A stretch of 64,000 nucleotides of DNA from Desulfomicrobium sp. ZS1 (GTDB lineage Bacteria; Desulfobacterota; Desulfovibrionia; Desulfovibrionales; Desulfomicrobiaceae): the NCBI RefSeq assembly GCF_024204645.1, contig NZ_CP100351.1, positions 1,860,001 to 1,924,000 on the forward strand, given 5' to 3'. How positions within the stretch are numbered: the first letter of the stretch is position 1; every line of letters starts with the position of its first letter. This document shows positions 1-64,000 of the stretch, piece after piece. Made by a program: the position numbers and the translations under genes. The notes under the pieces were generated by a model. The model had not been told where the DNA came from and made no database searches. It worked only from the letters and a program-made list of their open reading frames with translations.

Positions 1-675
1 TCTGAAGATATTCACGCATTCCAGTGAATATTCGTTGGAAATAACACAGTCCTGTCCAAAGGAGAGAAATCCCTGACCAGCGTTGTCCAGCAGGTTCTTG
101 ATGGAATCGTTACGTTCTCCCAGCTCGCTGTTCTTTTCCTCTATCTGGGTGCGGTGACGAACTTCGGCCGCATTGGCAAGGTGCAGAATCTCCTTCTGCT
201 GCTTGAGGAGTTCGATTTCCTTTTCTCTTTTGTGGGTGAGCTCCACCATGAAGCGTTTGATGCTGACCACCCCAAGAAGCTTTTCGTCTTCGGTGATGAT
301 GACGATGTCATACACTTTCGACAAGGGACGATTCATGGCGATGGTACTGATGGTGGCGATGTTCACGGACACATCCACGATCAGAGGGTGCGGGTTCATG
401 ACCAGCTTAGCCGAACGTTTGAGAAAGAGAGCCCGGCCATACATGCTGCCAAGATTCTGGAAGAAATCGTTACGCATCACGAGTCCCACAGGGGCGAGAC
501 TGTCATCGACGACAACCACGCCTTCGGAGTCAGTGTGATCGTTGAAGAATGTATTCAGCGCTGCACCGGGGTCGTTGACGTGGAAGGTCGCGGTCTGTTC
601 AACCAGCTTGCGAATGTTGTCTTCTTCAGAGGAATATTCCTTGATTTCAATATCCGTCAGGGCTGTGGATTGCAT
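1..675 (-). CDS. CBS-domain signalling protein, N-terminal part (runs off left edge)
   Basis: Read on the minus strand, an open frame of 225 codons starts at ATG 675-673, preceded by GGGAG about 9 bases upstream, and continues past base 1, so the C-terminus is missing. Residues about 20-150 look like a paired CBS module: two similar units of strand-helix-strand with hydrophobic runs such as EGVVVVDD and YDIVIITEDEKLLGVVS. CBS pairs usually bind adenine nucleotides. From about residue 150 to 195 the sequence is charged and heptad-like (KREKEIELLKQQKEIL), so a coiled coil probably leads into an output domain outside the window, perhaps a kinase-like or Hpt module. It lies downstream of the CheY-like and CheX-like genes on the same strand and probably belongs to their operon. 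The output function is inference. Confidence 0.7.
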   Translation of the reverse strand, partial: MQSTALTDIEIKEYSSEEDNIRKLVEQTATFHVNDPGAALNTFFNDHTDSEGVVVVDDSLAPVGLVMRNDFFQNLGSMYGRALFLKRSAKLVMNPHPLIVDVSVNIATISTIAMNRPLSKVYDIVIITEDEKLLGVVSIKRFMVELTHKREKEIELLKQQKEILHLANAAEVRHRTQIEEKNSELGERNDSIKNLLDNAGQGFLSFGQDCVISNEYSLECVNIFR

Positions 676-879
676 TTCTGGCTCCCGTGAGGACGTTGCC
701 GACACCTGCCCTGTGTTCAAGGCCGCGGAAAATGAGCGAGCACAGGGACTCGCGATGCGGAAATGCATGCAAAAGACCATGTGATGTTGTTTTCGCGCGA
801 TAACGCTGTGGCTTGAGCTCGATTTATTGACAATGCGCTGGCGGACGGGTGCATCCCGCCCGCTTGCCAGGACGTTGCG

Positions 880-1242
880 CTAGCTAGCCAACACTTCGCT
901 GATGGCTTCAAGCACCTTGTCCGCCTCGAAAGGCTTGGTGATGTAGTGCTTGGCACCTGCATTGAGCGCTTCAAGAATCTTTCCGCCCTGCCCCAGAGCA
1001 CTGACCATCATGACCTTTGCTTCAGGGTCGGTTGCCACGATTTTCTTCAGACACTCGATGCCGTTGAGATTGGGCATGGTGATGTCCATGGTCACCAGGT
1101 CGGGCTTGAGTTCCGTATATTTTTCGAATCCGGCTTCACCATCAGATGCTTCGGCAACGATGTCGTAGTCTGCACCCGCCAGGATGGTCTTGAGATTGTT
1201 GCGGGCGACAATGGAGTCATCCACAATAAGAATGCGCGCCAT
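880..1242 (-). CDS. CheY-like single-domain response regulator
   Basis: This 120-residue protein is one complete receiver domain with no output domain, as in CheY. The acidic pair is D8-D9, the phosphoacceptor is D53 (in TMDITMP), the switch Ser is S81 and the conserved Lys is K103 (in ITKPF). The start has a strong Shine-Dalgarno (AAGGAG). The receiver probably relays phosphate from a histidine kinase to a motor or to another protein. The CheX-like protein immediately upstream on the same strand is a plausible phosphatase for it, because CheX and CheC proteins dephosphorylate CheY. The partner kinase is not identified, though the CBS-domain protein next door is a candidate. Confidence 0.93.
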   Translation of the reverse strand: MARILIVDDSIVARNNLKTILAGADYDIVAEASDGEAGFEKYTELKPDLVTMDITMPNLNGIECLKKIVATDPEAKVMMVSALGQGGKILEALNAGAKHYITKPFEADKVLEAISEVLAS

Positions 1243-1350
1243 CTTTATCTCCTTGCGTAAAAATATTCGAAATGATGAAAAATCCGGTCTCCCGCTAACC
1301 AGGTTCTCGAAAGCCCTATTCGTCGGACAAAGTGACCGGATGCGGGTATT

Positions 1351-2256
1351 TTACTGCATTGATTTGAAAACAGGCGACCCCAGCCCAATGTAGAAGGCAA
1401 ATTCGCCGAACGGAAGGTTAAAGGGAACCTTGTAGACAACGCCGATGGATTTGAGCGTGCCGTCGGTCTTGCTTTCCGAGGGGTACAGTTCCAGTTCCAC
1501 CCACTCATTGGAGAGCTTGGACAGGAACAGTCCGTTGTGCATGTTCATGAACTCGCTCAGCGAGTCGATTGCCAGGGCATCAAAGGACGTGATGTCCATT
1601 TTTGCGAAACACCTGGCGAACTCCGTCATGCCTTCCAGGCTTCCGCAAATGCCGGTGTAGATTTTGAAACGACCGTCCATCTCCTGATGCACAAGCGCTT
1701 GGAAGGAATCTTCCTGAATTTTTTCGGCAGGCTGCACCATGATGTTGCCATCGATGAACCGGACGATGTTGCGAACCAGCAGGGAAAAATACTCGCCGTA
1801 AACATGAGGATCACCCAAATCAGGCATCTTGACGATGGCCTTGGTCACGGTGTCAATGTCGTTTTTCTTCAGTGCATCTAATTCGGCTTCGTTCAACCCG
1901 GAGTCCTTACGGAAGTCCTCGAGAACGCGCGCGATCTCCTCGAAAGACAGCAGTCCGCTGTCGAGAAGGGCCTGGCTGATCAGGAGATGACGCTTGTTCT
2001 GCTGACTGAGAATTTCCGTGAGGTTTTCCTCGGTCATGTAGCCCTTGTCTATGGCGATTTCGCCAAATCGCTTGTCAAACTGCGCCTGCAGCTTATTGGT
2101 GTGTTCCACCTGCTCTGCGGTCATGTAACCCGCGTCAATGGCCAGAACGCCAATCTTGACACGGACGGAATCCTGCAGTGCCAAGACGTCACGCAATTGC
2201 GGTGCGGTGATGAAGCCGCGCTTCAAGAGATAGCTGCCGAAAAATTGGCTAAACAT
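1351..2256 (-). CDS. CheX/CheC-like protein with N-terminal MshEN-type repeats
   Basis: The start is taken at 2256, where AAGGAG lies about 9 bases upstream; the longer open frame to 2427 has no comparable site. The protein has 301 residues. Residues 1-115 hold about four similar units of the form G-x-x-A-x-D-x-G-Y-M-T-x-x-x-L-x-x-x-L-x-x-Q, for example FGEIAIDKGYMTEENL. These resemble the MshEN/GspE N-terminal repeat, a fold that binds cyclic di-GMP in MshE. The C-terminal half (about 150-301) resembles a CheX/CheC-like domain, including a stretch around SFDALAIDSLSEFMNMHNG. Known CheX proteins dephosphorylate CheY. Coupling of c-di-GMP sensing to CheY dephosphorylation is inference. It is the first gene of the operon, and IS66 is inserted about 140 bases upstream. 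Confidence 0.72.
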   Translation of the reverse strand: MFSQFFGSYLLKRGFITAPQLRDVLALQDSVRVKIGVLAIDAGYMTAEQVEHTNKLQAQFDKRFGEIAIDKGYMTEENLTEILSQQNKRHLLISQALLDSGLLSFEEIARVLEDFRKDSGLNEAELDALKKNDIDTVTKAIVKMPDLGDPHVYGEYFSLLVRNIVRFIDGNIMVQPAEKIQEDSFQALVHQEMDGRFKIYTGICGSLEGMTEFARCFAKMDITSFDALAIDSLSEFMNMHNGLFLSKLSNEWVELELYPSESKTDGTLKSIGVVYKVPFNLPFGEFAFYIGLGSPVFKSMQ

Positions 2257-2390
2257 TCGAATATACTCCTTAAAATGAAAATTTGTCATCAATCGGAAAT
2301 AGAATGTTACGCCCGTAATGTTAAGGTTGATTGAGTTTTGTATGGCAATTATGTGAAATGAATACACGGGTCCTGCCTCTTCCACCTGCG

Positions 2391-2398
2391 CTACAATT
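2391..2398. repeat. Left target-site duplication of the IS66 element
   Basis: The bases CTACAATT directly precede the left inverted repeat and are repeated exactly at 4816-4823 after the right end. Eight-base duplications are usual for IS66-family insertion. Confidence 0.93.
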
Positions 2399-2474
2399 GT
2401 AAGCGCTCTGGGAACCCCATCTTTCAATCTTTTCAGTCTGTGAGATAGTACGCCTCCGATTCAAGGAGGTCGTT

Positions 2475-2798
2475 ATGGTAACCGCATATTCTGAGCGCCG
2501 CGCTGATTTTTGGCACGAACACGTACAGCGCTGGCGAGAGAGTGGCCTGTCCAAAGGCCGTTATTGTCGTGTCCACGGGTTGTCTCCAAATAGATTCGGC
2601 TATTGGGCCAAGAAGTATCCGCCCGAGGGGCCTGCGGAAGTGGCTCTGCCTGCGATCGTTCCTCTCTCGTTCACCCTGGCGCCGAAGGCTCCTTCCATCG
2701 GGTTGCTGGTCGGCAACCGTTACTCTCTGGATATCCCTGCCGACTTCGACGAGGCCACGCTTACCAAGCTTCTGTCCGTGCTGGAGCCTCGATGCTGA
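2475..2798 (+). CDS. tnpA: IS66 TnpA (Orf1) accessory protein
   Basis: The product has 107 residues and an N-terminal helix-turn-helix-like segment (HVQRWRESGLSKGRYCRVHG then LSPNRFGYWAKKY), typical of IS66 Orf1. It is needed with TnpB for efficient transposition in studied IS66 members; its biochemical role is unclear. An AAGGAGG run lies 8-15 bases before the ATG. Its stop TGA overlaps the tnpB start in ATGCTGA (2792-2798), which suggests coupled translation. Confidence 0.9.
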   Translation: MVTAYSERRADFWHEHVQRWRESGLSKGRYCRVHGLSPNRFGYWAKKYPPEGPAEVALPAIVPLSFTLAPKAPSIGLLVGNRYSLDIPADFDEATLTKLLSVLEPRC

Positions 2799-3142
2799 GG
2801 ATGCCTGCGGCCAAGGTCTATCTCGCTCCCGGCACAACGGACATGCGCGCCGGCATCGACAGGCTGAGCATGACGGTTCAGGGCATCCTTGATCTGGATC
2901 CCTTCTCCGGACACCTCTTCGTCTTCTGCAACCGCAAGCGCGACGCCATCAAGGTGTTGTACTGGGACCGCAACGGCTTCTGCCTCTGGCACAAGCGCCT
3001 GGAGAAGCATCGATTCTGCTGGCCGGAGCGGGCGTCAGGGGTCATGAACATCACCCCACAACAGCTTGGCTGGCTCCTCGATGGACTCACGCTCACGCCG
3101 CAAGGAGCACATCAACGGTTGCACTACAGATCGGTTCTATAG
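2792..3142 (+). CDS. tnpB: IS66 TnpB (Orf2) accessory protein
   Basis: The 116-residue product carries the IS66 Orf2 signature: VYLAPGTTDMRAGIDRLS near the N-terminus, then LFVFCNRKRDAIKVLYWDRN, GFCLWHKRLEK and a C-terminal LLDGL. The start at 2792 is chosen because it overlaps the tnpA stop and gives the family's usual MxxPAxxVYLAPGxTDMR beginning; a longer upstream frame has no support. The stop TAG at 3140-3142 overlaps a GTG that opens the tnpC frame. Confidence 0.93.
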   Translation: MLRMPAAKVYLAPGTTDMRAGIDRLSMTVQGILDLDPFSGHLFVFCNRKRDAIKVLYWDRNGFCLWHKRLEKHRFCWPERASGVMNITPQQLGWLLDGLTLTPQGAHQRLHYRSVL

Positions 3143-4744
3143 TGGTAAATTTCTTGCTATTTCGGGATATTATCGATAAATATTCATGCATGGGAGACAT
3201 TGAAAACCTTCCCGATGATGTCGGGGAACTCAAGCATCTGGTCTGTGACTGCTACCAGCAAATCAACCATCTCCAAGATCGCGTAGCGCTGTTACAAGCC
3301 GCCCTGTACGCTCCCAAGTCCGAGAAATCCAAAGACCTCTACCAAGGCATTCTGCCGCTTCCCATCGTCAGGATCGCCGAGCCCAAACCGGCGGAAGTGC
3401 CCGTCGTCGAAGTCCCGGCCCACACCAGGACCAAGCGGGGACGCAAGCCACTGCCGGACCATCTGCCGCGCGTCGAAATCGTCCACGATCTGCCCGAAGA
3501 CCGGAAGGTCTGCGCCTGCGGGGCCTGCCTGAAGCGTATCGGCGAAGAAGTCTCCGAAAAGCTCGACTACGTCCCGGCCGTCATGCGGGTGCAGCGCCAT
3601 ATCCGGCCCAAATACGCATGTCCGGCCTGCGACGGCGAGGAAGGCATGCCGGTGGTGCGCATCGCGCCCATGCCGCCACAGATCATCTCCAAGGGCATAG
3701 CCACTCCGAGCCTGTTGGCCCAGGTCATTACCGCCAAGTTCGTCGATGCCATGCCGTTCTACCGCCAGACCAAGCAGTTTGCCCGCCTGGGCGTGGACAT
3801 TCCGCGTCATTCCATGTCCGGATGGGCCATGGCCGTAGCCAAGGCGCTGGAGCCGCTTCATGAGCTGTTCCAGGCGGAGATCCGATCTGGCCCTGTCATC
3901 AACATGGACGAAACCACCCTGCAAGTCCTCAAGGAACCAGGACGAGCCAATACTTCCACATCGTACCTGTGGCTCTTCCGTGGCGGCAACCCCGAGCGGC
4001 CGACCGTGGTCTATCGCTACCGACCCGACCAGGTCTGCCTCCGTCCCCAAGGAGTATCTGAGCGCGTACAAGGGCTACATCCAGACTGACGGCTACGCCG
4101 GGTACCAGGCACTCGGCGAATCGGACGGTATCATCCATGTCGGCTGCATGGCCCACATCCGTCGTAAGTTCGTCGACGTCGAAAAGGTGACTTCGAAGAA
4201 GATCACGCACGGGACGGCCAAGGAAATCCTGGACCTCATCGGCCTGCTCTACAAGGTCGAGCACAATATCAAAGAGCTGTCGCCGAACGAAAAGATCGGG
4301 AAGCGTCGGGAACAGGCCGTTCCCATCCTTGAAGCGATTCGAACCATCCTCGATGAGCGCATCGACCACGTCCCGCCCAAGAGCCTGCTCGGGCAGGCCA
4401 TGACCTACGCCCGAAACCAGTGGAGCCGGGCCATGCGCTATGTGGAATGCGACCTGCTCACGCCCGACAACAATGCGGCCGAGAACGCCATTCGCCCAGT
4501 GGCTCTGGGCCGGAAGAACTGGCTCTTTGCCGGCGCCCCCAAGGGTGCTGACGCCAGCGCCATGCTCTTTTCTCTGGTGGAGACCGCCAAGGCCAACGAG
4601 ATCGAACCCCAAGCCTATCTGAAATTTCTCTTCGAACGCTTCCCCACAGCACAAACCACGGAAGACATGCGGGCACTCATGCCGCAACACGTGGACAAAT
4701 CCCTTCTCCCAAGCCTCCCCAAGCCCAAACCGCGCAAGAAGTAG
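3142..4744 (+). pseudogene. tnpC: IS66 TnpC transposase, frameshifted
   Basis: The reading frame encodes the IS66 transposase up to about 4030 (zinc-finger-like CACGACLKRIGEE, then the catalytic segment MDETTLQVLKE, then YLWLFRGGNPERP). It then runs into a stop at 4087-4089. The expected continuation (DPTRSASVPKEYL, QTDGYAGYQAL, then LTPDNNAAENAIRPVALGRKNW with the conserved E, then LFSLVETAKANEIEP) is in another frame ending at 4744. Removing one C near 4025, within TACCGACCC, restores a single open frame. IS66 tnpC is not known to use programmed frameshifting, so this is a decay mutation or a sequence error. The start could be GTG 3142 or ATG 3190. Confidence 0.9.
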
Positions 4745-4815
4745 GGCATCTTTCCCTGCATGCCTTATCGCAGATCAATTGCCGCCGTGGAAGATGGGGG
4801 CGATTGAGCGGTTAC

Positions 4816-4823
4816 CTACAATT
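4816..4823. repeat. Right target-site duplication of the IS66 element
   Basis: CTACAATT, identical to 2391-2398. Confidence 0.93.
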
Positions 4824-5396
4824 TCTTTCGCAAGTTCTCAGCTATCCGCATCTTCCACGGATGTGCCTGATATGCGATAGAGACCATAAGGACCTCCGTG
4901 GATTGAAGATCCTTGATCTCATCACCTTGAAATTATTGAAAGATGAATTCTACTGAGCGCTTATAAAGGCAGGACAACTTCATCACGGAGTTCTACATGA
5001 TTGGGACTCGGCTTCAGATCTTACCGACCTCATGAATTCCACGTTATAAGTCGTAGAACCAAAAAATCTGAAAAATTTTCGCCTCTTTTCTATACATCAA
5101 AATCGTGAATGTGCTTGATTTTTAAGCTAATTGGTTACAAAAAATATGGGAAAAATTCTTATTACCGACACTTCGTGGACTGACGATCGTTGGCACTGCA
5201 TATAGTCAGCCCAATAATTCCAGGGTTCTGTGAATCCGCCTGCCAATTTTTCAAGAAATTCAGTTATAATAATTGGTTACTGGTTAGATTCAGGATGGCG
5301 GACGCTTGAGATAAAATCAGTCCTCCGGATTGTGCTTTCTGGCACTATTTTAGACTCTCAACAGAATATGTGTTTATGTTTAAAAATAACATAACA
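4824..5396. other. Gene-free stretch with a diverged IS66-type end
   Basis: No convincing gene is seen in these 573 AT-rich bases. From 4830 the sequence GCAAGTTCTCAGC followed by CGCATCTTCCACGG and, later, TGATATGCGATA aligns base by base with the right terminus of the adjacent IS66 element read from its end inward. It is therefore probably the terminus of a second, older IS66-like element or of a derivative without genes. A 23-codon frame on the minus strand (4887-4816) is not considered a gene. Confidence 0.5.
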
Positions 5397-6680
5397 TTAA
5401 ATATCTCCATATATGCGGCTTCTGCCGTCTCCTTTTGCTCGATAAAGAACACTATCTGCCCTATCTACAAGCACATCAACATTGTCGCCTTCTTTAGCCA
5501 TGACAACTCCAGCACTCATGCTTGTTTGTATATCGCCCTTTGAAGTCAATATTGGCGTCAACTTTAATTGCTTTAAAACTCTATTTGAAATTAAAATAGC
5601 TTCTTCAAGAGATGTTTGTGGCATTATAAGAAGAAACTCTTCACCTCCATAGCGACAAGCTGTGTCATAATTCCTAATATTATTGAGAAGGATCGTAGAA
5701 AATTTTTTAAGTATTTCATCTCCAACATTATGACCATACATATCATTGACTTTTTTAAAATAATCTAAATCGATCAGCGCGATGCATAGAGGGGTGTTTT
5801 TTCTGAACGTCCTGCCCAATTCTTTTGTTAAAGTTTGAACTCCCGTCATACGGTTGGCTAATCCAGTCAAAAAATCTGTGGACGCCATGCGGCTCAAAGC
5901 TTCTTGGGCGTTATGCAAGTCACGAATAAAAAAACGAGAAATGTACCATATGGAAGCAACAATCAAAGCAATAACTCCGATACCTGCAATGACCATGAAA
6001 ATCTGTGCCGTTTTAATTTCAAGTATCAAGTCATCAGCCTGAAGAGTGACTGAAATGCCCCCTCTTATATCTCCAATGTTATAACCTTGCTGAGCATGAC
6101 ACGTCATGCAAGTTTTATCGGTCACCAAGGGTGCCATATACCGAAAATAATCAACATCCTCACGTTTCTCAAAGGCGCTGACTTCGCTGACGCCTTCTTC
6201 AAATTGTTCCAGTGCAGATCTTTCAAATTTATCAGGAGCGTTGTCTGGATTTATTGGATCAAGACTGGTCATCTTATATCGAATTTGATCAGTTCGAAAC
6301 GGTGATTCTGAAAGTTCTCTCGTGACCAAAGAAGGATTTTTGAGAACAAATTCCCTGTCGTCACAAAATATTTTAGATTTTACTCCATTAATTTCTGCTA
6401 GATAGGGATTTTCTCCGGTTGTTTTGTCCAAAGGGACATAAACACCACCATGCTGAGCAATCCACTTTCGAACTATAACTATTTCGGAAAAAAATACTTT
6501 CGATTGTTTATAAAGATGAACTTTTAACGCTTTTGAGACATTGAATTGAAATGTAAAAAAAATACTAGCAATCACCAATGATATAATGATTGAAATAATA
6601 CCGAAATACTTACGCACACTGTTTTTTGCAGATTCAATACGAGCAATATGGTTACTAGAGTTTGATTCGTTTTGAAGCAT
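5397..6680 (-). CDS. Diguanylate cyclase with periplasmic c-heme (DUF3365/Tll0287-like) sensor
   Basis: This 427-residue membrane protein has a transmembrane segment at about 26-46, a periplasmic domain (about 50-222) ending in one c-type heme site CMTCH (191-195), a second transmembrane segment at about 227-250, and a GGDEF domain from about 265. The active-site motif is GGEEF (345-349), so synthesis of cyclic di-GMP from GTP is expected. The product-inhibition site RxxD is intact at R336-D339, five residues before the motif. The heme domain resembles DUF3365/Tll0287 modules that sense redox state or gas ligands. A chemoreceptor at 38368-40089 carries the same kind of sensor. A truncated IS5 element ends 26 bases upstream of the start, and the ribosome-binding site is weak. 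Confidence 0.9.
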   Translation of the reverse strand: MLQNESNSSNHIARIESAKNSVRKYFGIISIIISLVIASIFFTFQFNVSKALKVHLYKQSKVFFSEIVIVRKWIAQHGGVYVPLDKTTGENPYLAEINGVKSKIFCDDREFVLKNPSLVTRELSESPFRTDQIRYKMTSLDPINPDNAPDKFERSALEQFEEGVSEVSAFEKREDVDYFRYMAPLVTDKTCMTCHAQQGYNIGDIRGGISVTLQADDLILEIKTAQIFMVIAGIGVIALIVASIWYISRFFIRDLHNAQEALSRMASTDFLTGLANRMTGVQTLTKELGRTFRKNTPLCIALIDLDYFKKVNDMYGHNVGDEILKKFSTILLNNIRNYDTACRYGGEEFLLIMPQTSLEEAILISNRVLKQLKLTPILTSKGDIQTSMSAGVVMAKEGDNVDVLVDRADSVLYRAKGDGRSRIYGDI

Positions 6681-6705
6681 GTTGTTTCACTGAAAATGAA
6701 ATATT

Positions 6706-7079
6706 TAGTCGATCCTGAAAAACTGTTAAAACGCCACGTCAGGCACAGGTCTGAACAGACAGAACATTGGTTCGAAAAACGTACCCAAGCAATTTGAGGC
6801 ACAAAAAATACAGTATCCGGATGAGATTCCGGAAGTTGAAGGCTGCACAGGCCATGAACAGGTTCACGGAATCGCCAATCCGGCCTTTGAGGTAGTTTCG
6901 AAGCATCCTGTGATCGTTCTTGAGATGGCCGATGATTGGTTCGATGGCTGCCCTGCGGCGAAAGCGCTCTCTGGCTTTGCGCTTCTCACGTTCAGTTTTT
7001 GGCCCCTTGCCTGATTCTGGAATTTCGATGCGGGCCGCCCCGATTTGACGCTTGCCGCGATATCTACGGTCACAAATAG
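6706..7079 (-). mobile_element. IS5-family element, 5'-truncated remnant
   Basis: On the minus strand the bases encode only the C-terminal part of an IS5-family transposase: YRGKRQIGAARIEIP, then RERFRRRAAIEPIIGHLKND with the catalytic E, then GRIGDSVNLFMACAAFNFR, ending at TGA 6741-6739. The outer end TAGTCGATCCTGAAAAAC at 6706 matches the termini of the deleted element at 9114-9484. The 5' part of the transposase is missing and the remnant abuts the stop codon of the histidine kinase gene at 7080. Confidence 0.85.
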
Positions 7080-9053
7080 TTATTCTTTGTTTTGAAACGC
7101 CTCAGAGGAAGACATTCCCGTTTTTTTATAATTTATTGTGTTCCCACATACGTTCGCCAGAGCCACTTCTAAATCGGCAAATTGGACCGGCTTGCTAATA
7201 TAGGCGTCCATGCCTGCGCTGAGAAATTTCTCCCTATCTCCTACCATCGCGTAGGATGTCAGCGCAATAATAGGGATGAGCGCCTTTTCATCTTTTTTTA
7301 AATTACGTATCCGGCTAGTTGCCTCTACACCATCCATTATCGGCATTTGAATATCCATGAGAATACAATCAAAATCTGAAGCATCTATAATGTCTAGTAC
7401 TTCTTTTCCATTACAGACAGATACCACTGTATGCCCTAATCTTTCAAGCAATTTTCGGATAACGAACTGAGTCACCTCATCATCTTCTGCCAAGAGAATT
7501 CGCATAGAAATATTGTTAATAAATCCTGTCTCTCCAATTGTGTTGATTGACGTGCGCCGCCCCCCGTGAGCAAATGTGACACAAAATTGGAAACTCGTTC
7601 CTACCCCCACGTCGCTTTCAACGGACATAGTGCCGCCCATGAGCTTGACTAAGTTTTTGCAAATCGTCAGACCTAGGCCTGCGCCTTGATAATTTCGGGT
7701 ATAGCCTTGAGCAATTTGGCTGAATGGGTGGAACAATTTGACAAGAGAGTCTTCAGGAATGCCGCAACCCGTATCAGAGACACAGAAAAAAATTCTTGCC
7801 TGATCGTCAGTGCGACTTGACAGCAAACAGACTTCAAGGCGAATTCGACCATGAGTAGTAAATTTCAAGGCGTTTCCGATTAAATTTGCCAGCACCTGCT
7901 GCAGGCGAAAGGAGTCACCCAGCAACTGCGTCGGAATATCTGAATCTATGTGAAACTCTAAGCCTATTCCTGCTTGCATTGCAAGAGGGATATATAAATC
8001 AACAGTATCTTTTACAATATTCTTTAGTTCAAAAGGATCTTTTTGGATCACCATCATTCCTGCTTCAATTCGTGATACATCTATAATATCAGATAACAGC
8101 CGCGTCAGTCGGGTCGTTGCTTGAAGAGCAAGACTACAGAACTCACGATGTTCTTGATCATGCACCGCATTTTCCAGTAGTTGAAGCATGCCCATAATTC
8201 CATTCAGTGGAGTACGGATTTCGTGGCTCATATTTGCTAAAAATTCAGACTTAACGTTATCGGCCTTAACAGCTGCTTCTTTTGCACTTTGTAATTCCGA
8301 GATATCAACACCGTACTCTATTAAACCATAAACCTCACCGTACTCGTCTGTAATTGGTTCTAAAAAAATCTTCCAAGATTTTTTTGTTATTTTTTCTCGC
8401 AAATCATCAGCACTTGTGAATTCAGTAAACCCCTTTTTCGTACCAACAACGCTCTTTAACTTACACCAAGTACACGGTGAATTGAATTTATAAAAAACTT
8501 CATAACACTTCATCCCTTTGACAATATTTAAATTTTTAAATTTATTAGTTAATATAATATTATAATTTATATCTATAACACTTAATGCTCCAGGTAATGC
8601 CCTAATAATTCCATTTAATATATAATTTTCTTTGCTTTTTTTCTCTTCTTGTTTTTTTTGTATAGTCAAATCACGCGAGACATGAAGAACGCCAATAACA
8701 TTTCCCAAAGAATCTCGTTGCGGTATATACTTTATACTCATATAACAACTTCCCATCTCTGAAGAAAAATCGATCCAATCTTCAAAAGTAACAACCTCTC
8801 CAGTTTTGCAACGATCGAGATTTGGCTTTATGATTTTTGAAAATTTTTCTGAATCGACAAAAATTATAGGAGTTTTTCCAATAATCTTATCTTTTGGCAC
8901 CTTTGTATACAAAGAATAAGACTTATTTACATAGACGTATTTATAATCATTGCTTAAAAATGATACTAAATCACAAGATTCATCAAATGCATTTACTACA
9001 TTTAAAATTTGAGAAATAGCATTTTTCTCAACACATTGTGTATTATGTGACAT
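7080..9053 (-). CDS. Hybrid sensor histidine kinase (PAS-PAS-HisKA-HATPase-receiver)
   Basis: The protein has 657 residues and no clear transmembrane segment, so it is probably cytoplasmic. Residues about 15-138 form a PAS domain with a PAC tail (GNVIGVLHVSRDLT). Residues about 148-262 form a second PAS domain that contains a cysteine cluster C183 and PCTWC (193-197), so metal or redox sensing is possible. The phosphorylated histidine is H277 (SHEIRTPLNG). The ATP-binding domain has N394 (N box), DTGCGIP (427-433) and GAGLGL (457-462). A C-terminal receiver has acidic residues in LLAEDDE and the phosphoacceptor D567. The gene lies between two IS5 fragments of the same orientation, and its sequence is AT-rich compared with the chromosome to the right. 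No output protein is adjacent. Confidence 0.92.
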   Translation of the reverse strand: MSHNTQCVEKNAISQILNVVNAFDESCDLVSFLSNDYKYVYVNKSYSLYTKVPKDKIIGKTPIIFVDSEKFSKIIKPNLDRCKTGEVVTFEDWIDFSSEMGSCYMSIKYIPQRDSLGNVIGVLHVSRDLTIQKKQEEKKSKENYILNGIIRALPGALSVIDINYNIILTNKFKNLNIVKGMKCYEVFYKFNSPCTWCKLKSVVGTKKGFTEFTSADDLREKITKKSWKIFLEPITDEYGEVYGLIEYGVDISELQSAKEAAVKADNVKSEFLANMSHEIRTPLNGIMGMLQLLENAVHDQEHREFCSLALQATTRLTRLLSDIIDVSRIEAGMMVIQKDPFELKNIVKDTVDLYIPLAMQAGIGLEFHIDSDIPTQLLGDSFRLQQVLANLIGNALKFTTHGRIRLEVCLLSSRTDDQARIFFCVSDTGCGIPEDSLVKLFHPFSQIAQGYTRNYQGAGLGLTICKNLVKLMGGTMSVESDVGVGTSFQFCVTFAHGGRRTSINTIGETGFINNISMRILLAEDDEVTQFVIRKLLERLGHTVVSVCNGKEVLDIIDASDFDCILMDIQMPIMDGVEATSRIRNLKKDEKALIPIIALTSYAMVGDREKFLSAGMDAYISKPVQFADLEVALANVCGNTINYKKTGMSSSEAFQNKE

Positions 9054-9113
9054 AAAAATCTCTCAATAATCAAGAAACTAACATTTTCATGGTGAAAGAA
9101 AAAAAATATACTT

Positions 9114-9484
9114 TAGTCAGTTCTGAAAAACTCTAAAAACGGTCCATCAGGCACAAGCCCGTATCGGCTGAGCACTGGGTCAAAATACGTGTCCCAGCAA
9201 TTTGAGGCTCAAAAGAGCGGACGAAAGCTGTCTTCAAAAACCTGCCACTGGATAGCCGTGGCCAACCCCAGCAGGTGGTGTCGAGGATCAAACTGATCGA
9301 TCAAATCTGGGCAGAGGAAGCTGCGCTGACGGTCCGATTTTTTGGGCTGCATCGTTGGTAACCTCGGAGTAATTTCGACCAGAAAAATGCATTTTTTACT
9401 GCATTAGTGGTTATACGAAATACATTATTTTTGAGTAAATTTCAAGTTATTTCAGTATATTGGTCTGTTTTTCAGGGTTGACTA
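9114..9484 (-). mobile_element. IS5-family element with internal deletion (371 bp)
   Basis: The ends are inverted repeats: TAGTCAGTTCTGAAAAAC at 9114 and, on the other strand from 9484, TAGTCAACCCTGAAAAAC. On the minus strand a short frame begins MQPKKSDRQRSFLCPDLIDQ and continues with DPRHHLLGLA, the N-terminus of an IS5-type transposase. After about 45 codons it jumps straight to the 3' terminal region (the CCTCAAATTGCTGG stretch also found in the 6706-7079 remnant). The middle of the transposase is deleted, giving a short element with both ends that could be moved only by a full copy elsewhere. Confidence 0.82.
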
Positions 9485-9501
9485 TAATAGTTGGGTCATG
9501 A

Positions 9502-9640
9502 CTAGAACTGCGGGTTTGCCTTGATGATTTTGAGCAAGACTTTGTAAATATTTTGCCCCCTATGGTTAAAACCAAATTCGCATTCTTTCAAAAGTAGGAA
9601 AAAGAGCGATTAAATGGTGATTATATAGTAGCCACGATTA
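9502..9640 (-). pseudogene. IS1595-family (IS1016-like) transposase remnant
   Basis: On the minus strand bases 9596-9502 encode LLKECEFGFNHRGQNIYKV followed by LLKIIKANPQF and a stop. This matches the C-terminal LKECEFRFNHR...LYxxLLKL signature of IS1016-like transposases as I recall it. Upstream the frame is interrupted by stops, so only a fragment remains. The bases between it and the next gene (to 9737) show nothing recognisable. Confidence 0.65.
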
Positions 9641-9737
9641 ATACGACAAGTATAATTTTGATCTGCTTTGCATCTACTCGTAGATGGTTCAAACTTGTTT
9701 ATATTTTTTCCTAGGCTCTCCTTTCTCAGTAAAAGAA

Positions 9738-11237
9738 TCATTCCGGAGTACCCTGAGCGATGATGGCCTCTATGATCTCACCAAGGTTGGCGGCATCTTC
9801 GATCTTATGTGAGCCTAACGGATTGAGGCTTGGGCTTGTCCAAGTAACCACAGTGCCATCGCAATCGTAGCGAATTTCACCGGTTCGGGCCTGAGGACAT
9901 GAGAGAACTCTAACCTGGGAAAGCAGGTAGCCTCGGTCTAAGAGTTGATCTAGCGCGCCCTCTAGACCATCAAGCTGTGGCGCCACAATCAGGAAGGACA
10001 ATTGACGTTTTTCGTTCCTGGATACGTCGAAGCGCTCTATGTTCTCGAGGATTTGATCCAATAGATTGGTTTCCGTTCCGCCATATGCATGGTCTTTGTT
10101 GCTTACATGTGCCAAGTAAGCGAATTTTCGGGGCGAGATAGCTAGAAAACCCGTACAGGTAGATATGCCGAAAGTCCGAAGGCCCAAGCTGCACTCTGCT
10201 CGATAGAATTCATCCATGTCCACCAGCACGCCCGGATTTTTTGTACCTTTCACCGGTAATCTCATCGACGGACAGATTTTTTCGGCCATCGCCAGGAGCA
10301 AACGTTGGGCATAGTACCTTTTATGCAAGACAAATTCCCTAGTAACAACCTCGTCCTTATCCACCTTGGCCACCACCAGCCATTGCACCCCCTTGAAGTC
10401 CACTACTTGAAAGGCCGTCAGGCATTCTTGGTCCCGGTAGTCTGTTACCTCCATTCTTCCTTGGCCTTGGGCGAACTTTAACGGCACGTTAGAAAAGTTT
10501 AGGTGTGCCCGGAGCACACTGGATCCGCTGAAAAACTGGGAGTCCGTGAGCATGAGACCCTGCTCGTTAACGAGCAGGGTCTCCATGGTTTCATAGTCTT
10601 CTCCGGTTGGGGCGAACAGGGCGTTAATCTTGTTGACCGAGCACTGCAGGGCGATCCATCCCAACAATCGATCATCTTTTCGAATCGGCTCCACCAGGAA
10701 GGCGGCAGGTTCGGACGAAGGCGTATAGTCATGGTAGTCGATGAACACCTCGCTATTTGGACGCTTGGCTATGCAGGATCCTAAAGGCGATAAAGCGTCC
10801 TTTCCGGCAGTCAGAGTCGTGTGAAGATCGCTTTCTCCCCTCAAGCTGTGGACCACGGATCCGGTCGTGTCGATGAAAAGAATATCGTAAAAGAGAAAAT
10901 AATTCTCCACGTAATATCGGCGAAAACTTTGTTCCACCTCGTGAATCTTGGCTTCAAACTCACCATCAACCGCCCCCTGGCGCAGTGCCTGGGCATGGAA
11001 AGCGGAGAGCTCAAGCACCGACACGACCACCTTGTCCGAGGCCGCCGCACGGGCTTTCTCCTCGAATCGGCTGAGAATGTCTTCTAGCTGGGCCACCCGT
11101 TGGATTCGCAACACTTGTAGGTCCGCATAGGGCCACGCGTATGGTCCACCCTTAGCATTCGCCGGACCGCAAATGGACAACAAAACGAGAATTAACGACA
11201 GCAACGAAGTGCTGGCCAAATCGAAAAGCTTCTTCAC
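9738..11237 (-). CDS. Secreted Cache-domain protein with possible CheD-like C-terminal domain
   Basis: The start is taken as GTG at 11237, with AGGAG 8 bases upstream, because it gives a clean signal peptide (KK, a hydrophobic run LLSLILVLLSI, then ANA-K near residue 28). The long open frame to 11345 gives no such signal. The mature protein is about 470 residues. Residues about 45-300 read as a double Cache ligand-binding domain (FYDILFIDTTGSVVHSL, then LLGWIALQCSVNKINALF, then ETLLVNEQGLMLTDSQFF). The C-terminal part (about 330-480) contains GISTCTGFLAI with C361, FAYLAHVS with H377, and YGGTETNLLDQIL. The order Thr-Cys, then His, then a conserved helix resembles the CheD glutamine deamidase layout. 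That relation is inference. There is no membrane anchor after the signal peptide, so it is periplasmic or secreted. Confidence 0.6.
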   Translation of the reverse strand: MKKLFDLASTSLLSLILVLLSICGPANAKGGPYAWPYADLQVLRIQRVAQLEDILSRFEEKARAAASDKVVVSVLELSAFHAQALRQGAVDGEFEAKIHEVEQSFRRYYVENYFLFYDILFIDTTGSVVHSLRGESDLHTTLTAGKDALSPLGSCIAKRPNSEVFIDYHDYTPSSEPAAFLVEPIRKDDRLLGWIALQCSVNKINALFAPTGEDYETMETLLVNEQGLMLTDSQFFSGSSVLRAHLNFSNVPLKFAQGQGRMEVTDYRDQECLTAFQVVDFKGVQWLVVAKVDKDEVVTREFVLHKRYYAQRLLLAMAEKICPSMRLPVKGTKNPGVLVDMDEFYRAECSLGLRTFGISTCTGFLAISPRKFAYLAHVSNKDHAYGGTETNLLDQILENIERFDVSRNEKRQLSFLIVAPQLDGLEGALDQLLDRGYLLSQVRVLSCPQARTGEIRYDCDGTVVTWTSPSLNPLGSHKIEDAANLGEIIEAIIAQGTPE

Positions 11238-11362
11238 CCGCAAATCTCCTCTCTGCTTCACAATTATTACGCCACAATCCGTGGCCAGTTTGGACTGGAA
11301 TACGAATAAGCTACTCTTACCCAAAAAAAGTGTAAACAGAAGCATTTAGAAATGTCCGCATT

Positions 11363-11513
11363 TACAGAAAGCGCTGGGACATCGAGGTATTCTTCCGCGA
11401 GGACAACAGCATCGGGACGGGAGAAAGGATGCCAAAACCGGAACTCCGATGCCATCATCGCTCACCCGACCATCGTGATTTCAGAATCAGTCCGTCTGAA
11501 ATCCATGTTTTGA
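11363..11513 (+). pseudogene. IS4-family transposase remnant
   Basis: Bases 11363-11404 encode YRKRWDIEVFFRE, the Y-x2-R-x3-E signature of IS4 transposases. After a frame change, bases from about 11440 encode NSDAIIAHPTIVISES, which resembles the following IS4 segment (SxDAxIAHTTIV), ending at TGA 11513. Only this scrap remains. Bases 11514-11673 show nothing I recognise. Confidence 0.55.
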
Positions 11514-11673
11514 ATGAAATTTTTAACATTCTTGATTCTGGTAAAAGCACAATTTCCATTACGAATGCATTTTTTGAAGACAGAAGAAATCGCGCAGCAG
11601 GATTCTAAGCAATTCAAAATCAGCACAGCGCAGTTTCGTGCATTTCAATAATTGCACGCAACTGCACTGTGCC

Positions 11674-13001
11674 GGAGGGTGTCCAAAATTTGTGTAAACG
11701 TCAGCGTTAGAGGTTGAGCATCCTGTCTTCGAATTGGATGCTGAATCTGGTCAGAGCAGCCTTCCAATCTCGAATCGGCATGGTCCATTTCCGGCTGATG
11801 ATTTGTAATGCCAGATAGAAGAGCTTTGCAAGGGAGTCATCACTCGGGAACGAGCCCCGGTTCTTGGTGACCTTGCGCAGGCTCATGCTAATCGATTCGA
11901 TAGCATTGGTGGTATAGATAACCTTCCTGATTTCGGGTGGATAGCCGAAAAATGGAATGATCCGCTCCCAGTTCCTGCGCCAGGACTGGCCGATAGGAGC
12001 CAGCGTCTGGTTCCACTTCTCTTCAAACTCCGTGAGCCGTTGCTCTCCAGCCTCGACGGTCGTCGACGTATAAATGGCTTTCAGATCGGCGGCGACTTCC
12101 TTGCGCTGCTTCCAGTTCACGAACTTGAGGCTGTTACGCACCATATGCACCAGGCAGAGTTGGACATCGGCATGCGGGAAGACCGCTGCAATGGCATCAG
12201 GAAAGCCCTTGAGGCCATCCACGCAGACAATGAAGATGTCGTTCACTCCACGATTCTTGAGTTCTGTGACCACCTGGAGCAAGAACTTGGCACCTTCGGT
12301 CTGGGCGATCCAAAGACCGAGCAGTTCCCTCTCTCCTCGCAGGTTGATACCCAAGGCCAGATATACGACCTTGACCCTCACGGCCCCATTGTCCCGCACT
12401 TTGACGTGGATGCAATCCAGATAGACACTATAGGGTACAGAGCTTCCAACGGGCGGGCCCGCCAGGCCTTGACGTCCTCGATGACCGCGTCGGTTACAGT
12501 GAAAATGAGTGTCGGCGACACCTCCGTCCCGTACATGTCCATCAGATGGGCTTGGATCTCGCGGACGGTCATGCCCCGGGCATAGAGGGACAGGATCTTG
12601 TCATCGAAGCCTGTCCAGCGGGTCTGGTGCTTGCCGATGAGTTGCGGTTCGAAGGTGCCCAAGCGGTCACGGGGAACTTCAATGGGGAGTTCACCGAAAT
12701 CGCCCTTGAGAGTTTTGCGGCTCTTGCCGTTCCGGGTATTGCCGGTGGAGTTTGCAACGGGAGCATGCTTTGAATGGCCGAGGTGATCGGTCATTTCGGC
12801 ATTGAGGGCCCGTTAGACTAGGGCTCCTTGGTCAGTTGCTTGAGAAGGCCTTCCTCGCCGAAAGATCTTCAGGCTTCTCGTAGTCCGCCAGGAGGGCGTC
12901 GATCAGGTCGACTGGAAGCGGTCATGTTGTCTTTTTTGTGTGCGTGGGGGGGGGGCAATTATCGACAACTGACCGTTTACACGAAATATTTTACACTCCC
13001 C
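11674..13001 (-). mobile_element. IS256-family element, degenerate
   Basis: Imperfect inverted ends are visible: GGGTGTCCAAAATTTGTG at 11677 on the plus strand and, on the minus strand from about 13001, GGGGAGTGTAAAATATTTCG; both continue with TGTAAACG. No flanking duplication is seen. A run of ten G lies near 12946-12955. The right end stops 15 bases before the stop codon of the relaxase gene. Exact ends are uncertain by a few bases. Confidence 0.75.
11707..12935 (-). pseudogene. IS256-family transposase, multiply disrupted
   Basis: Pieces of one Mutator-type transposase lie in several frames. They are DLIDALLADYEKPEDL (about 12910-12860), then a shifted frame with GEEGLLKQLTKE, then [15 protein letters not shown] to [12 protein letters not shown] (12794 to about 12430), then VKVVYLALGIN to the C-terminus at 11707. 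Lesions seen are frame changes near 12860-12850 and near 12425-12435 and an in-frame TAA just upstream of the MTDHLGH segment, where family members have a sense codon. The catalytic D (in IFIVCVDGLKGFP) and E (in YTTNAIESIS) regions are still readable in the last piece. Not expected to be active. Confidence 0.88.
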
Positions 13002-13015
13002 GAGATCTCAATTTT

Positions 13016-14254
13016 TCAAAGGCCCGGTTTTAAGGAAAGGATACTCTTCGCTTCAATTTCAGAACATGCCTCTGATATTTTATTTTGCAATGGAGATCCT
13101 TCAAATACCTCATTAATTTCTTTAATGCTAACATCATTATCACTTATTAAATCAATTACGAAATTTTTCCACTCTAAATCTAAAATATCGCTATTATTTA
13201 TTTTAATATATTCTACAATTGCTTCATAAGCAGGAATTTTTATATCACTTTTTAACATTTCAATTTTATTTTTCTTGTTCAATTGCTCAATAGATTTATT
13301 TTGTTTTTCTAAATCTTCTTTCCTAATCTTCATCTCATTCAATTGATTCATAATTATTTGAGATTCATTTTTTTTTATTTCAATTATTTTTAATATTGAT
13401 TCTTTGTCAGAATTCAATTCATCAATATGATATTGAATTTTAGCAAGCTCGTATTTCATTTTTTTTAAGTTAACATCATTTTTAAATTGCTCTTCTATTA
13501 TCTTTATTCGAATTTTATTAAACTTATTTCGAGCTTTACTAACATTCCGCTGAGCATTGGCAAGATCTATAGGAAGCCTGGCGTGGAGTTGCGAAACTGT
13601 TTCATGAATAATCTTACTCCTATTTTCACCAGATCGTATTCGCTGTGCTTTATATATTCCACGACGTAAACCTAAATCCGCATAAATTTCTGCGACAACG
13701 TCTTGCAGTCGGCTACAATCTCCACGCTTTGGGTCCAACTTTCGACCATTCACACCTACAGCTGTTATTGCAAAATGGGCGTGTGGAGAACATTCATCTC
13801 TATGCGCTGTTAAATACATCGCTTTTGATCCAAGCTCTTCAGCTACTCTATAAGCAGCAAACATATATCTGATATCTTGATCTTTATAAGAAAGCTTATT
13901 TATAATAATCTGAGCCTTAATACTGAATGTGATTATCCCTATAAATGCTACGTTTCCAAGCTCATTATATCCTTGTCGTGCAGCCATAACAGCTTTTTTT
14001 GCAATTTCGTATTTTTTTGATCCTTTTTCAGCCTTCTGTAACATTTTTGATGCTTTGAATTTTGCTTTTTGTTTTAAAATTTTGTTAATTTTATGAATTT
14101 TATTTAAAGTTGGAGGCATTCTAGGGATTGAATTCATTTTTGAACGTTCCAGGGCAATATAATCAGGCGGACTTATCCTCAAATCATGATTTCGCTGCGC
14201 TTCATACTTTTGAGCTGATACAGGTTCAATTCGTACACTGACTGAGAGTGTCAT
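13016..14254 (-). CDS. MobV-family relaxase (plasmid recombination/mobilisation protein)
   Basis: The 412-residue product has the MobV layout. The N-terminal segment QRNHDLRISPPDYIALE resembles the HNxR motif. The metal-binding motif HRDECSPHAH at 151-160 matches the family's HxDExTPHxH, followed by GVNGRKLDPKR. The C-terminal half (about 230-370) is a lysine- and glutamate-rich coiled coil. MobV relaxases nick at oriT and covalently carry DNA during mobilisation of small plasmids and integrative elements. A good AGGA site precedes the ATG. Base composition is far more AT-rich than the flanking chromosome, a sign of transfer. A candidate oriT hairpin lies upstream at 14379-14411. The C-terminus ends 15 bases from the IS256 end, so loss of a tail cannot be excluded. 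No replication gene is nearby. Confidence 0.85.
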   Translation of the reverse strand: MTLSVSVRIEPVSAQKYEAQRNHDLRISPPDYIALERSKMNSIPRMPPTLNKIHKINKILKQKAKFKASKMLQKAEKGSKKYEIAKKAVMAARQGYNELGNVAFIGIITFSIKAQIIINKLSYKDQDIRYMFAAYRVAEELGSKAMYLTAHRDECSPHAHFAITAVGVNGRKLDPKRGDCSRLQDVVAEIYADLGLRRGIYKAQRIRSGENRSKIIHETVSQLHARLPIDLANAQRNVSKARNKFNKIRIKIIEEQFKNDVNLKKMKYELAKIQYHIDELNSDKESILKIIEIKKNESQIIMNQLNEMKIRKEDLEKQNKSIEQLNKKNKIEMLKSDIKIPAYEAIVEYIKINNSDILDLEWKNFVIDLISDNDVSIKEINEVFEGSPLQNKISEACSEIEAKSILSLKPGL

Positions 14255-14378
14255 ATCTTTTCCTGATACAAGTTTTAAAGTTTAAAATTCAATTATAGAA
14301 AATTTGCGATTCAATAATATTTAGACTGCCAAAAACACGTCATGGAGCTGCCATACATGTTTTAAGCATCACCTGAGA

Positions 14379-14411
14379 ATTGACTTCCCATAACCTACTA
14401 GGGGAGTCAAT
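14379..14411 (-). other. Candidate oriT hairpin upstream of the relaxase gene
   Basis: ATTGACTTCCC (14379-14389) and GGGGAGTCAAT (14401-14411) pair at ten of eleven positions around an 11-base loop. On the minus strand the loop region reads TAGTAGGTTAT, which resembles the MobV nick region TAGTGTG/TTA of pMV158-type origins. It lies about 125 bases upstream of the relaxase start, a usual place. Function is inference. Confidence 0.4.
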
Positions 14412-14861
14412 AAAATATCAAAAAGACAATCTGAAAAATCATCTGCCAAGGACTGTCCCCCAATATAGTGAAGTTGCGACTCTGGTCGAATTCATAAGAC
14501 CTGTTCCCAACGGAAAGCCAACTCATTAAAAAACTTCGGATCTGCAACATCTCACAAAAAAGCCTAAACGCCAGCAACCGCTCTTTGGAACACTCATGGA
14601 ATCCCTCACACACATGAGCAAGGGGTCTCATCTCGAAAGATCACAGAGCAACTCGGATTTAGCCTATCAAGCGCCCAGCGTGTAATTAACGGGGAAACGT
14701 TATTAACGATTCCACACTTCAGCCAGTGATCGCAGGATCCATGAAGCGTTTTCCTTCTCGATATTTGTATGCTACTTCTTCCATCGCGCTTCAAATTAGT
14801 GCAGGCACAATTTGTGCTAAGAGCTAAAAAGCAAATTCCCATAGATCCTAAAGGAGAAAAC
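14412..14861. other. Gene-free AT-rich stretch before the MucR-type regulator
   Basis: No complete gene is supported. A plus-strand stretch near 14627-14719 (ITEQLGFSLSSAQRVINGET) looks helix-turn-helix-like but has no start or ribosome-binding site in frame and may be a relic. The promoter of the downstream regulator should lie in the last 150 bases. Confidence 0.4.
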
Positions 14862-15263
14862 ATGGAAGATTATCTTAAGCAAGCAATCGAGATCGTAAAA
14901 GCCCAGGCATCTGTCCGGAACATGAACGAGGATGAGATCACATCCATGATCAAAGCTTTGGCCAGCAGCATTCGCGGAGTCGCTGACGGTGTTGCGCCAA
15001 CTGTCGAAACCGAACCCGCTGTCGACCCAAAAAACGCCATTAGAGAGAAAAGCGTCTTCTGCTGCGAGTGTGGAAAGTCATTCAAAGTTTTGACGAAGCG
15101 CCATCTGGCCACACACGGACTTACTCCTGAGCAGTACAGGGAAAAATACGGCTACAAGAAAGGTACTTCACTCGTGGCAAAATCTTTGGCCCGAAGCCGC
15201 CGGAAAACCATGCAGGACATGAAGTTGTGGGAGAAGCGCAAAAAGGCTCACAAGGCCGAATAA
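14862..15263 (+). CDS. MucR/Ros-family zinc-finger transcriptional regulator
   Basis: The 133-residue protein has the MucR/Ros layout: an N-terminal acidic helical part, then the zinc-finger core FCCECGKSFKVLTKRHLATHG (about residues 67-87), followed by LTPEQYREKYGY and a basic tail. Such proteins bind AT-rich DNA and often silence acquired genes or regulate surface and virulence functions. The start at 14862 follows AAGGAG with ideal spacing; an in-frame upstream start at 14769 has no such site. It is the last gene before the tRNA-type attachment scar, so it may belong to the integrated element or control it. Confidence 0.9.
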   Translation: MEDYLKQAIEIVKAQASVRNMNEDEITSMIKALASSIRGVADGVAPTVETEPAVDPKNAIREKSVFCCECGKSFKVLTKRHLATHGLTPEQYREKYGYKKGTSLVAKSLARSRRKTMQDMKLWEKRKKAHKAE

Positions 15264-15400
15264 CTGGTCGCAATGCGGAGCTAAAATTGTCAGGCCAGTC
15301 ACCCATCCCCGGGAACCGGCCTCTTTTTTATGGCTCTGGACATCCAGTCCACCAACCGTCTGACCAGCCTGCTCTCGGACATTTTAGACATAATAAAAAA

Positions 15401-15447
15401 GCCCCCAAGCGACGATTTGCTACTTGGGGGCATTTGTGGGGGCATTT
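15401..15447. repeat. Inverted and direct repeats, possible integrase arm-binding sites
   Basis: GCCCCCAAG (15401-15409) pairs with CTTGGGGGC (15423-15431) as a hairpin, and TGGGGGCATTT occurs twice in direct orientation at 15425-15435 and 15437-15447. Short GGGGGCATTT-like direct repeats near a tRNA 3' end are common at attachment sites of tyrosine-integrase elements. The hairpin could also serve as a terminator for the regulator gene. Confidence 0.45.
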
Positions 15448-15499
15448 AATCTGATTTTTTTGGCTGAAGCCTTATGGTTGCTGACTCAATTTTAATTGT

Positions 15500-15522
15500 T
15501 CGATTCTCCCCGGCCCACCAGC
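15500..15522 (+). other. Displaced tRNA 3' end, probable attR of an integrated element
   Basis: The bases GTTCGATTCT then CCCCGGCCCACCA look exactly like the T-loop, acceptor 3' strand and CCA of a tRNA gene, but the bases upstream do not form the matching T-stem, anticodon arm or 5' acceptor strand. A rho-independent terminator follows as after a real tRNA gene. This is the usual scar at the far end of an element that integrated into a tRNA gene and rebuilt the tRNA at its other end. The intact tRNA is not in the window; the acceptor strand would pair with GGGCCGG. The tRNA identity is not resolved. Confidence 0.55.
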
Positions 15523-15531
15523 AACAAAAAC

Positions 15532-15557
15532 AAGCCCACGAAAGTGGGCTTTTTTTG
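15532..15557 (+). terminator. Rho-independent terminator of the original tRNA gene
   Basis: AAGCCCAC-GAAA-GTGGGCTT followed by a T run, ten bases after the CCA end. Confidence 0.85.
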
Positions 15558-15698
15558 TGCCCATCGCCCAGCACCCCCTACCTCTACCCCTTCTTTTTTC
15601 AGGCATTTTTTGTTCAATTTGTTGCGATGTTTTCCGAATAATGGCAGGGGTTTTCTTCACCGAAAACCCCATTTTTATTCAAAATACCAGGAAAAACC

Positions 15699-18600
15699 AT
15701 GGCGGATATCGCGGAATTCATCGCCCGTTGGAGCAATTCCCACGGCTCGGAACGAGGGAATAGTCAGCGTTTCTTGACGGAATTCATTTCCGTTCTCGAA
15801 CTGCCGCCGATGCCCACGCACGCGGATAACGTTCCCGGTTACGAATTCGAGCATTCCGTTCCGTACAAGGACGATGAAAACAAAACCCATGACCTCCGCA
15901 TTGATCTCTACAAGCGCGGCTGCTTTGTCCTCGAATCCAAACAGGGCATAGAGGTCCGCGAAAAAACGCCCCTGGAACACATCGTCGCCCGGCCCGCCAA
16001 GGCGGGAACCAAGCGCGGCACATCGGCCTGGGACCGCCTCATGGACCGCGCGTTTCACCAGGCGGAAGACTATGTGCGCCGCCTCCCCGCCACCGAGGGC
16101 CGCCCGCCGTTCATCATCGTCATCGACGTCGGTTTTTCTTTCGATATCTACGCGGAATTTTCACGCACCGGCGGCCTTTACGCGCCCTACCCCGCTCCCG
16201 GTAAACATCGCTTCTCCCTCGCGGACCTCGCCAAGCCCGAAGTGGCGGCCATGTTCAAGGCCATTTGGGATGATCCTCTTTCTCTGGACCCGTCCCGACG
16301 CTCGGCCAAGGTTACGCGCGAAATCGCCGCGCATTTGGCGGAACTGGCGAAATCCCTTGAGGGCGACCACGCGCCCGATGACGTGTCCGCGTTCCTCATG
16401 CGCTGTCTGTTCACCATGTTTGCCGAAGACGTTGGGCTTTTGCCTGAAAAGTGTTTCCAGAAGATTCTTGAAAACGGTCTCAGCAAGCCCGAAGGATTCG
16501 CGCCCACGGCCCAGGATCTTTGGCACGCGATGAATATTGGCGGCTGGTCCGTCGCCATTCAGGACAAACTTTTGCGCTTCAATGGCGGCATCTTCGCCGA
16601 TCCCTTGGCCCTGCCCCTAAGCCGCATTCAAATTGAAGTGCTGCTCAAGGCAGCCAAGGCCGATTGGCGGGAAGTGGAGCCCGCCATTTTCGGCACCTTG
16701 CTGGAACGGGCCCTTGATCCGCACGAACGGCACAAGCTCGGAGCGCATTTCACGCCCCGCGCCTACGTCGAACGCCTGGTTGCCCCGACGCTCATCACGC
16801 CCCTGCGGGAGGAATGGCGAAGCGTCCAGGCTGCGGCCGCCATGGCCGCCGAAGACGGCGACACGGGCAAGGCCTTGAAAATCGTGACCGCCTTTCAGAA
16901 AAAGCTCTGCCTGCTGCGCATTCTGGACCCGGCCTGCGGCACGGGCAACTTCCTTTATGTTTCGTTCGAACTCCTCAAGCGTCTTGAAGCGGAGGTGATC
17001 CAGGAAGAGGCCCGTTATGGCGCCCAGGGTCGCTTGCTCATGGAAGGGGCGCATGTGGACCCGCACCAGTTCCTTGGCCTTGAACTCAACTCCAGGGCCG
17101 CGCGAATCGCGGAAATGGTCTTGTGGATAGGGTATCTGCAATGGCATTTTCGCACCCATGGGCACACGCCGCCTTCCGAGCCGATCATCCGCGCCTTTCG
17201 CAACATTGAATCCCGCGACGCGATCCTCGCCTTTGATAGCTGGGAGTATCGCGCTGACAAGAACGGAAAGCCTGAAATGCGCTGGGATGGCCGCAGCACC
17301 AAAACCGATCCGGTCACGGGCCGCGAAATACCGGACCCGGAAAAGACCCTTCCGGACATGGTGTTCAAAAATCCGAGACCGGCATCGTGGCCGGAGGCGG
17401 ACTTCATTCTGGGCAATCCTCCGTTCTTGGGCGGAAGCTCCAAGCGCGGAATTCTTGGACAGGGATATTTTGAAGCCTTGGCCAAAGCATACCCGGAACT
17501 GCCGGAATCCTGCGATCTGGTCATGTACTGGTGGCACAAGGCCGCCGGGATTGTCAGAGCGAAAAAGGCGATGCGCTTCGGCTTCATCACCACCAACAGC
17601 ATTTCCCAAGCCTTCAACCGCCGAATAATCGCCCTGCACCTGGATGCGGGACTGTCCGTGACCTTCGCCATTCCGGATCATCCTTGGGTGGACAGCGCCG
17701 ATGGTGCAGCCGTGCGTATCGCGCTGACCGTTGGGTCCGCCGGTCACGAATTGGGCGAAATCCAGACTGTTACGCATGAAAAAGAAGGGGCGGACGTTGA
17801 AAGGGATGTCACGTTGTCCAGTCAATGGGGCCAGATCAACGCGGATTTGACTGTGGGGGCGGATGTCGCAACAGCCATAGCCCTTAAAGGTAACAGCAAT
17901 CTATGCAATCAAGGAGTAAAACTGCATGGAAAAGGTTTTATTGTGCCACTTGAGGAAACGGCAAAATTGGGTTTAGGCATTGTACCCAATTTAAACCGAC
18001 ATTTGAGACCGTTTCGCAATGGGCAAGATTTAGTCGGAACTTGTCGAAATTCAATGGTACTAGATTTTTTTGGGCTATCAGAAAATGAGGTATTCGACCA
18101 ATTTCCTGCAGCTTACCAATGGCTTGCTGAACGAGTAAAGCCAGAAAGAACTGCAGCAGCGGATAGGACAAAAGACGCAGCTGCCTACGCAAAATTTTGG
18201 TGGATTTTTGGAAAACCGAGAGAACTCATGAGGCAATCCTTTCAAGGAATACGCCGATATATCGCCACTGTTCGCGTAGCAAAACACCGCATTTTTAGCT
18301 TTCTTAATTCCGAAATTCTTCCTGAAAGCCGAGTTATGGCGATTGCTCTTGATGACGCCTATTACCTTGGCATTCTTTCAAGCCGCATACACACAGTTTG
18401 GTCTTTGGCCGCCGGTGCATCACACGGAGTTGGCAACGACCCAACATATAATAATACTCTTTGCTTCAATCCATTTCCATTCCCCAACTGTGCGCCAGAG
18501 CAACGGCAACGTATCCGTGACCTGGCCGAACGTCTCGACGCCCACCGCAAGGCCAGGCAAGCCGAACACCCAGACCTGACCCTGACCGGCATGTACAACG

Positions 18601-19127
18601 CCCTGGAACGCCTCCGCTCCGGTCAACCGTTCACGCCTGCGGAAAAAAAGGCGCACGAGCAGGCCTTGGGCACCGTGCTCCTCACCCTGCACAACGAACT
18701 CGACGCCGCCGTTGCCGATGCCTACGGCTGGCCTGCCGATCTTTCCGACTCCGAAATATTGTCCCAACTGGTGGACTTGAACACGATCCGCGCCGCCGAA
18801 GAAAAACAAGGTTTGATCCGGTGGTTGCGGCCCGAGTACCAGGCTCCGGGAAGCGCCCGTGAAGAGAAATCGCCCACCCTTCCGCTGGACACCATGCCAG
18901 GGCAAACATCCAAGCAAAAAACCGCCGAGCCGATACCCTGGCCCAAGGACGAAACTGGCCGGATTGCGATACTCTTGAAAACACTCCGCTCACTCGGCCG
19001 CGAGGCCACCACGAATGAAATCGCGGCCGGGATCAAAGGCGCATCCGCCGCAAAAATTGAACGCGTCGCCCAGAGCCTTGCTGTGCACGGCCTGATCCGA
19101 AAAGGTGAAAAGGGGTATTTGGGCTGA
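15699..19127 (+). CDS. Single-chain type IIG/MmeI-like restriction-methylation enzyme
   Basis: The 1142-residue protein combines nuclease, adenine methyltransferase and specificity parts. A PD-(D/E)xK-like site is seen as D69 and E79-S-K81 ([15 protein letters not shown]). The SAM-binding motif DPACGTGNF starts at 410 and the catalytic NPPF at 573, as in gamma-class N6-adenine methyltransferases. The segment from about 730 to 930 is the probable target-recognition domain, ending at [15 protein letters not shown] winged-helix-like tail follows ([17 protein letters not shown]). The recognition segment is about 37% GC in two lines counted (17881, 18061) against 68% at 17281, so it may have been swapped in. 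It could alternatively be a DISARM-type methylase, but no other DISARM gene is present. It opens the defence cluster. Confidence 0.85.
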
Positions 19128-19169
19128 TACACATGTTGTATGAGATAATCGATGCCAAGGGGAACATGG

Positions 19170-20213
19170 ATGAAACCGACTGACACCCGCCGAATGACGG
19201 ATATGGCAAAACCGGGCGATTATCCGCACCTGCTTTCCGAGATCAAGGAGCGCATCCGCTCTGCCCAATACGAAGCCCTCAAGGCGGTCAACAAGGAGTT
19301 GGTCGGTCTGTACTGGGATATCGGCCGGATGATTGTGGAACGGCAGGCGGACGCCGAACACGGCGCGTCCATCGCAGACCAGCTATCCCAGGATCTGCGA
19401 TCCGAGTTCCCCGGCATCAGCGGGTTTTCCCGGCGCAACGTCTTTTACATGCGTGAGTTTTACCTGCTCTACCGCGATGACGAGGGAGTGCAACCACTGG
19501 TTGCACAAATCGGCTGGAGCCACAATCTGGTCATCCTTCAGCGCTGCAAGGATCATCTGGAACGGGAGTTCTACATTCGCATGACCCGCAAGTTCGGCTG
19601 GTCCAAGAATGTCCTCATTCACCAGATCGACAACCAGAGCTACGAAAAATCCCTTTTAGGTCAGACCAATTTCGACCAGACGCTCACACCGGAACTTCGC
19701 GCCCAGGCCAAGTTGGCGGTGAAGGACGAATACACCTTCGATTTTCTGGAACTGGGCGAGGAACACAGCGAGCGGGTGTTGGAGCGCGCGCTCATCGCCA
19801 GGATCGAGGATTTCCTCCGGGCCATGGGCGGCATGTTCGCCTTCATGGGCAGCCAATACCGGCTGGAGGTGGACGGCAAAGAGTTTTTCATCGACCTCTT
19901 GCTGTTTCACCGCCGTCTGCGCTGTCTTGTCGCCATTGAATTGAAAGTCGGCGAGTTCCTGCCGGAATTCGTCGGCAAAATGCAATTTTACCTGACGGCT
20001 CTGGACCGGCAGATCCGCCAGGAGGACGAGAACCCCTCCATCGGCATCATTCTGTGCAAGGAGAAAAGCCGCACGATTGTGGAATACGCCCTGCACGACG
20101 CCCAGAAGCCCATCGGCGTGGCCACCTATGAAATCACCAAGACCCTGCCCAAGGCGCTCAAGGGCCAACTGCCGTCGCCGAAGGATATCGCCCATTTGCT
20201 GGAAGACCTTTGA
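19170..20213 (+). CDS. DUF1016 (YhcG-type) PD-(D/E)xK nuclease-domain protein
   Basis: The product (347 residues from ATG 19170, which has AAGGGG upstream; 19152 is also open) has the DUF1016 N-terminal domain with YWDIGRMIVERQ and FSRRNVFYMREFY, and a C-terminal nuclease domain with D242 (FFIDLLLFH) and E257-x-K259 (VAIELK). Homologues are often found beside restriction-modification genes and mobile elements and are predicted DNA nucleases. It starts 42 bases after the restriction-methylation gene on the same strand. The role in defence is inferred from this context. Confidence 0.88.
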   Translation: MKPTDTRRMTDMAKPGDYPHLLSEIKERIRSAQYEALKAVNKELVGLYWDIGRMIVERQADAEHGASIADQLSQDLRSEFPGISGFSRRNVFYMREFYLLYRDDEGVQPLVAQIGWSHNLVILQRCKDHLEREFYIRMTRKFGWSKNVLIHQIDNQSYEKSLLGQTNFDQTLTPELRAQAKLAVKDEYTFDFLELGEEHSERVLERALIARIEDFLRAMGGMFAFMGSQYRLEVDGKEFFIDLLLFHRRLRCLVAIELKVGEFLPEFVGKMQFYLTALDRQIRQEDENPSIGIILCKEKSRTIVEYALHDAQKPIGVATYEITKTLPKALKGQLPSPKDIAHLLEDL

Positions 20214-20322
20214 TGTGAGGGAAACAATCTATGATTACGACACTTGCGCACGGTCTGAGTAAGAAGGGCTCAGAGGGGAAGATGCCATGTTGCCTTCGCA
20301 TGGGCAGATCAAAGGGGCACGA

Positions 20323-20811
20323 ATGAGCAAAAATCCGAAAAATTCCGGGAAGAATGGGCTTTCCCTCCTCCGTTCTTCGGCAGCGGAATACCTGACCTTT
20401 GTCGCGGCCACCGGCACGGATGGCGTCGAGGCGGTTTACGCCGACGAAAGCATCTGGCTGACCCAGAAAATGATGGGAACGCTTTACGATGTGGAAACCC
20501 ACACCATCAACTACCACCTGAAAAAGGTGTTCTCCGACAGTGAGTTGCAGGAAGATTCAGTTATTCGAAATTTTCGAATAACTGCCGCCGACGGCAAACG
20601 CTACAACACCAAACACTACAAGCTTCCCGCCATTATCGCCGTGGGCTACACCGACCGCGAAATCCTGCAGGATGCCGGTAAGGTGACTGCCGAAATTGCC
20701 AAGGCCCATGCCGAAAGCGAATTCGAAAAATACCGTATCGTGCAGGACCGGCTGTTTGAAAGCGACTTCGATCGGATGATAAAGCAGCTGAAGGCAGGTG
20801 ACGAGACATGA
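20323..20811 (+). CDS. RhuM-family protein, internally shortened
   Basis: The 162-residue product starts at 20323 after AAAGGGG. Residues about 25-110 match the RhuM N-terminal domain (WLTQKMMGTLYDVETHTINYH, then DSVIRNFRITAADGKRYNTKHY and AIIAVGY). Full-length RhuM proteins of over 300 residues continue with a conserved RxxQFRxWAT segment and a Fic/Doc-like part. Here AIIAVGY is followed at once by TDREILQDAG and AHAESEFEKYRIVQDRLFES, which belong near the C-terminus in longer relatives. So about half of the protein appears to have been removed in frame. Its last bases overlap the Fic gene start (ATGA at 20808-20811), which suggests the two are translated together. Function unknown. Confidence 0.7.
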   Translation: MSKNPKNSGKNGLSLLRSSAAEYLTFVAATGTDGVEAVYADESIWLTQKMMGTLYDVETHTINYHLKKVFSDSELQEDSVIRNFRITAADGKRYNTKHYKLPAIIAVGYTDREILQDAGKVTAEIAKAHAESEFEKYRIVQDRLFESDFDRMIKQLKAGDET

Positions 20812-21827
20812 GCCAAAAATCATCCTATCAGCCGCCCTACATCATCACCCCGGAGATCCTGAACAGGGTAGCCGCCATCAGCGAGGCCGTCGGGCGGTTG
20901 ACCGTGCTCACCGACCAGGCAAGAGCCCTGCGTCTGCGGCGTATCAACCGCATCCGCACCATTCATGGCTCGCTAGCCATCGAGGGCAACAGCTTAAGCG
21001 AAGCGCAGATCACCGCGATTCTGGAGGGCAAGCATGTCATCGCCCCGCCCCGCGAGGTGCAGGAAGTGAAAAACGCCCTGTCCGCCTACGACCGCTTCGA
21101 AACCTGGAAGCCCGAGACGGAAAAGAACTTGCTGGAAGCGCACCGGATTTTGATGTCCGGCTTGATTGATGAGGCGGGAATCTACCGGCGTGGCGGCGTG
21201 GGGGTTATGGCGGGCCAGCAGGTGATTCACATGGCCCCGCCCGCCGATAGGTTGCCGCAACTCATGGCCGACCTATTCAATTGGCTCGTCGCCACCGACG
21301 CGCACCCGCTGATTGCCAGCTCGGTCTTTCACTACGAATTCGAATTCATCCACCCTTTCGCCGACGGCAACGGTCGCATGGGGCGGCTGTGGCAGAGCCT
21401 GATTCTGGCCCGCTGGAATCCACTGTTCGCCGACATCCCGGTGGAAAGCCTGATCTTCGAACACCAGGCCGAGTACTACCACGCTATTCAGGAGAGCACC
21501 CGACAGACCAACTCCGCGCCATTCATCGCCTTCATGCTGCGGATGATTCTGGATACCGTGACCGTCTCCACCCCCCAAGTCAGCCCTCAAGTCAGCCCCC
21601 AAGTCGGCGAACTGCTGGCAGCGATGCAGAACGAGATGGGCCGCGAGGCGCTCCAATTCACTCTGGGCCTCTCGGACCGCAAATCCTTCCGCGAACGCTA
21701 CCTCAAACCGGCCCTGGCCGACAGCCTGATCGAGATGACCATCCCCGACAAACCCAACAGTCGCCTGCAGAAATACCGCCTGACCGACAAGGGCCGCCAG
21801 TGGCTGGTGCAACAAAGGGACAAGTAA
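20808..21827 (+). CDS. Fic-domain protein (probable AMP/NMP transferase)
   Basis: The 339-residue protein carries the Fic core HPFADGNGRMGR starting at H182, the site that transfers a nucleotide monophosphate from ATP to a target hydroxyl. An N-terminal inhibitory helix is visible (GSLAIEGNSLS, with the S-x3-E-G-N pattern), so it is an autoinhibited class II Fic protein rather than one silenced by a separate antitoxin. A VSPQVSPQV repeat links to a C-terminal winged-helix-like domain (SRLQKYRLTDKGRQWL). The start overlaps the end of the RhuM gene. It lies 15 bases before jetA, so it may be co-transcribed with Wadjet. The target is unknown. Confidence 0.93.
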   Translation: MSQKSSYQPPYIITPEILNRVAAISEAVGRLTVLTDQARALRLRRINRIRTIHGSLAIEGNSLSEAQITAILEGKHVIAPPREVQEVKNALSAYDRFETWKPETEKNLLEAHRILMSGLIDEAGIYRRGGVGVMAGQQVIHMAPPADRLPQLMADLFNWLVATDAHPLIASSVFHYEFEFIHPFADGNGRMGRLWQSLILARWNPLFADIPVESLIFEHQAEYYHAIQESTRQTNSAPFIAFMLRMILDTVTVSTPQVSPQVSPQVGELLAAMQNEMGREALQFTLGLSDRKSFRERYLKPALADSLIEMTIPDKPNSRLQKYRLTDKGRQWLVQQRDK

Positions 21828-21842
21828 CCCGGAGATGACGAT

Positions 21843-23288
21843 ATGGCACTGGACTACGCCACATTAGAACTGCTCCGCCAGAATCACCCGGCCTGGCGAC
21901 TGCTGTGCGCCCATCACGCACCGTTGGTTGCCGGATTTCTGCACCGGGTGTTCATCACGCCCAATGTACGCAATCTGTTTCAGGCAGAACTGGTCGAGGC
22001 GTTGGAAGACGAACTCTTCGTTTTACGCGAGCAACTTGGAGCCGAGGCTTTTCCCGGAACCGCGCAAGGCTATCTCAACGACTGGGCCGAAAACGACAAG
22101 GGATGGCTGAGAAAATTCTACCCGGCGGGGACGGACGAGCCGCACTTTGACCTGACTCCAGCGACGGAAAAAGCTCTGGCCTGGCTGGCAGGGCTGACCG
22201 AACGCGCTTTTGTCGGCACGGAATCCCGGCTGCTTACCCTGTTCGAGCTGCTTCGACAGATGAGCGAAGGGAGCCAGACCGATCCGCAAGTACGAATCGC
22301 CGAGCTGCACAAACGCCGCAGCGATATCGACACAGAAATCGGTCGCATTCTCGCGGGCGAAATTCCTCTTCTGGATGACACCGCCCTGAAGGACCGTTTT
22401 CAACAGTTTCTGCAGCTGGCGAGGGAACTATTGACCGACTTTCGCGAGGTGGAGCACAATTTTCGCATGTTGGACCGGAGGGTTCGCGAACGCATTGCCC
22501 TATGGGAGGGTGCCAAGGGCAAGCTTCTCGAAGAGATCATGGGGGAGCGAGATGCCATTGCCGATTCCGACCAGGGGAAGAGTTTTCGCGCCTTCTGGGA
22601 TTTCCTCATGTCCCAGTCCCGACAGGAAGAGTTGAGCCGCCTGCTGGAGCAGGTTCTATCTCTTCCACCGATCCTGGCCATGCTTCCCGAAACCCGCCTG
22701 CAGCGCGTGCATTACGATTGGCTGGAGGCAGGAGAACACACTCAAAGAATGGTGGCCAAACTCTCCGAACAACTGCGTAGGTTTCTCGATGATAAGGCCT
22801 GGCTGGAGAATCGCCGCATCATGGACATCCTGCACAGCATCGAAAACCACGCACTGGAGTTGCGCGAAGAACTTCCGTCGGGGGATTTCATGCCCTTGCC
22901 CGAGACCTCCGCAACGGTCGAACTCCCCCTGGAGCGGCCTCTCTACCGGCCACCGCTCAAACCCCTTATTGCCGAAATGGTCTTGGGCGAAGGTGATGCG
23001 GATGTGGATACGGCGGCTCTCTACGCCCAGGTGGTGGTTGACCGGGCCGAGTTGACCAGAAATATCCGTCAGGAACTCCAGGAGCAAAGCCAGATAAGCC
23101 TGGCCGAGGTGATGTATCGCCATCCGCTGCGTCATGGACTGGCTGAAGTGGTCGCCTATCTGCAATTGGCCGGGGAATGGCCCAAAACCGCCGTGGACGA
23201 GGAGGTGCAGGAGCAGGTCAGCTGGCAATTGGAAACCGGCATCATGCGCCAGGCTACCTTCCCGCGCATTATTTTAGTGAGGAGCTGA
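21843..23288 (+). CDS. jetA: Wadjet JetA (DUF3375, MukF/kleisin-like)
   Basis: The 481-residue product matches DUF3375/JetA in length, order and neighbours: an N-terminal winged-helix region (LDYATLELLRQNHPAWRLL), a helical middle (AELHKRRSDIDTEIGRILAG), and a C-terminal region ending LAEVVAYLQLA. JetA is the kleisin of the Wadjet complex, which extrudes DNA loops, recognises small circular DNA and cleaves it. GGAGATG precedes the start. Its stop overlaps the jetB start (TGATG at 23286-23290). Confidence 0.92.
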   Translation: MALDYATLELLRQNHPAWRLLCAHHAPLVAGFLHRVFITPNVRNLFQAELVEALEDELFVLREQLGAEAFPGTAQGYLNDWAENDKGWLRKFYPAGTDEPHFDLTPATEKALAWLAGLTERAFVGTESRLLTLFELLRQMSEGSQTDPQVRIAELHKRRSDIDTEIGRILAGEIPLLDDTALKDRFQQFLQLARELLTDFREVEHNFRMLDRRVRERIALWEGAKGKLLEEIMGERDAIADSDQGKSFRAFWDFLMSQSRQEELSRLLEQVLSLPPILAMLPETRLQRVHYDWLEAGEHTQRMVAKLSEQLRRFLDDKAWLENRRIMDILHSIENHALELREELPSGDFMPLPETSATVELPLERPLYRPPLKPLIAEMVLGEGDADVDTAALYAQVVVDRAELTRNIRQELQEQSQISLAEVMYRHPLRHGLAEVVAYLQLAGEWPKTAVDEEVQEQVSWQLETGIMRQATFPRIILVRS

Positions 23289-23926
23289 TGATGAATGCAA
23301 ACAACGCCAACCTCGATCATTCGTCCAACCCGACCCACGAACTCTCTTCAGTTGTGGTGCCTTTGCTCAAGGGTGTGCTCTATCAGGAGGAGAATCCGGC
23401 ATTGTGGGGCTCTCTATTGCACCTCCAGGCGAGTGTTCGGGATTACTTCGCAGTACTCGGTCTGGAGTTAATGCTCGATGAGGCCGAGGGCTACGCTTTT
23501 TTGCGTTCCCGGCAGGATGACGATGAGAACGACCAATCGGTCATTCCACGTTTGGTTGCCCGCAGACAGCTCTCGTATCCCGTCAGTCTGCTGCTCGCGC
23601 TCTTGCGGAAAAAGCTGGCTGAGTTTGATGCCGGTGGCGGCGACACGCGCCTGATCCTTTCCCGTGATGAGGTCGTGGAGTTGATTCGGATTTTTCTTCC
23701 TGCGGGCAGCAACGAGGTGAAGCTCATCGATCAGGTCGATGCCACCCTGAACAAGATTGCCGAGCTGGGCTTTATCCGACGGTTACGCGGCCAGGGTCAG
23801 ATGATCGAAGTGAGGCGGATTATAAAGGCCTTCGTCGATGCACAGTGGCTTGCCAATTTTGACGAACGACTGGCAGCATATCGACAACAACTTGCTGGGA
23901 CCATGGAAGGCGGAGAAGATGGCTGA
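23288..23926 (+). CDS. jetB: Wadjet JetB (DUF4194, MukE-like)
   Basis: The 212-residue product fits DUF4194: LKGVLYQEENPALWGSLL, then VLGLELMLDEAEGYAFLR, then an arginine-rich segment and a C-terminal helix-turn-helix region (NKIAELGFIRRL). JetB is the MukE/KITE-like subunit that bridges the kleisin and SMC-like subunits. The start at 23288 overlaps the jetA stop, and its end overlaps jetC by eight bases. Confidence 0.92.
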   Translation: MMNANNANLDHSSNPTHELSSVVVPLLKGVLYQEENPALWGSLLHLQASVRDYFAVLGLELMLDEAEGYAFLRSRQDDDENDQSVIPRLVARRQLSYPVSLLLALLRKKLAEFDAGGGDTRLILSRDEVVELIRIFLPAGSNEVKLIDQVDATLNKIAELGFIRRLRGQGQMIEVRRIIKAFVDAQWLANFDERLAAYRQQLAGTMEGGEDG

Positions 23927-26900
23927 ACAATTGTTTCTTGAATTGCTTTCCGATGATCGGCTGGCCGGATTTCGCCTGAAACGGCTCGAAGTCTTGAACT
24001 GGGGGACCTTCGACGGCCGAATCTGGACGCTGCGTCTGAACGGAAAAAACGGGCTGCTCACGGGTGATATCGGGTCCGGGAAATCAACCCTAGTCGACGC
24101 CGTCACCACCTTGCTGGTGCCGAGCCATCGCGTTGCCTACAACAAGGCGGCCGGGGCCGACAGCCGCGAACGTTCCCTCAAATCCTATGTGCTTGGCTAT
24201 TACAAGTCGGAGCGGCAGGAAACCCTTGGCAATGCCAAGCCAGTCGCACTACGTGACGTGAACAGCTATTCGGTGATTCTCGGAGTTTTCCACAATTCCG
24301 GATATAACAAGACCGTGACCTTGGCGCAGGTCTTCTGGATGAAGGAAGCGGGCGCACAGCCGGCGCGACTGTATGCGGCCTGTGAACGCGACCTGTCCAT
24401 TGCAACTGATTTTTCAAGATTCGGCAGCGAGATGGTCGGCCTTCGCAAGCAATTGCGCGGAAAAAGCGTCGAGTTGTTTGACACGTTTCCTCCCTACGGA
24501 TCGTGGTTCCGTCGTCGTTTCGGCATCGACAACGAACAGGCGCTGGATCTTTTTCACCAAACCGTGTCCCTCAAATCAATCGGCAACCTGACGGACTTCG
24601 TACGTGGCCACATGCTCGAACCCTTCGATGTCCAGCCGCGCATCTCTGCTCTGATCGGACATTTCGAGAATCTCAACCGGGCTCACGAGGCGGTTCTGAA
24701 GGCCAAACGTCAGGTCGAAATGCTGGAACCTTTGGTAGCCGATTGCGATCGACATAGGGAGTTGACGCAAACGGCGGATAGTCTGCGGGCTTGTCGCGAC
24801 GCCTTGCGCCCATGGTTCGCCACCCTGAAGCTTGATCTGCTGGAAAAACGTCTTACCGCGCTGAATGAGGAGTTGACCAGACACCGAGTCGCCATCGAAC
24901 GATTGGAGGAGCAGCGGCGTGCCCAACAGGGGCAAGAGCGCGAGCTTCGCCGCTCAATGGCGGAAAACGGCGGAGACCGTATCGAAAAAATCGGCCTGGA
25001 AATTCGCCAGCAGAAGGAAGAGCTGGAGCGTCGCAAGCAAAAAGCCGCCCGCTATGAGAAGCTGATTCGCGACTTGGGGCAACATCCCGCCTCGACCGGA
25101 GAAGAATTTCTACGGCAGCGGTCTGAAACCGCCAATTGGCGCGAAACGGCAGAAGAAGCCGAAGTTCGTACACAGAACGATCTCAATGAGGCAGGCGTCT
25201 CCTTCAAACAGGGCAAGGATGAATACGATCTGCTTCAGACCGAACTCATCGGCCTCAAAGCTCGGGTCAGCAATATCGACGAAAAACAGATCGCTATGCG
25301 ACGCTCACTCTGCCTGGCGTTGAACATAGCCGAGAAAGAAATGCCGTTTGCCGGCGAGTTGCTGCAGGTTCGCGCGGACCAGCGAGACTGGGAAGGAGCC
25401 ATCGAACGGCTGCTCCACGGTTTTGGCCTGTCCCTGCTGGTTCCGGATCAGTATTACGCCAAGGTGGCCCAGTGGGTCGACCAAACCCACCTGCGAGGAC
25501 GGCTGGTTTATTTTCGGGTGCGTGAGGGCGGGCGCGGCGAGTTGCCGTTGCTCCACCCTGATTCCCTGGCGCGCAAGCTGCAAGTCAAACCCGACACGCC
25601 CTTTTACGACTGGATCGAACGGGAAGTGGCACATCGCTTTGATCTGGCCTGCTGCCAGTCTCAGGAACTCTTTCGCCGCGAAACCCGGGCCATTACCATG
25701 GCAGGACAGATCAAGGCCCCTGGAGAACGGCATGAAAAGGATGACCGGCATCGACTCGATGATCGGCGACGCTATGTCCTCGGCTGGAGCAACGCCGAAA
25801 AAATCGCGGCATTGGACAAGGATGCCAAACAGCGGGAGGTACAGCTTGCTGAACTTGCCGGTCGCATCAGCAAGCTGCAAAAAAATCAGTCCGACTTAAA
25901 AGAGCGCCTTTCTATACTCTCGAAGCTGGGCGAATACATGGACTTTCGTGACCTCGACTGGAAATCTGTGGCAGTCGTCATTGCCAGGCTGGAGGGCGAA
26001 AAAAATGAGCTTGAAGCGGCCTCCGATCTACTCAAGACTCTTGCGGCTCAATTGGCAGCCCTTGAAATGGGGTTGAAGGAAACGGAAGGTCAGCTCAGGG
26101 TTCGTAACGACAAATACTCCAAGACCGAACAAAAAATCATCGACGCCAACGAGTTGCAGCAACAGATAAATACTCTGTTGGCTGAAACGACAGAAGATAT
26201 TTTACTGCGATTCGCCCTGCTGGAAGAGATGCGCACGGAGACGCTTGGCAGCCATGTACTGACCGTTGAATCCTGCGACACCCGTGAACGGGAGATGCGC
26301 GATTGGCTGCAGTCGAAAATCGATGCCGAAGATTTGAAGATTAAGCGCCTGTCCGAAAAGATCATCAAAGCGATGACCGAATACAAAAAGGAGTGGACGC
26401 TGGAAACCCGGGATGTAGATATCAATATCGCAGCCGGGCCTGAATTCAGATCAATGCTTGACGGACTTCTGTCGGATGACCTCCCCCGTTTTGAAGGTCG
26501 TTTCAAAGAATTGCTGAATGTCAATACTATCAACGAAATTGCCAACTTTAACGCTCAATTGAATCGCGAGCGGGAAACCATCAAAGAACGCATTGAGCAG
26601 ATCAACAAATCACTCACCCAGATTGATTACAACCTAGGCCGCTACATCAAGCTTGAAGCGCAGCCGACCCTCGATGCCGACATTCGCGAGTTCCAAACGG
26701 AGCTGCGAGCCTGCACCGAAGGTGCCCTCACCGGTTCGGAGGATGCGCAGTATTCGGAAGCGAAATTCCTGCAGGTGAAGCGAATCATCGAGCGCTTCCA
26801 AGGCCGGGACGAGCGCTCGGATCTGGATCGGCGCTGGACGTCCAAGGTGACCGATGTGCGAAACTGGTTCGTGTTTGCCGCCAGCGAGCGATGGCGCGAA

Positions 26901-27284
26901 GACGACACCGAGCATGAACACTACGCGGATTCCGGTGGAAAATCGGGCGGCCAGAAGGAAAAGCTCGCCTACACCGTGCTCGCCGCCAGTCTGGCATATC
27001 AATTCGGCCTGGAGTGGGGCGCGGTGCGCTCGCGCTCTTTTCGCTTCGTGGTTATTGACGAAGCCTTCGGGCGCGGTTCCGATGAATCGGCCCAATACGG
27101 CCTGCAGTTATTCGCGCAACTCAATCTCCAGCTGCTGATCGTCACACCGCTGCAGAAAATCCATATCATTGAGCCATTTGTTGCCGGTGTCGGGTTTGTC
27201 CATAACGAGGATGGACGTAATTCCGTCCTGCGCAACCTGAGCATCGAGGAATATCGCACTGAGAAGCAAAGGATTCAAGGATGA
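23919..27284 (+). CDS. jetC: Wadjet JetC (MukB/SMC-like ATPase)
   Basis: The 1121-residue protein starts at 23919 (GGAGA just upstream; overlaps jetB). It has a Walker A site GDIGSGKST at 49-57, two long coiled-coil arms (about 290-500 and 640-880) separated by a hinge-like region, an ABC signature SGGQKEKL at about 1008 and a Walker B VVIDEAF at about 1043-1049. JetC is the motor of the Wadjet complex. Relatives drive loop extrusion by ATP hydrolysis. All nucleotide-binding motifs are intact. Confidence 0.95.
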   Translation: MAEQLFLELLSDDRLAGFRLKRLEVLNWGTFDGRIWTLRLNGKNGLLTGDIGSGKSTLVDAVTTLLVPSHRVAYNKAAGADSRERSLKSYVLGYYKSERQETLGNAKPVALRDVNSYSVILGVFHNSGYNKTVTLAQVFWMKEAGAQPARLYAACERDLSIATDFSRFGSEMVGLRKQLRGKSVELFDTFPPYGSWFRRRFGIDNEQALDLFHQTVSLKSIGNLTDFVRGHMLEPFDVQPRISALIGHFENLNRAHEAVLKAKRQVEMLEPLVADCDRHRELTQTADSLRACRDALRPWFATLKLDLLEKRLTALNEELTRHRVAIERLEEQRRAQQGQERELRRSMAENGGDRIEKIGLEIRQQKEELERRKQKAARYEKLIRDLGQHPASTGEEFLRQRSETANWRETAEEAEVRTQNDLNEAGVSFKQGKDEYDLLQTELIGLKARVSNIDEKQIAMRRSLCLALNIAEKEMPFAGELLQVRADQRDWEGAIERLLHGFGLSLLVPDQYYAKVAQWVDQTHLRGRLVYFRVREGGRGELPLLHPDSLARKLQVKPDTPFYDWIEREVAHRFDLACCQSQELFRRETRAITMAGQIKAPGERHEKDDRHRLDDRRRYVLGWSNAEKIAALDKDAKQREVQLAELAGRISKLQKNQSDLKERLSILSKLGEYMDFRDLDWKSVAVVIARLEGEKNELEAASDLLKTLAAQLAALEMGLKETEGQLRVRNDKYSKTEQKIIDANELQQQINTLLAETTEDILLRFALLEEMRTETLGSHVLTVESCDTREREMRDWLQSKIDAEDLKIKRLSEKIIKAMTEYKKEWTLETRDVDINIAAGPEFRSMLDGLLSDDLPRFEGRFKELLNVNTINEIANFNAQLNRERETIKERIEQINKSLTQIDYNLGRYIKLEAQPTLDADIREFQTELRACTEGALTGSEDAQYSEAKFLQVKRIIERFQGRDERSDLDRRWTSKVTDVRNWFVFAASERWREDDTEHEHYADSGGKSGGQKEKLAYTVLAASLAYQFGLEWGAVRSRSFRFVVIDEAFGRGSDESAQYGLQLFAQLNLQLLIVTPLQKIHIIEPFVAGVGFVHNEDGRNSVLRNLSIEEYRTEKQRIQG

Positions 27285-28465
27285 CGTGGACAACCCCGGC
27301 TGACCTGAAAGCGAAGGTTCAAAAACTCTGGAATTGCGGCGCGCTACTCACCTCGGTTGCCGAGGGGCGGTCAATGTTCCCACTGCGTTTGGCACTCAAA
27401 ACTCCGGGTTCCCGAGAGTTGAGTGAACGGTTTCAAGAAGTACGAGCCTGGATCGCCCTATTGTCCTCTGCGGCTGGTCCCTATCGAATCGAATGGCGCA
27501 GCATCAATCATCGGATTCTCGGGTCCAATGAAATTCCTGCGGCAGTTTATATCGATACATTGGAGGATGCCCTCGGGCTGATCGAAAAACGCCGGGCAGC
27601 GGAACGGTTTGTCGCGCTGGTCGACCTGACCGGAGAGCGACTGCCCGCGTTGATCCCTTGGATGACAAAACGGCCGCTCCGAACTTTGGAATTGGCGGAA
27701 GACTGGCCGCGACTTCTGGAAATTGTCGACTGGTTGCTCACGCACCCTCGTCCAAGGATATACCTGCGTCAGGTCGATCTTCCGGGCATTCATACCAAAC
27801 TGATCGAAGGGCATCGCGGCGTTCTGACCGAACTGCTCGAACTCGTGCTACCGGAGGAAGCGATCGATACATCGCACACGGGTATTGGAGGGTTCTGCCG
27901 CCGTTACGGTTTTTTGGACAAACCTTCGCGGGTGCGTTTCCGCGTGCTGGACAGTAATTTTCGGCTGCTGCCGGTGAAAACCGATCAGGATATCACCCTG
28001 ACGCAAGCCTCGTTCGCGTCTCTTGACGTGCCGTTATCGAAGATTTTTATCACCGAAAACGAAATCAATTTTCTGTCATTTCCCCCTGTTCCTAATGCGA
28101 TGGTGCTCTTTGGAGCGGGATACGGATTTGACAATCTCGCGACAACCCCTTGGCTGAACTGTAAAGATATATACTATTGGGGGGATATCGATACGCATGG
28201 TTTTGCCATACTCAACCAATTACGAGGTTTATTTCCACACGCGGTGTCTTTTCTCATGGATCGGCAAACACTGTTGGCGCACAGGACTCTCTGGGGACTC
28301 GAAGCAAAACCTGAAACAGGGCCTCTTAAACGTTTGAATCCAGAGGAATGCGCCCTTTACGATCAGTTGCGTAAGAACCATTGGGGAGATCGAGTACGGT
28401 TGGAGCAAGAAAGAATTGGTTTTGATTTTCTGCGTGATGTTCTTCGATGTCATGCTGCTCTTTGA
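27281..28465 (+). CDS. jetD: Wadjet JetD (DUF3322/DUF2220, TOPRIM-like nuclease)
   Basis: The 394-residue product overlaps jetC by four bases (ATGA). The N-terminal part (FPLRLALKTPG, RIEWRSINHRILG) matches DUF3322. The C-terminal part carries TOPRIM-type acidic residues in ITENEINFL (about 265-273) and YWGDIDTHGFAILNQLR (about 299-315). JetD is the nuclease that cuts circular plasmid DNA captured by JetABC. With jetA, jetB and jetC all intact, the system looks complete and functional. Plasmid restriction here is established for the family, not shown for this copy. Confidence 0.93.
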   Translation: MTWTTPADLKAKVQKLWNCGALLTSVAEGRSMFPLRLALKTPGSRELSERFQEVRAWIALLSSAAGPYRIEWRSINHRILGSNEIPAAVYIDTLEDALGLIEKRRAAERFVALVDLTGERLPALIPWMTKRPLRTLELAEDWPRLLEIVDWLLTHPRPRIYLRQVDLPGIHTKLIEGHRGVLTELLELVLPEEAIDTSHTGIGGFCRRYGFLDKPSRVRFRVLDSNFRLLPVKTDQDITLTQASFASLDVPLSKIFITENEINFLSFPPVPNAMVLFGAGYGFDNLATTPWLNCKDIYYWGDIDTHGFAILNQLRGLFPHAVSFLMDRQTLLAHRTLWGLEAKPETGPLKRLNPEECALYDQLRKNHWGDRVRLEQERIGFDFLRDVLRCHAAL

Positions 28466-28747
28466 GCGCGTGTCCGGTCGTGTTTTTCGACTGAAAACTC
28501 TCCGCATTATCCTCCATCCGCCGGACCTCATCCCGGCTCCTACATCTTTTCCGTAACTGCGCTGGTCATCGATTCGTTCGCGTGGCATCGTGATCTGGAA
28601 CACCAAAAGCGGTATCCGGATATCGAGTGTCGGCATCAACCGATGCGGCATGAGGTGCAAAGATGAAGATTACTTTCGATGGAAAAAGACGGAGAAGGTA
28701 GAGGCGGCCGGCGGCTGGCTGAATGCGAATCCGAAAAGGAAAAATTC

Positions 28748-34120
<5,373 letters not shown>

Positions 34121-34452
34121 TCCCTGGAAACGATCCCTGGAAACGATGCATTCAAGGATTCACGGCTGAGGCCGGAAAAACCCCAAGCTTACAACCGGTT
34201 CAGCGGACGGCGCAATGCCGCCGCTGAACCGGATCTCGTAAAAATCGCACATCCGGACTGAGGCTCTCAAGGCTCGGGCCGCCGCCGGTACAAACTGCCT
34301 GGTCAGTCCGATGACCACAAGACGCGCCACGTTCCGCGGGAATGGCTTATGGTGACTTTTTGCACCACCTGCGCTACAAGACGCCATGCACTCGACAGTT
34401 TGGGACTTTTTGAAAAGTCATCCACACCTTATCCTTCAAAAGTCACCTGCCC
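34121..34452. other. Intergenic region after katG with short repeat and hairpin
   Basis: ATCCCTGGAAACG occurs twice in tandem at about 34120-34146. A 12-base perfect inverted repeat, CCGGTTCAGCGG (34195-34206) and CCGCTGAACCGG (34221-34232), may form a hairpin, but no T run follows on the plus strand. No gene is supported. Confidence 0.6.
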
Positions 34453-35028
34453 ATGCCTGATTTCTACGAAATAAACGCCCGCGCCTACTTCGAACGCACC
34501 AACCGCGTCGACCCGGCTCCCATCCTTACGCCCCTGCTGCGTCACCTGCGCGCCGGCAGCACGATCCTCGACATCGGCTGCGGCTCGGGGAGGGACCTCA
34601 AATGGCTCAAAGGCAAGGGCTTCAAGCCATCAGGACTGGAACGATCCCCGTCCCTGGCGATCATGGCCAGCGAGCATTCGGACTGTCCGGTTTCCATCGC
34701 GGACCTGTTCGAATATCATCCTCCCATCCATTACGACTGCATCCTCCTCATCGGCACGCTGGTCCACCTCACGAAACCCGAGTTCCCGCAAGCGCTGCGC
34801 AGCGTCATGCGCATGCTCAAATCCGGCGGGATCATGTATCTGAGCATGAAAGCCTGGGGCGGGAGCGAAAAGAGCGAGGACGGGCGGGTTTTCCAGCTCT
34901 GGTCGGATTCGGAACTGCGGCGGGAATTCGACCGGCAGGAATTGACGATCCTTGAACATTCGCGAAGCCGATCCCTGCTCGGCAACAGGGATGTCTGGCT
35001 CGGATATATCCTCAAATCCGGTCAATGA
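34453..35028 (+). CDS. Class I SAM-dependent methyltransferase
   Basis: The 191-residue protein has motif I ILDIGCGSGRDLKWL (about 38-52), the acidic loop after strand 2 (SGLERSP), and motif IV-like DCILLIGTLVHL (about 95-106), so a Rossmann-type methyltransferase is clear. The sequence pattern (FYEINARAYFERT near the start, then LKSGGIMYLSMK) is like small tellurite-resistance- or UbiE-type enzymes. The substrate cannot be told. It is monocistronic. Confidence 0.85.
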   Translation: MPDFYEINARAYFERTNRVDPAPILTPLLRHLRAGSTILDIGCGSGRDLKWLKGKGFKPSGLERSPSLAIMASEHSDCPVSIADLFEYHPPIHYDCILLIGTLVHLTKPEFPQALRSVMRMLKSGGIMYLSMKAWGGSEKSEDGRVFQLWSDSELRREFDRQELTILEHSRSRSLLGNRDVWLGYILKSGQ

Positions 35029-35151
35029 AGATCGATCTTGCCCCCTGTGGCCGAAATAAAATCAAAAAAGAACCTGCGCAAACGGATGTCTGCAATCTTG
35101 CCAACGGCGCAGCTCTCTACTTTTGACCAGTAAAAAATTCCCGAGGTTCTC

Positions 35152-36678
35152 GTGCACGAACTCCTCCTCTATGCCCCCATCGCGCTCCCCGCTCTCACGC
35201 TACTCCTGCTGCTGGCCTTCATGCTGCGCACGTCAAAAAACACCCTGCTCCAGAGCGCCCGGCTGGATGCTATCGAAAAGTCTTTAGAACGGACCGAACG
35301 GATTCTGCATGACGAGATCAGCCAAAACCGGGATGAAACCGGACGACTGCTGCTTGAGCAACGCCGCGAGGTGATCGTCGCATTCAAGGAACTGGGCGGC
35401 AATCTCATGCAGAGAATTTTTGACGCCGGCTGCGCGCAATCAAGACAGTTCGACACGTTGGCACAAAATTTCACCTCGTTCGCCACAGCGAACCTGGCTC
35501 AACTCGATAGCCTCGGGAAGCAATCCTCCGCCAACTCCAAAGCGTTACGGGAAGAAATACTGGTCACCTTAAGCGGTATTTCAGAGACCACCACCAAGAC
35601 CGTGAGCGAATTGGGACAAACGCAAAAATCGCAATTGGATGCCATGGTCGCCGCCATCGCCACCCTCTCCGAAACCAACGCCGCCAAACTGGAAACGGTC
35701 CGCAGCACCGTGGAGACAAGGCTGCACATGCTGCAAACAGACAATGCCAGGCAGCTTGAAACCATGCGCCAGACAGTTGATGAAAAACTTCAGGGAACTC
35801 TGGAAAAGCGGCTGGGGGAATCCTTCAAGCAGGTCAGCGAGCGCCTTGAACAGGTCCACAAAGGCCTTGGGGAGATGCAGTCCCTGGCTACGGGTGTCGG
35901 CGACCTCAAAAAAGTCCTCACCAACGTGAAGACGCGCGGTACCTGGGGCGAGGTACAGCTTGGCGCTCTTCTGGAGCAGGTGCTCAGCGCCGAGCAATAT
36001 GCGAAGAACGTTGCCACGAAAGGCGGCCAGGAGCGGGTCGAATTCGCGATCAGGCTGCCCGGCCAGGACAATGAAGCGCCCGTCCTGCTGCCCATCGACG
36101 CAAAATTTCCCATCGAAGACTACCAGCGCCTGCTCGAAGCTCAGGATCGCGGCGATTTGGAGGCCATAGAAAGTGCGGGAAAACAGATGGAGACACGGGT
36201 CAAATCCTGCGCCAAAGAAATCCGCGACAAATATGTAAGCCCCCCAAGCACGACCGATTTCGGAATTCTCTTCCTGCCCATTGAGGGCCTGTTTGCCGAG
36301 GTCATCCGGCGTCCGGGACTGGCCGAGAGCATTCAGCGCGACTGCAGGATCGTCATCGCCGGGCCCACGACCTTATGGTCCATTCTGAACAGTCTGCAGA
36401 TGGGCTTTCGCACCCTGGCCATCCAGAAACGCTCCAGCGAAGTCTGGAATCTGCTGGGCGCCGTCAAGACGGAATGGGGCAAGTACGGCGAAATTCTGGA
36501 TGCGGTGCAGAAAAAAATCCATCAGGCATCCGAGACCATCGAAAAGGCCAAAGTCAGGACGCGGGTCATCGGCCGCAAGCTGCAAAGTGTCCAGGAGATG
36601 CCCATTGCCGAGTCTTCAGTCCTTCTTTCATTGCCGCTTGAAGAGGAAAATGAAGATGCGCTCCTGGCTGCGGATTGA
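35152..36678 (+). CDS. rmuC: DNA recombination protein RmuC
   Basis: The 508-residue product starts at GTG 35152. It has one N-terminal membrane helix (ALPALTLLLLLAFML), a long coiled coil (about 35-245) and the conserved RmuC core: GTWGEVQLGALLEQVLS, then VEFAIRLPG, LLPIDAKFPIEDYQRL, ILFLPIEGLFAEV and LQMGFRTLAIQKRS. RmuC limits rearrangements at inverted repeats in E. coli and has a predicted PD-(D/E)xK-like fold. That role may matter here because long inverted repeats occur nearby, but the link is speculative. Confidence 0.95.
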   Translation: MHELLLYAPIALPALTLLLLLAFMLRTSKNTLLQSARLDAIEKSLERTERILHDEISQNRDETGRLLLEQRREVIVAFKELGGNLMQRIFDAGCAQSRQFDTLAQNFTSFATANLAQLDSLGKQSSANSKALREEILVTLSGISETTTKTVSELGQTQKSQLDAMVAAIATLSETNAAKLETVRSTVETRLHMLQTDNARQLETMRQTVDEKLQGTLEKRLGESFKQVSERLEQVHKGLGEMQSLATGVGDLKKVLTNVKTRGTWGEVQLGALLEQVLSAEQYAKNVATKGGQERVEFAIRLPGQDNEAPVLLPIDAKFPIEDYQRLLEAQDRGDLEAIESAGKQMETRVKSCAKEIRDKYVSPPSTTDFGILFLPIEGLFAEVIRRPGLAESIQRDCRIVIAGPTTLWSILNSLQMGFRTLAIQKRSSEVWNLLGAVKTEWGKYGEILDAVQKKIHQASETIEKAKVRTRVIGRKLQSVQEMPIAESSVLLSLPLEEENEDALLAAD

Positions 36679-36887
36679 AAGATGTGCCGGATGAGTGGGC
36701 AACTCCCGCTGGATTTTACCCAGTGGAACACGATATTTCCCCTGATGCCCGGCAGGAGGGAACGCCCGTCGGGCACCGGAGCAAACGTGAAAACCCGGTC
36801 AGACCATCCGGAAAAGGCGATCTTCATCACATGAACGGGCCAAGCTCAAAAAAAATGCCACGGCGATGATTATGCCACGCAAAACTG

Positions 36888-36916
36888 TTGACATTCAGCC
36901 TACTTGTCCATAAACA
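36888..36916 (+). promoter_or_regulatory. Sigma-70-type promoter of tRNA-Arg
   Basis: TTGACA at 36888-36893, a 17-base spacer, then TAAACA at 36911-36916. The tRNA begins 14 bases later. Confidence 0.65.
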
Positions 36917-36929
36917 CCGACTTCTCGAC

Positions 36930-37006
36930 GCGCCCGTAGCTCAGTTGGATAGAGTGCCTGACTACGAATCAGTAGGTCGCATGTTCGAATCATGCCGGGC
37001 GCACCA
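36930..37006 (+). tRNA. tRNA-Arg (anticodon ACG)
   Basis: The 77 bases fold as a standard tRNA. Acceptor GCGCCCG pairs with CGGGCGC, followed by A and encoded CCA. The D arm has AGCTCAGTTGGATAGAGT. The anticodon arm CCTGA-CTACGAA-TCAGT places ACG in the loop. The T arm is GCATG-TTCGAAT-CATGC. It is complete and not interrupted. Confidence 0.98.
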
Positions 37007-37019
37007 TTTGAGAAACAAG

Positions 37020-37046
37020 GGAGCAAACACTGTTTGCTCCTTTTTT
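37020..37046 (+). terminator. Rho-independent terminator after tRNA-Arg
   Basis: GGAGCAAA-CACTG-TTTGCTCC followed by TTTTTT. Confidence 0.92.
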
Positions 37047-37124
37047 CTTGCCCTTTCGAATGCCCATCAAGACACGCACGGAATGTGGCGTCATACCCGT
37101 CACGACCAGCCCAAATAATCGCGC

Positions 37125-37283
37125 CTATCTCAATTCGTTGATATCCACATGCTTCCCGCACGCAGGACAGCGCATCGGGGAACCGAAGCGAGCATTGATC
37201 CGGTACACGTGCAGAATTCCATTTTTCGTGATCACGTACGCCACCAGAACCGGATGTCCACATTCACAAAATCGCTGTTGCAT
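37125..37283 (-). CDS. Small zinc-ribbon protein (52 residues)
   Basis: A 52-codon frame starts at ATG 37283 after a perfect AGGAGG and stops at TAG 37127-37125. The product begins MQQRFCECGHPVLVAY and ends PMRCPACGKHVDINELR, with two cysteine pairs (CxC and CxxC) that can form a small zinc ribbon. It resembles the Com/zinc-ribbon class of tiny regulators, but the match is weak. Its upstream region contains the operator ATTAAC-N4-GTTAAT (37307-37322), identical in design to the one before the S24 repressor gene, so the repressor probably controls it. The function is unknown. Confidence 0.75.
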   Translation of the reverse strand: MQQRFCECGHPVLVAYVITKNGILHVYRINARFGSPMRCPACGKHVDINELR

Positions 37284-37306
37284 GGAATGCCTCCTCTTTA
37301 TTGAGA

Positions 37307-37322
37307 ATTAACTTATGTTAAT
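37307..37322. promoter_or_regulatory. Palindromic operator upstream of the zinc-ribbon gene
   Basis: ATTAAC-TTAT-GTTAAT, a perfect palindrome apart from the 4-base spacer, 23 bases upstream of the 37283 start. The same half-sites and spacer length occur at 37982-37997. Confidence 0.7.
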
Positions 37323-37342
37323 CAGCCCGACAAAAAAAATTC

Positions 37343-37972
37343 TTACGCGTAAGCCCGGCTGCTCCACAAAACACGGCCGATAACTCGAAGAGTATCAATC
37401 TCGTCGCCTTGAAGGGTGACGGGTGAATAACGCTGATTAGTGCTGAACAGAACTACCAGGCCAGGGCGGATCTGCACGCGTTTGACCTGGATGTTGTCCG
37501 CAAGCCCGACAACATAGAGATTATTGTCCGCAACCTGATCCTGGCTCTGGTCGATAAGAATGTTGTCGCCCGGTTCCAACTCCGGAGACATGCTGTCGCC
37601 AATGACTTCCATGGCGACCATGCGTCCGGGATTGCCCTTTTTGCTCAGCCAGGAGCGGTCAAAAGGCAGCTCGTCGACGATCATGTCGCTCAGCTCGAAC
37701 GAACCGCCTCCGGCGCAGGCCTTGGCGGCCACCTTGGGAACGAGCACGGTGCTGGCCTGCTCATTCTGATAAACCGGCCCCGAGCCCGTCTTCAACCAGA
37801 CCGGATTGACCCCGAACGCGGCAGCGATGCTCAGCCCCCAGGACTTCGGCACGCCCCTGCTTTTCGCCATGGTGATGGCGGCAGGCTCGATGCCAAGCAA
37901 TCCGGCCAGCTCTTTTTGGGTGGATATCCCGGTGGTCTTGGCCACCCTCTGGAAGAAGTCATCAAATTTCAT
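37343..37972 (-). CDS. S24-family repressor (CI/LexA-like, HTH plus self-cleaving peptidase)
   Basis: The 209-residue protein has an N-terminal helix-turn-helix (TQKELAGLLGIEPAAITMAKSRGV, as in phage CI repressors with the DDFFQRVAKTTG start) and a C-terminal S24 peptidase domain with the nucleophile Ser in GDSMSPELEPGD and the general-base Lys in IQVKRVQ. An Ala-Gly bond in KACAGGGSF is a possible self-cleavage site. Such repressors are cleaved when RecA is activated by DNA damage. The palindrome ATTAAC-AAAA-GTTAAT starts ten bases upstream of its start codon, which indicates self-repression. No phage structural gene is nearby, so this may be a domesticated repressor. Confidence 0.9.
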   Translation of the reverse strand: MKFDDFFQRVAKTTGISTQKELAGLLGIEPAAITMAKSRGVPKSWGLSIAAAFGVNPVWLKTGSGPVYQNEQASTVLVPKVAAKACAGGGSFELSDMIVDELPFDRSWLSKKGNPGRMVAMEVIGDSMSPELEPGDNILIDQSQDQVADNNLYVVGLADNIQVKRVQIRPGLVVLFSTNQRYSPVTLQGDEIDTLRVIGRVLWSSRAYA

Positions 37973-37981
37973 GTGCGGACA

Positions 37982-37997
37982 ATTAACAAAAGTTAAT
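37982..37997. promoter_or_regulatory. Palindromic operator upstream of the S24 repressor gene
   Basis: ATTAAC-AAAA-GTTAAT, matching 37307-37322 in both half-sites and spacing. Location just before the repressor start suggests autoregulation. Confidence 0.7.
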
Positions 37998-38085
37998 ATC
38001 TTGTCAAATCTTTTTATGCTGTGGCCTCAAAAAATGCGTCCTCCAGCACAGCAGAACAAAAATACTGCCCAAAACTCTGAACCAA

Positions 38086-38259
38086 GCGTTCCGGCTCGTC
38101 CCGGTCAAGGCTCGCCGACTGTCTGACTGAGCCTGGCATCGTTTGTTGATCCGTTGCCGGTCGCATTGCCCCGGCCTCCCGCGCCGCCGCAAAACGGATC
38201 AACTCTACGAGGCCCGCGAAGGAGTTTCGGCGGGCCTTGACCGGGACGAGCCGGAACGC
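38086..38259 (+). repeat. Structured dispersed repeat, copy A
   Basis: Outer arms 38086-38116 and 38229-38259 are near-perfect reverse complements over about 30 bases (GCGTTCCGGCTCGTCCCGG on the 5' side). Inside them lie the conserved strand GACTGTCTGACTGAGCCTGG (38117 onward), an inner stem GTTGATCCGTT (38145-38155) with AACGGATCAAC (38193-38203), and the second conserved strand GAGGCCCGCGAAGGAGTTTC (38209-38228). See copies at 46237, 46486 and 51215. It lies between the S24 repressor gene and the end of the chemoreceptor gene. I do not recognise the family. Confidence 0.85.
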
Positions 38260-38311
38260 GGCCGCCCTGCGACCATCCCCCTTCCTCGCCTTCTCACCAG
38301 TCCGCCGCCCC

Positions 38312-38338
38312 AAAAAAAACGCGCCCCGAAAGGCGCGT
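38312..38338 (-). terminator. Rho-independent terminator of the chemoreceptor gene
   Basis: On the minus strand ACGCGCC-TTTCGG-GGCGCGT followed by TTTTTTT, 30 bases after the stop codon. Confidence 0.88.
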
Positions 38339-38367
38339 CTCATACCATTTCACGATAAACGTTCTTC

Positions 38368-40089
38368 CTAAAGCTTGAACTTCTTCACCAGCTGTTCCAG
38401 GGCTTCGGCCAAAAGGGACAGGTTCTCGGAGCTCTGCTTGAGTTCGGTGCTGTTGCCCGAGATCTGTCCGGACGCTTCGCTGACCTGCACGATGTCCTTG
38501 GCGATTTCGCCGGTGACCGTGGAGGCCTGAGCCACGTTTTCATTGACTTCCTGGATGCCCAGCGACGCCTGGCCGACGTTCTCGGCGATTTCACGGGTGG
38601 CGGCGGACTGCTGTTCCACGGCGGCGGCGATGGTGCCAACAAAGTCGCGCACTTCCCCGATGACGGCCATGACCTGGGCAATCTCCTCCACGGTGGCGGC
38701 GGTGGAACTCTGGATGCCCTCGATGCGCTGCCGAATATCGTCCGTGGCCGTGGCGGTTTGGTTGGCCAGTTCCTTGATCTCATTGGCCACCACGGCGAAT
38801 CCCTTGCCCGCGTCTCCGGCCCGCGCCGCCTCGATGGTGGCATTCAACGCCAGGAGGTTGGTCTGGGAGGAAATGGCATTGATGGCTTCGGTGACCTTGC
38901 CGATCTCCCTGGCCGCGATGCCCAGTTTATCCACCCGCTCCGAGGCGGAGGTGGCCTTTTCCACGGCCCGCTCGGTCACTTCGCGGGTCTTGTCCGTGTT
39001 CCCGGCGATCTCGTGGATGGTCGAACTCATCTCCTCGGCGGCGGTGGCCACGGTGCCGACGTTGATGGAGGCCTGCTCCATGGCAGCGGCCACGGTGTTC
39101 ATGTTCGCGTTCATCTCTTCCGAAGCGGTGGCCACGGTGTTGGACTTGTGCGACAGTTCCTCGGCGTTTCTGAGCAGTCCGTCGGACATGGTCTCAAGCT
39201 CCGCCGAAGACCCCATGAGCACCTTGGCTCGCCCGGCGATGTCGGTCACGATACCTCGCAGGCTGGTCGCCATGTTGTTCAAGTGCGTCTGCATCTGTCC
39301 CAGCTCGTCGCCGCTGCGAACCTCGACCTGCCCGCTCATGTCGCCGGCGGCCATGCGTTCCAGAAAATCGCCGGTGGCCTTGAGGGGCTTGAGCAGGTTG
39401 GCCCTGACCAGCATCCACCCGCAAAAACCGAGCAGGACCAAAATGCCGAAAGTCCATACGCCCACGCTGAGCGCGGCCATGGTCACGGCTTCGTTGGCTT
39501 CCTTGAGGGAGGAGACGATGACAAAGGCTCCGTGCACCTCGCCCGCCTTCCAGCCTTCCTTTACGCCGCCTGTCGGGTCCTTTTCACCTTTGGGGTCGCC
39601 ATGACAGTACATGCAATCTTCGGAAAGACGGATCGGTTTGAAGTACAGCAGCCTGTCCTTCTCGACGATGACTTTTTCCGGCAGTCCCGTGCGCGAGAAT
39701 TCAGCCAGGACCTCCCTCTCCAAAGCGTCAGGCTCGTTTTTAGGGTTGCGCGGATTCTCCTTGGGCACTCTGAATTCGTAGCCCGCCTCCGCGGCCTTGG
39801 CCGCTGCCGTGTTCATGGCTGTCACTATGGGCACGGCCTGCAGCAGCTTCGCCGGATCATCACGCAGTTCGTCGAGGGGCCGAAGCACGCCGACTTTATG
39901 CTTGTGCGCCATGTCCTCGCGCACTGATTCGGCCATCATGACCACGGACCGGCTTTCCTTCAAACGTCCGTTGATCGCAGCCTCCTGGATGTCGCTGATG
40001 TACAGATAGGCCATGATGACGGCCAGCACGATGGGACCACAGAGGATGATCAAAAGCACCTTCCAGGTCAGGCTGAGACGATACCACAT
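38368..40089 (-). CDS. Methyl-accepting chemotaxis protein with periplasmic c-heme sensor
   Basis: The start is taken at 40089 ([10 protein letters not shown]), which has GGAGAG five bases upstream; the frame to 40107 lacks a site. The 573-residue protein has a transmembrane helix at about 10-30, a periplasmic DUF3365/Tll0287-like domain with one heme site CMYCH (159-163), a second helix at about 203-230, a HAMP domain and a long signalling coiled coil with the hairpin tip [19 protein letters not shown]. It is of the DcrA-like type known in Desulfovibrio, where heme-bearing receptors respond to oxygen or redox state. The same sensor type is fused to the diguanylate cyclase at 5397-6680. Confidence 0.95.
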
Positions 40090-40165
40090 ATTCTCTCCGA
40101 AATTCATTTAAAGGGGAAATGAGGACCAGTGGAAAAATAACACCCTCACAACCAGCAGCAGGGAA

Positions 40166-41875
40166 TTATTCAGATAACGGCGTAAAAGCGAAGTCCTGCA
40201 CGTCCACCAGGCCCTTGTCCGTCAAGCGAAGCCTTGGGATGACCGGCAGGGAAAGAAAAGAGAGCTGCATGAAAGGGTTGATGTTTTCCGGGCAGCCGAG
40301 TTCGCGAGCACTGGCGTTCAAGTGATCCAGCCCGGTCGCAATGATTTCGGGATCCTGATCGCTCATCAGCCCGGCCAGGGGCAAGGGCACCAGGTTGAGC
40401 ACCCAGCCGTCGCGCACGCACACAAATCCCCCGCCACAGTCGGCCAGAGCTCGCACGGCCAAAAGCATGTCGCTGTCCGAGACACCGGCCACGATCAGAT
40501 TGTGGGAATCGTGGGCCACGGTGCTCGCAATGGCGCCGCTTTTCAGTCCCAGGCCCCGCACCAGCCCGAGCCCCACGCCGCCGCTGCCGTGATGGCGCTC
40601 GAAAACGGCCAGCTTGGCCACATCGTTTTCGGGGTCCGCCGTGATCAGGCCATCACGGATCACCGGCTCCACCATGTCCATCTCAGTCACGATCTGCCCC
40701 GGAACAGTGCGGATGACGCGGACTTTTTTCCCGTCAGCCGGAGCGGGTATTTTGAGACAGGACGGTCCAATCTCGCCCAGATGCACGCTTCGTGTCACGG
40801 TCAGGTCCGTCGCGACGGGCCGCCAGGAAGCGGGCGCGATCACTTTTCCGTCCAGATAAGTCTGAAAAATGGAAAACGACTCAAGGTCATCAAGCAACAC
40901 AAAATCCGCTCGGTAGCCCGGTGCCACGGCGCCCCTGCGGCGCAGGCCGAAATAGCGGGCGGTGTTGATGGAGGCCATCTGAATGGCCCGCAAGGGGGAC
41001 AGCCCCCGGCTCACGGCCAGCCGGATGGTGTGGTCCAAATGTCCGTCGCGCAAGAGGTCGTCGCAGTGGCGGTCGTCGGTGACCAGGGAGCAGTTCTGGC
41101 TGTTGAAGTCGTTTATGAGCGGCAGCAGGTCGAAGAGATTCTTTTCAGAACTACCCTCGCGGATCATGACATGCATGCCCGCCCGCAGCTTTTCCCGGGC
41201 CTCGTCCAAATGACATGCTTCGTGATCGCTGCCCGGCCCGGCCAGAATGTAGGCGTTCAGGTCGAAACCCGAAAGACCCGGAGCGTGCCCGTCAACGGGA
41301 CGGTCCCCGGCCGCGACGAGCTTGCCCATGACCTGCGGGTCCTGATACAATACTCCGGGATAATTCATCATTTCAGCAAGACCCAGAATACGCTCCGGGT
41401 ACTCCTTGAACATGGCCGCGATGTCCTGGGCGGTGATGGTCGCTCCGGAGGTTTCCAGGTGCGTGGCCGGGACGCAGGAAGGCATCATGCAGCGGATATC
41501 AAGAGGCAAGTCGCGGGTAGTTTCAAGCAGCCATCTGATCCCGTCCAGGCCCAAGACATTGGCCAACTCATGCGGATCGCAAACGACCACGGCTGTGCCG
41601 TGGCCCGCCACCACCTGCGCGAACCGGATGGGGTCGAGCAGGGTGGACTCGATGTGGATATGCCCCTCGATCAGTCCCGGGCAGAGGTATCGTCCGCAGG
41701 CATCCACGACCTGAAGAGCCTCATATTCGCCGAAACCGACGATGATCCCGTTCTTAACGCCAACGCTCGCAGGATGAATTTCCCCGGAAAGAACGTTGAT
41801 CACCTGACAGTTACGAACCAGCAAATCCACAGGGGCCTCGCCCCGGGCGGCATGCAGCAGGCTGTTCATAGGCAT
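40166..41875 (-). CDS. ade: Adenine deaminase
   Basis: The 569-residue amidohydrolase converts adenine to hypoxanthine and ammonia in purine salvage. Metal-binding HIHIES (GLIEGHIHIESTLLDP) and the later motifs DGHAPGLSG, SDHEACHLDEA, LVTDDRHCDDLL are all present, and the C-terminal domain carries the GLGLKSGAIASTVAHDSHNL signature. The start is taken at 41875, where GAGGTGAAT precedes ATG; an in-frame extension to 41944 overlaps the upstream gene. It is the last gene of a three-gene minus-strand run with two acyltransferases, 29 bases after the previous stop. Confidence 0.96.
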   Translation of the reverse strand: MPMNSLLHAARGEAPVDLLVRNCQVINVLSGEIHPASVGVKNGIIVGFGEYEALQVVDACGRYLCPGLIEGHIHIESTLLDPIRFAQVVAGHGTAVVVCDPHELANVLGLDGIRWLLETTRDLPLDIRCMMPSCVPATHLETSGATITAQDIAAMFKEYPERILGLAEMMNYPGVLYQDPQVMGKLVAAGDRPVDGHAPGLSGFDLNAYILAGPGSDHEACHLDEAREKLRAGMHVMIREGSSEKNLFDLLPLINDFNSQNCSLVTDDRHCDDLLRDGHLDHTIRLAVSRGLSPLRAIQMASINTARYFGLRRRGAVAPGYRADFVLLDDLESFSIFQTYLDGKVIAPASWRPVATDLTVTRSVHLGEIGPSCLKIPAPADGKKVRVIRTVPGQIVTEMDMVEPVIRDGLITADPENDVAKLAVFERHHGSGGVGLGLVRGLGLKSGAIASTVAHDSHNLIVAGVSDSDMLLAVRALADCGGGFVCVRDGWVLNLVPLPLAGLMSDQDPEIIATGLDHLNASARELGCPENINPFMQLSFLSLPVIPRLRLTDKGLVDVQDFAFTPLSE

Positions 41876-41904
41876 ATTCACCTCGTCTTGTTGGAAAAAT
41901 CCGG

Positions 41905-42774
41905 TCAGGGCCGCGTTTTCCAGCGTCTGTGCATCCAGAACCACTGTTCCGGATAACGCAGCACCATCTTCTCCACGGCCTCGGTATAAAAACGACAGAT
42001 CTGTTCGATGCGTTCCGCCCTGCTGCCTTCAAGCGTCGCGGTATCCAGGCACGGCAGGGTCACAGCCCGGAATCGGCCCTCGGGCAGACGAATGAGGAAA
42101 AAAGGCCAGACCTCGGCCTTGGCGCGCAAAGCCAGGATGGCCGGCCCCTTGTTCACTGCGGCGACCTTGCCCAGAAAGGGCAGGAACTGCGCCTCGGCTC
42201 TCTTGCAGTTGTGGTCGACAAGAAAAGCGCAGAGTCCACCGCTACGCAGTTTCCCCAGGGCTTCGGTCGCGGCCTCGCGATGGGGTAGCACTCGGATTTT
42301 GCTTTGAGTGCGCATGTGCATCAAGAGGTCGGCCAGGGCAGCATCCTTGGGCAGACGGGCCACGACCTGACAATCAGTCTTGATGTTGAAACGCTTGAGC
42401 ACTCCGCCTAAAAGTTCCCAGCATCCAAGATGCCCGGTCACGCCCACGACAGGTCGCAATGTGGAGCCCATCCGGACAAAGAGATCCGGATTTTCGTATT
42501 CGATGCGCTCTTCCAAAAAACGGTGGTCCATGTAGCGAGCGTGAAAAAGCTCCAGAAAGGAGCAGGCGCTGTGCTGAAAACTGGCCTTGGCCAGCGCTCT
42601 CGCCTCACGCTCATCCAGGCCAAGGCGTTCCTGCATGCAGGCCGTAGTTTCTTTGCGCCGAGAAGGCAGAACGGCCCAGATGAGTTTGCCGATTCCGTTT
42701 CCAAGGGCATGCAACCGCGCAAGCGACAAGGACGTGCCAAGGGGCAAAAAAACATTGTAGACTATATGTCTCAC
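41905..42774 (-). CDS. LpxL/HtrB-family acyltransferase
   Basis: The 289-residue membrane-associated protein has the family motif H-x4-E in TGHLGCWELLGG (about 114-125), later VDHNCKRAEAQFLPFLGK and the C-terminal PEQWFWMHRRWKTRP. LpxL-type enzymes add a secondary acyl chain to the lipid A precursor using acyl carrier protein. The GTG start overlaps the stop of the upstream acyltransferase gene (GTGA at 42771-42774), so translation is coupled. Confidence 0.92.
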   Translation of the reverse strand: MRHIVYNVFLPLGTSLSLARLHALGNGIGKLIWAVLPSRRKETTACMQERLGLDEREARALAKASFQHSACSFLELFHARYMDHRFLEERIEYENPDLFVRMGSTLRPVVGVTGHLGCWELLGGVLKRFNIKTDCQVVARLPKDAALADLLMHMRTQSKIRVLPHREAATEALGKLRSGGLCAFLVDHNCKRAEAQFLPFLGKVAAVNKGPAILALRAKAEVWPFFLIRLPEGRFRAVTLPCLDTATLEGSRAERIEQICRFYTEAVEKMVLRYPEQWFWMHRRWKTRP

Positions 42775-43415
42775 GCGTTTTTTCCAAGAGAGTTCATGAT
42801 CTGTTCAAGATATTCGCACTGCCTTTGCATTTCCGCAGGATCATCTCCGGGATCAGGCAGGACGATGGGTTCGCCGTAAATGATGGTGCATCTGGAAAAC
42901 GGCCACGGCAATTGAAATTTATCCCAGGCGCGATGAAAGACTTTTGCCCGGCTCATCACGGCCCGAACCGGCACAATGGGCGAACCTGCGAGCCTGGCCA
43001 AAAAGAGCGCTCCGGGCTTGACCTTGTGACGCGGACCGCGCGGCCCGTCAACAGTGAAAATGACGCCCACGCCCTGCTCGTCCATGACCCGCTTGGCCGC
43101 GATCAGGGCCCGCATGCCGCCGCGCGAACTGGAGCCACGCACGCTCATAAAGCCGAAACTCTTCAGCGCCGCGGCCAGGATTTCCCCGTCCTTGCTCTGG
43201 CTGACCACGCAGGCCATACGCTCACCGGCATGGGCCGGGATGAGCGGAAAAATCTCGTCATGCCAGAGCATGATCACGGGCCGCTTGGCGCGCAACTGCG
43301 GGTCCGTGAAAACAGCGGTATTGATACGCTCAACACGCAGGGTCAGGTGCCACAGACGCACAAACCAGGCCAAAACGGCACCCAGAAACCTGGGAGAAAC
43401 GGGAACCCGCACCAT
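42771..43415 (-). CDS. DUF374-family lysophospholipid/Kdo-lipid acyltransferase
   Basis: The 214-residue product (start at 43415 after AAGGAG) carries the PlsC-like segments of DUF374 proteins: VIMLWHDEIFPLI, VSQSKDGEILA, FGFMSVRGSSSRGG and FTVDGPRGPRHKVKPG. DUF374 proteins are predicted acyltransferases of the lipid A/LPS pathway and often adjoin lpxL or waaA, as here. The open frame to 43514 starts with TTG and has no clear ribosome-binding site. Confidence 0.88.
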   Translation of the reverse strand: MVRVPVSPRFLGAVLAWFVRLWHLTLRVERINTAVFTDPQLRAKRPVIMLWHDEIFPLIPAHAGERMACVVSQSKDGEILAAALKSFGFMSVRGSSSRGGMRALIAAKRVMDEQGVGVIFTVDGPRGPRHKVKPGALFLARLAGSPIVPVRAVMSRAKVFHRAWDKFQLPWPFSRCTIIYGEPIVLPDPGDDPAEMQRQCEYLEQIMNSLGKNA

Positions 43416-43541
43416 GCAACTCCTTATCAAACCGGTAGAGAATCGATTTTTTCGATGGAAAGATAAAAAAAGTATAGGTTTAAACGATTTGACCAGAAGC
43501 CGGGACCGCGTCAATCATCCGGAAAAAAAGGGAGTCTCACC

Positions 43542-44162
43542 ATGCCCATCGTCCTCAATTGCGAAAACGAACCATGCCCCAACCCCGTATTGCGTTGCAA
43601 GCGGCTTCTGGACGAGCAAACGCCTCAAAAATTGGAAGTCATCGTCGACAACGAGGCGGCCATGGACAACGTCAGCCGCTATCTGGCCAGCAAGGGCATG
43701 CGCGTAGACGAGACGAACAAGGTCGGCAAATTGTGGACCATCAAGGCCTCGCAGGCTGGTTCCACGGACGCCTCCCCTGCCGTTCAGACGTCACCGGCGC
43801 ACGCAGAGCCCAAACAGGTCGGCACGCCCAAAATTCTGGTCTTTCTGACATCCGACACCATGGGACAGGGAGACGACACCCTGGGCTCCCGGCTGATGGG
43901 CAATTTCCTGAACACCCTGCCGGAGCTTGGCGAGGCATTGTGGCGCATCATCATGGTCAACGGCGCGGTGAAGCTGGCCACGGCGACAAACCCGGCCATA
44001 GAAGCGCTCAAAAAACTCGAAGCCGCAGGCGTGTCCATTCTGGTCTGCGGCACCTGCCTGGAGTTCTTCAAACTCATGGATCAGAAGGAAGTCGGCCAGG
44101 TCACCAACATGCTCGACGTGGTCACCAGCCAGCAGGTGGCGGACAAGGTCATCACCGTATAG
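43542..44162 (+). CDS. yedF: YedF-type sulfurtransferase-like selenium metabolism protein
   Basis: The 206-residue protein fuses an N-terminal TusA-like domain (residues 1-75, with the conserved CPNPVLRCKRLL) to a C-terminal DsrE-like domain (about 95-206; VFLTSDTMGQGDDTLGSRLM, ILVCGTCLEFF with a conserved Cys). Such YedF proteins occur beside selenium-handling genes in anaerobes. It converges on the rhodanese and fdhD genes, which fits a role in supplying sulfur or selenium for formate dehydrogenase. The specific reaction is not established. Confidence 0.9.
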   Translation: MPIVLNCENEPCPNPVLRCKRLLDEQTPQKLEVIVDNEAAMDNVSRYLASKGMRVDETNKVGKLWTIKASQAGSTDASPAVQTSPAHAEPKQVGTPKILVFLTSDTMGQGDDTLGSRLMGNFLNTLPELGEALWRIIMVNGAVKLATATNPAIEALKKLEAAGVSILVCGTCLEFFKLMDQKEVGQVTNMLDVVTSQQVADKVITV

Positions 44163-44179
44163 CGCGCAACGCAATTGCG

Positions 44180-44632
44180 TTATGAACGCGGACCTGGAAC
44201 AGCCGCCTGGTCCGCGTTCCACATCGACAGCGGCAGCCCGGCTTCTTTCCAGGCCAGAATCCCGCCGCGCAGATCGTAGACGATCCGAAATCCCAACTCA
44301 TCCGCCATTTTCAACACTTGCGAGCTGCGATTGCCGCTGCGGCAGTACATGAAGATGGTCGCGTCGCGATCCAACTCCGCAAAACGCTCCCTGAAATCAG
44401 GCGCGTAGTAGTCCAGCAGCGCAGCCCCCTGGAGGTGCCCCTGTCGGAATTCCTGCTCGGTGCGCACGTCCAGGATGACGAAGGCGGGATTGTCTTTGTT
44501 TTGACGCATGATCTCGACGGCTGCGGCGGGATTGAGCAAACGCCCATCCTGTTCCAGACATCCGCCCATCAACAGCAGCACGGCCACCGTCACAAGCCGC
44601 AGTGTCACCCACAGGTGAAAACACGCGTTCAC
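44180..44632 (-). CDS. Rhodanese-domain lipoprotein
   Basis: The 150-residue protein starts with a lipoprotein signal (VTVAVLLLMGGC), so Cys23 or so would be acylated and the protein anchored on the outside of the inner membrane or in the outer membrane. The rhodanese domain follows (VILDVRTEQEFRQGHLQGA) with catalytic Cys in MYCRSGNRS. Rhodaneses move sulfane sulfur. Its GTG start overlaps the fdhD stop codon, so the two are co-translated. Confidence 0.92.
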   Translation of the reverse strand: MNACFHLWVTLRLVTVAVLLLMGGCLEQDGRLLNPAAAVEIMRQNKDNPAFVILDVRTEQEFRQGHLQGAALLDYYAPDFRERFAELDRDATIFMYCRSGNRSSQVLKMADELGFRIVYDLRGGILAWKEAGLPLSMWNADQAAVPGPRS

Positions 44633-45423
44633 AGAATCCGCTCCGCAGCCGAGAAAATGGAAAACCGGTTCTGGCGTGCGAACCCGATGAGGGTCAGGTT
44701 CATTTCCCGCGCCAGCAACACGGCCTGGTGGGTCGGAGCGCCCAGGGAAACCAGCACGGGGATACCGGCCCTTCTGCCCTTGTGCACGATCTCCGAGGAG
44801 ATGCGCCCCGAGGTGATCATGACCGTTCGCGCCAGGTTCACGCCCTGGGCCAGGGCCCGGCCCACGACCTTGTCGGCGGCGTTGTGGCGGCCGACGTCGT
44901 CGCGGATCAGCTCCGGATCCTCCCCTTCCACGCTGAGGGCCACTGTGTGCACGCCGCCCGTGGCATGGTGCAGGTCCGAATAGCGACGAAACCAGTTGGC
45001 CAATTCCTGCACGCGCCCGGCGGGCAGAGTGAACCCGGCGGGCAGCGGAGCGCTCCCCGCCAGTTCCAGGGCGCTGGCGAACATGACGCCCTTGCCGCAG
45101 CCGGATGTGAAGGTGCGGCGAGAGAGCTGCTCCGGCTCCACGTCACAGGCTAGGGTGACGCGCACGACCCAGACGGCCGGGTCAACCTCGCAGCCCAAAA
45201 AATCCTCTGGTCGGACCAGCAATCCGGATGTGTGCAGAAAACCGCGGGCCAGATCGCAAAGGTGTTCGGGCGTGCACATCAGGGTGGCGATCTCCGTGGC
45301 ACCGGCCATGATGGTCACGGGCACTTCCGTGGCCACGACATCGGTCTCCTGCGCGAAACCGGCGGCCGTGACCTTGACTATATCCATCTGCACCAGAGGT
45401 TCCAAAGGCTGGGGATCTGCCAT
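44629..45423 (-). CDS. fdhD: FdhD, formate dehydrogenase accessory sulfurtransferase
   Basis: The 264-residue protein (start at 45423, AAGGAG upstream) carries FdhD motifs: ATEVPVTIMAGA, LMCTPEHLCDLARGFL, TSGCGKG, TGGVHTVAL, RDDVGRHNAADKVVG and TSGRISSEIVHK. FdhD transfers sulfur from a cysteine desulfurase to the molybdenum or tungsten cofactor of formate dehydrogenase. The active-loop motif has a single Cys (SGCGKG), whereas the E. coli protein has a CxxC pair. Its downstream neighbour encodes a rhodanese lipoprotein. Confidence 0.95.
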   Translation of the reverse strand: MADPQPLEPLVQMDIVKVTAAGFAQETDVVATEVPVTIMAGATEIATLMCTPEHLCDLARGFLHTSGLLVRPEDFLGCEVDPAVWVVRVTLACDVEPEQLSRRTFTSGCGKGVMFASALELAGSAPLPAGFTLPAGRVQELANWFRRYSDLHHATGGVHTVALSVEGEDPELIRDDVGRHNAADKVVGRALAQGVNLARTVMITSGRISSEIVHKGRRAGIPVLVSLGAPTHQAVLLAREMNLTLIGFARQNRFSIFSAAERIL

Positions 45424-45753
45424 GGGGACTCCTTGAAAAAAATGGTGAACGCCGCCGTTATCGACCGCGGCAGACACAGCGGCAAGGCGAGACAAGATCG
45501 CCAGGCACGGGAATGTCCTACTTGCAGCCCGCCTCCTGTCAAGGCGAAGAATCGCCTTCCCGCCGAGTTAACTGGAAATATCGCGAGAGGGGCCTCTTCG
45601 TGACAAAGTTCACATTTGAGTCCTTGCCCTCCAGCAGGTAAGAATATAAGGGAAAAAATCAACCCGAGGGACGCCCGGACTCTTTTATTTCCCCCTGCGG
45701 AAGATGAAAAAAGGGTCACGGGAACCAGATCTGGAACATTCAAGGAGGAAATG
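45424..45753. other. Divergent intergenic region between fdhD and the cytochrome c3 gene
   Basis: These 330 bases should hold both promoters. I see no further gene. An AAGGAGGA ribosome-binding site lies at 45742-45749. Confidence 0.5.
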
Positions 45754-46158
45754 ATGAACCGTCTTCGTACGCTGGCCCTGGTAGGACTGATATTTTTAGG
45801 CAGCGCCACGATCGCCTTGAGCGAAACTTTCGAGATTCCCGAGAGCGTGACCATGAGCCCGCAGCACTTTGAAGGCTACACGCCCAAAAAAGGGGATGTG
45901 ACCTTCAATCATGCTTCACACATGGATATCGCCTGCCAGCAGTGCCACCACACCGTGGCTGACACCTACACCATTGAAAGCTGCATGACCGAAGGGTGTC
46001 ACGACAACGTCAAGGAACGGACGGAAATTTCCTCGGTCTACCGGACCTTCCACACCACCCAGGACAAGGAAAAGAGCTGTGTGGGCTGTCACCGCGAGCT
46101 CAAACGCCAAGGCCCCAGCGACGCCCCCCTGGCCTGCAACAGCTGTCACGTGCAGTAA
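45754..46158 (+). CDS. Tetraheme cytochrome c3 (class III)
   Basis: The precursor has 134 residues: a signal peptide (RLRTLALVGLIFLGSATIALS) cleaved before ETFEIPES, then a mature protein of about 110 residues with four heme sites: CQQCH, CMTEGCH (the CX4CH form typical of c3), CVGCH and CNSCH, plus distal histidines such as FNHASH and FHTT. Cytochrome c3 carries electrons between periplasmic hydrogenase, formate dehydrogenase and membrane complexes. The sequence recalls the D. norvegicum protein. Start 45754 is preferred to 45751 for spacing from AGGAGG. Confidence 0.97.
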   Translation: MNRLRTLALVGLIFLGSATIALSETFEIPESVTMSPQHFEGYTPKKGDVTFNHASHMDIACQQCHHTVADTYTIESCMTEGCHDNVKERTEISSVYRTFHTTQDKEKSCVGCHRELKRQGPSDAPLACNSCHVQ

Positions 46159-46181
46159 CTCTCCCGCCCCCCTTATGACAG

Positions 46182-46209
46182 TGTAGCTCCAGACTCCGTT
46201 GGAGCTACA
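46182..46209 (+). terminator. Hairpin after cytochrome c3 (possible terminator)
   Basis: TGTAGCTCCA and TGGAGCTACA pair perfectly over ten bases around an 8-base loop, but no T run follows, so termination is uncertain. Confidence 0.5.
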
Positions 46210-46236
46210 TAAGTGTTGAGATGTACGGTACGCGGC

Positions 46237-46405
46237 CCGTTGTCGATGCGGTCCTCAGCCCCGCCGGAACTCCTTCGCCGGCCTCGTAGAGTTGAATCGT
46301 TGCGTGCAGGGCGCAAAATCCGGACAGCCCTCCAGGCAACGATTCAACAAACGATGCCTGGCTCAGTCAGACAGCCGACGAGGCTGATGACCACATCGAC
46401 AACGG
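46237..46405 (-). repeat. Structured dispersed repeat, copy B (opposite orientation to A)
   Basis: Outer arms CCGTTGTCGATG (46237-46248) and CATCGACAACGG (46394-46405) pair, with a weaker extension inward. The inner stem is a perfect 13-mer GTTGAATCGTTGC (46291-46303) with GCAACGATTCAAC (46336-46348). The conserved strands are present as reverse complements: GGAACTCCTTCGCCGGCCTC (46266 onward) and AAACGATGCCTGGCTCAGTC (46349 onward). Confidence 0.82.
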
Positions 46406-46485
46406 ACCTTGACGCACTGGCGGGAATATTTTTGCGGCTCGCCATACCCGCGAAACCGATTTCCACCGCCATTACCAGAGCCAAA

Positions 46486-46656
46486 GCGTTCCGGTTCGCT
46501 CCGGAAAGGGCTCTCGACTGTCTGACTGAGCCAGGCATCGTTGGTTTTCCCGTCGCCACCCGTTTTTCCACGCTCAATCGCCCTGCACGCGACGGGTAAA
46601 CCTTACGAGGCCCGCGAAGGAGTTTCGAGAGACCTTTCCGGAGCGAACCGGAACGC
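46486..46656 (+). repeat. Structured dispersed repeat, copy C
   Basis: Outer arms 46486-46516 and 46626-46656 pair over 30 of 31 bases (GCGTTCCGGTTCGCTCCGG on the 5' side). The inner stem GGTTTTCCCGTCG (46543-46555) pairs with CGACGGGTAAACC (46590-46602) with one mismatch. Conserved strands: GACTGTCTGACTGAGCCAGG (46516 onward) and GAGGCCCGCGAAGGAGTTTC (46607 onward), the second identical to copy A. Confidence 0.85.
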
Positions 46657-46790
46657 GACGCCCTGAGCAGCCCCAAACTCTTCCGCTCTGCACACGGCGG
46701 GTAAACCTTACGAGGCCCGCGAAGGAGTTTCGAGAGACCTTTCCGGAGCGAACCGGAATGCGACGCCCTGCACAGCCCCAAATTCTTCTT
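46591..46790 (+). repeat. Tandem duplication of the 3' half of copy C (105-bp period)
   Basis: The block from GGGTAAACCTTACGAGG through GAACCGGAACGCGACGCCC and CAGCCCCAAA at 46594-46680 is repeated 105 bases later (from 46699) with few changes (for example GGAACGCG against GGAATGCG). The second unit has no matching 5' half, so it cannot form the full structure. Confidence 0.88.
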
Positions 46791-46887
46791 CAAGCCCTTT
46801 CATCCTGCACAATCATAATCCTCAAAAATTGACCTCCACCCCCCATTGTGCTTCAGTAATTCCGTACCAAATACACGGAGTTCCAGC

Positions 46888-47606
<719 letters not shown>

Positions 47607-47610
<4 letters not shown>

Positions 47611-49970
47611 GCGCCCTGAACGTAAAACTTCGGCGCGACCTGTGGTCCATGAAAGGGCAGATGGCCGCCGTGGCCCTGGTCATGGCCTGCGGGCTCATGG
47701 TCATGATCATGGCCCGCGGTCTGGTCATGTCTTTGGAAACCGCGCGGGACGAATACTACGCTTCACACCGGCTGTCGGATGTCTTCTGCGACCTCAAACG
47801 CGCCCCGAACGCCATCAAGCAGCGCCTTAAGATGATCGATGGCGCGGCGGCTCTGGAGACGCGGATCAAGGGCACCCTGACCCTGCACCTGCCCGGCCTG
47901 CGCGAACCCGGCGACGGATTGGTCCTGTCCCTGCCTGATGGCCGCCAGACCGAGGTCAATCGCCTGCACCTGCGTCTGGGCCGCCTGCCCGAGCCGTACA
48001 GCGCGCACGAGGTCGTGGTCAGCGTGCCCTTCGCCCAGGCCCACGGCTTCATGCCCGGCCACACCCTGGAGGCCACCATGCACGGGGCGCGCACCACGCT
48101 GCGCATCGTCGGCGTGGGCATCTCGCCCGAGTTCGTGTACGAGACGCGGCCCGGCGAGACCGTGCCCGACAGCCGCCGCTACGGCACCTTCTGGATGAGC
48201 GAAGGAGCTTTGGCCGAAGCCTACGACTTAAGCGGAGCCTTCAACAGCGTCATCCTGACCCTGGCCCCGGGAGCCAAAACCGGGCCCGTGAAGAAAAAAC
48301 TGGACCGCATCCTGGCCCCGTATGGCGCGCTGGTGGCCTTCGACCGCACCGAGCACGTCTCGACCAAGCTCATCGACGACCGCATCGCCATGCTTAAAGG
48401 CTTCGCTATCGCCTTCCCGATCATATTCCTGTCCATCGCCGCCTTCATGACCAGCGCCGCCCTAACGCGGCTGGTGCGCCTGCAACGCGAGCAGATCGCG
48501 CAGCTGAAAGCCTTCGGCTACTCCTCGGCGGCCGTGGGCTGGCACTATTTCCAGTTCGCCCTGGCGGCGGTGCTGGCCGCAACGATCCTGGGCTCCATGG
48601 TCGGCCTGTGGCTGGGACAGAATCTGGTGGAAATCTACCACCGCTTCTTCCAGTTCCCGAACCTCGTCTTCAGGCCCGACTGGTGGGCTTTGGGCCTGGC
48701 ACTGGCCGCCAGCGCCGGCGCGTCCTTCGCGGGGGTGCTGGGCGCGGTACGCCAGGCCGTAAGCCTGCCCCCGGCCGAGGCCATGCGGCCAGAGCCCCCG
48801 GCGCGCTTCGGGCCGTCGCTGCTGGAGCGCTTGGGCCTCTTGCGCCTGCTCTCCCCGACCCAGCGCATGGCTCTGCGCAACCTGGAGCGTAAACCCTGGC
48901 AGGCCCTGTTCACGACCCTGGGTCTGGCCATGGCCACGGCCATCCCCATCGTGCCCGGGGCCATGGGCGACGGCATCGACTATCTCATGGACTTCCAGTG
49001 GCGCTTGGCCCAGCGCCAGGACGCCACCGTGGCCCTCATCGAACCCGGTTCCCCGTCCGCCCTGCACGCATTGGCCGCCATGCCCGGGGTCATGCACGCC
49101 GAGCCTTTTCGCGTGGTCCAGGGCCGCATCGTCAGCGGCCTGCTCGAACGCCGCGTCGGTTTGACCGGCCGCCTGCCAGGCGCGCGCCTGAACCTCCTCC
49201 TCGACGCCGAAGGCCGGACCGTGGACCTGCCCCTGTCGGGCCTGATGCTGTCCGAAAAGCTGGCCGAGGTGCTGGAGCTCGTCCCCGGCGATCCTGTACG
49301 CATCGAGGTCCAGGAAGGACGGCGTCCGGTGCTTGAAACGTTCGTGGCCGGGACCATCACCGATTTCGCCGGAGTGGGCGCGTACATGGACTTTGACGCC
49401 TTGGGGCGGCTCATGGGCGAGGAACGGGTCATAAGCGGGGCGTATCTCGTCCTCGACGAGAACCGCCGCGACCGTTTTCTGCAAGAGGTGTCGGACACCC
49501 CGGCCATCGCCTCGGCCGTGTTCACCTCCTCGGCGCGGGAAAGCTTCCAGTCGGCCATGGGCGACATGATGGGCGTGGTCCAGGCCGTATATTTCGGTTT
49601 CGCCATCATCGTGTCCTGCGGGGTGGTCTACAACGGCGCTCGCATCGCCCTGTCCGAACGCACCCGCGACCTGGCCACGCTGCGCGTACTGGGCTTCTCC
49701 GAGGCCGAGACCACCGTCGTCCTGCTTTCGGAACTCGCGGTGCTGACCCTGGCGGCCCTGCTGCCCGGCCTGTGGATCGGGACCGAACTGGCCCGCATCC
49801 TGGTCATGACGGCCAACACCGAATCCGTGCGCATGCCGCTGGTGCTGACGGACCGCGCCTATGCCACGGCCGTGCTCATCGTGCTCTCATCCTCCCTGGC
49901 CTCCTTTCTGGTGGTCGGCCGCCGCATCAAAAACCTGCAACTGCTCTCCGTGCTGAAGGCTCCCGAATGA
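47607..49970 (+). CDS. ABC transporter permease, double FtsX domain
   Basis: The 787-residue protein begins with GTG at 47607 inside the end of the ATPase gene. Residues about 15-35 are the first membrane helix, followed by a MacB-like extracytoplasmic domain (about 40-250), three helices (about 265-390; [19 protein letters not shown]), then a second helix-domain-helix unit (about 430-787) ending with a three-helix FtsX domain. Such doubled permeases work with LolD-type ATPases to move substrates or lipids from the periplasmic side. With the HlyD-like adaptor next door it probably forms a tripartite exporter. Substrate unknown. Confidence 0.92.
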
Positions 49971-51169
49971 ACACCGCCCGCAAGCGCCGACCGTGGCGCA
50001 TTCTCATCCCCGTCCTCCTGATCCTGGCCGGGCTGATGGCCTACGGATTTTGGCCAAGCCCCCTGCCCGTGCAGACTGCCTCCGTAGCCAGGGGACCCAT
50101 GACCGTCAGCGTGACCGAGGAGGGCAAGACGCGCATCCGCAGCCGCTACCTCGTCTACCCGCCCACGGCCGGACACTTGCAGCGCGTGGAACTCCGCGCC
50201 GGGGCGCATGTGAAAGCCGGTTCCGTGCTGGCCGTGCTCACCCCGGAGGCTTCGACCTTTCTGGACCCGCGTGCCAGAGCCGAGGCCCTGGCGCGGGTGG
50301 ATGCGACCAAGGCCGCAGTCCAGGCCCGGCGGGCCGAGGCCCAGCGCGTGGGCGTGAGCCTAGAACTGGCCCGCACGGAGCTTGGGCGCATGGACGCGCT
50401 GCTTCAAAGCGGGGCCGTGGCTCGCCAGGAATGGGACCGTGCCGAAAACCAGACGCGAATCCTGGAACGCGGGGTGCAGGCCGCGGCCTTCGCCCTGCAA
50501 GTGGCCGAACACGAGGCCGCAGCCGCCAAGGCCGTGCTGACCAAGGGCGCGATACCGGAAAACGGCGAGAGCGTGCCCATCCTGGCCCCGGTGAACGGAT
50601 ATGTACTGGCCGTCATGGAGGAAAACGCCCGCGCCGTGACCGCGTCCACGCCCATCATGGAAGTAGGCGACCCGAATGACCTGGAGATCGAGATCGAACT
50701 GCTGTCCACGGACGCGGTGGCGGTTGCTCCCGGAGCACGCGCCCGCATCGAGCACTGGGGCGGCGAAGGCAGCCTCACGGCCAGGGTCACGGTGGTGGAA
50801 CCCGGCGGGTTCACCAAGGTCTCGGCCATCGGAGTTGAGGAGCAACGGGTCAAGGTGCGGGCCGAACTCGTCGATGCCCCGCCGCCGGGAGTGCTGCTGG
50901 GAGACCGCTACGGAGTGCAGGCCCGTATCGTGACCTGGCAGGGAGAAAACGTGCTGCAGGTGCCAACTGGCGCCCTTTTCCGGCACGGCGGTGAATGGCG
51001 GGCTTTCGTGCTCCAAGGGGGCAAGGCGGTATTACGAAAACTCGCCGTCGGACGTGAGAACGGGCTGGAGGCAGAGGTGCGGGAAGGCCTGGGCGAAGGT
51101 GAAACGGTCATCCTCCACCCGCCGGATACGCTGAAAGACGGGATGCGGGTTAAGGCGCAAAAGCCATAA
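49967..51169 (+). CDS. HlyD/RND-type periplasmic adaptor of the ABC exporter
   Basis: The 400-residue product starts at ATG 49967, overlapping the permease stop (ATGA). A signal-anchor helix (ILIPVLLILAGLMAYGFW) is followed by the first lipoyl half (PPTAGHLQRVELRAGAHVKAGSVLAVL), a coiled-coil hairpin (about 95-200), the second lipoyl half (ILAPVNGYVLAV), and beta-barrel and membrane-proximal domains. Adaptors of this type bridge an inner-membrane transporter to an outer-membrane channel. No TolC-like gene is in the window. Confidence 0.93.
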   Translation: MNTARKRRPWRILIPVLLILAGLMAYGFWPSPLPVQTASVARGPMTVSVTEEGKTRIRSRYLVYPPTAGHLQRVELRAGAHVKAGSVLAVLTPEASTFLDPRARAEALARVDATKAAVQARRAEAQRVGVSLELARTELGRMDALLQSGAVARQEWDRAENQTRILERGVQAAAFALQVAEHEAAAAKAVLTKGAIPENGESVPILAPVNGYVLAVMEENARAVTASTPIMEVGDPNDLEIEIELLSTDAVAVAPGARARIEHWGGEGSLTARVTVVEPGGFTKVSAIGVEEQRVKVRAELVDAPPPGVLLGDRYGVQARIVTWQGENVLQVPTGALFRHGGEWRAFVLQGGKAVLRKLAVGRENGLEAEVREGLGEGETVILHPPDTLKDGMRVKAQKP

Positions 51170-51214
51170 AGAAGAGGAAAAGACAGCAGTTACCTCTGTC
51201 CGCACTGTCTCCAA

Positions 51215-51393
51215 GCGTGGGCGGGGCTGGCCGGAGCCGGAGGGTCGAAACTCCCTCACCGGCCTCGTAATGTTTCCCCGCTGCGTGCAGTGAACATCGG
51301 CCTGCGCTGCGTACGATGCAGCAGCGGGGAAACAAACGATGCCAGGCTCGGTCAGACAGTCGACCCTCCGGCTCCGGCCAGCCCCGCCCACGC
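51215..51393 (-). repeat. Structured dispersed repeat, copy D (opposite orientation to A)
   Basis: Outer arms 51215-51247 and 51361-51393 are perfect reverse complements over 33 bases (GCGTGGGCGGGGCTGGCCGG on the 5' side). The inner stem GTTTCCCCGCTGC (51272-51284) pairs perfectly with GCAGCGGGGAAAC (51321-51333). The conserved strands appear as reverse complements AAACTCCCTCACCGGCCTCG (51248 onward) and AAACGATGCCAGGCTCGGTC (51334 onward). It lies between two convergent genes, so it could also end transcription. Confidence 0.87.
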
Positions 51394-51435
51394 GCCCACC
51401 GACCACCACGAAGGACCTTCGCCCCGTTCAGGTTC

Positions 51436-54400
51436 CTACAACCCGTGTACGAACACCCGGTCCTCCCGCCCCAGGGAGCGGGCCAGTTCCGCGATGCGAG
51501 CCTGGTGGGTGAACATGATGATCTGGGTGCGCTCGGCCATGGCGGCGAACACTTCAAGAGTCGCGTGGGAGCGTTCTTCATCGAAATTGATCAGGATGTC
51601 ATCGACGATGAACGGCATCGGCTCCGTGGTTTTTGAACGCAGCTCCAGGCTGGCCAGTCTCAGCGCCAGATAGAGCTGATCCCTGGTCCCGGAGCTCATG
51701 CCCTCGACTTTGACCAGCAGACCGCCTTCGCGCACGCCGATGAGAACGGGCCGGTCGGCCTCGTCGATGTCCGCCCGCAACCCGGCAAATGAGCCCAAAG
51801 TCAATTTCGCGAACAGATCGGAGGCGATGGCCAAAAGCGGCCCCTGGTTGGCGGCCCGAAAACGCTCTATCTCAGCCCGCAGCACCCTGGAAGCGAGCCT
51901 CAGCCTGATATAGCGGTCGGTCATGCGCGAGATGCCGGCCAGGGTCTCCTGCATTTCCTCGGCGATGCGGGCGGCGGCGTCATCGCCGTTCATGCGCGCC
52001 AGTTCGTTCTTCTCCTGCCCAACCTTTTCCGCGAGGGGACGGATGCGCGGATCGATCTCTTCCTCAAGCTCGGTGCGCAAGGCCGCGATCTTTCCGGGCA
52101 GGGCGTCGACGTCCTGCGCGCAAGCCTGGGCTTCCAGATCTTCCAGGGTGCCGCCCTCGGCGATGGCGGCCAGGTTCGACTCGACCTCGTCGAGCTTGCT
52201 CCGCACCTGGGCATAGTCCGCAAAACGCCTTTCCGCCAGGATCATGCATTCGTCGTCGTCACAGCGCGACTGGGCGCGCAACGCGGCCATGCCCTCCTCC
52301 AGAGTCCGCAATTCCTCCCGGACGGCGAGGACCTGCCTGTCCAGCGCGGCAATTTCCTCTTCCTGCCGCGACCAAACCGCATGCTCCCGCACGGCCTGCC
52401 CCAAAAGGCCCTTCATCTGAGCCACGGCCAGCGCCGCATCGAGCCGGGCCGCGTCCGGAGCGACCAGTGCGACCAGTTCGCGCACACGGTTCTCAAAAGC
52501 CTGTCCGTCGCGATCGATGCCCTTGAGACGCTTGCGCAGTTCGGACTCCTCATGCAGCTTGGCCAGACATTCCTGGACCGTATCCACATAATCGGCGGCC
52601 TCGGCCGGAGAAGGGTTGCCGGACAGCCCCATAAAGCCAAGCGCCTCTTCCCAGGCCGCCCGCCATTCCTCCAGGTTGCGCCGGGCGGTGTCCAGGCCCG
52701 CTTCGGCCCGCTCCGCCGCCGCGTCCAGTTCACACACGGTCTTTTGCAGGGTCTCGCGCCGGGCGCTGCCGTCTCGCAACCGCTCGGCCACGGCCTGGGC
52801 CCTGCGCAGAGCCTCGTCCAGCCCGGCTCCGGGCAGCTCCGCCTCTTCACCGACCAGGGCCAGTTCCTGAGCCAGCAACGCGCGCAGTTCCTGCCGCCCC
52901 CGCTGCTTGGCGTTGAACTCGGCCTTTGTCCTGCCCAATTCCTCGACCTGCAAGCGCAAGGCTTCGAAATTGACGATCCAGGCCCGCATCTCGCGTGGAC
53001 CACGGGGAACGATCCCCGCTCCGGCCCATTGCTCAAGCCAGCGGGCAAGCAAGTCCTCTTTCGCGGCCTGCGCAGCTTCCCGCCGTTGCCGCAGCCCGGC
53101 CAACGCGGCCTCGGCGGTTTCGATCCCGGCCAGGAGCTGGGCATGCTTCTGAACCCGGTCCGCCTCCCGGTACATTCGGTCCGCAGTCCGGTCGGCCAGG
53201 GTCACACTGTGCTCATAGGCCTCGGGCAAGGGATGTTCGGGGGCGTAGAGAGAACTCTCCTTCGCCACGTCTTCTCCGTTCAGCCACTGTCTGCGCAAAA
53301 GCGTCCAGCCCTGTTCGCGGCGGGCGCGGCAGGCCTGAAGCTCCGTCTCGGAGGGCACCACAGCGGCGTGCTCAATGGCGCGCAGGTCCCTGTGCAGGAC
53401 GGTCAAAGCCTGGACCGTCTTGTCCTCTTCCGCGGAGAACAGCCGCAGCTCCTCGTCCGCCGACTGGAGCGCCGCCTCGAACTCGTTCACGGTTTCCGGC
53501 AGGGGCAGGCCGATGCGCAGAGCCTCCTCAAACGTTCCGTTCCAAAGTCCGAGCCTCTGCAAGGCGGCCTGACAGCCAGCCTCGATGCGCAGCAGATCGT
53601 CCTGGCGCGACCTGAGTTCGGCGTCGAGATCGCCCTTTTTAAGCACTTCGTTTACGGCCCGGAACAGAGATATGACGTCGGCAGGCTGACCCAGAGCAGC
53701 CAGCTCCGCCTGCTTGCCGCCCAGCTCACGGCGCACTTCCCGCAAGCGGTCCTCGGCCTGCCGGACTTCCTGGCGCACAGCCTCATGCCGCTGCCCCAGC
53801 CCCTGCACGGTCTTGCGTTTGGCAAGGCCGGGCCGCAGGCTCTCGGCCTGTTCGACATCCAGGTCCGGCCTGATGCGGCGCAGCAGGTTCGAAGCCTCGG
53901 TCTTGAAGGCGATGCGCATGCCTTCGAGGCGTGGCCGATCCAGCAGCCCCTTGCGGTATTCGCCCAGACGCAGATGCAGGTCTTCGATATCGTCGGCAAG
54001 ATTCAAAACGCCCCTGTTCAGGCCAATCGCCGCCTGCCTGTCGTGCAACTCGGCCAGGCGCTCCTGCGTTCCGTGGAGCCTGGCCCGCGCGGCCCGCAAT
54101 TCTTCTTCGAGCCGACGGCGCTGCATGCCGAAATCCTCCGGCAACGGCACAACCTCACCCATCGCTTGAAGTTTTTCCAGATACAGACGCCGCTGAGTCA
54201 GGAAAGGCAGAGACCGGCTGAGCCTTTCCAGCAGGTGAAGTTCACGCTTGAGGTCCTGACTGCGTTCCGTAAGCAGCCGCAGCTCGTCTTCCGCCTGCGC
54301 CAGGGAGGCGCATTGCCGTTGCCATTCTTGGCTGCCGAGACTGACGCCGCGAAGGCGGGCCTGCAATTCCTTGTAATGACCGAGGGCCTGGGTAATGGCC

Positions 54401-54939
54401 TTGTTCACACCGCGAGGCCGGAAAAGCTCGTCAGCCTCGGCGTCAAGCCCGGCGAGAACGGATTTGAGGGAGGCAAAGCCAGCCCCGGCGGCGAACAGGG
54501 CCTGCCCCACCTCGCCCTGCTGATCGAGGATGCCCTGCCCGCCCTGGACCAGGGTTTCGTGGTTGATGCCGTACATGCTGGCGAAAAGATCCTGCCCCAA
54601 TCCTTGCAGGAAAGGGGCGAGGGCGTCGGGGGGAAGAGGCTGGTCCTTCGCGTCGAAGAGATCGTTCTTGTTTTTCTTGCGGCGGTAGAAACAGAGTTCG
54701 CCGCCACCTGTGTGACTCAGGCAGCCGCCGACCAGGAGCTGGTCGTAAGGGTGCAGAAAATTATCACCAGTGCGCAGGGGAAAACCGAACAAAAGCGCCT
54801 GCAGGGCGCGCATGGCGCTGGATTTCCCGGCCTCGTTGGGACCGTGCACGATGTGCAGGCCGGGCAGCGCCGAATCAAAATCCAACCCGCGATCGCTGAA
54901 AGGCCCGTAAGCCTTGAATTCCAGGCGCTTAATGATCAT
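51436..54939 (-). CDS. SbcC/YhaN-like AAA ATPase
   Basis: The 1167-residue protein starts at ATG 54939, overlapping the end of the nuclease gene by 11 bases. N-terminal MIIKRLEFKAYGPFSDRGL and Walker A VHGPNEAGKSS, then long coiled coils (about 210-950), then the C-terminal signature/Walker B region (LVKVEGMSSGTRDQLYLALRL, MPFIVDDILINFDEERS) show an SMC/Rad50-type ATPase of the YhaN group. It probably works with the upstream YhaO-like nuclease on DNA ends. No zinc hook CxxC is obvious in the coiled coil. Confidence 0.9.
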   Translation of the reverse strand: MIIKRLEFKAYGPFSDRGLDFDSALPGLHIVHGPNEAGKSSAMRALQALLFGFPLRTGDNFLHPYDQLLVGGCLSHTGGGELCFYRRKKNKNDLFDAKDQPLPPDALAPFLQGLGQDLFASMYGINHETLVQGGQGILDQQGEVGQALFAAGAGFASLKSVLAGLDAEADELFRPRGVNKAITQALGHYKELQARLRGVSLGSQEWQRQCASLAQAEDELRLLTERSQDLKRELHLLERLSRSLPFLTQRRLYLEKLQAMGEVVPLPEDFGMQRRRLEEELRAARARLHGTQERLAELHDRQAAIGLNRGVLNLADDIEDLHLRLGEYRKGLLDRPRLEGMRIAFKTEASNLLRRIRPDLDVEQAESLRPGLAKRKTVQGLGQRHEAVRQEVRQAEDRLREVRRELGGKQAELAALGQPADVISLFRAVNEVLKKGDLDAELRSRQDDLLRIEAGCQAALQRLGLWNGTFEEALRIGLPLPETVNEFEAALQSADEELRLFSAEEDKTVQALTVLHRDLRAIEHAAVVPSETELQACRARREQGWTLLRRQWLNGEDVAKESSLYAPEHPLPEAYEHSVTLADRTADRMYREADRVQKHAQLLAGIETAEAALAGLRQRREAAQAAKEDLLARWLEQWAGAGIVPRGPREMRAWIVNFEALRLQVEELGRTKAEFNAKQRGRQELRALLAQELALVGEEAELPGAGLDEALRRAQAVAERLRDGSARRETLQKTVCELDAAAERAEAGLDTARRNLEEWRAAWEEALGFMGLSGNPSPAEAADYVDTVQECLAKLHEESELRKRLKGIDRDGQAFENRVRELVALVAPDAARLDAALAVAQMKGLLGQAVREHAVWSRQEEEIAALDRQVLAVREELRTLEEGMAALRAQSRCDDDECMILAERRFADYAQVRSKLDEVESNLAAIAEGGTLEDLEAQACAQDVDALPGKIAALRTELEEEIDPRIRPLAEKVGQEKNELARMNGDDAAARIAEEMQETLAGISRMTDRYIRLRLASRVLRAEIERFRAANQGPLLAIASDLFAKLTLGSFAGLRADIDEADRPVLIGVREGGLLVKVEGMSSGTRDQLYLALRLASLELRSKTTEPMPFIVDDILINFDEERSHATLEVFAAMAERTQIIMFTHQARIAELARSLGREDRVFVHGL

Positions 54940-56179
54940 GGCCGCCCTCCGCCAGTCTGGCCATAAGCAGATCCCGAACCTCATCGCGCACGGCAAAGAG
55001 CCCCTCCTCGTCCGGGTTGAAGGGATCGCCTTCTCCCAGCAGATCGGCGGGCAGCCTTGAGCGCAGGGCCTCGAATTCCGGCACCAGCTCCGTCAGCGAC
55101 GCAAAATCAAGACGCAGTTCCGCCACGGCCCGCATCAAACCGGCCAACGGCGTATCTCCTTCGTCAGGGCCTTCGGACGACGGCTTGCTCGCAATGCGGA
55201 ATTTTTCCAGCCAGACGTCGCCAAGGTCCGCAGCCACGGCGCGGCATTCTTCACGCAACTTCTCCTCGTTGCGGCGTATCCGCTCATGCAGGGAACTTTT
55301 GCCTTCGAGGATGATGCGCGCGGCCAAGGGGCGACCGTCCGTGCCCTGCCGCTCACGCTCCATGGACTCGCGCACCCGGTCCGTGATTCCCTCTAGGCTC
55401 TCGCAACCGTCCAGATCCACCCGGCACAGCGCAAAGCGCAGCACGTCGAGCTCGCGAAAATCCACTTCCGTAATTCGTCCCTCCTCTACGGTGACCAGCT
55501 GGCAGCCCTTGGCCCCGGCTTCGCGGATATGACGGCCCTGGATGTTGCCGGGAAAGACCACCCATGGATGGGTCCGCACGACCTCGCGCTGGTGCACATG
55601 TCCCAGGGCCCAGTAATCGTACCCCTTCGAGGCCAGCCCTTCCAGCGTGCACGGGGCGTAGGGCTCGTGTCCGGCGCGGCCGGTCAGGCTGGTGTGCAGC
55701 AGGCCGATGTTGCACAGACCGGGCAGGGCCTGCGGATAGGCGCGGCTCAAATCCTCGGTCACGCTGCGCCCGGCGAAGCTCTGGCCGTGGATGGCCACGC
55801 CCAGTTCGTCGATGATCCGTGTTTCCGGCTTCTTGTGGGAGAACAGGTTCACGTTGTCCGGCAGGCTGAGGGCGCGGGTCAGGGGACTGGCTGCGTCATG
55901 GTTGCCGGAGACCAGAAAGACCCGGATGCCCGCCTCGCGCAGGCGCCCCATGCGATGGGTGAAATAGAGGCCCGTGTTGTAGTCTTTCCAGTCCCCGTCG
56001 AAGAGGTCCCCGGCCAGGAGGACGAAGGCCGCCTCCTCCTCGATGGCCAGAGCCACCAGATTGTCGAAGGCCCGCCTGGCCGCGCCGCGAATCTGCTCCA
56101 CGGGCGCGTCGGGATAGGACTCAAGGCCCCGCAGGGGGCTGTCCAGATGGATGTCGGCCGCGTGCACAAATCGAAACAT
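54929..56179 (-). CDS. SbcD/YhaO-like DNA repair exonuclease
   Basis: The 416-residue metallophosphoesterase has the five expected motifs: HAADIHLDSP (D9, H11), VLLAGDLFDGDW, VSGNHDAASP, GLLHTS and LGHVHQRE. The C-terminal third is a capping domain. Mre11/SbcD-type enzymes cut DNA ends and hairpins together with an SbcC/Rad50-type ATPase, here the overlapping downstream gene. In E. coli SbcCD cuts long hairpins. The copies of the hairpin repeat in this window would be potential substrates, an idea only. Confidence 0.92.
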   Translation of the reverse strand: MFRFVHAADIHLDSPLRGLESYPDAPVEQIRGAARRAFDNLVALAIEEEAAFVLLAGDLFDGDWKDYNTGLYFTHRMGRLREAGIRVFLVSGNHDAASPLTRALSLPDNVNLFSHKKPETRIIDELGVAIHGQSFAGRSVTEDLSRAYPQALPGLCNIGLLHTSLTGRAGHEPYAPCTLEGLASKGYDYWALGHVHQREVVRTHPWVVFPGNIQGRHIREAGAKGCQLVTVEEGRITEVDFRELDVLRFALCRVDLDGCESLEGITDRVRESMERERQGTDGRPLAARIILEGKSSLHERIRRNEEKLREECRAVAADLGDVWLEKFRIASKPSSEGPDEGDTPLAGLMRAVAELRLDFASLTELVPEFEALRSRLPADLLGEGDPFNPDEEGLFAVRDEVRDLLMARLAEGGHDH

Positions 56180-56216
56180 GGGTCATCCTTGAAGAAACTT
56201 CGTGGCGGTCCGCTGG

Positions 56217-57593
56217 TCAGAAAAGAGGCATGTCCTGACCGTTCACGGTCAACCTGCCCTTGGCGAACATGGCCTGGGTCTTGATGCTGCCGTCTTCGCG
56301 CACGATCAGATTGCGTGCCAGCAGCGGCTCGATCTGCTCAGCGTAGCGTTGTTGCACCACAGTCTCAAGATCTCCTTCAACGTGCTCTTTTTCCAAACCG
56401 ATACGCAGCAGGCCCTTGAGCAGTTCCTCATGCGCGGCCATCTTCGCATCGGCTTCAAGATGCTGCAGCAACAACAGGGGATTGAGCGCCGTATCCGCGA
56501 CCGGAGACAGCAACTTGACCGAAAATGCACCCGTGAATTCTCCCATGGGCGTGGTCACCTGCAGGAGCGGCATATGCAGTTCCGGTTTTCCGGCCAGTAT
56601 TTTGGTGAACAGGCCAGCATAGAGTTCGCCGACCTGATCAAAGAATATTTCTGAATCCGTATCGGTCATGGAGTGGTAGAGTTGCTGCAGATTGATCTGA
56701 AATTCACTCAGGGCTGCCGCGTCGATGTTCTTGCCAGCCAGTTCGCAGGAAGCCGGGCCATAGGTCGATCCGCTCACATTGACGCTTTCGACGCCAAGGA
56801 CCTGCGCGTAATTATAGAGAGAACCGTCGCAGCTGCTGTTGGAAGAAATGCGCAAATTCCTGACGCGGACCGCGTCCCCTTCCGCCGGGATGAAGTTCAT
56901 GGCCGAAATGCCGACGTCAACCTGTCCTGCATAGACAAGCGGCAGGACCTCGACCAGATCGAAATCGGACGACAGGGCCTCAAGTTCCATGGTGCCATCC
57001 CCGGTCTTCACCATCAGGCTCGGCATGGTCACCTCACCGCGCAAGGAGCGGATCAAGGGAACATATTCGCCCTGCAGGGCAAGACCGCCCCAAGCGACAT
57101 GTTCGCCATCGATGGTCCGGTCAATGGCGGGAACGAGCACATCGCCCGCGACCTCGCCATCAAAACCAACCAAGACCTCCGATGTGGCCTGCGCCAGCTC
57201 GGGAATCCGGCTGAAAAGATCCTGCGACATTTGGTCTGTGGTCAAGGGTTCGACAGTACTGACAACCCGCATAAGTCCCGGCTTGCGAAAAAAATCCGCG
57301 CCCTCTCCGGTCAAGGGACCATGGCGCAGGTCATGGCTGACGATAAAACGCACTGCCCCGGTTGCGTTTGAATCGGCCAGCCCCTCGGGGACTCTCAGCT
57401 CGACAACGGTCTGCGCCGTGGAGGTGAAAAAGCCGCGCTCGTAGCTCTGATTGGCAAGCGAGAAAAATCCGTACCGCTCATACTTTTCCAAAGCTGAAAA
57501 ATACTGTTCCCGAGCCTGGCCTCCGAACATGTATGCGGCTCCCGCATAAGCTCCAAGGGCAAGGACAATCAAAAAAAACAAAAACTTTTTCAC
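56217..57593 (-). CDS. DUF945 (YdgA-family) protein
   Basis: The 458-residue protein starts with a signal-anchor (FLFFLIVLALGAYAGAAYMF) and then shows the YdgA/DUF945 pattern: SYERGFFTSTAQTVVEL, FIVSHDLRHGPLTGEG, and further beta-rich repeats resembling lipid-transfer AsmA/YdgA folds. It is probably anchored in the inner membrane with most of it in the periplasm. Function is unknown. A frame of its own, 37 bases before the nuclease gene start on the same strand. Confidence 0.82.
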   Translation of the reverse strand: MKKFLFFLIVLALGAYAGAAYMFGGQAREQYFSALEKYERYGFFSLANQSYERGFFTSTAQTVVELRVPEGLADSNATGAVRFIVSHDLRHGPLTGEGADFFRKPGLMRVVSTVEPLTTDQMSQDLFSRIPELAQATSEVLVGFDGEVAGDVLVPAIDRTIDGEHVAWGGLALQGEYVPLIRSLRGEVTMPSLMVKTGDGTMELEALSSDFDLVEVLPLVYAGQVDVGISAMNFIPAEGDAVRVRNLRISSNSSCDGSLYNYAQVLGVESVNVSGSTYGPASCELAGKNIDAAALSEFQINLQQLYHSMTDTDSEIFFDQVGELYAGLFTKILAGKPELHMPLLQVTTPMGEFTGAFSVKLLSPVADTALNPLLLLQHLEADAKMAAHEELLKGLLRIGLEKEHVEGDLETVVQQRYAEQIEPLLARNLIVREDGSIKTQAMFAKGRLTVNGQDMPLF

Positions 57594-57736
57594 TCAGCCT
57601 CCAGGCGTATTCCGCCTAAAATTGTCACCATTCAACGCCATATGCTACCTGCTGGCACAACATGCTGAAGAAAACAACTCATATCAAACACTTCGCAGCG
57701 CGGGGAAAATCAAGCCGCAAGCCTTGAAACAAAATG

Positions 57737-57765
57737 ACCCCCCTGGAAACAATTTCCAGGGGGGT
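57737..57765 (-). terminator. Hairpin terminator after ackA
   Basis: ACCCCCCTGGAAA and TTTCCAGGGGGGT pair perfectly over 13 bases with a 3-base loop, 26 bases after the ackA stop on the minus strand. The following tract (TCATTTTGTTTC) is T-rich but broken. Confidence 0.78.
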
Positions 57766-57790
57766 ACAAGGAGGGGGAGGGACTTTTTTT

Positions 57791-58996
57791 CTACTTCAGG
57801 ACGCTTAACGTGGCCTTGGCGATGGCCAGCTCCTCGTTAGTGGGGATAACGAGGATGGCAACCTTGCTGCCGTCCGCCTGGATCGCCGTGGCGACCTTCT
57901 TGCGTCCGGCGTTGCGGGCCGGATCGATGCTGATACCCAGATGCTCGAGATTTGCGCAGACACGGGCGCGGACAATCTCGTCATTCTCGCCGATGCCGGC
58001 GGTGAAGACCAGAGCGTCCAGGGGACCGGTCACGGCGTAATAGGCGCCGATGTATTTCTTGATGCGGTAAACAAACATGTCCACGGCCAGGGCAGCCTTC
58101 TTGTCGCCCTTTTCCGCCGCAGCGTGGATGTCGCGCATGTCGTTCATGCCGCAGATGCCCTTGAGGCCGCTCTGCTTGTTCAGAATGTCGTCGATTTCGC
58201 CCATGTTCAGTCCTTTCTCTTTCATCAGAAAGGGAATGATGGCCGGATCGATGTCGCCGCTGCGGGTGCCCATCATCACGCCAGCCAGAGGGGTCAGGCC
58301 CATGGAGGTGTCGATGCACTTGCCGCCGCGCACAGCGGCCATGCTGCAGCCGTTGCCCAGATGCAGGGTGACCAGGTTGACCTCGTCCTCGGCCTTGCCG
58401 AGCATGGCCGCTGCCTGCTGAGCAACGTAGCGGTGCGAGGTGCCGTGGAAGCCGTAACGACGGATCTTCAAGTCCTCGTACAGTTTGTACGGGATCGGGT
58501 ACATGAAGGCTTCGGCGGGCATGGTCTGATGAAATTCGGTATCGAACACGGCCACCTGTGGCACTCCGACGAAGAGTTCGCGGGCGACCTCGATGCCGAC
58601 CAGGTTGGCCGGGTTGTGCAGAGGGGACAGGTGACAGTTTTCGCGGATCTTCTCGACCACATCGTCATCGATAAGCGTGCTCTTGAACAGGGTCTCGCCG
58701 CCCTGGACAACGCGGTGCCCGATGGCATCGATCTCGGAGGTCGTGGCGATGACGCCGGTCTCCGCCCCGGTGACCAGTTCCACCACGGTGAGCATGGCCG
58801 CGCGGTGATTAGGGAAAGCGACTTCGCGCTCCACTTCGGTTTCGCGCTCGGCCCCGGGCCAGTTCTTCTGGCTGACCTTGCCCATGGCGTCGCCGATGCG
58901 CTCGACCAGACCGGTGGCCATGACCGCCCCGCTTTCCATGTCGAGCAGCTGGTATTTAAGGGAGGAACTCCCGGAATTGACGACAAATATTTTCAT
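57791..58996 (-). CDS. ackA: Acetate kinase
   Basis: The 401-residue protein makes ATP from acetyl phosphate. Family signatures: VNSGSSSLKYQL at the start, GHRVVQGG, VFDTEFHQTMP, YGFHGTSHRYV, HLGNGCSMAA and FTAGIGEND. GAGG precedes the ATG. It lies 10 bases after pta on the same strand, and together they give substrate-level ATP from lactate or pyruvate oxidation, as in Desulfovibrio. Confidence 0.98.
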   Translation of the reverse strand: MKIFVVNSGSSSLKYQLLDMESGAVMATGLVERIGDAMGKVSQKNWPGAERETEVEREVAFPNHRAAMLTVVELVTGAETGVIATTSEIDAIGHRVVQGGETLFKSTLIDDDVVEKIRENCHLSPLHNPANLVGIEVARELFVGVPQVAVFDTEFHQTMPAEAFMYPIPYKLYEDLKIRRYGFHGTSHRYVAQQAAAMLGKAEDEVNLVTLHLGNGCSMAAVRGGKCIDTSMGLTPLAGVMMGTRSGDIDPAIIPFLMKEKGLNMGEIDDILNKQSGLKGICGMNDMRDIHAAAEKGDKKAALAVDMFVYRIKKYIGAYYAVTGPLDALVFTAGIGENDEIVRARVCANLEHLGISIDPARNAGRKKVATAIQADGSKVAILVIPTNEELAIAKATLSVLK

Positions 58997-59006
58997 AACA
59001 ACCTCA

Positions 59007-61109
59007 CTATATTAAACCTTTTTCGGCCTGGGCCTGAATGGCCGTGATGGCCACGGTGTTGACGATATCGGGAACGGTGCAGCCTCGGCTCAAGTCATTG
59101 ACGGGCTTGTTGAGACCCTGCAGAACCGGGCCGATGGCCACGGCATTGGCGGCGCGCTGCACGGCCTTGTAGGTGTTGTTGCCGGTGTTCAAATCCGGGA
59201 AGATGAAGACCGTGGCCCGGCCCGCGACCTGGCTGCCGGGCAGCTTCTTGGCGCCCACGTCCGGATCGATGGCCGCGTCATACTGCAGCGGTCCTTCAAG
59301 GAGCAGACTCGGAGCCTTTTCGCGAGCGATGCGGGTCGCCTCGATAACCACGTCCACGTCTCCTCCCGCCCCGGAATCGCCGGTGGAATACGACAACATG
59401 GCCACGCGCGGCTCAACTCCGAAAATACGGGCCGTCTCGGCAGAGTTCAGGGCGATCTCAGCCAGCTGCGGCGCAGTGGGATTGGGGTTCACGGCGCAGT
59501 CGCCGAAAACCAGAACACGGTCTTTCAGGCACATCAGGAACACACTCGACACGATGGACGCGCCGGGCTTGGTCTTGATGATCTGAAAGGCCGGACGGAT
59601 GGTGTGGGCCGTGGTGTTTATGGCGCCGGAGACCATGCCGTCGGCCTGGCCCTTGAAGACCATCATGGTGCCGTAGTAGGTAGGATCGACCATGCAGTCG
59701 CAGGCCACTTCCTTGGAAACGCCCTTCTTCTTGCGCAGCTCCATGAAGGTGGCAACATAATCGGCGTAGTCGGGAGACGCGGCCGGGTCGACGATGTTCA
59801 CGCCGGTCAGACTGAGCCCGAGCTGTGACGTCATGGAAGAAATGGACTTGGGGTTGCCCAGAATCGTCAAGTCGACCACGCCACGACGCAGCAGGATATC
59901 AGCGGCACGCAGGATGCGGTCATCGCTGCCTTCGGGCAAAACGATATGCTGTTTGTGCTTCTTGGCCTTCTCGATAAGCCCATACTCGAACATCTGCGGA
60001 GTGACCTTGGTCGATTTCCGGGTATCGAGGCGCTGGCGCAGCTCATCAGTGGCCACGTTCTCTTCGAACACGCCGAGGGCAGAGGCGATCTTCTTCTGAT
60101 CGCCCGGCTCGATCTTGCCGTACATGTTGTAAAGGCGACGCGCGGTCTGGAAAGTGGCTTCCTTGCCGAGCAGTACAGGCACGGGCACGCCGGTCCAGCC
60201 TTCAATGAGCCGATCCACGCTCTTGCCGGGCCTGATGCCGCCGGTCAGCAGGATTCCGGAAATGTCGGGATAGGACGATGACTGCCGCGAGGCCAGGCTA
60301 CTGACGACGATGTCCGAGCGATCGCCCGGAGTAACGACGAGGCTGCCTCGTTCGATGTAATTCAGGAAATTTTCAATCTGCATGGCGGCCACGACGATAT
60401 CGTCGACCTGCGCGCCCAGATTTTCCTTGCCGTAGAGCACTTCCGCCCCAACCCACTTCATGACGTCACCCACCGTGGGCTTGCCCAAAATGGCCACTTC
60501 GGGGATGATGTAGAGCAAGGTGTCGGGCTTGTTCATGGACTTTTTGAGCGCGATGCGCAGTGCTTCGCGGTCCGGAACGTCGGTGCGGTTGATGACCACG
60601 CCAAGGATGTCCACTGCCTTGTCGGCAAAAGACTCCACCGCAAGCTTGGTCGAGCTTATGATCTCGTGCTCGGTCTTCTGGCAGGCGTTGGATATGACCA
60701 AGAGCGGACTGCCCAGATTTGCGGCGATGTCTGCGTTGATATCGAACTCGAAAGCGGGGCTCGTTCCTTCGAAATCCGTACCTTCGAGCAGCACGAAATC
60801 GCACTTGCTCTCCAGTTCCTTGTATTTGTTGATGACCTTTTCAATGAGCAGGGAGTGCTGGCCTGCGTTGACCAGTTCCTTGGCCTGCTGCATGGTCAGA
60901 GCGTACGTCTCGCTGTACTGCAAGCCCAGATAGAACTGGGACAGGACAAGGTCGATATCGTGGTCCTTGCGGTCGGGAACATCATTGATGATGGGCCGAA
61001 AAAAACCGACCCGACGGATGTCGCGCAGGAGCATTTGCATGACGCCCAGAACGATGGCTGATTTTCCGCTTCGAGATTCCGTTGCCGTTATGTATAGATT
61101 TCTGGCCAT
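59007..61109 (-). CDS. pta: Phosphate acetyltransferase (long form)
   Basis: The 700-residue protein converts acetyl-CoA to acetyl phosphate. It has the three-domain long form: an N-terminal BioD-like P-loop domain (TATESRSGKSAIVLG), a DRTGG middle domain (about 215-330), and the catalytic PTA domain (about 375-700; VLPEGSDDRILRAADIL, GMVSGAINTTAHTIRPAFQII, VFIFPDLNTGNNTYKAVQR). The start has AAGGGAAG. It is followed by ackA; the Fe-S subunit gene of the lactate dehydrogenase lies upstream. Confidence 0.98.
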   Translation of the reverse strand: MARNLYITATESRSGKSAIVLGVMQMLLRDIRRVGFFRPIINDVPDRKDHDIDLVLSQFYLGLQYSETYALTMQQAKELVNAGQHSLLIEKVINKYKELESKCDFVLLEGTDFEGTSPAFEFDINADIAANLGSPLLVISNACQKTEHEIISSTKLAVESFADKAVDILGVVINRTDVPDREALRIALKKSMNKPDTLLYIIPEVAILGKPTVGDVMKWVGAEVLYGKENLGAQVDDIVVAAMQIENFLNYIERGSLVVTPGDRSDIVVSSLASRQSSSYPDISGILLTGGIRPGKSVDRLIEGWTGVPVPVLLGKEATFQTARRLYNMYGKIEPGDQKKIASALGVFEENVATDELRQRLDTRKSTKVTPQMFEYGLIEKAKKHKQHIVLPEGSDDRILRAADILLRRGVVDLTILGNPKSISSMTSQLGLSLTGVNIVDPAASPDYADYVATFMELRKKKGVSKEVACDCMVDPTYYGTMMVFKGQADGMVSGAINTTAHTIRPAFQIIKTKPGASIVSSVFLMCLKDRVLVFGDCAVNPNPTAPQLAEIALNSAETARIFGVEPRVAMLSYSTGDSGAGGDVDVVIEATRIAREKAPSLLLEGPLQYDAAIDPDVGAKKLPGSQVAGRATVFIFPDLNTGNNTYKAVQRAANAVAIGPVLQGLNKPVNDLSRGCTVPDIVNTVAITAIQAQAEKGLI

Positions 61110-61278
61110 AGTGCTTCCCTTGAAAGCCGGTTTCTTCTGGGGCGCGCACCGTGAATGATTCGCGGCGACCCGTCAAATTGGTTGGTTACACAATCCGCTT
61201 ATTTGTGAAAAAAAGAGACCGATTAGTCAATGCCTTTTTTTTAGCGGAATTTCAACCAACTGCCTTATTAATCGAAAA

Positions 61279-61317
61279 GGCGTCGACGCCAGGGCCAAAG
61301 CCCCTTGCGCCGACGCC
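61279..61317 (-). terminator. Hairpin between the Fe-S subunit gene and pta (possible terminator)
   Basis: On the minus strand GGCGTCG at 61317-61311 and CGACGCC at 61285-61279 pair, with GGGGC and GCCC pairing inside, and TTTT follows. It could end or attenuate transcription between the dehydrogenase genes and pta-ackA. Confidence 0.65.
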
Positions 61318-61325
61318 ATGTCTCA

Positions 61326-62618
61326 TTAAAGCGTTTCCGCGTAGATTTCCATGACGTGTTTGACTGCGATTTGATCCTTGTGCTGGGAGAGCATGTCGGA
61401 GATCTGCATCATACACGCCGGGCAACCGGTGGCCACGACCTGGGCTCCGGAAGCGACAATGTTGTCCCGTTTCTGTTCGCCAATACTCTTGGAGAGCTTG
61501 TAATGCTGAAGGTTGAAGCTGCCGCCGCAACCGCAGCAACGGTCGGCGTCGGACATTTCCACAAATTCCACGTTCGGATTGGTTTTCAGAAGCGCACGCG
61601 GCTGCTCGGAGACCTTCATGGACTTCTTCAAATGACAGGGGTCATGGTAGGTGACCTTGGTCCCATGGCCCTCGACAGGCATGGCCACTTTGAGCACATC
61701 GACCATGAACTGGTTCACGTCCATGACCTTGGCGGACATGGCCGCGATGCGGTCCTGCATGCTTTGGATCTTGTCACCGGACATAAGCGGCCACAATTCG
61801 TGCATGGTCGCCGTGCAGGTCGCGCAGGCAGTGAGCAGATAATCGAAGTTCTCTTTTTCAAAAATCTCCAGATTACGCTTCACAAGCTTGTCAAAAGAAT
61901 CCTTGTCCCCGGAAGCCAGGGCCGGAATGCCGCAGCAGCACTGCCCGGAGGGCATATAGATGCCGACCTCGTGGTGCGTCAGGGCTTTCAGCACTGCCTG
62001 CCCGACCCGAGGATAGATCTTGTCGATGACGCAGCCGGGGAAGAAGGCCACGCGATAACCGCTCTTTCCGGGGCGGGTGTTGCGGGACGGTTCCAGCTTG
62101 CGCAGCGACTTCTTGGCCAGCGGCATGAAATGCCGCTCGCCGATGATCGGCGCATTGACGATTCGCGAACAGGAAGAACCAATGACATCGTTTGCCGTCT
62201 TGGTAAACACGCCCTGGAACTTGGAAGCCACGTCCAACACGGAGTTGAAAAGCGCCGGTTTGGTCAGCAGGCCCTGGAAGATGGCCTTCTTGGTGGCGGA
62301 AAGGCCCATGTACGTGTTCACGATAACGCGGGCTTTGAGGAAGATGTCGAGCACCTTCACGCCGCTGGGGCAATTGGCCGCGCAGGAGCCGCAGAGCAGA
62401 CACTTGTTCAGCTTTTCCTGAACGCCCTCGGGGTCCTTGATCATTTCATGGGACAGGTTTTCCAGGAGCGCGATCTTGCCCCGGGCCACATCGCCCTCAT
62501 TCATGGTTTCGGCAAACACCGGGCATACTGCCTGGCACATGCCACACTTCATGCACGTGACCATCTGGTCATCGAGTTCGTGCAGCATTTTGGCCAGTTG
62601 ATGTACGTCTGCAGTCAT
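61326..62618 (-). CDS. (Fe-S)-binding subunit of lactate/glycolate oxidase
   Basis: The 430-residue protein starts at 62618 (GGAGG upstream; two bases after the previous stop). Two 4Fe-4S ferredoxin motifs lie near the N-terminus (CMKCGMCQAVCP, CLLCGSCAANCP), followed by two CCG-type cysteine-rich domains (FFPGCVID...GQCCCGIP and YHDPCHLKK...RCCGCGG). This is the GlcF/LldE-type electron-transfer partner of the FAD lactate dehydrogenase upstream. In Desulfovibrio vulgaris the corresponding genes lie directly before pta and ackA. Confidence 0.95.
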   Translation of the reverse strand: MTADVHQLAKMLHELDDQMVTCMKCGMCQAVCPVFAETMNEGDVARGKIALLENLSHEMIKDPEGVQEKLNKCLLCGSCAANCPSGVKVLDIFLKARVIVNTYMGLSATKKAIFQGLLTKPALFNSVLDVASKFQGVFTKTANDVIGSSCSRIVNAPIIGERHFMPLAKKSLRKLEPSRNTRPGKSGYRVAFFPGCVIDKIYPRVGQAVLKALTHHEVGIYMPSGQCCCGIPALASGDKDSFDKLVKRNLEIFEKENFDYLLTACATCTATMHELWPLMSGDKIQSMQDRIAAMSAKVMDVNQFMVDVLKVAMPVEGHGTKVTYHDPCHLKKSMKVSEQPRALLKTNPNVEFVEMSDADRCCGCGGSFNLQHYKLSKSIGEQKRDNIVASGAQVVATGCPACMMQISDMLSQHKDQIAVKHVMEIYAETL

Positions 62619-62620
62619 GA

Positions 62621-64000
62621 CTAGCCTCCGATGATTTTGCCGGGATTGAGCAGGTAGTTGGGATCCACCGCTTTCTTGAGCCTGCGTGAATAGATGATGG
62701 TTGCCTTGGTGGTTTCCTTCTCCAGCCATTTGGACTTGGCCGTACCGATGCCGTGCTCGCCGGACAGCGTGCCGCCCAGGGACAGGGCCACATCAAAGAT
62801 TTCGTCAACGGCCTGCTCCACGCGATGGAATTCTTCCTTGTCGCGCCTGTCGGTCAGGATGGTCGGGTGCAGGTTGCCGTCACCGGCATGTCCGAAGGTG
62901 CCGATCTGCAGCTTGTACTTGGCGCCAATCTTATTGATGGCTGTGATCATGGCTGGAATCTGGCTGCGCGGCACGGTGGCGTCTTCCAGAACAGTGGTCG
63001 GACGGGCGCGGGCCAGAGCGGGGAGCGCGTTGCGGCGGGCTTCCCAGAGCTTGTTCTTCTCGGCGGCGTCCTTGGCCATCTGCACGCGTTTGGCACCGTG
63101 CTTCTTGCAAATATCAAGAACCTTTTCGGCGTCGTCCTCGACCAGTGCAATATGGCCGCCGTCAACCTCGATCAGCAAAATGGCGGCGGCGTCACGCGGC
63201 AGGCCGGCCTTGGTGTAATCCTCGACGTAGTTGATAGTCGCATTGTCAAGGAGCTCCAGGGTACAGGGAACGATCTTGTTGGCGATGATGGCTGCTACCG
63301 TTTCGGAAGCCTTGGCGATGTCGTCGAATTCGGCGAGCATGGCCTTGGAGGCGACTGGCGGTGGAACGAGCTTCAGGATGATTTCATCGAAGACGCCAAG
63401 GGTCCCTTCGGAACCGACCATAAGCTGGGCGATATTAAGGCCCGTGACGCATTTGACGGTCTTGCCGCCGGACTTGATGTATTCGCCTTCGGCGTTCCAG
63501 AAATTGACGCCCATGACATAGTCTTTGGTCACGCCGTATTTGAGACCGCGCAGGCCGCCAGCGTTCTCGCTGACGTTGCCGCCCAGAGTCGAGACAGCCT
63601 GGGAGCCCGGATCAGGCGGATAGAAAAGACCGCGTTTGGCCACTTCGGCCGCGAACTTGGCCGTGACCACGCCAGGCTGAACCACGGCGTACAGGTCCTG
63701 TTCGTTGATTTCCAAAATTTTGTTGAGACCGTTGGTCAGAATGATGATGCCATGTTCCTTGGTAGGAATGGTGCCACCGCTCAAGTTGGTGCCGGCGCCG
63801 CGAACGGTCATGGGCAGCTTGTTTTCGTTGCACAGCGCCACGGTTTTACCCAGCTGCTCGCTGTTTGTCGGACGCAAAACCAGCTCCGGAATGACCGCGT
63901 CAAGCACTGCGGCATCGTATGAATAGGAATGCCGGTCGGACTCGCTCTCGAGGACATTTTCTTTGCCCAGCAGGTTTGTGAACTCAGTGAGCAGACTCGT
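62621..64000 (-). CDS. FAD-binding D-lactate dehydrogenase (GlcD/Dld-like), 5' end cut
   Basis: At least 459 codons are visible; the frame is open to base 64000, so only a short N-terminus is missing. The FAD-binding PCMH domain has VRGAGTNLSGGTIPTKEHG and DPGSQAVSTLGGNVSENAGG; the C-terminal cap has FGHAGDGNLHPTIL and LSGEHGIGTAKSKWL, as in GlcD and D-lactate dehydrogenases. It oxidises D-lactate to pyruvate and passes electrons to the Fe-S subunit next door. Glycolate is an alternative substrate; the pta-ackA context favours lactate. Confidence 0.94.
   Translation of the reverse strand, partial: TSLLTEFTNLLGKENVLESESDRHSYSYDAAVLDAVIPELVLRPTNSEQLGKTVALCNENKLPMTVRGAGTNLSGGTIPTKEHGIIILTNGLNKILEINEQDLYAVVQPGVVTAKFAAEVAKRGLFYPPDPGSQAVSTLGGNVSENAGGLRGLKYGVTKDYVMGVNFWNAEGEYIKSGGKTVKCVTGLNIAQLMVGSEGTLGVFDEIILKLVPPPVASKAMLAEFDDIAKASETVAAIIANKIVPCTLELLDNATINYVEDYTKAGLPRDAAAILLIEVDGGHIALVEDDAEKVLDICKKHGAKRVQMAKDAAEKNKLWEARRNALPALARARPTTVLEDATVPRSQIPAMITAINKIGAKYKLQIGTFGHAGDGNLHPTILTDRRDKEEFHRVEQAVDEIFDVALSLGGTLSGEHGIGTAKSKWLEKETTKATIIYSRRLKKAVDPNYLLNPGKIIGG

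Follow-up and report, generated by a model that had tools for sequence, protein, structure and literature searches.

A CI-type, probably self-cleaving repressor and a small predicted zinc-ribbon protein as a probable part of the DNA-damage response in Desulfovibrionales

Introduction

How bacteria without LexA respond to DNA damage is a question that, as far as the accessible portions of the published accounts go, has been answered so far for Streptococcaceae, Acinetobacter, and Bacteroidetes. A locus in Desulfomicrobium sp. ZS1 raises it again for the Desulfovibrionales. A repressor gene of the S24 class and a gene for a 52-residue protein lie there one after the other, each preceded by much the same palindrome; what would such a switch sense, and which genes would it govern? 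The locus was analyzed in a stretch of 64,000 nucleotides (the window; contig NZ_CP100351.1, positions 1,860,001 to 1,924,000) and followed into the 3,867,579-base genome that contains it (G000) and into a sample of 297 genomes of the order. Comparison of these sequences indicates that the two genes are probably part of the DNA-damage response. No publication on the pair was found in the open-access literature, subscription papers being mostly outside the scope of that search.

LexA in the order

Desulfovibrionales seem to be mostly without canonical LexA. The LexA model (TIGR00498) exceeded its cut-off in 11 of the 297 order genomes and in one of 16 Desulfomicrobium genomes. It also matched 9 of 14 control genomes, only 6 of them over the cut-off, so that a divergent LexA could be missed. 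G000 has no LexA over the cut-off, and the only matches there are a UmuD-like protein at 2740146 and the repressor described below. Possession of LexA shows no association with the repressor/small-gene pair, being found in 6 of 118 genomes with the pair and in 5 of 179 without it (Fisher p 0.35). The sporadic full-length LexA genes over the cut-off (G004:C14:29841-30434 and those of 10 other genomes) were perhaps acquired. A regulon survey that includes Desulfovibrionales does not mention LexA in the main text available (PMC5343134), and a paper on Desulfovibrio vulgaris notes the absence of SulA (PMC4672049).

The repressor

The larger gene (37343..37972, minus strand) encodes a 209-residue CI-type repressor with an N-terminal helix-turn-helix (PF07022, Phage_CI_repr) and a C-terminal S24 auto-peptidase domain (PF00717). 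Both matches pass their curated cut-offs, the S24 domain by a wide margin (65.1 bits against 23.3, E 6e-18) and the helix-turn-helix narrowly (23.8 bits against 22, E 5.8e-5), which bears out the S24 repressor proposed by the first-pass annotation. The predicted cleavage site, Ala87-Gly88, and the predicted catalytic residues, Ser127 and Lys164, are invariant in all 113 aligned orthologues; the one repressor of 114 left out of this alignment by a filter on Asn-Asn-Asn (G029) has the cleavage and catalytic residues when read by eye. The features of a CI-type S24 cleavable repressor, namely an S24 domain, a CI-type helix-turn-helix, an Ala-Gly site, and a Ser/Lys pair, are thus found together. 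Ten comparisons gave substitution counts of 230, 133, and 796 at codon positions 1, 2, and 3, rich in third-position changes, and the nearest solved relatives by sequence are UmuD chains.

Canonical LexA was considered for this protein and rejected. The TIGR00498 match reaches 24.9 bits against a cut-off of 110.95 and is confined to the S24 part, whereas the helix-turn-helix is that of Phage_CI_repr. The likeness to LexA lies in the S24 auto-peptidase, in the autoregulation proposed here, and in umuDC as a putative target in some lineages.

The small zinc-ribbon protein

The smaller gene (37125..37283, minus strand) encodes 52 residues with the family pattern MQxR[FY]CxCG....V.Y....CPxCG....I..L, preceded by an AGGAGG ribosome-binding site at 37290..37295 (minus strand). 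Against ten relatives the reading frame has accumulated 56, 21, and 144 substitutions at codon positions 1, 2, and 3, as a selected protein would. Across the 118 small proteins collected, ten positions never vary (Q2, R4, C6, C8, V14, both cysteines and the proline of CPxC, and an isoleucine and a leucine close to the C terminus), and M1 and G9 are kept in 117. The name zinc ribbon is given because of the CxC ... CPxC pattern, metal binding and fold being predictions.

No Pfam, NCBIfam, or PHROG model matched at a curated cut-off or a convincing E-value, and the weak profile resemblances, to RNA polymerase subunit P and similar ribbons, fall far below the curated cut-offs. PtrB of Pseudomonas aeruginosa is a 59-residue C4 zinc finger of the DksA/TraR type; the protein studied here differs in this respect, there being no such zinc finger among the Pfam matches of the window protein (E <= 1) or of 25 relatives (E <= 0.01), while one relative weakly matches the NCBIfam model yteA (E 0.0097). 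The family of the Mu Com zinc finger, which the protein may resemble, is likewise absent from the Pfam results for the window protein and its relatives. An AlphaFold2 model built from eight sequences reached a pLDDT of 69.5 and a pTM of 0.43, and a Foldseek search with this model had no hit at E <= 0.001 (best E 2.1). A sequence search of the PDB was uninformative, yielding a repetitive zinc-finger protein that was best by E-value, with no single stretch passing, and short CPxCG matches. Outside the order, eight genomes of two other families of the phylum encode a related CxCG...CPxCG ribbon that lacks the MQxR start (L186-L193). No repressor match lies within 1.5 kb of these eight genes, and the five loci read by eye have no telling neighborhood.

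A two-gene unit across Desulfovibrionales

The zinc-ribbon gene was found in 118 of the 297 genomes and in 24 of the 55 genera of the order sample. The figure of 118 is a lower bound: a profile also recovered the small gene beside the repressor in three of four further genomes that the search with a single sequence had missed (G116, G236, and G244, and not G061). In 114 of the 118 the gene immediately upstream, 51 to 608 bp away and in the same orientation, is that of the repressor. The exceptions are G035, where the repressor is about 110 kb off; G188 and G289, where it is on other contigs; and G070, in which a search at E <= 1e-20 yielded none. Within the family of the window genome, the zinc-ribbon gene and a close repressor (E <= 1.7e-65) occur in one and the same set of 13 genomes out of 22; within Desulfomicrobium, 11 of 16 genomes have the pair. 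Repressor and zinc ribbon are a two-gene unit that recurs widely among Desulfovibrionales.

The first-pass annotation had also pointed to the neighboring tRNA-Arg gene, a tRNA-Arg(ACG) at 36930-37006 (plus strand; the only hit of an RNA family search), a point that needs correction. Of 11 Desulfomicrobium loci, nine have a tRNA-Arg gene close to the pair, six of them beyond the zinc ribbon and three beyond the repressor, and in the other two none was found; G018 alone among eight loci from other genera has tRNA genes in the vicinity. The adjacency is incidental or reflects a tRNA insertion hotspot. In one relative (G001, L020) the flank beyond the zinc-ribbon gene encodes, as read by eye, a product resembling a site-specific integrase; an intact tRNA-Arg is absent from that locus according to ARAGORN.

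Two operators in the window and the genome

The palindrome ATTAAC-N4-GTTAAT stands at both promoters, with no strand assigned. One copy, ATTAACAAAAGTTAAT, occupies 37982..37997 and ends 9 bp before the repressor ATG; the other, ATTAACTTATGTTAAT, occupies 37307..37322, 23 bp before the ATG of the zinc-ribbon gene. The first-pass annotation had placed both palindromes correctly, each just upstream of its gene, and had called them identical operators; half-sites and spacer length are indeed the same, while the four spacer bases differ. Each follows a -35-like hexamer. A probable -35 element of the repressor promoter, TTGACA, lies 4 bp before its operator (38002..38007, minus strand), and its TTGAC is kept in all 11 Desulfomicrobium promoters aligned. 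At the zinc-ribbon promoter a -35-like TTGTCG, suggested by the sequence and the genus alignment, lies 5 bp before the operator (37328..37333, minus strand). A generic promoter scan reported neither element.

Two exact matches occur in the window where 0.01 are expected, a number reached in none of 100 shuffles; at up to two mismatches the same two are the only matches, with 0.80 expected, and 22 of 100 shuffles reach two. A genome-wide motif search, which the first-pass annotation had set beforehand as a test, found the motif at two places in G000 at up to one mismatch, and these are the two promoters; the motif is accordingly not common away from regulatory positions. A reversed-pattern control also gave two places, and relaxing the match to two mismatches gives 42 places where the control gives 61, which is chance level. 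Since the raw genome-wide count is ordinary and equals its control, the weight rests on position and conservation. Besides the repressor, the small gene is the only gene in G000 with a good site, as its earlier description as sole local target had supposed. Further targets were sought there with the relaxed pattern TTWACN4GTWAA and rejected: it occurs at four places (control 13), two of them at the module, and the loci at 1064910 and 1929790 suggest none.

Two features of the repressor's upstream region may be recorded here. The nine bases between its operator and its ATG (37973-37981) hold no obvious ribosome-binding site, as is also the case at five of ten other Desulfomicrobium loci, so that the repressor may be translated from an mRNA with little or no leader. 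Further upstream lies a 33-nt inverted repeat (38086-38118 / 38227-38259, 97% complementary, with 108 nt between the arms), and a similar stretch is found at the same place in G006.

Operators in relatives and the recognition helix

Conservation and position can be followed across the genus. The 11 Desulfomicrobium genomes with the pair have a site at up to one mismatch in 22 of 22 promoter positions. Across all 16 genomes there are 33 such places against 32 for the reversed control, of which 22 are at the pair, one is at a decayed copy of it, and 10 are elsewhere. Exact sites number 17, with 16 at the pair and one at the decayed second copy in G001, and none occurs in the five genomes that lack the pair. 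In the promoter alignment TTGAC and the half-sites are fixed or nearly so while the flanks drift; G012 was excluded from the zinc-ribbon footprint on account of a long insertion, which also makes it a miss in the order-wide pattern scan, although its operator is present. The fit is poorer in the two more distant family members: G018 has operator variants of the TTTAC/GTAAA type, and in G016 the small gene is preceded by a near match while none was recognized at the repressor. From conservation and position, the operators of both promoters behave as sites of one regulator.

The order-wide scan used a pattern derived from the nearer families, skipped repressor promoters shorter than 60 bases, and took mononucleotide shuffles as its control; matches with two mismatches came out near chance. 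Exact or one-mismatch sites were found in family f1 at 12 of 13 promoters of either gene, and in family f4 at every promoter (6 of 6 for the small gene, 6 of 6 for the repressor). In the Desulfovibrionaceae-like family f5 the sites are weaker: 46 of 93 small-gene and 56 of 90 repressor promoters have an exact or one-mismatch site (10.9% and 13.7% in shuffles), and 17 of 93 and 10 of 90 have the exact pattern (0.6% and 1.2%). In genus g24 both promoters of a genome share the same 18-mer, TGTTCACTTTTATAAACA or its complement, at 18 of 18 bases. Taken genus by genus, the similarity of paired promoters is convincing for g24 and a few genomes alone, in a test made weak by the presence of the motif in rival promoters as well.

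The site also varies with the protein. Residue 30 of the repressor, which we take to be the start of the recognition helix, tracks the outer bases of the operator, and does so in both promoters separately. With Pro30, 22 of 27 sites are without an outer G:C pair and none of the 27 has both; with Arg30, 38 of 42 sites have both outer G:C pairs (TG..CA). The comparison draws on only 73 sites found in 226 promoter slices, and the rule follows clade boundaries (proline in g1, g5, and g7) and is broken by three sites in g22, g23, and g28.

The link to umuDC

Clustering of the flanking reading frames singled out umuD/umuC as the only telling neighbor common to several genera, the other clusters being lineage-specific, shared by two genera, or the small gene itself. 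In nine of the 118 genomes, from four families, umuD or umuC starts at most 250 bp after the zinc-ribbon gene: G011 (f1); G022, G035, G047, and G070 (f2); G032 (f3); and G033, G041, and G049 (f4). Six of these (G011, G022, G033, G041, G049, and G070) have a pattern-perfect operator before the zinc-ribbon gene, and G032, G035, and G047 do not. In the other 109 genomes no umuD/umuC appears in the downstream flank examined (about 1.5 kb, shorter at some contig ends). Two further cases come from single genomes. Besides an intact pair, G001 has a decayed copy directly before umuD and umuC (L196:9304-11541), with one exact and one two-mismatch operator, both genes of the copy being recognized by eye from short remnants. 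In G026 a umuDC locus unlinked to the pair carries TGTTTATATAGATAAACA 43 bp before its probable start; this is the only exact match of its pattern in that genome, where the pair's own sites are imperfect.

The main umuDC of Desulfomicrobium itself was tried as a target and rejected, because none of the seven loci examined has an operator within three mismatches; in this genus Pol V would therefore not be a target. Upstream of these genes (G000:C1 near 2740146, L055, and six relatives) lies a conserved stretch around CGTTGACGGAAGCCAAG that is unrelated to ATTAAC-N4-GTTAAT, at which another regulator may act.

A proposed switch and its alternatives

We consider it likely, though well short of certain, that the pair is an autoregulated DNA-damage switch in which the repressor governs its own gene and that of the zinc ribbon and, in some lineages, Pol V as well. 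Bound to ATTAAC-N4-GTTAAT between the -35 and the start region of both promoters, the repressor would keep its own gene and the zinc-ribbon gene off. RecA-coated single-stranded DNA would then stimulate self-cleavage at Ala87-Gly88 and release both genes, as the invariant residues and knowledge of the family suggest. The unchanging self-cleavage residues and the repeated association with umuDC make induction by DNA damage plausible. In lineages that have umuDC after the zinc-ribbon gene, or before umuDC an operator of its own as in G026, the switch would also govern the error-prone polymerase; in G000 the two genes would be its only targets with a good site. The zinc-ribbon protein would act in the same response, perhaps most readily as a modulating partner of the repressor, in the manner of DdrR with UmuDAb. 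A partner role may be tentatively preferred to that of an independent effector or a Pol V accessory, since the gene keeps to the repressor much more often than to umuDC and is the only other good-site target in G000.

The alternatives nearest to this switch concern the small protein. It could instead be an effector released by damage, such as a modulator of transcription or translation that acts independently of the repressor, as PtrB does on the type III system of Pseudomonas; the good site before its gene in G000, the faint profile likeness to ribbons such as RNA polymerase subunit P, and the precedent of PrtR-PtrB, in which an S24 repressor controls a small regulator (PMC6429228, in the portion accessible), all point that way. 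We find this rather doubtful, given that every profile resemblance is far below its cut-off and that the gene is nearly always beside the repressor and not beside any fixed target. An accessory role for the error-prone polymerase, with an ancestral zinc ribbon-umuD-umuC operon split in most lineages, would explain why the gene lies directly before umuD/umuC in nine genomes and in the decayed G001 copy, and why it stays with umuDC in G035, with the repressor 110 kb away, and with umuC in G070, which has no repressor at the threshold used; the 109 genomes with no umuD/umuC in the downstream flank make it unlikely. Another concerns the signal. RecA-independent LexA-like regulators such as IrvR exist, according to the accessible part of PMC7101444, and the operator-free umuDC of Desulfomicrobium would suit a repressor that answers something other than RecA-stimulated damage. 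The invariant cleavage site and Ser/Lys pair and the repeated association with umuDC in several families leave this a still slimmer prospect than the accessory role.

Origin and binding raise two further alternatives, both less probable again. The pair could be a relic of prophage immunity, a repressor and a lytic-side gene left after loss of the phage. In the phage collection, the repressors most similar to this one beyond the order are c/CI repressors of phages (best in Desulfovibrio phage ProddE, 33.9% identity), and phages commonly integrate at tRNA genes, one of which lies beside the locus. Yet purifying selection has kept the pair in 24 of 55 genera, a search of 50,697 phage records (IMG/VR being outside the scope) gave no match to the zinc-ribbon protein at E <= 0.1, clustering shows no shared phage neighbors, and the phage collection contains no homologous pair; in the stretch read, no phage genes adjoin the pair, as had been noted at the outset. 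A relic is for these reasons very improbable. Least credible of all is the reading in which some unrelated regulator occupies the palindromes, or in which these are repeats due to chance or structure: counts taken alone, in G000 and in the genus, would allow it, being around those of the reversed control, but 16 of the 17 exact genus sites are in the two promoters, the half-sites stay while the flanks drift, and the site varies with the recognition helix of the repressor.

To return to the autoregulated damage switch, a bolder version of it would have LexA replaced order-wide, with a phage-derived cleavable repressor and a dedicated zinc-ribbon co-regulator running the damage response. The umuDC genes of an ancestral operon would have been lost repeatedly, and the Desulfomicrobium circuit would have shrunk to the repressor and its partner, with the zinc-ribbon protein as output. 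We offer this version tentatively, as a possibility that the odds do not favor.

Relation to known systems

CI-type cleavable repressors and pairs of a repressor with a small protein are already known, and the zinc-ribbon partner is the new element. The likenesses and differences drawn below from published systems reflect the portions of the cited papers that were accessible. In Bacteroidetes a CI-type S24 protein acts as SOS regulator (Sanchez-Osuna et al. 2021, PMC8565304). This non-canonical LexA, like the repressor described here, joins an S24 domain to a CI-type rather than LexA-type N-terminal domain in a lineage without canonical LexA; the Desulfovibrionales repressor fits that definition by its S24 domain, its CI-type N terminus, and its occurrence in a lineage mostly without LexA over the cut-off. 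Error-prone polymerases are core targets in Bacteroidetes (PMC8565304); here umuDC is linked to the pair in some lineages and lacks the operator at the main Desulfomicrobium loci. The systems differ in phylum, in the regulon of only two genes in G000, and in that the accessible text of PMC8565304 mentions no obligate small zinc-ribbon partner. HdiR of Lactococcus, cited in the same paper, is LexA-like and controls both its own gene and a umuC homologue in a lineage that lacks LexA; compared by description, it differs in that no zinc-ribbon gene is mentioned for it there.

UmuDAb with its corepressor DdrR is the nearest two-component analogue. Acinetobacter is LexA-less and has an S24-type repressor with a small neighboring protein (PMC11332147, PMC7273328). 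As proposed here, that repressor controls both genes, its operator overlaps promoter elements, and umuDC belongs to the regulon. The corresponding layout is found in Desulfovibrionales, where the small gene adjoins the repressor in 114 of 118 genomes and operators stand at both promoters. The arrangement is nevertheless different: a single operator serves the divergent genes ddrR and umuDAb, whereas the repressor and zinc-ribbon genes are co-directional with one operator each. UmuDAb also descends from UmuD, while the Desulfomicrobium repressor has a CI-type helix-turn-helix. DdrR, compared by description, is presented as unique to Acinetobacter, with no zinc ribbon mentioned in the accessible text (PMC11332147, PMC7273328).

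A further parallel comes from Pseudomonas aeruginosa, in which PrtR cleavage triggered by RecA releases PtrB; in PrtR-PtrB/PrtN a RecA-cleavable repressor holds off a very small regulator (PMC6429228), as the repressor would in the model proposed here. The pyocin cluster concerned is phage-derived, whereas the Desulfovibrionales pair is without phage neighbors.

If the proposed switch is real, sulfate reducers across an entire order, gut and corrosion-related groups among them, would gain a regulator that can be tested, along with a conserved zinc-ribbon protein whose visible links are this repressor and Pol V only. With two good sites in G000, the regulon would be unusually small. Other lineages may hold more. 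With the f5/f6 pattern, 12 genomes gave 36 places, 12 of them at the pair, and of 14 others inspected only the G026 site adjoins umuDC. In two genomes of one genus (G130 and G159; L237 and L238), the operator-like sequences TGTTTATGTTTATAAACA and TGTTTATAAATATAAACA lie about 320 bp before a reading frame that resembles, by eye, an NAD-dependent DNA ligase, which is a possible extra target.
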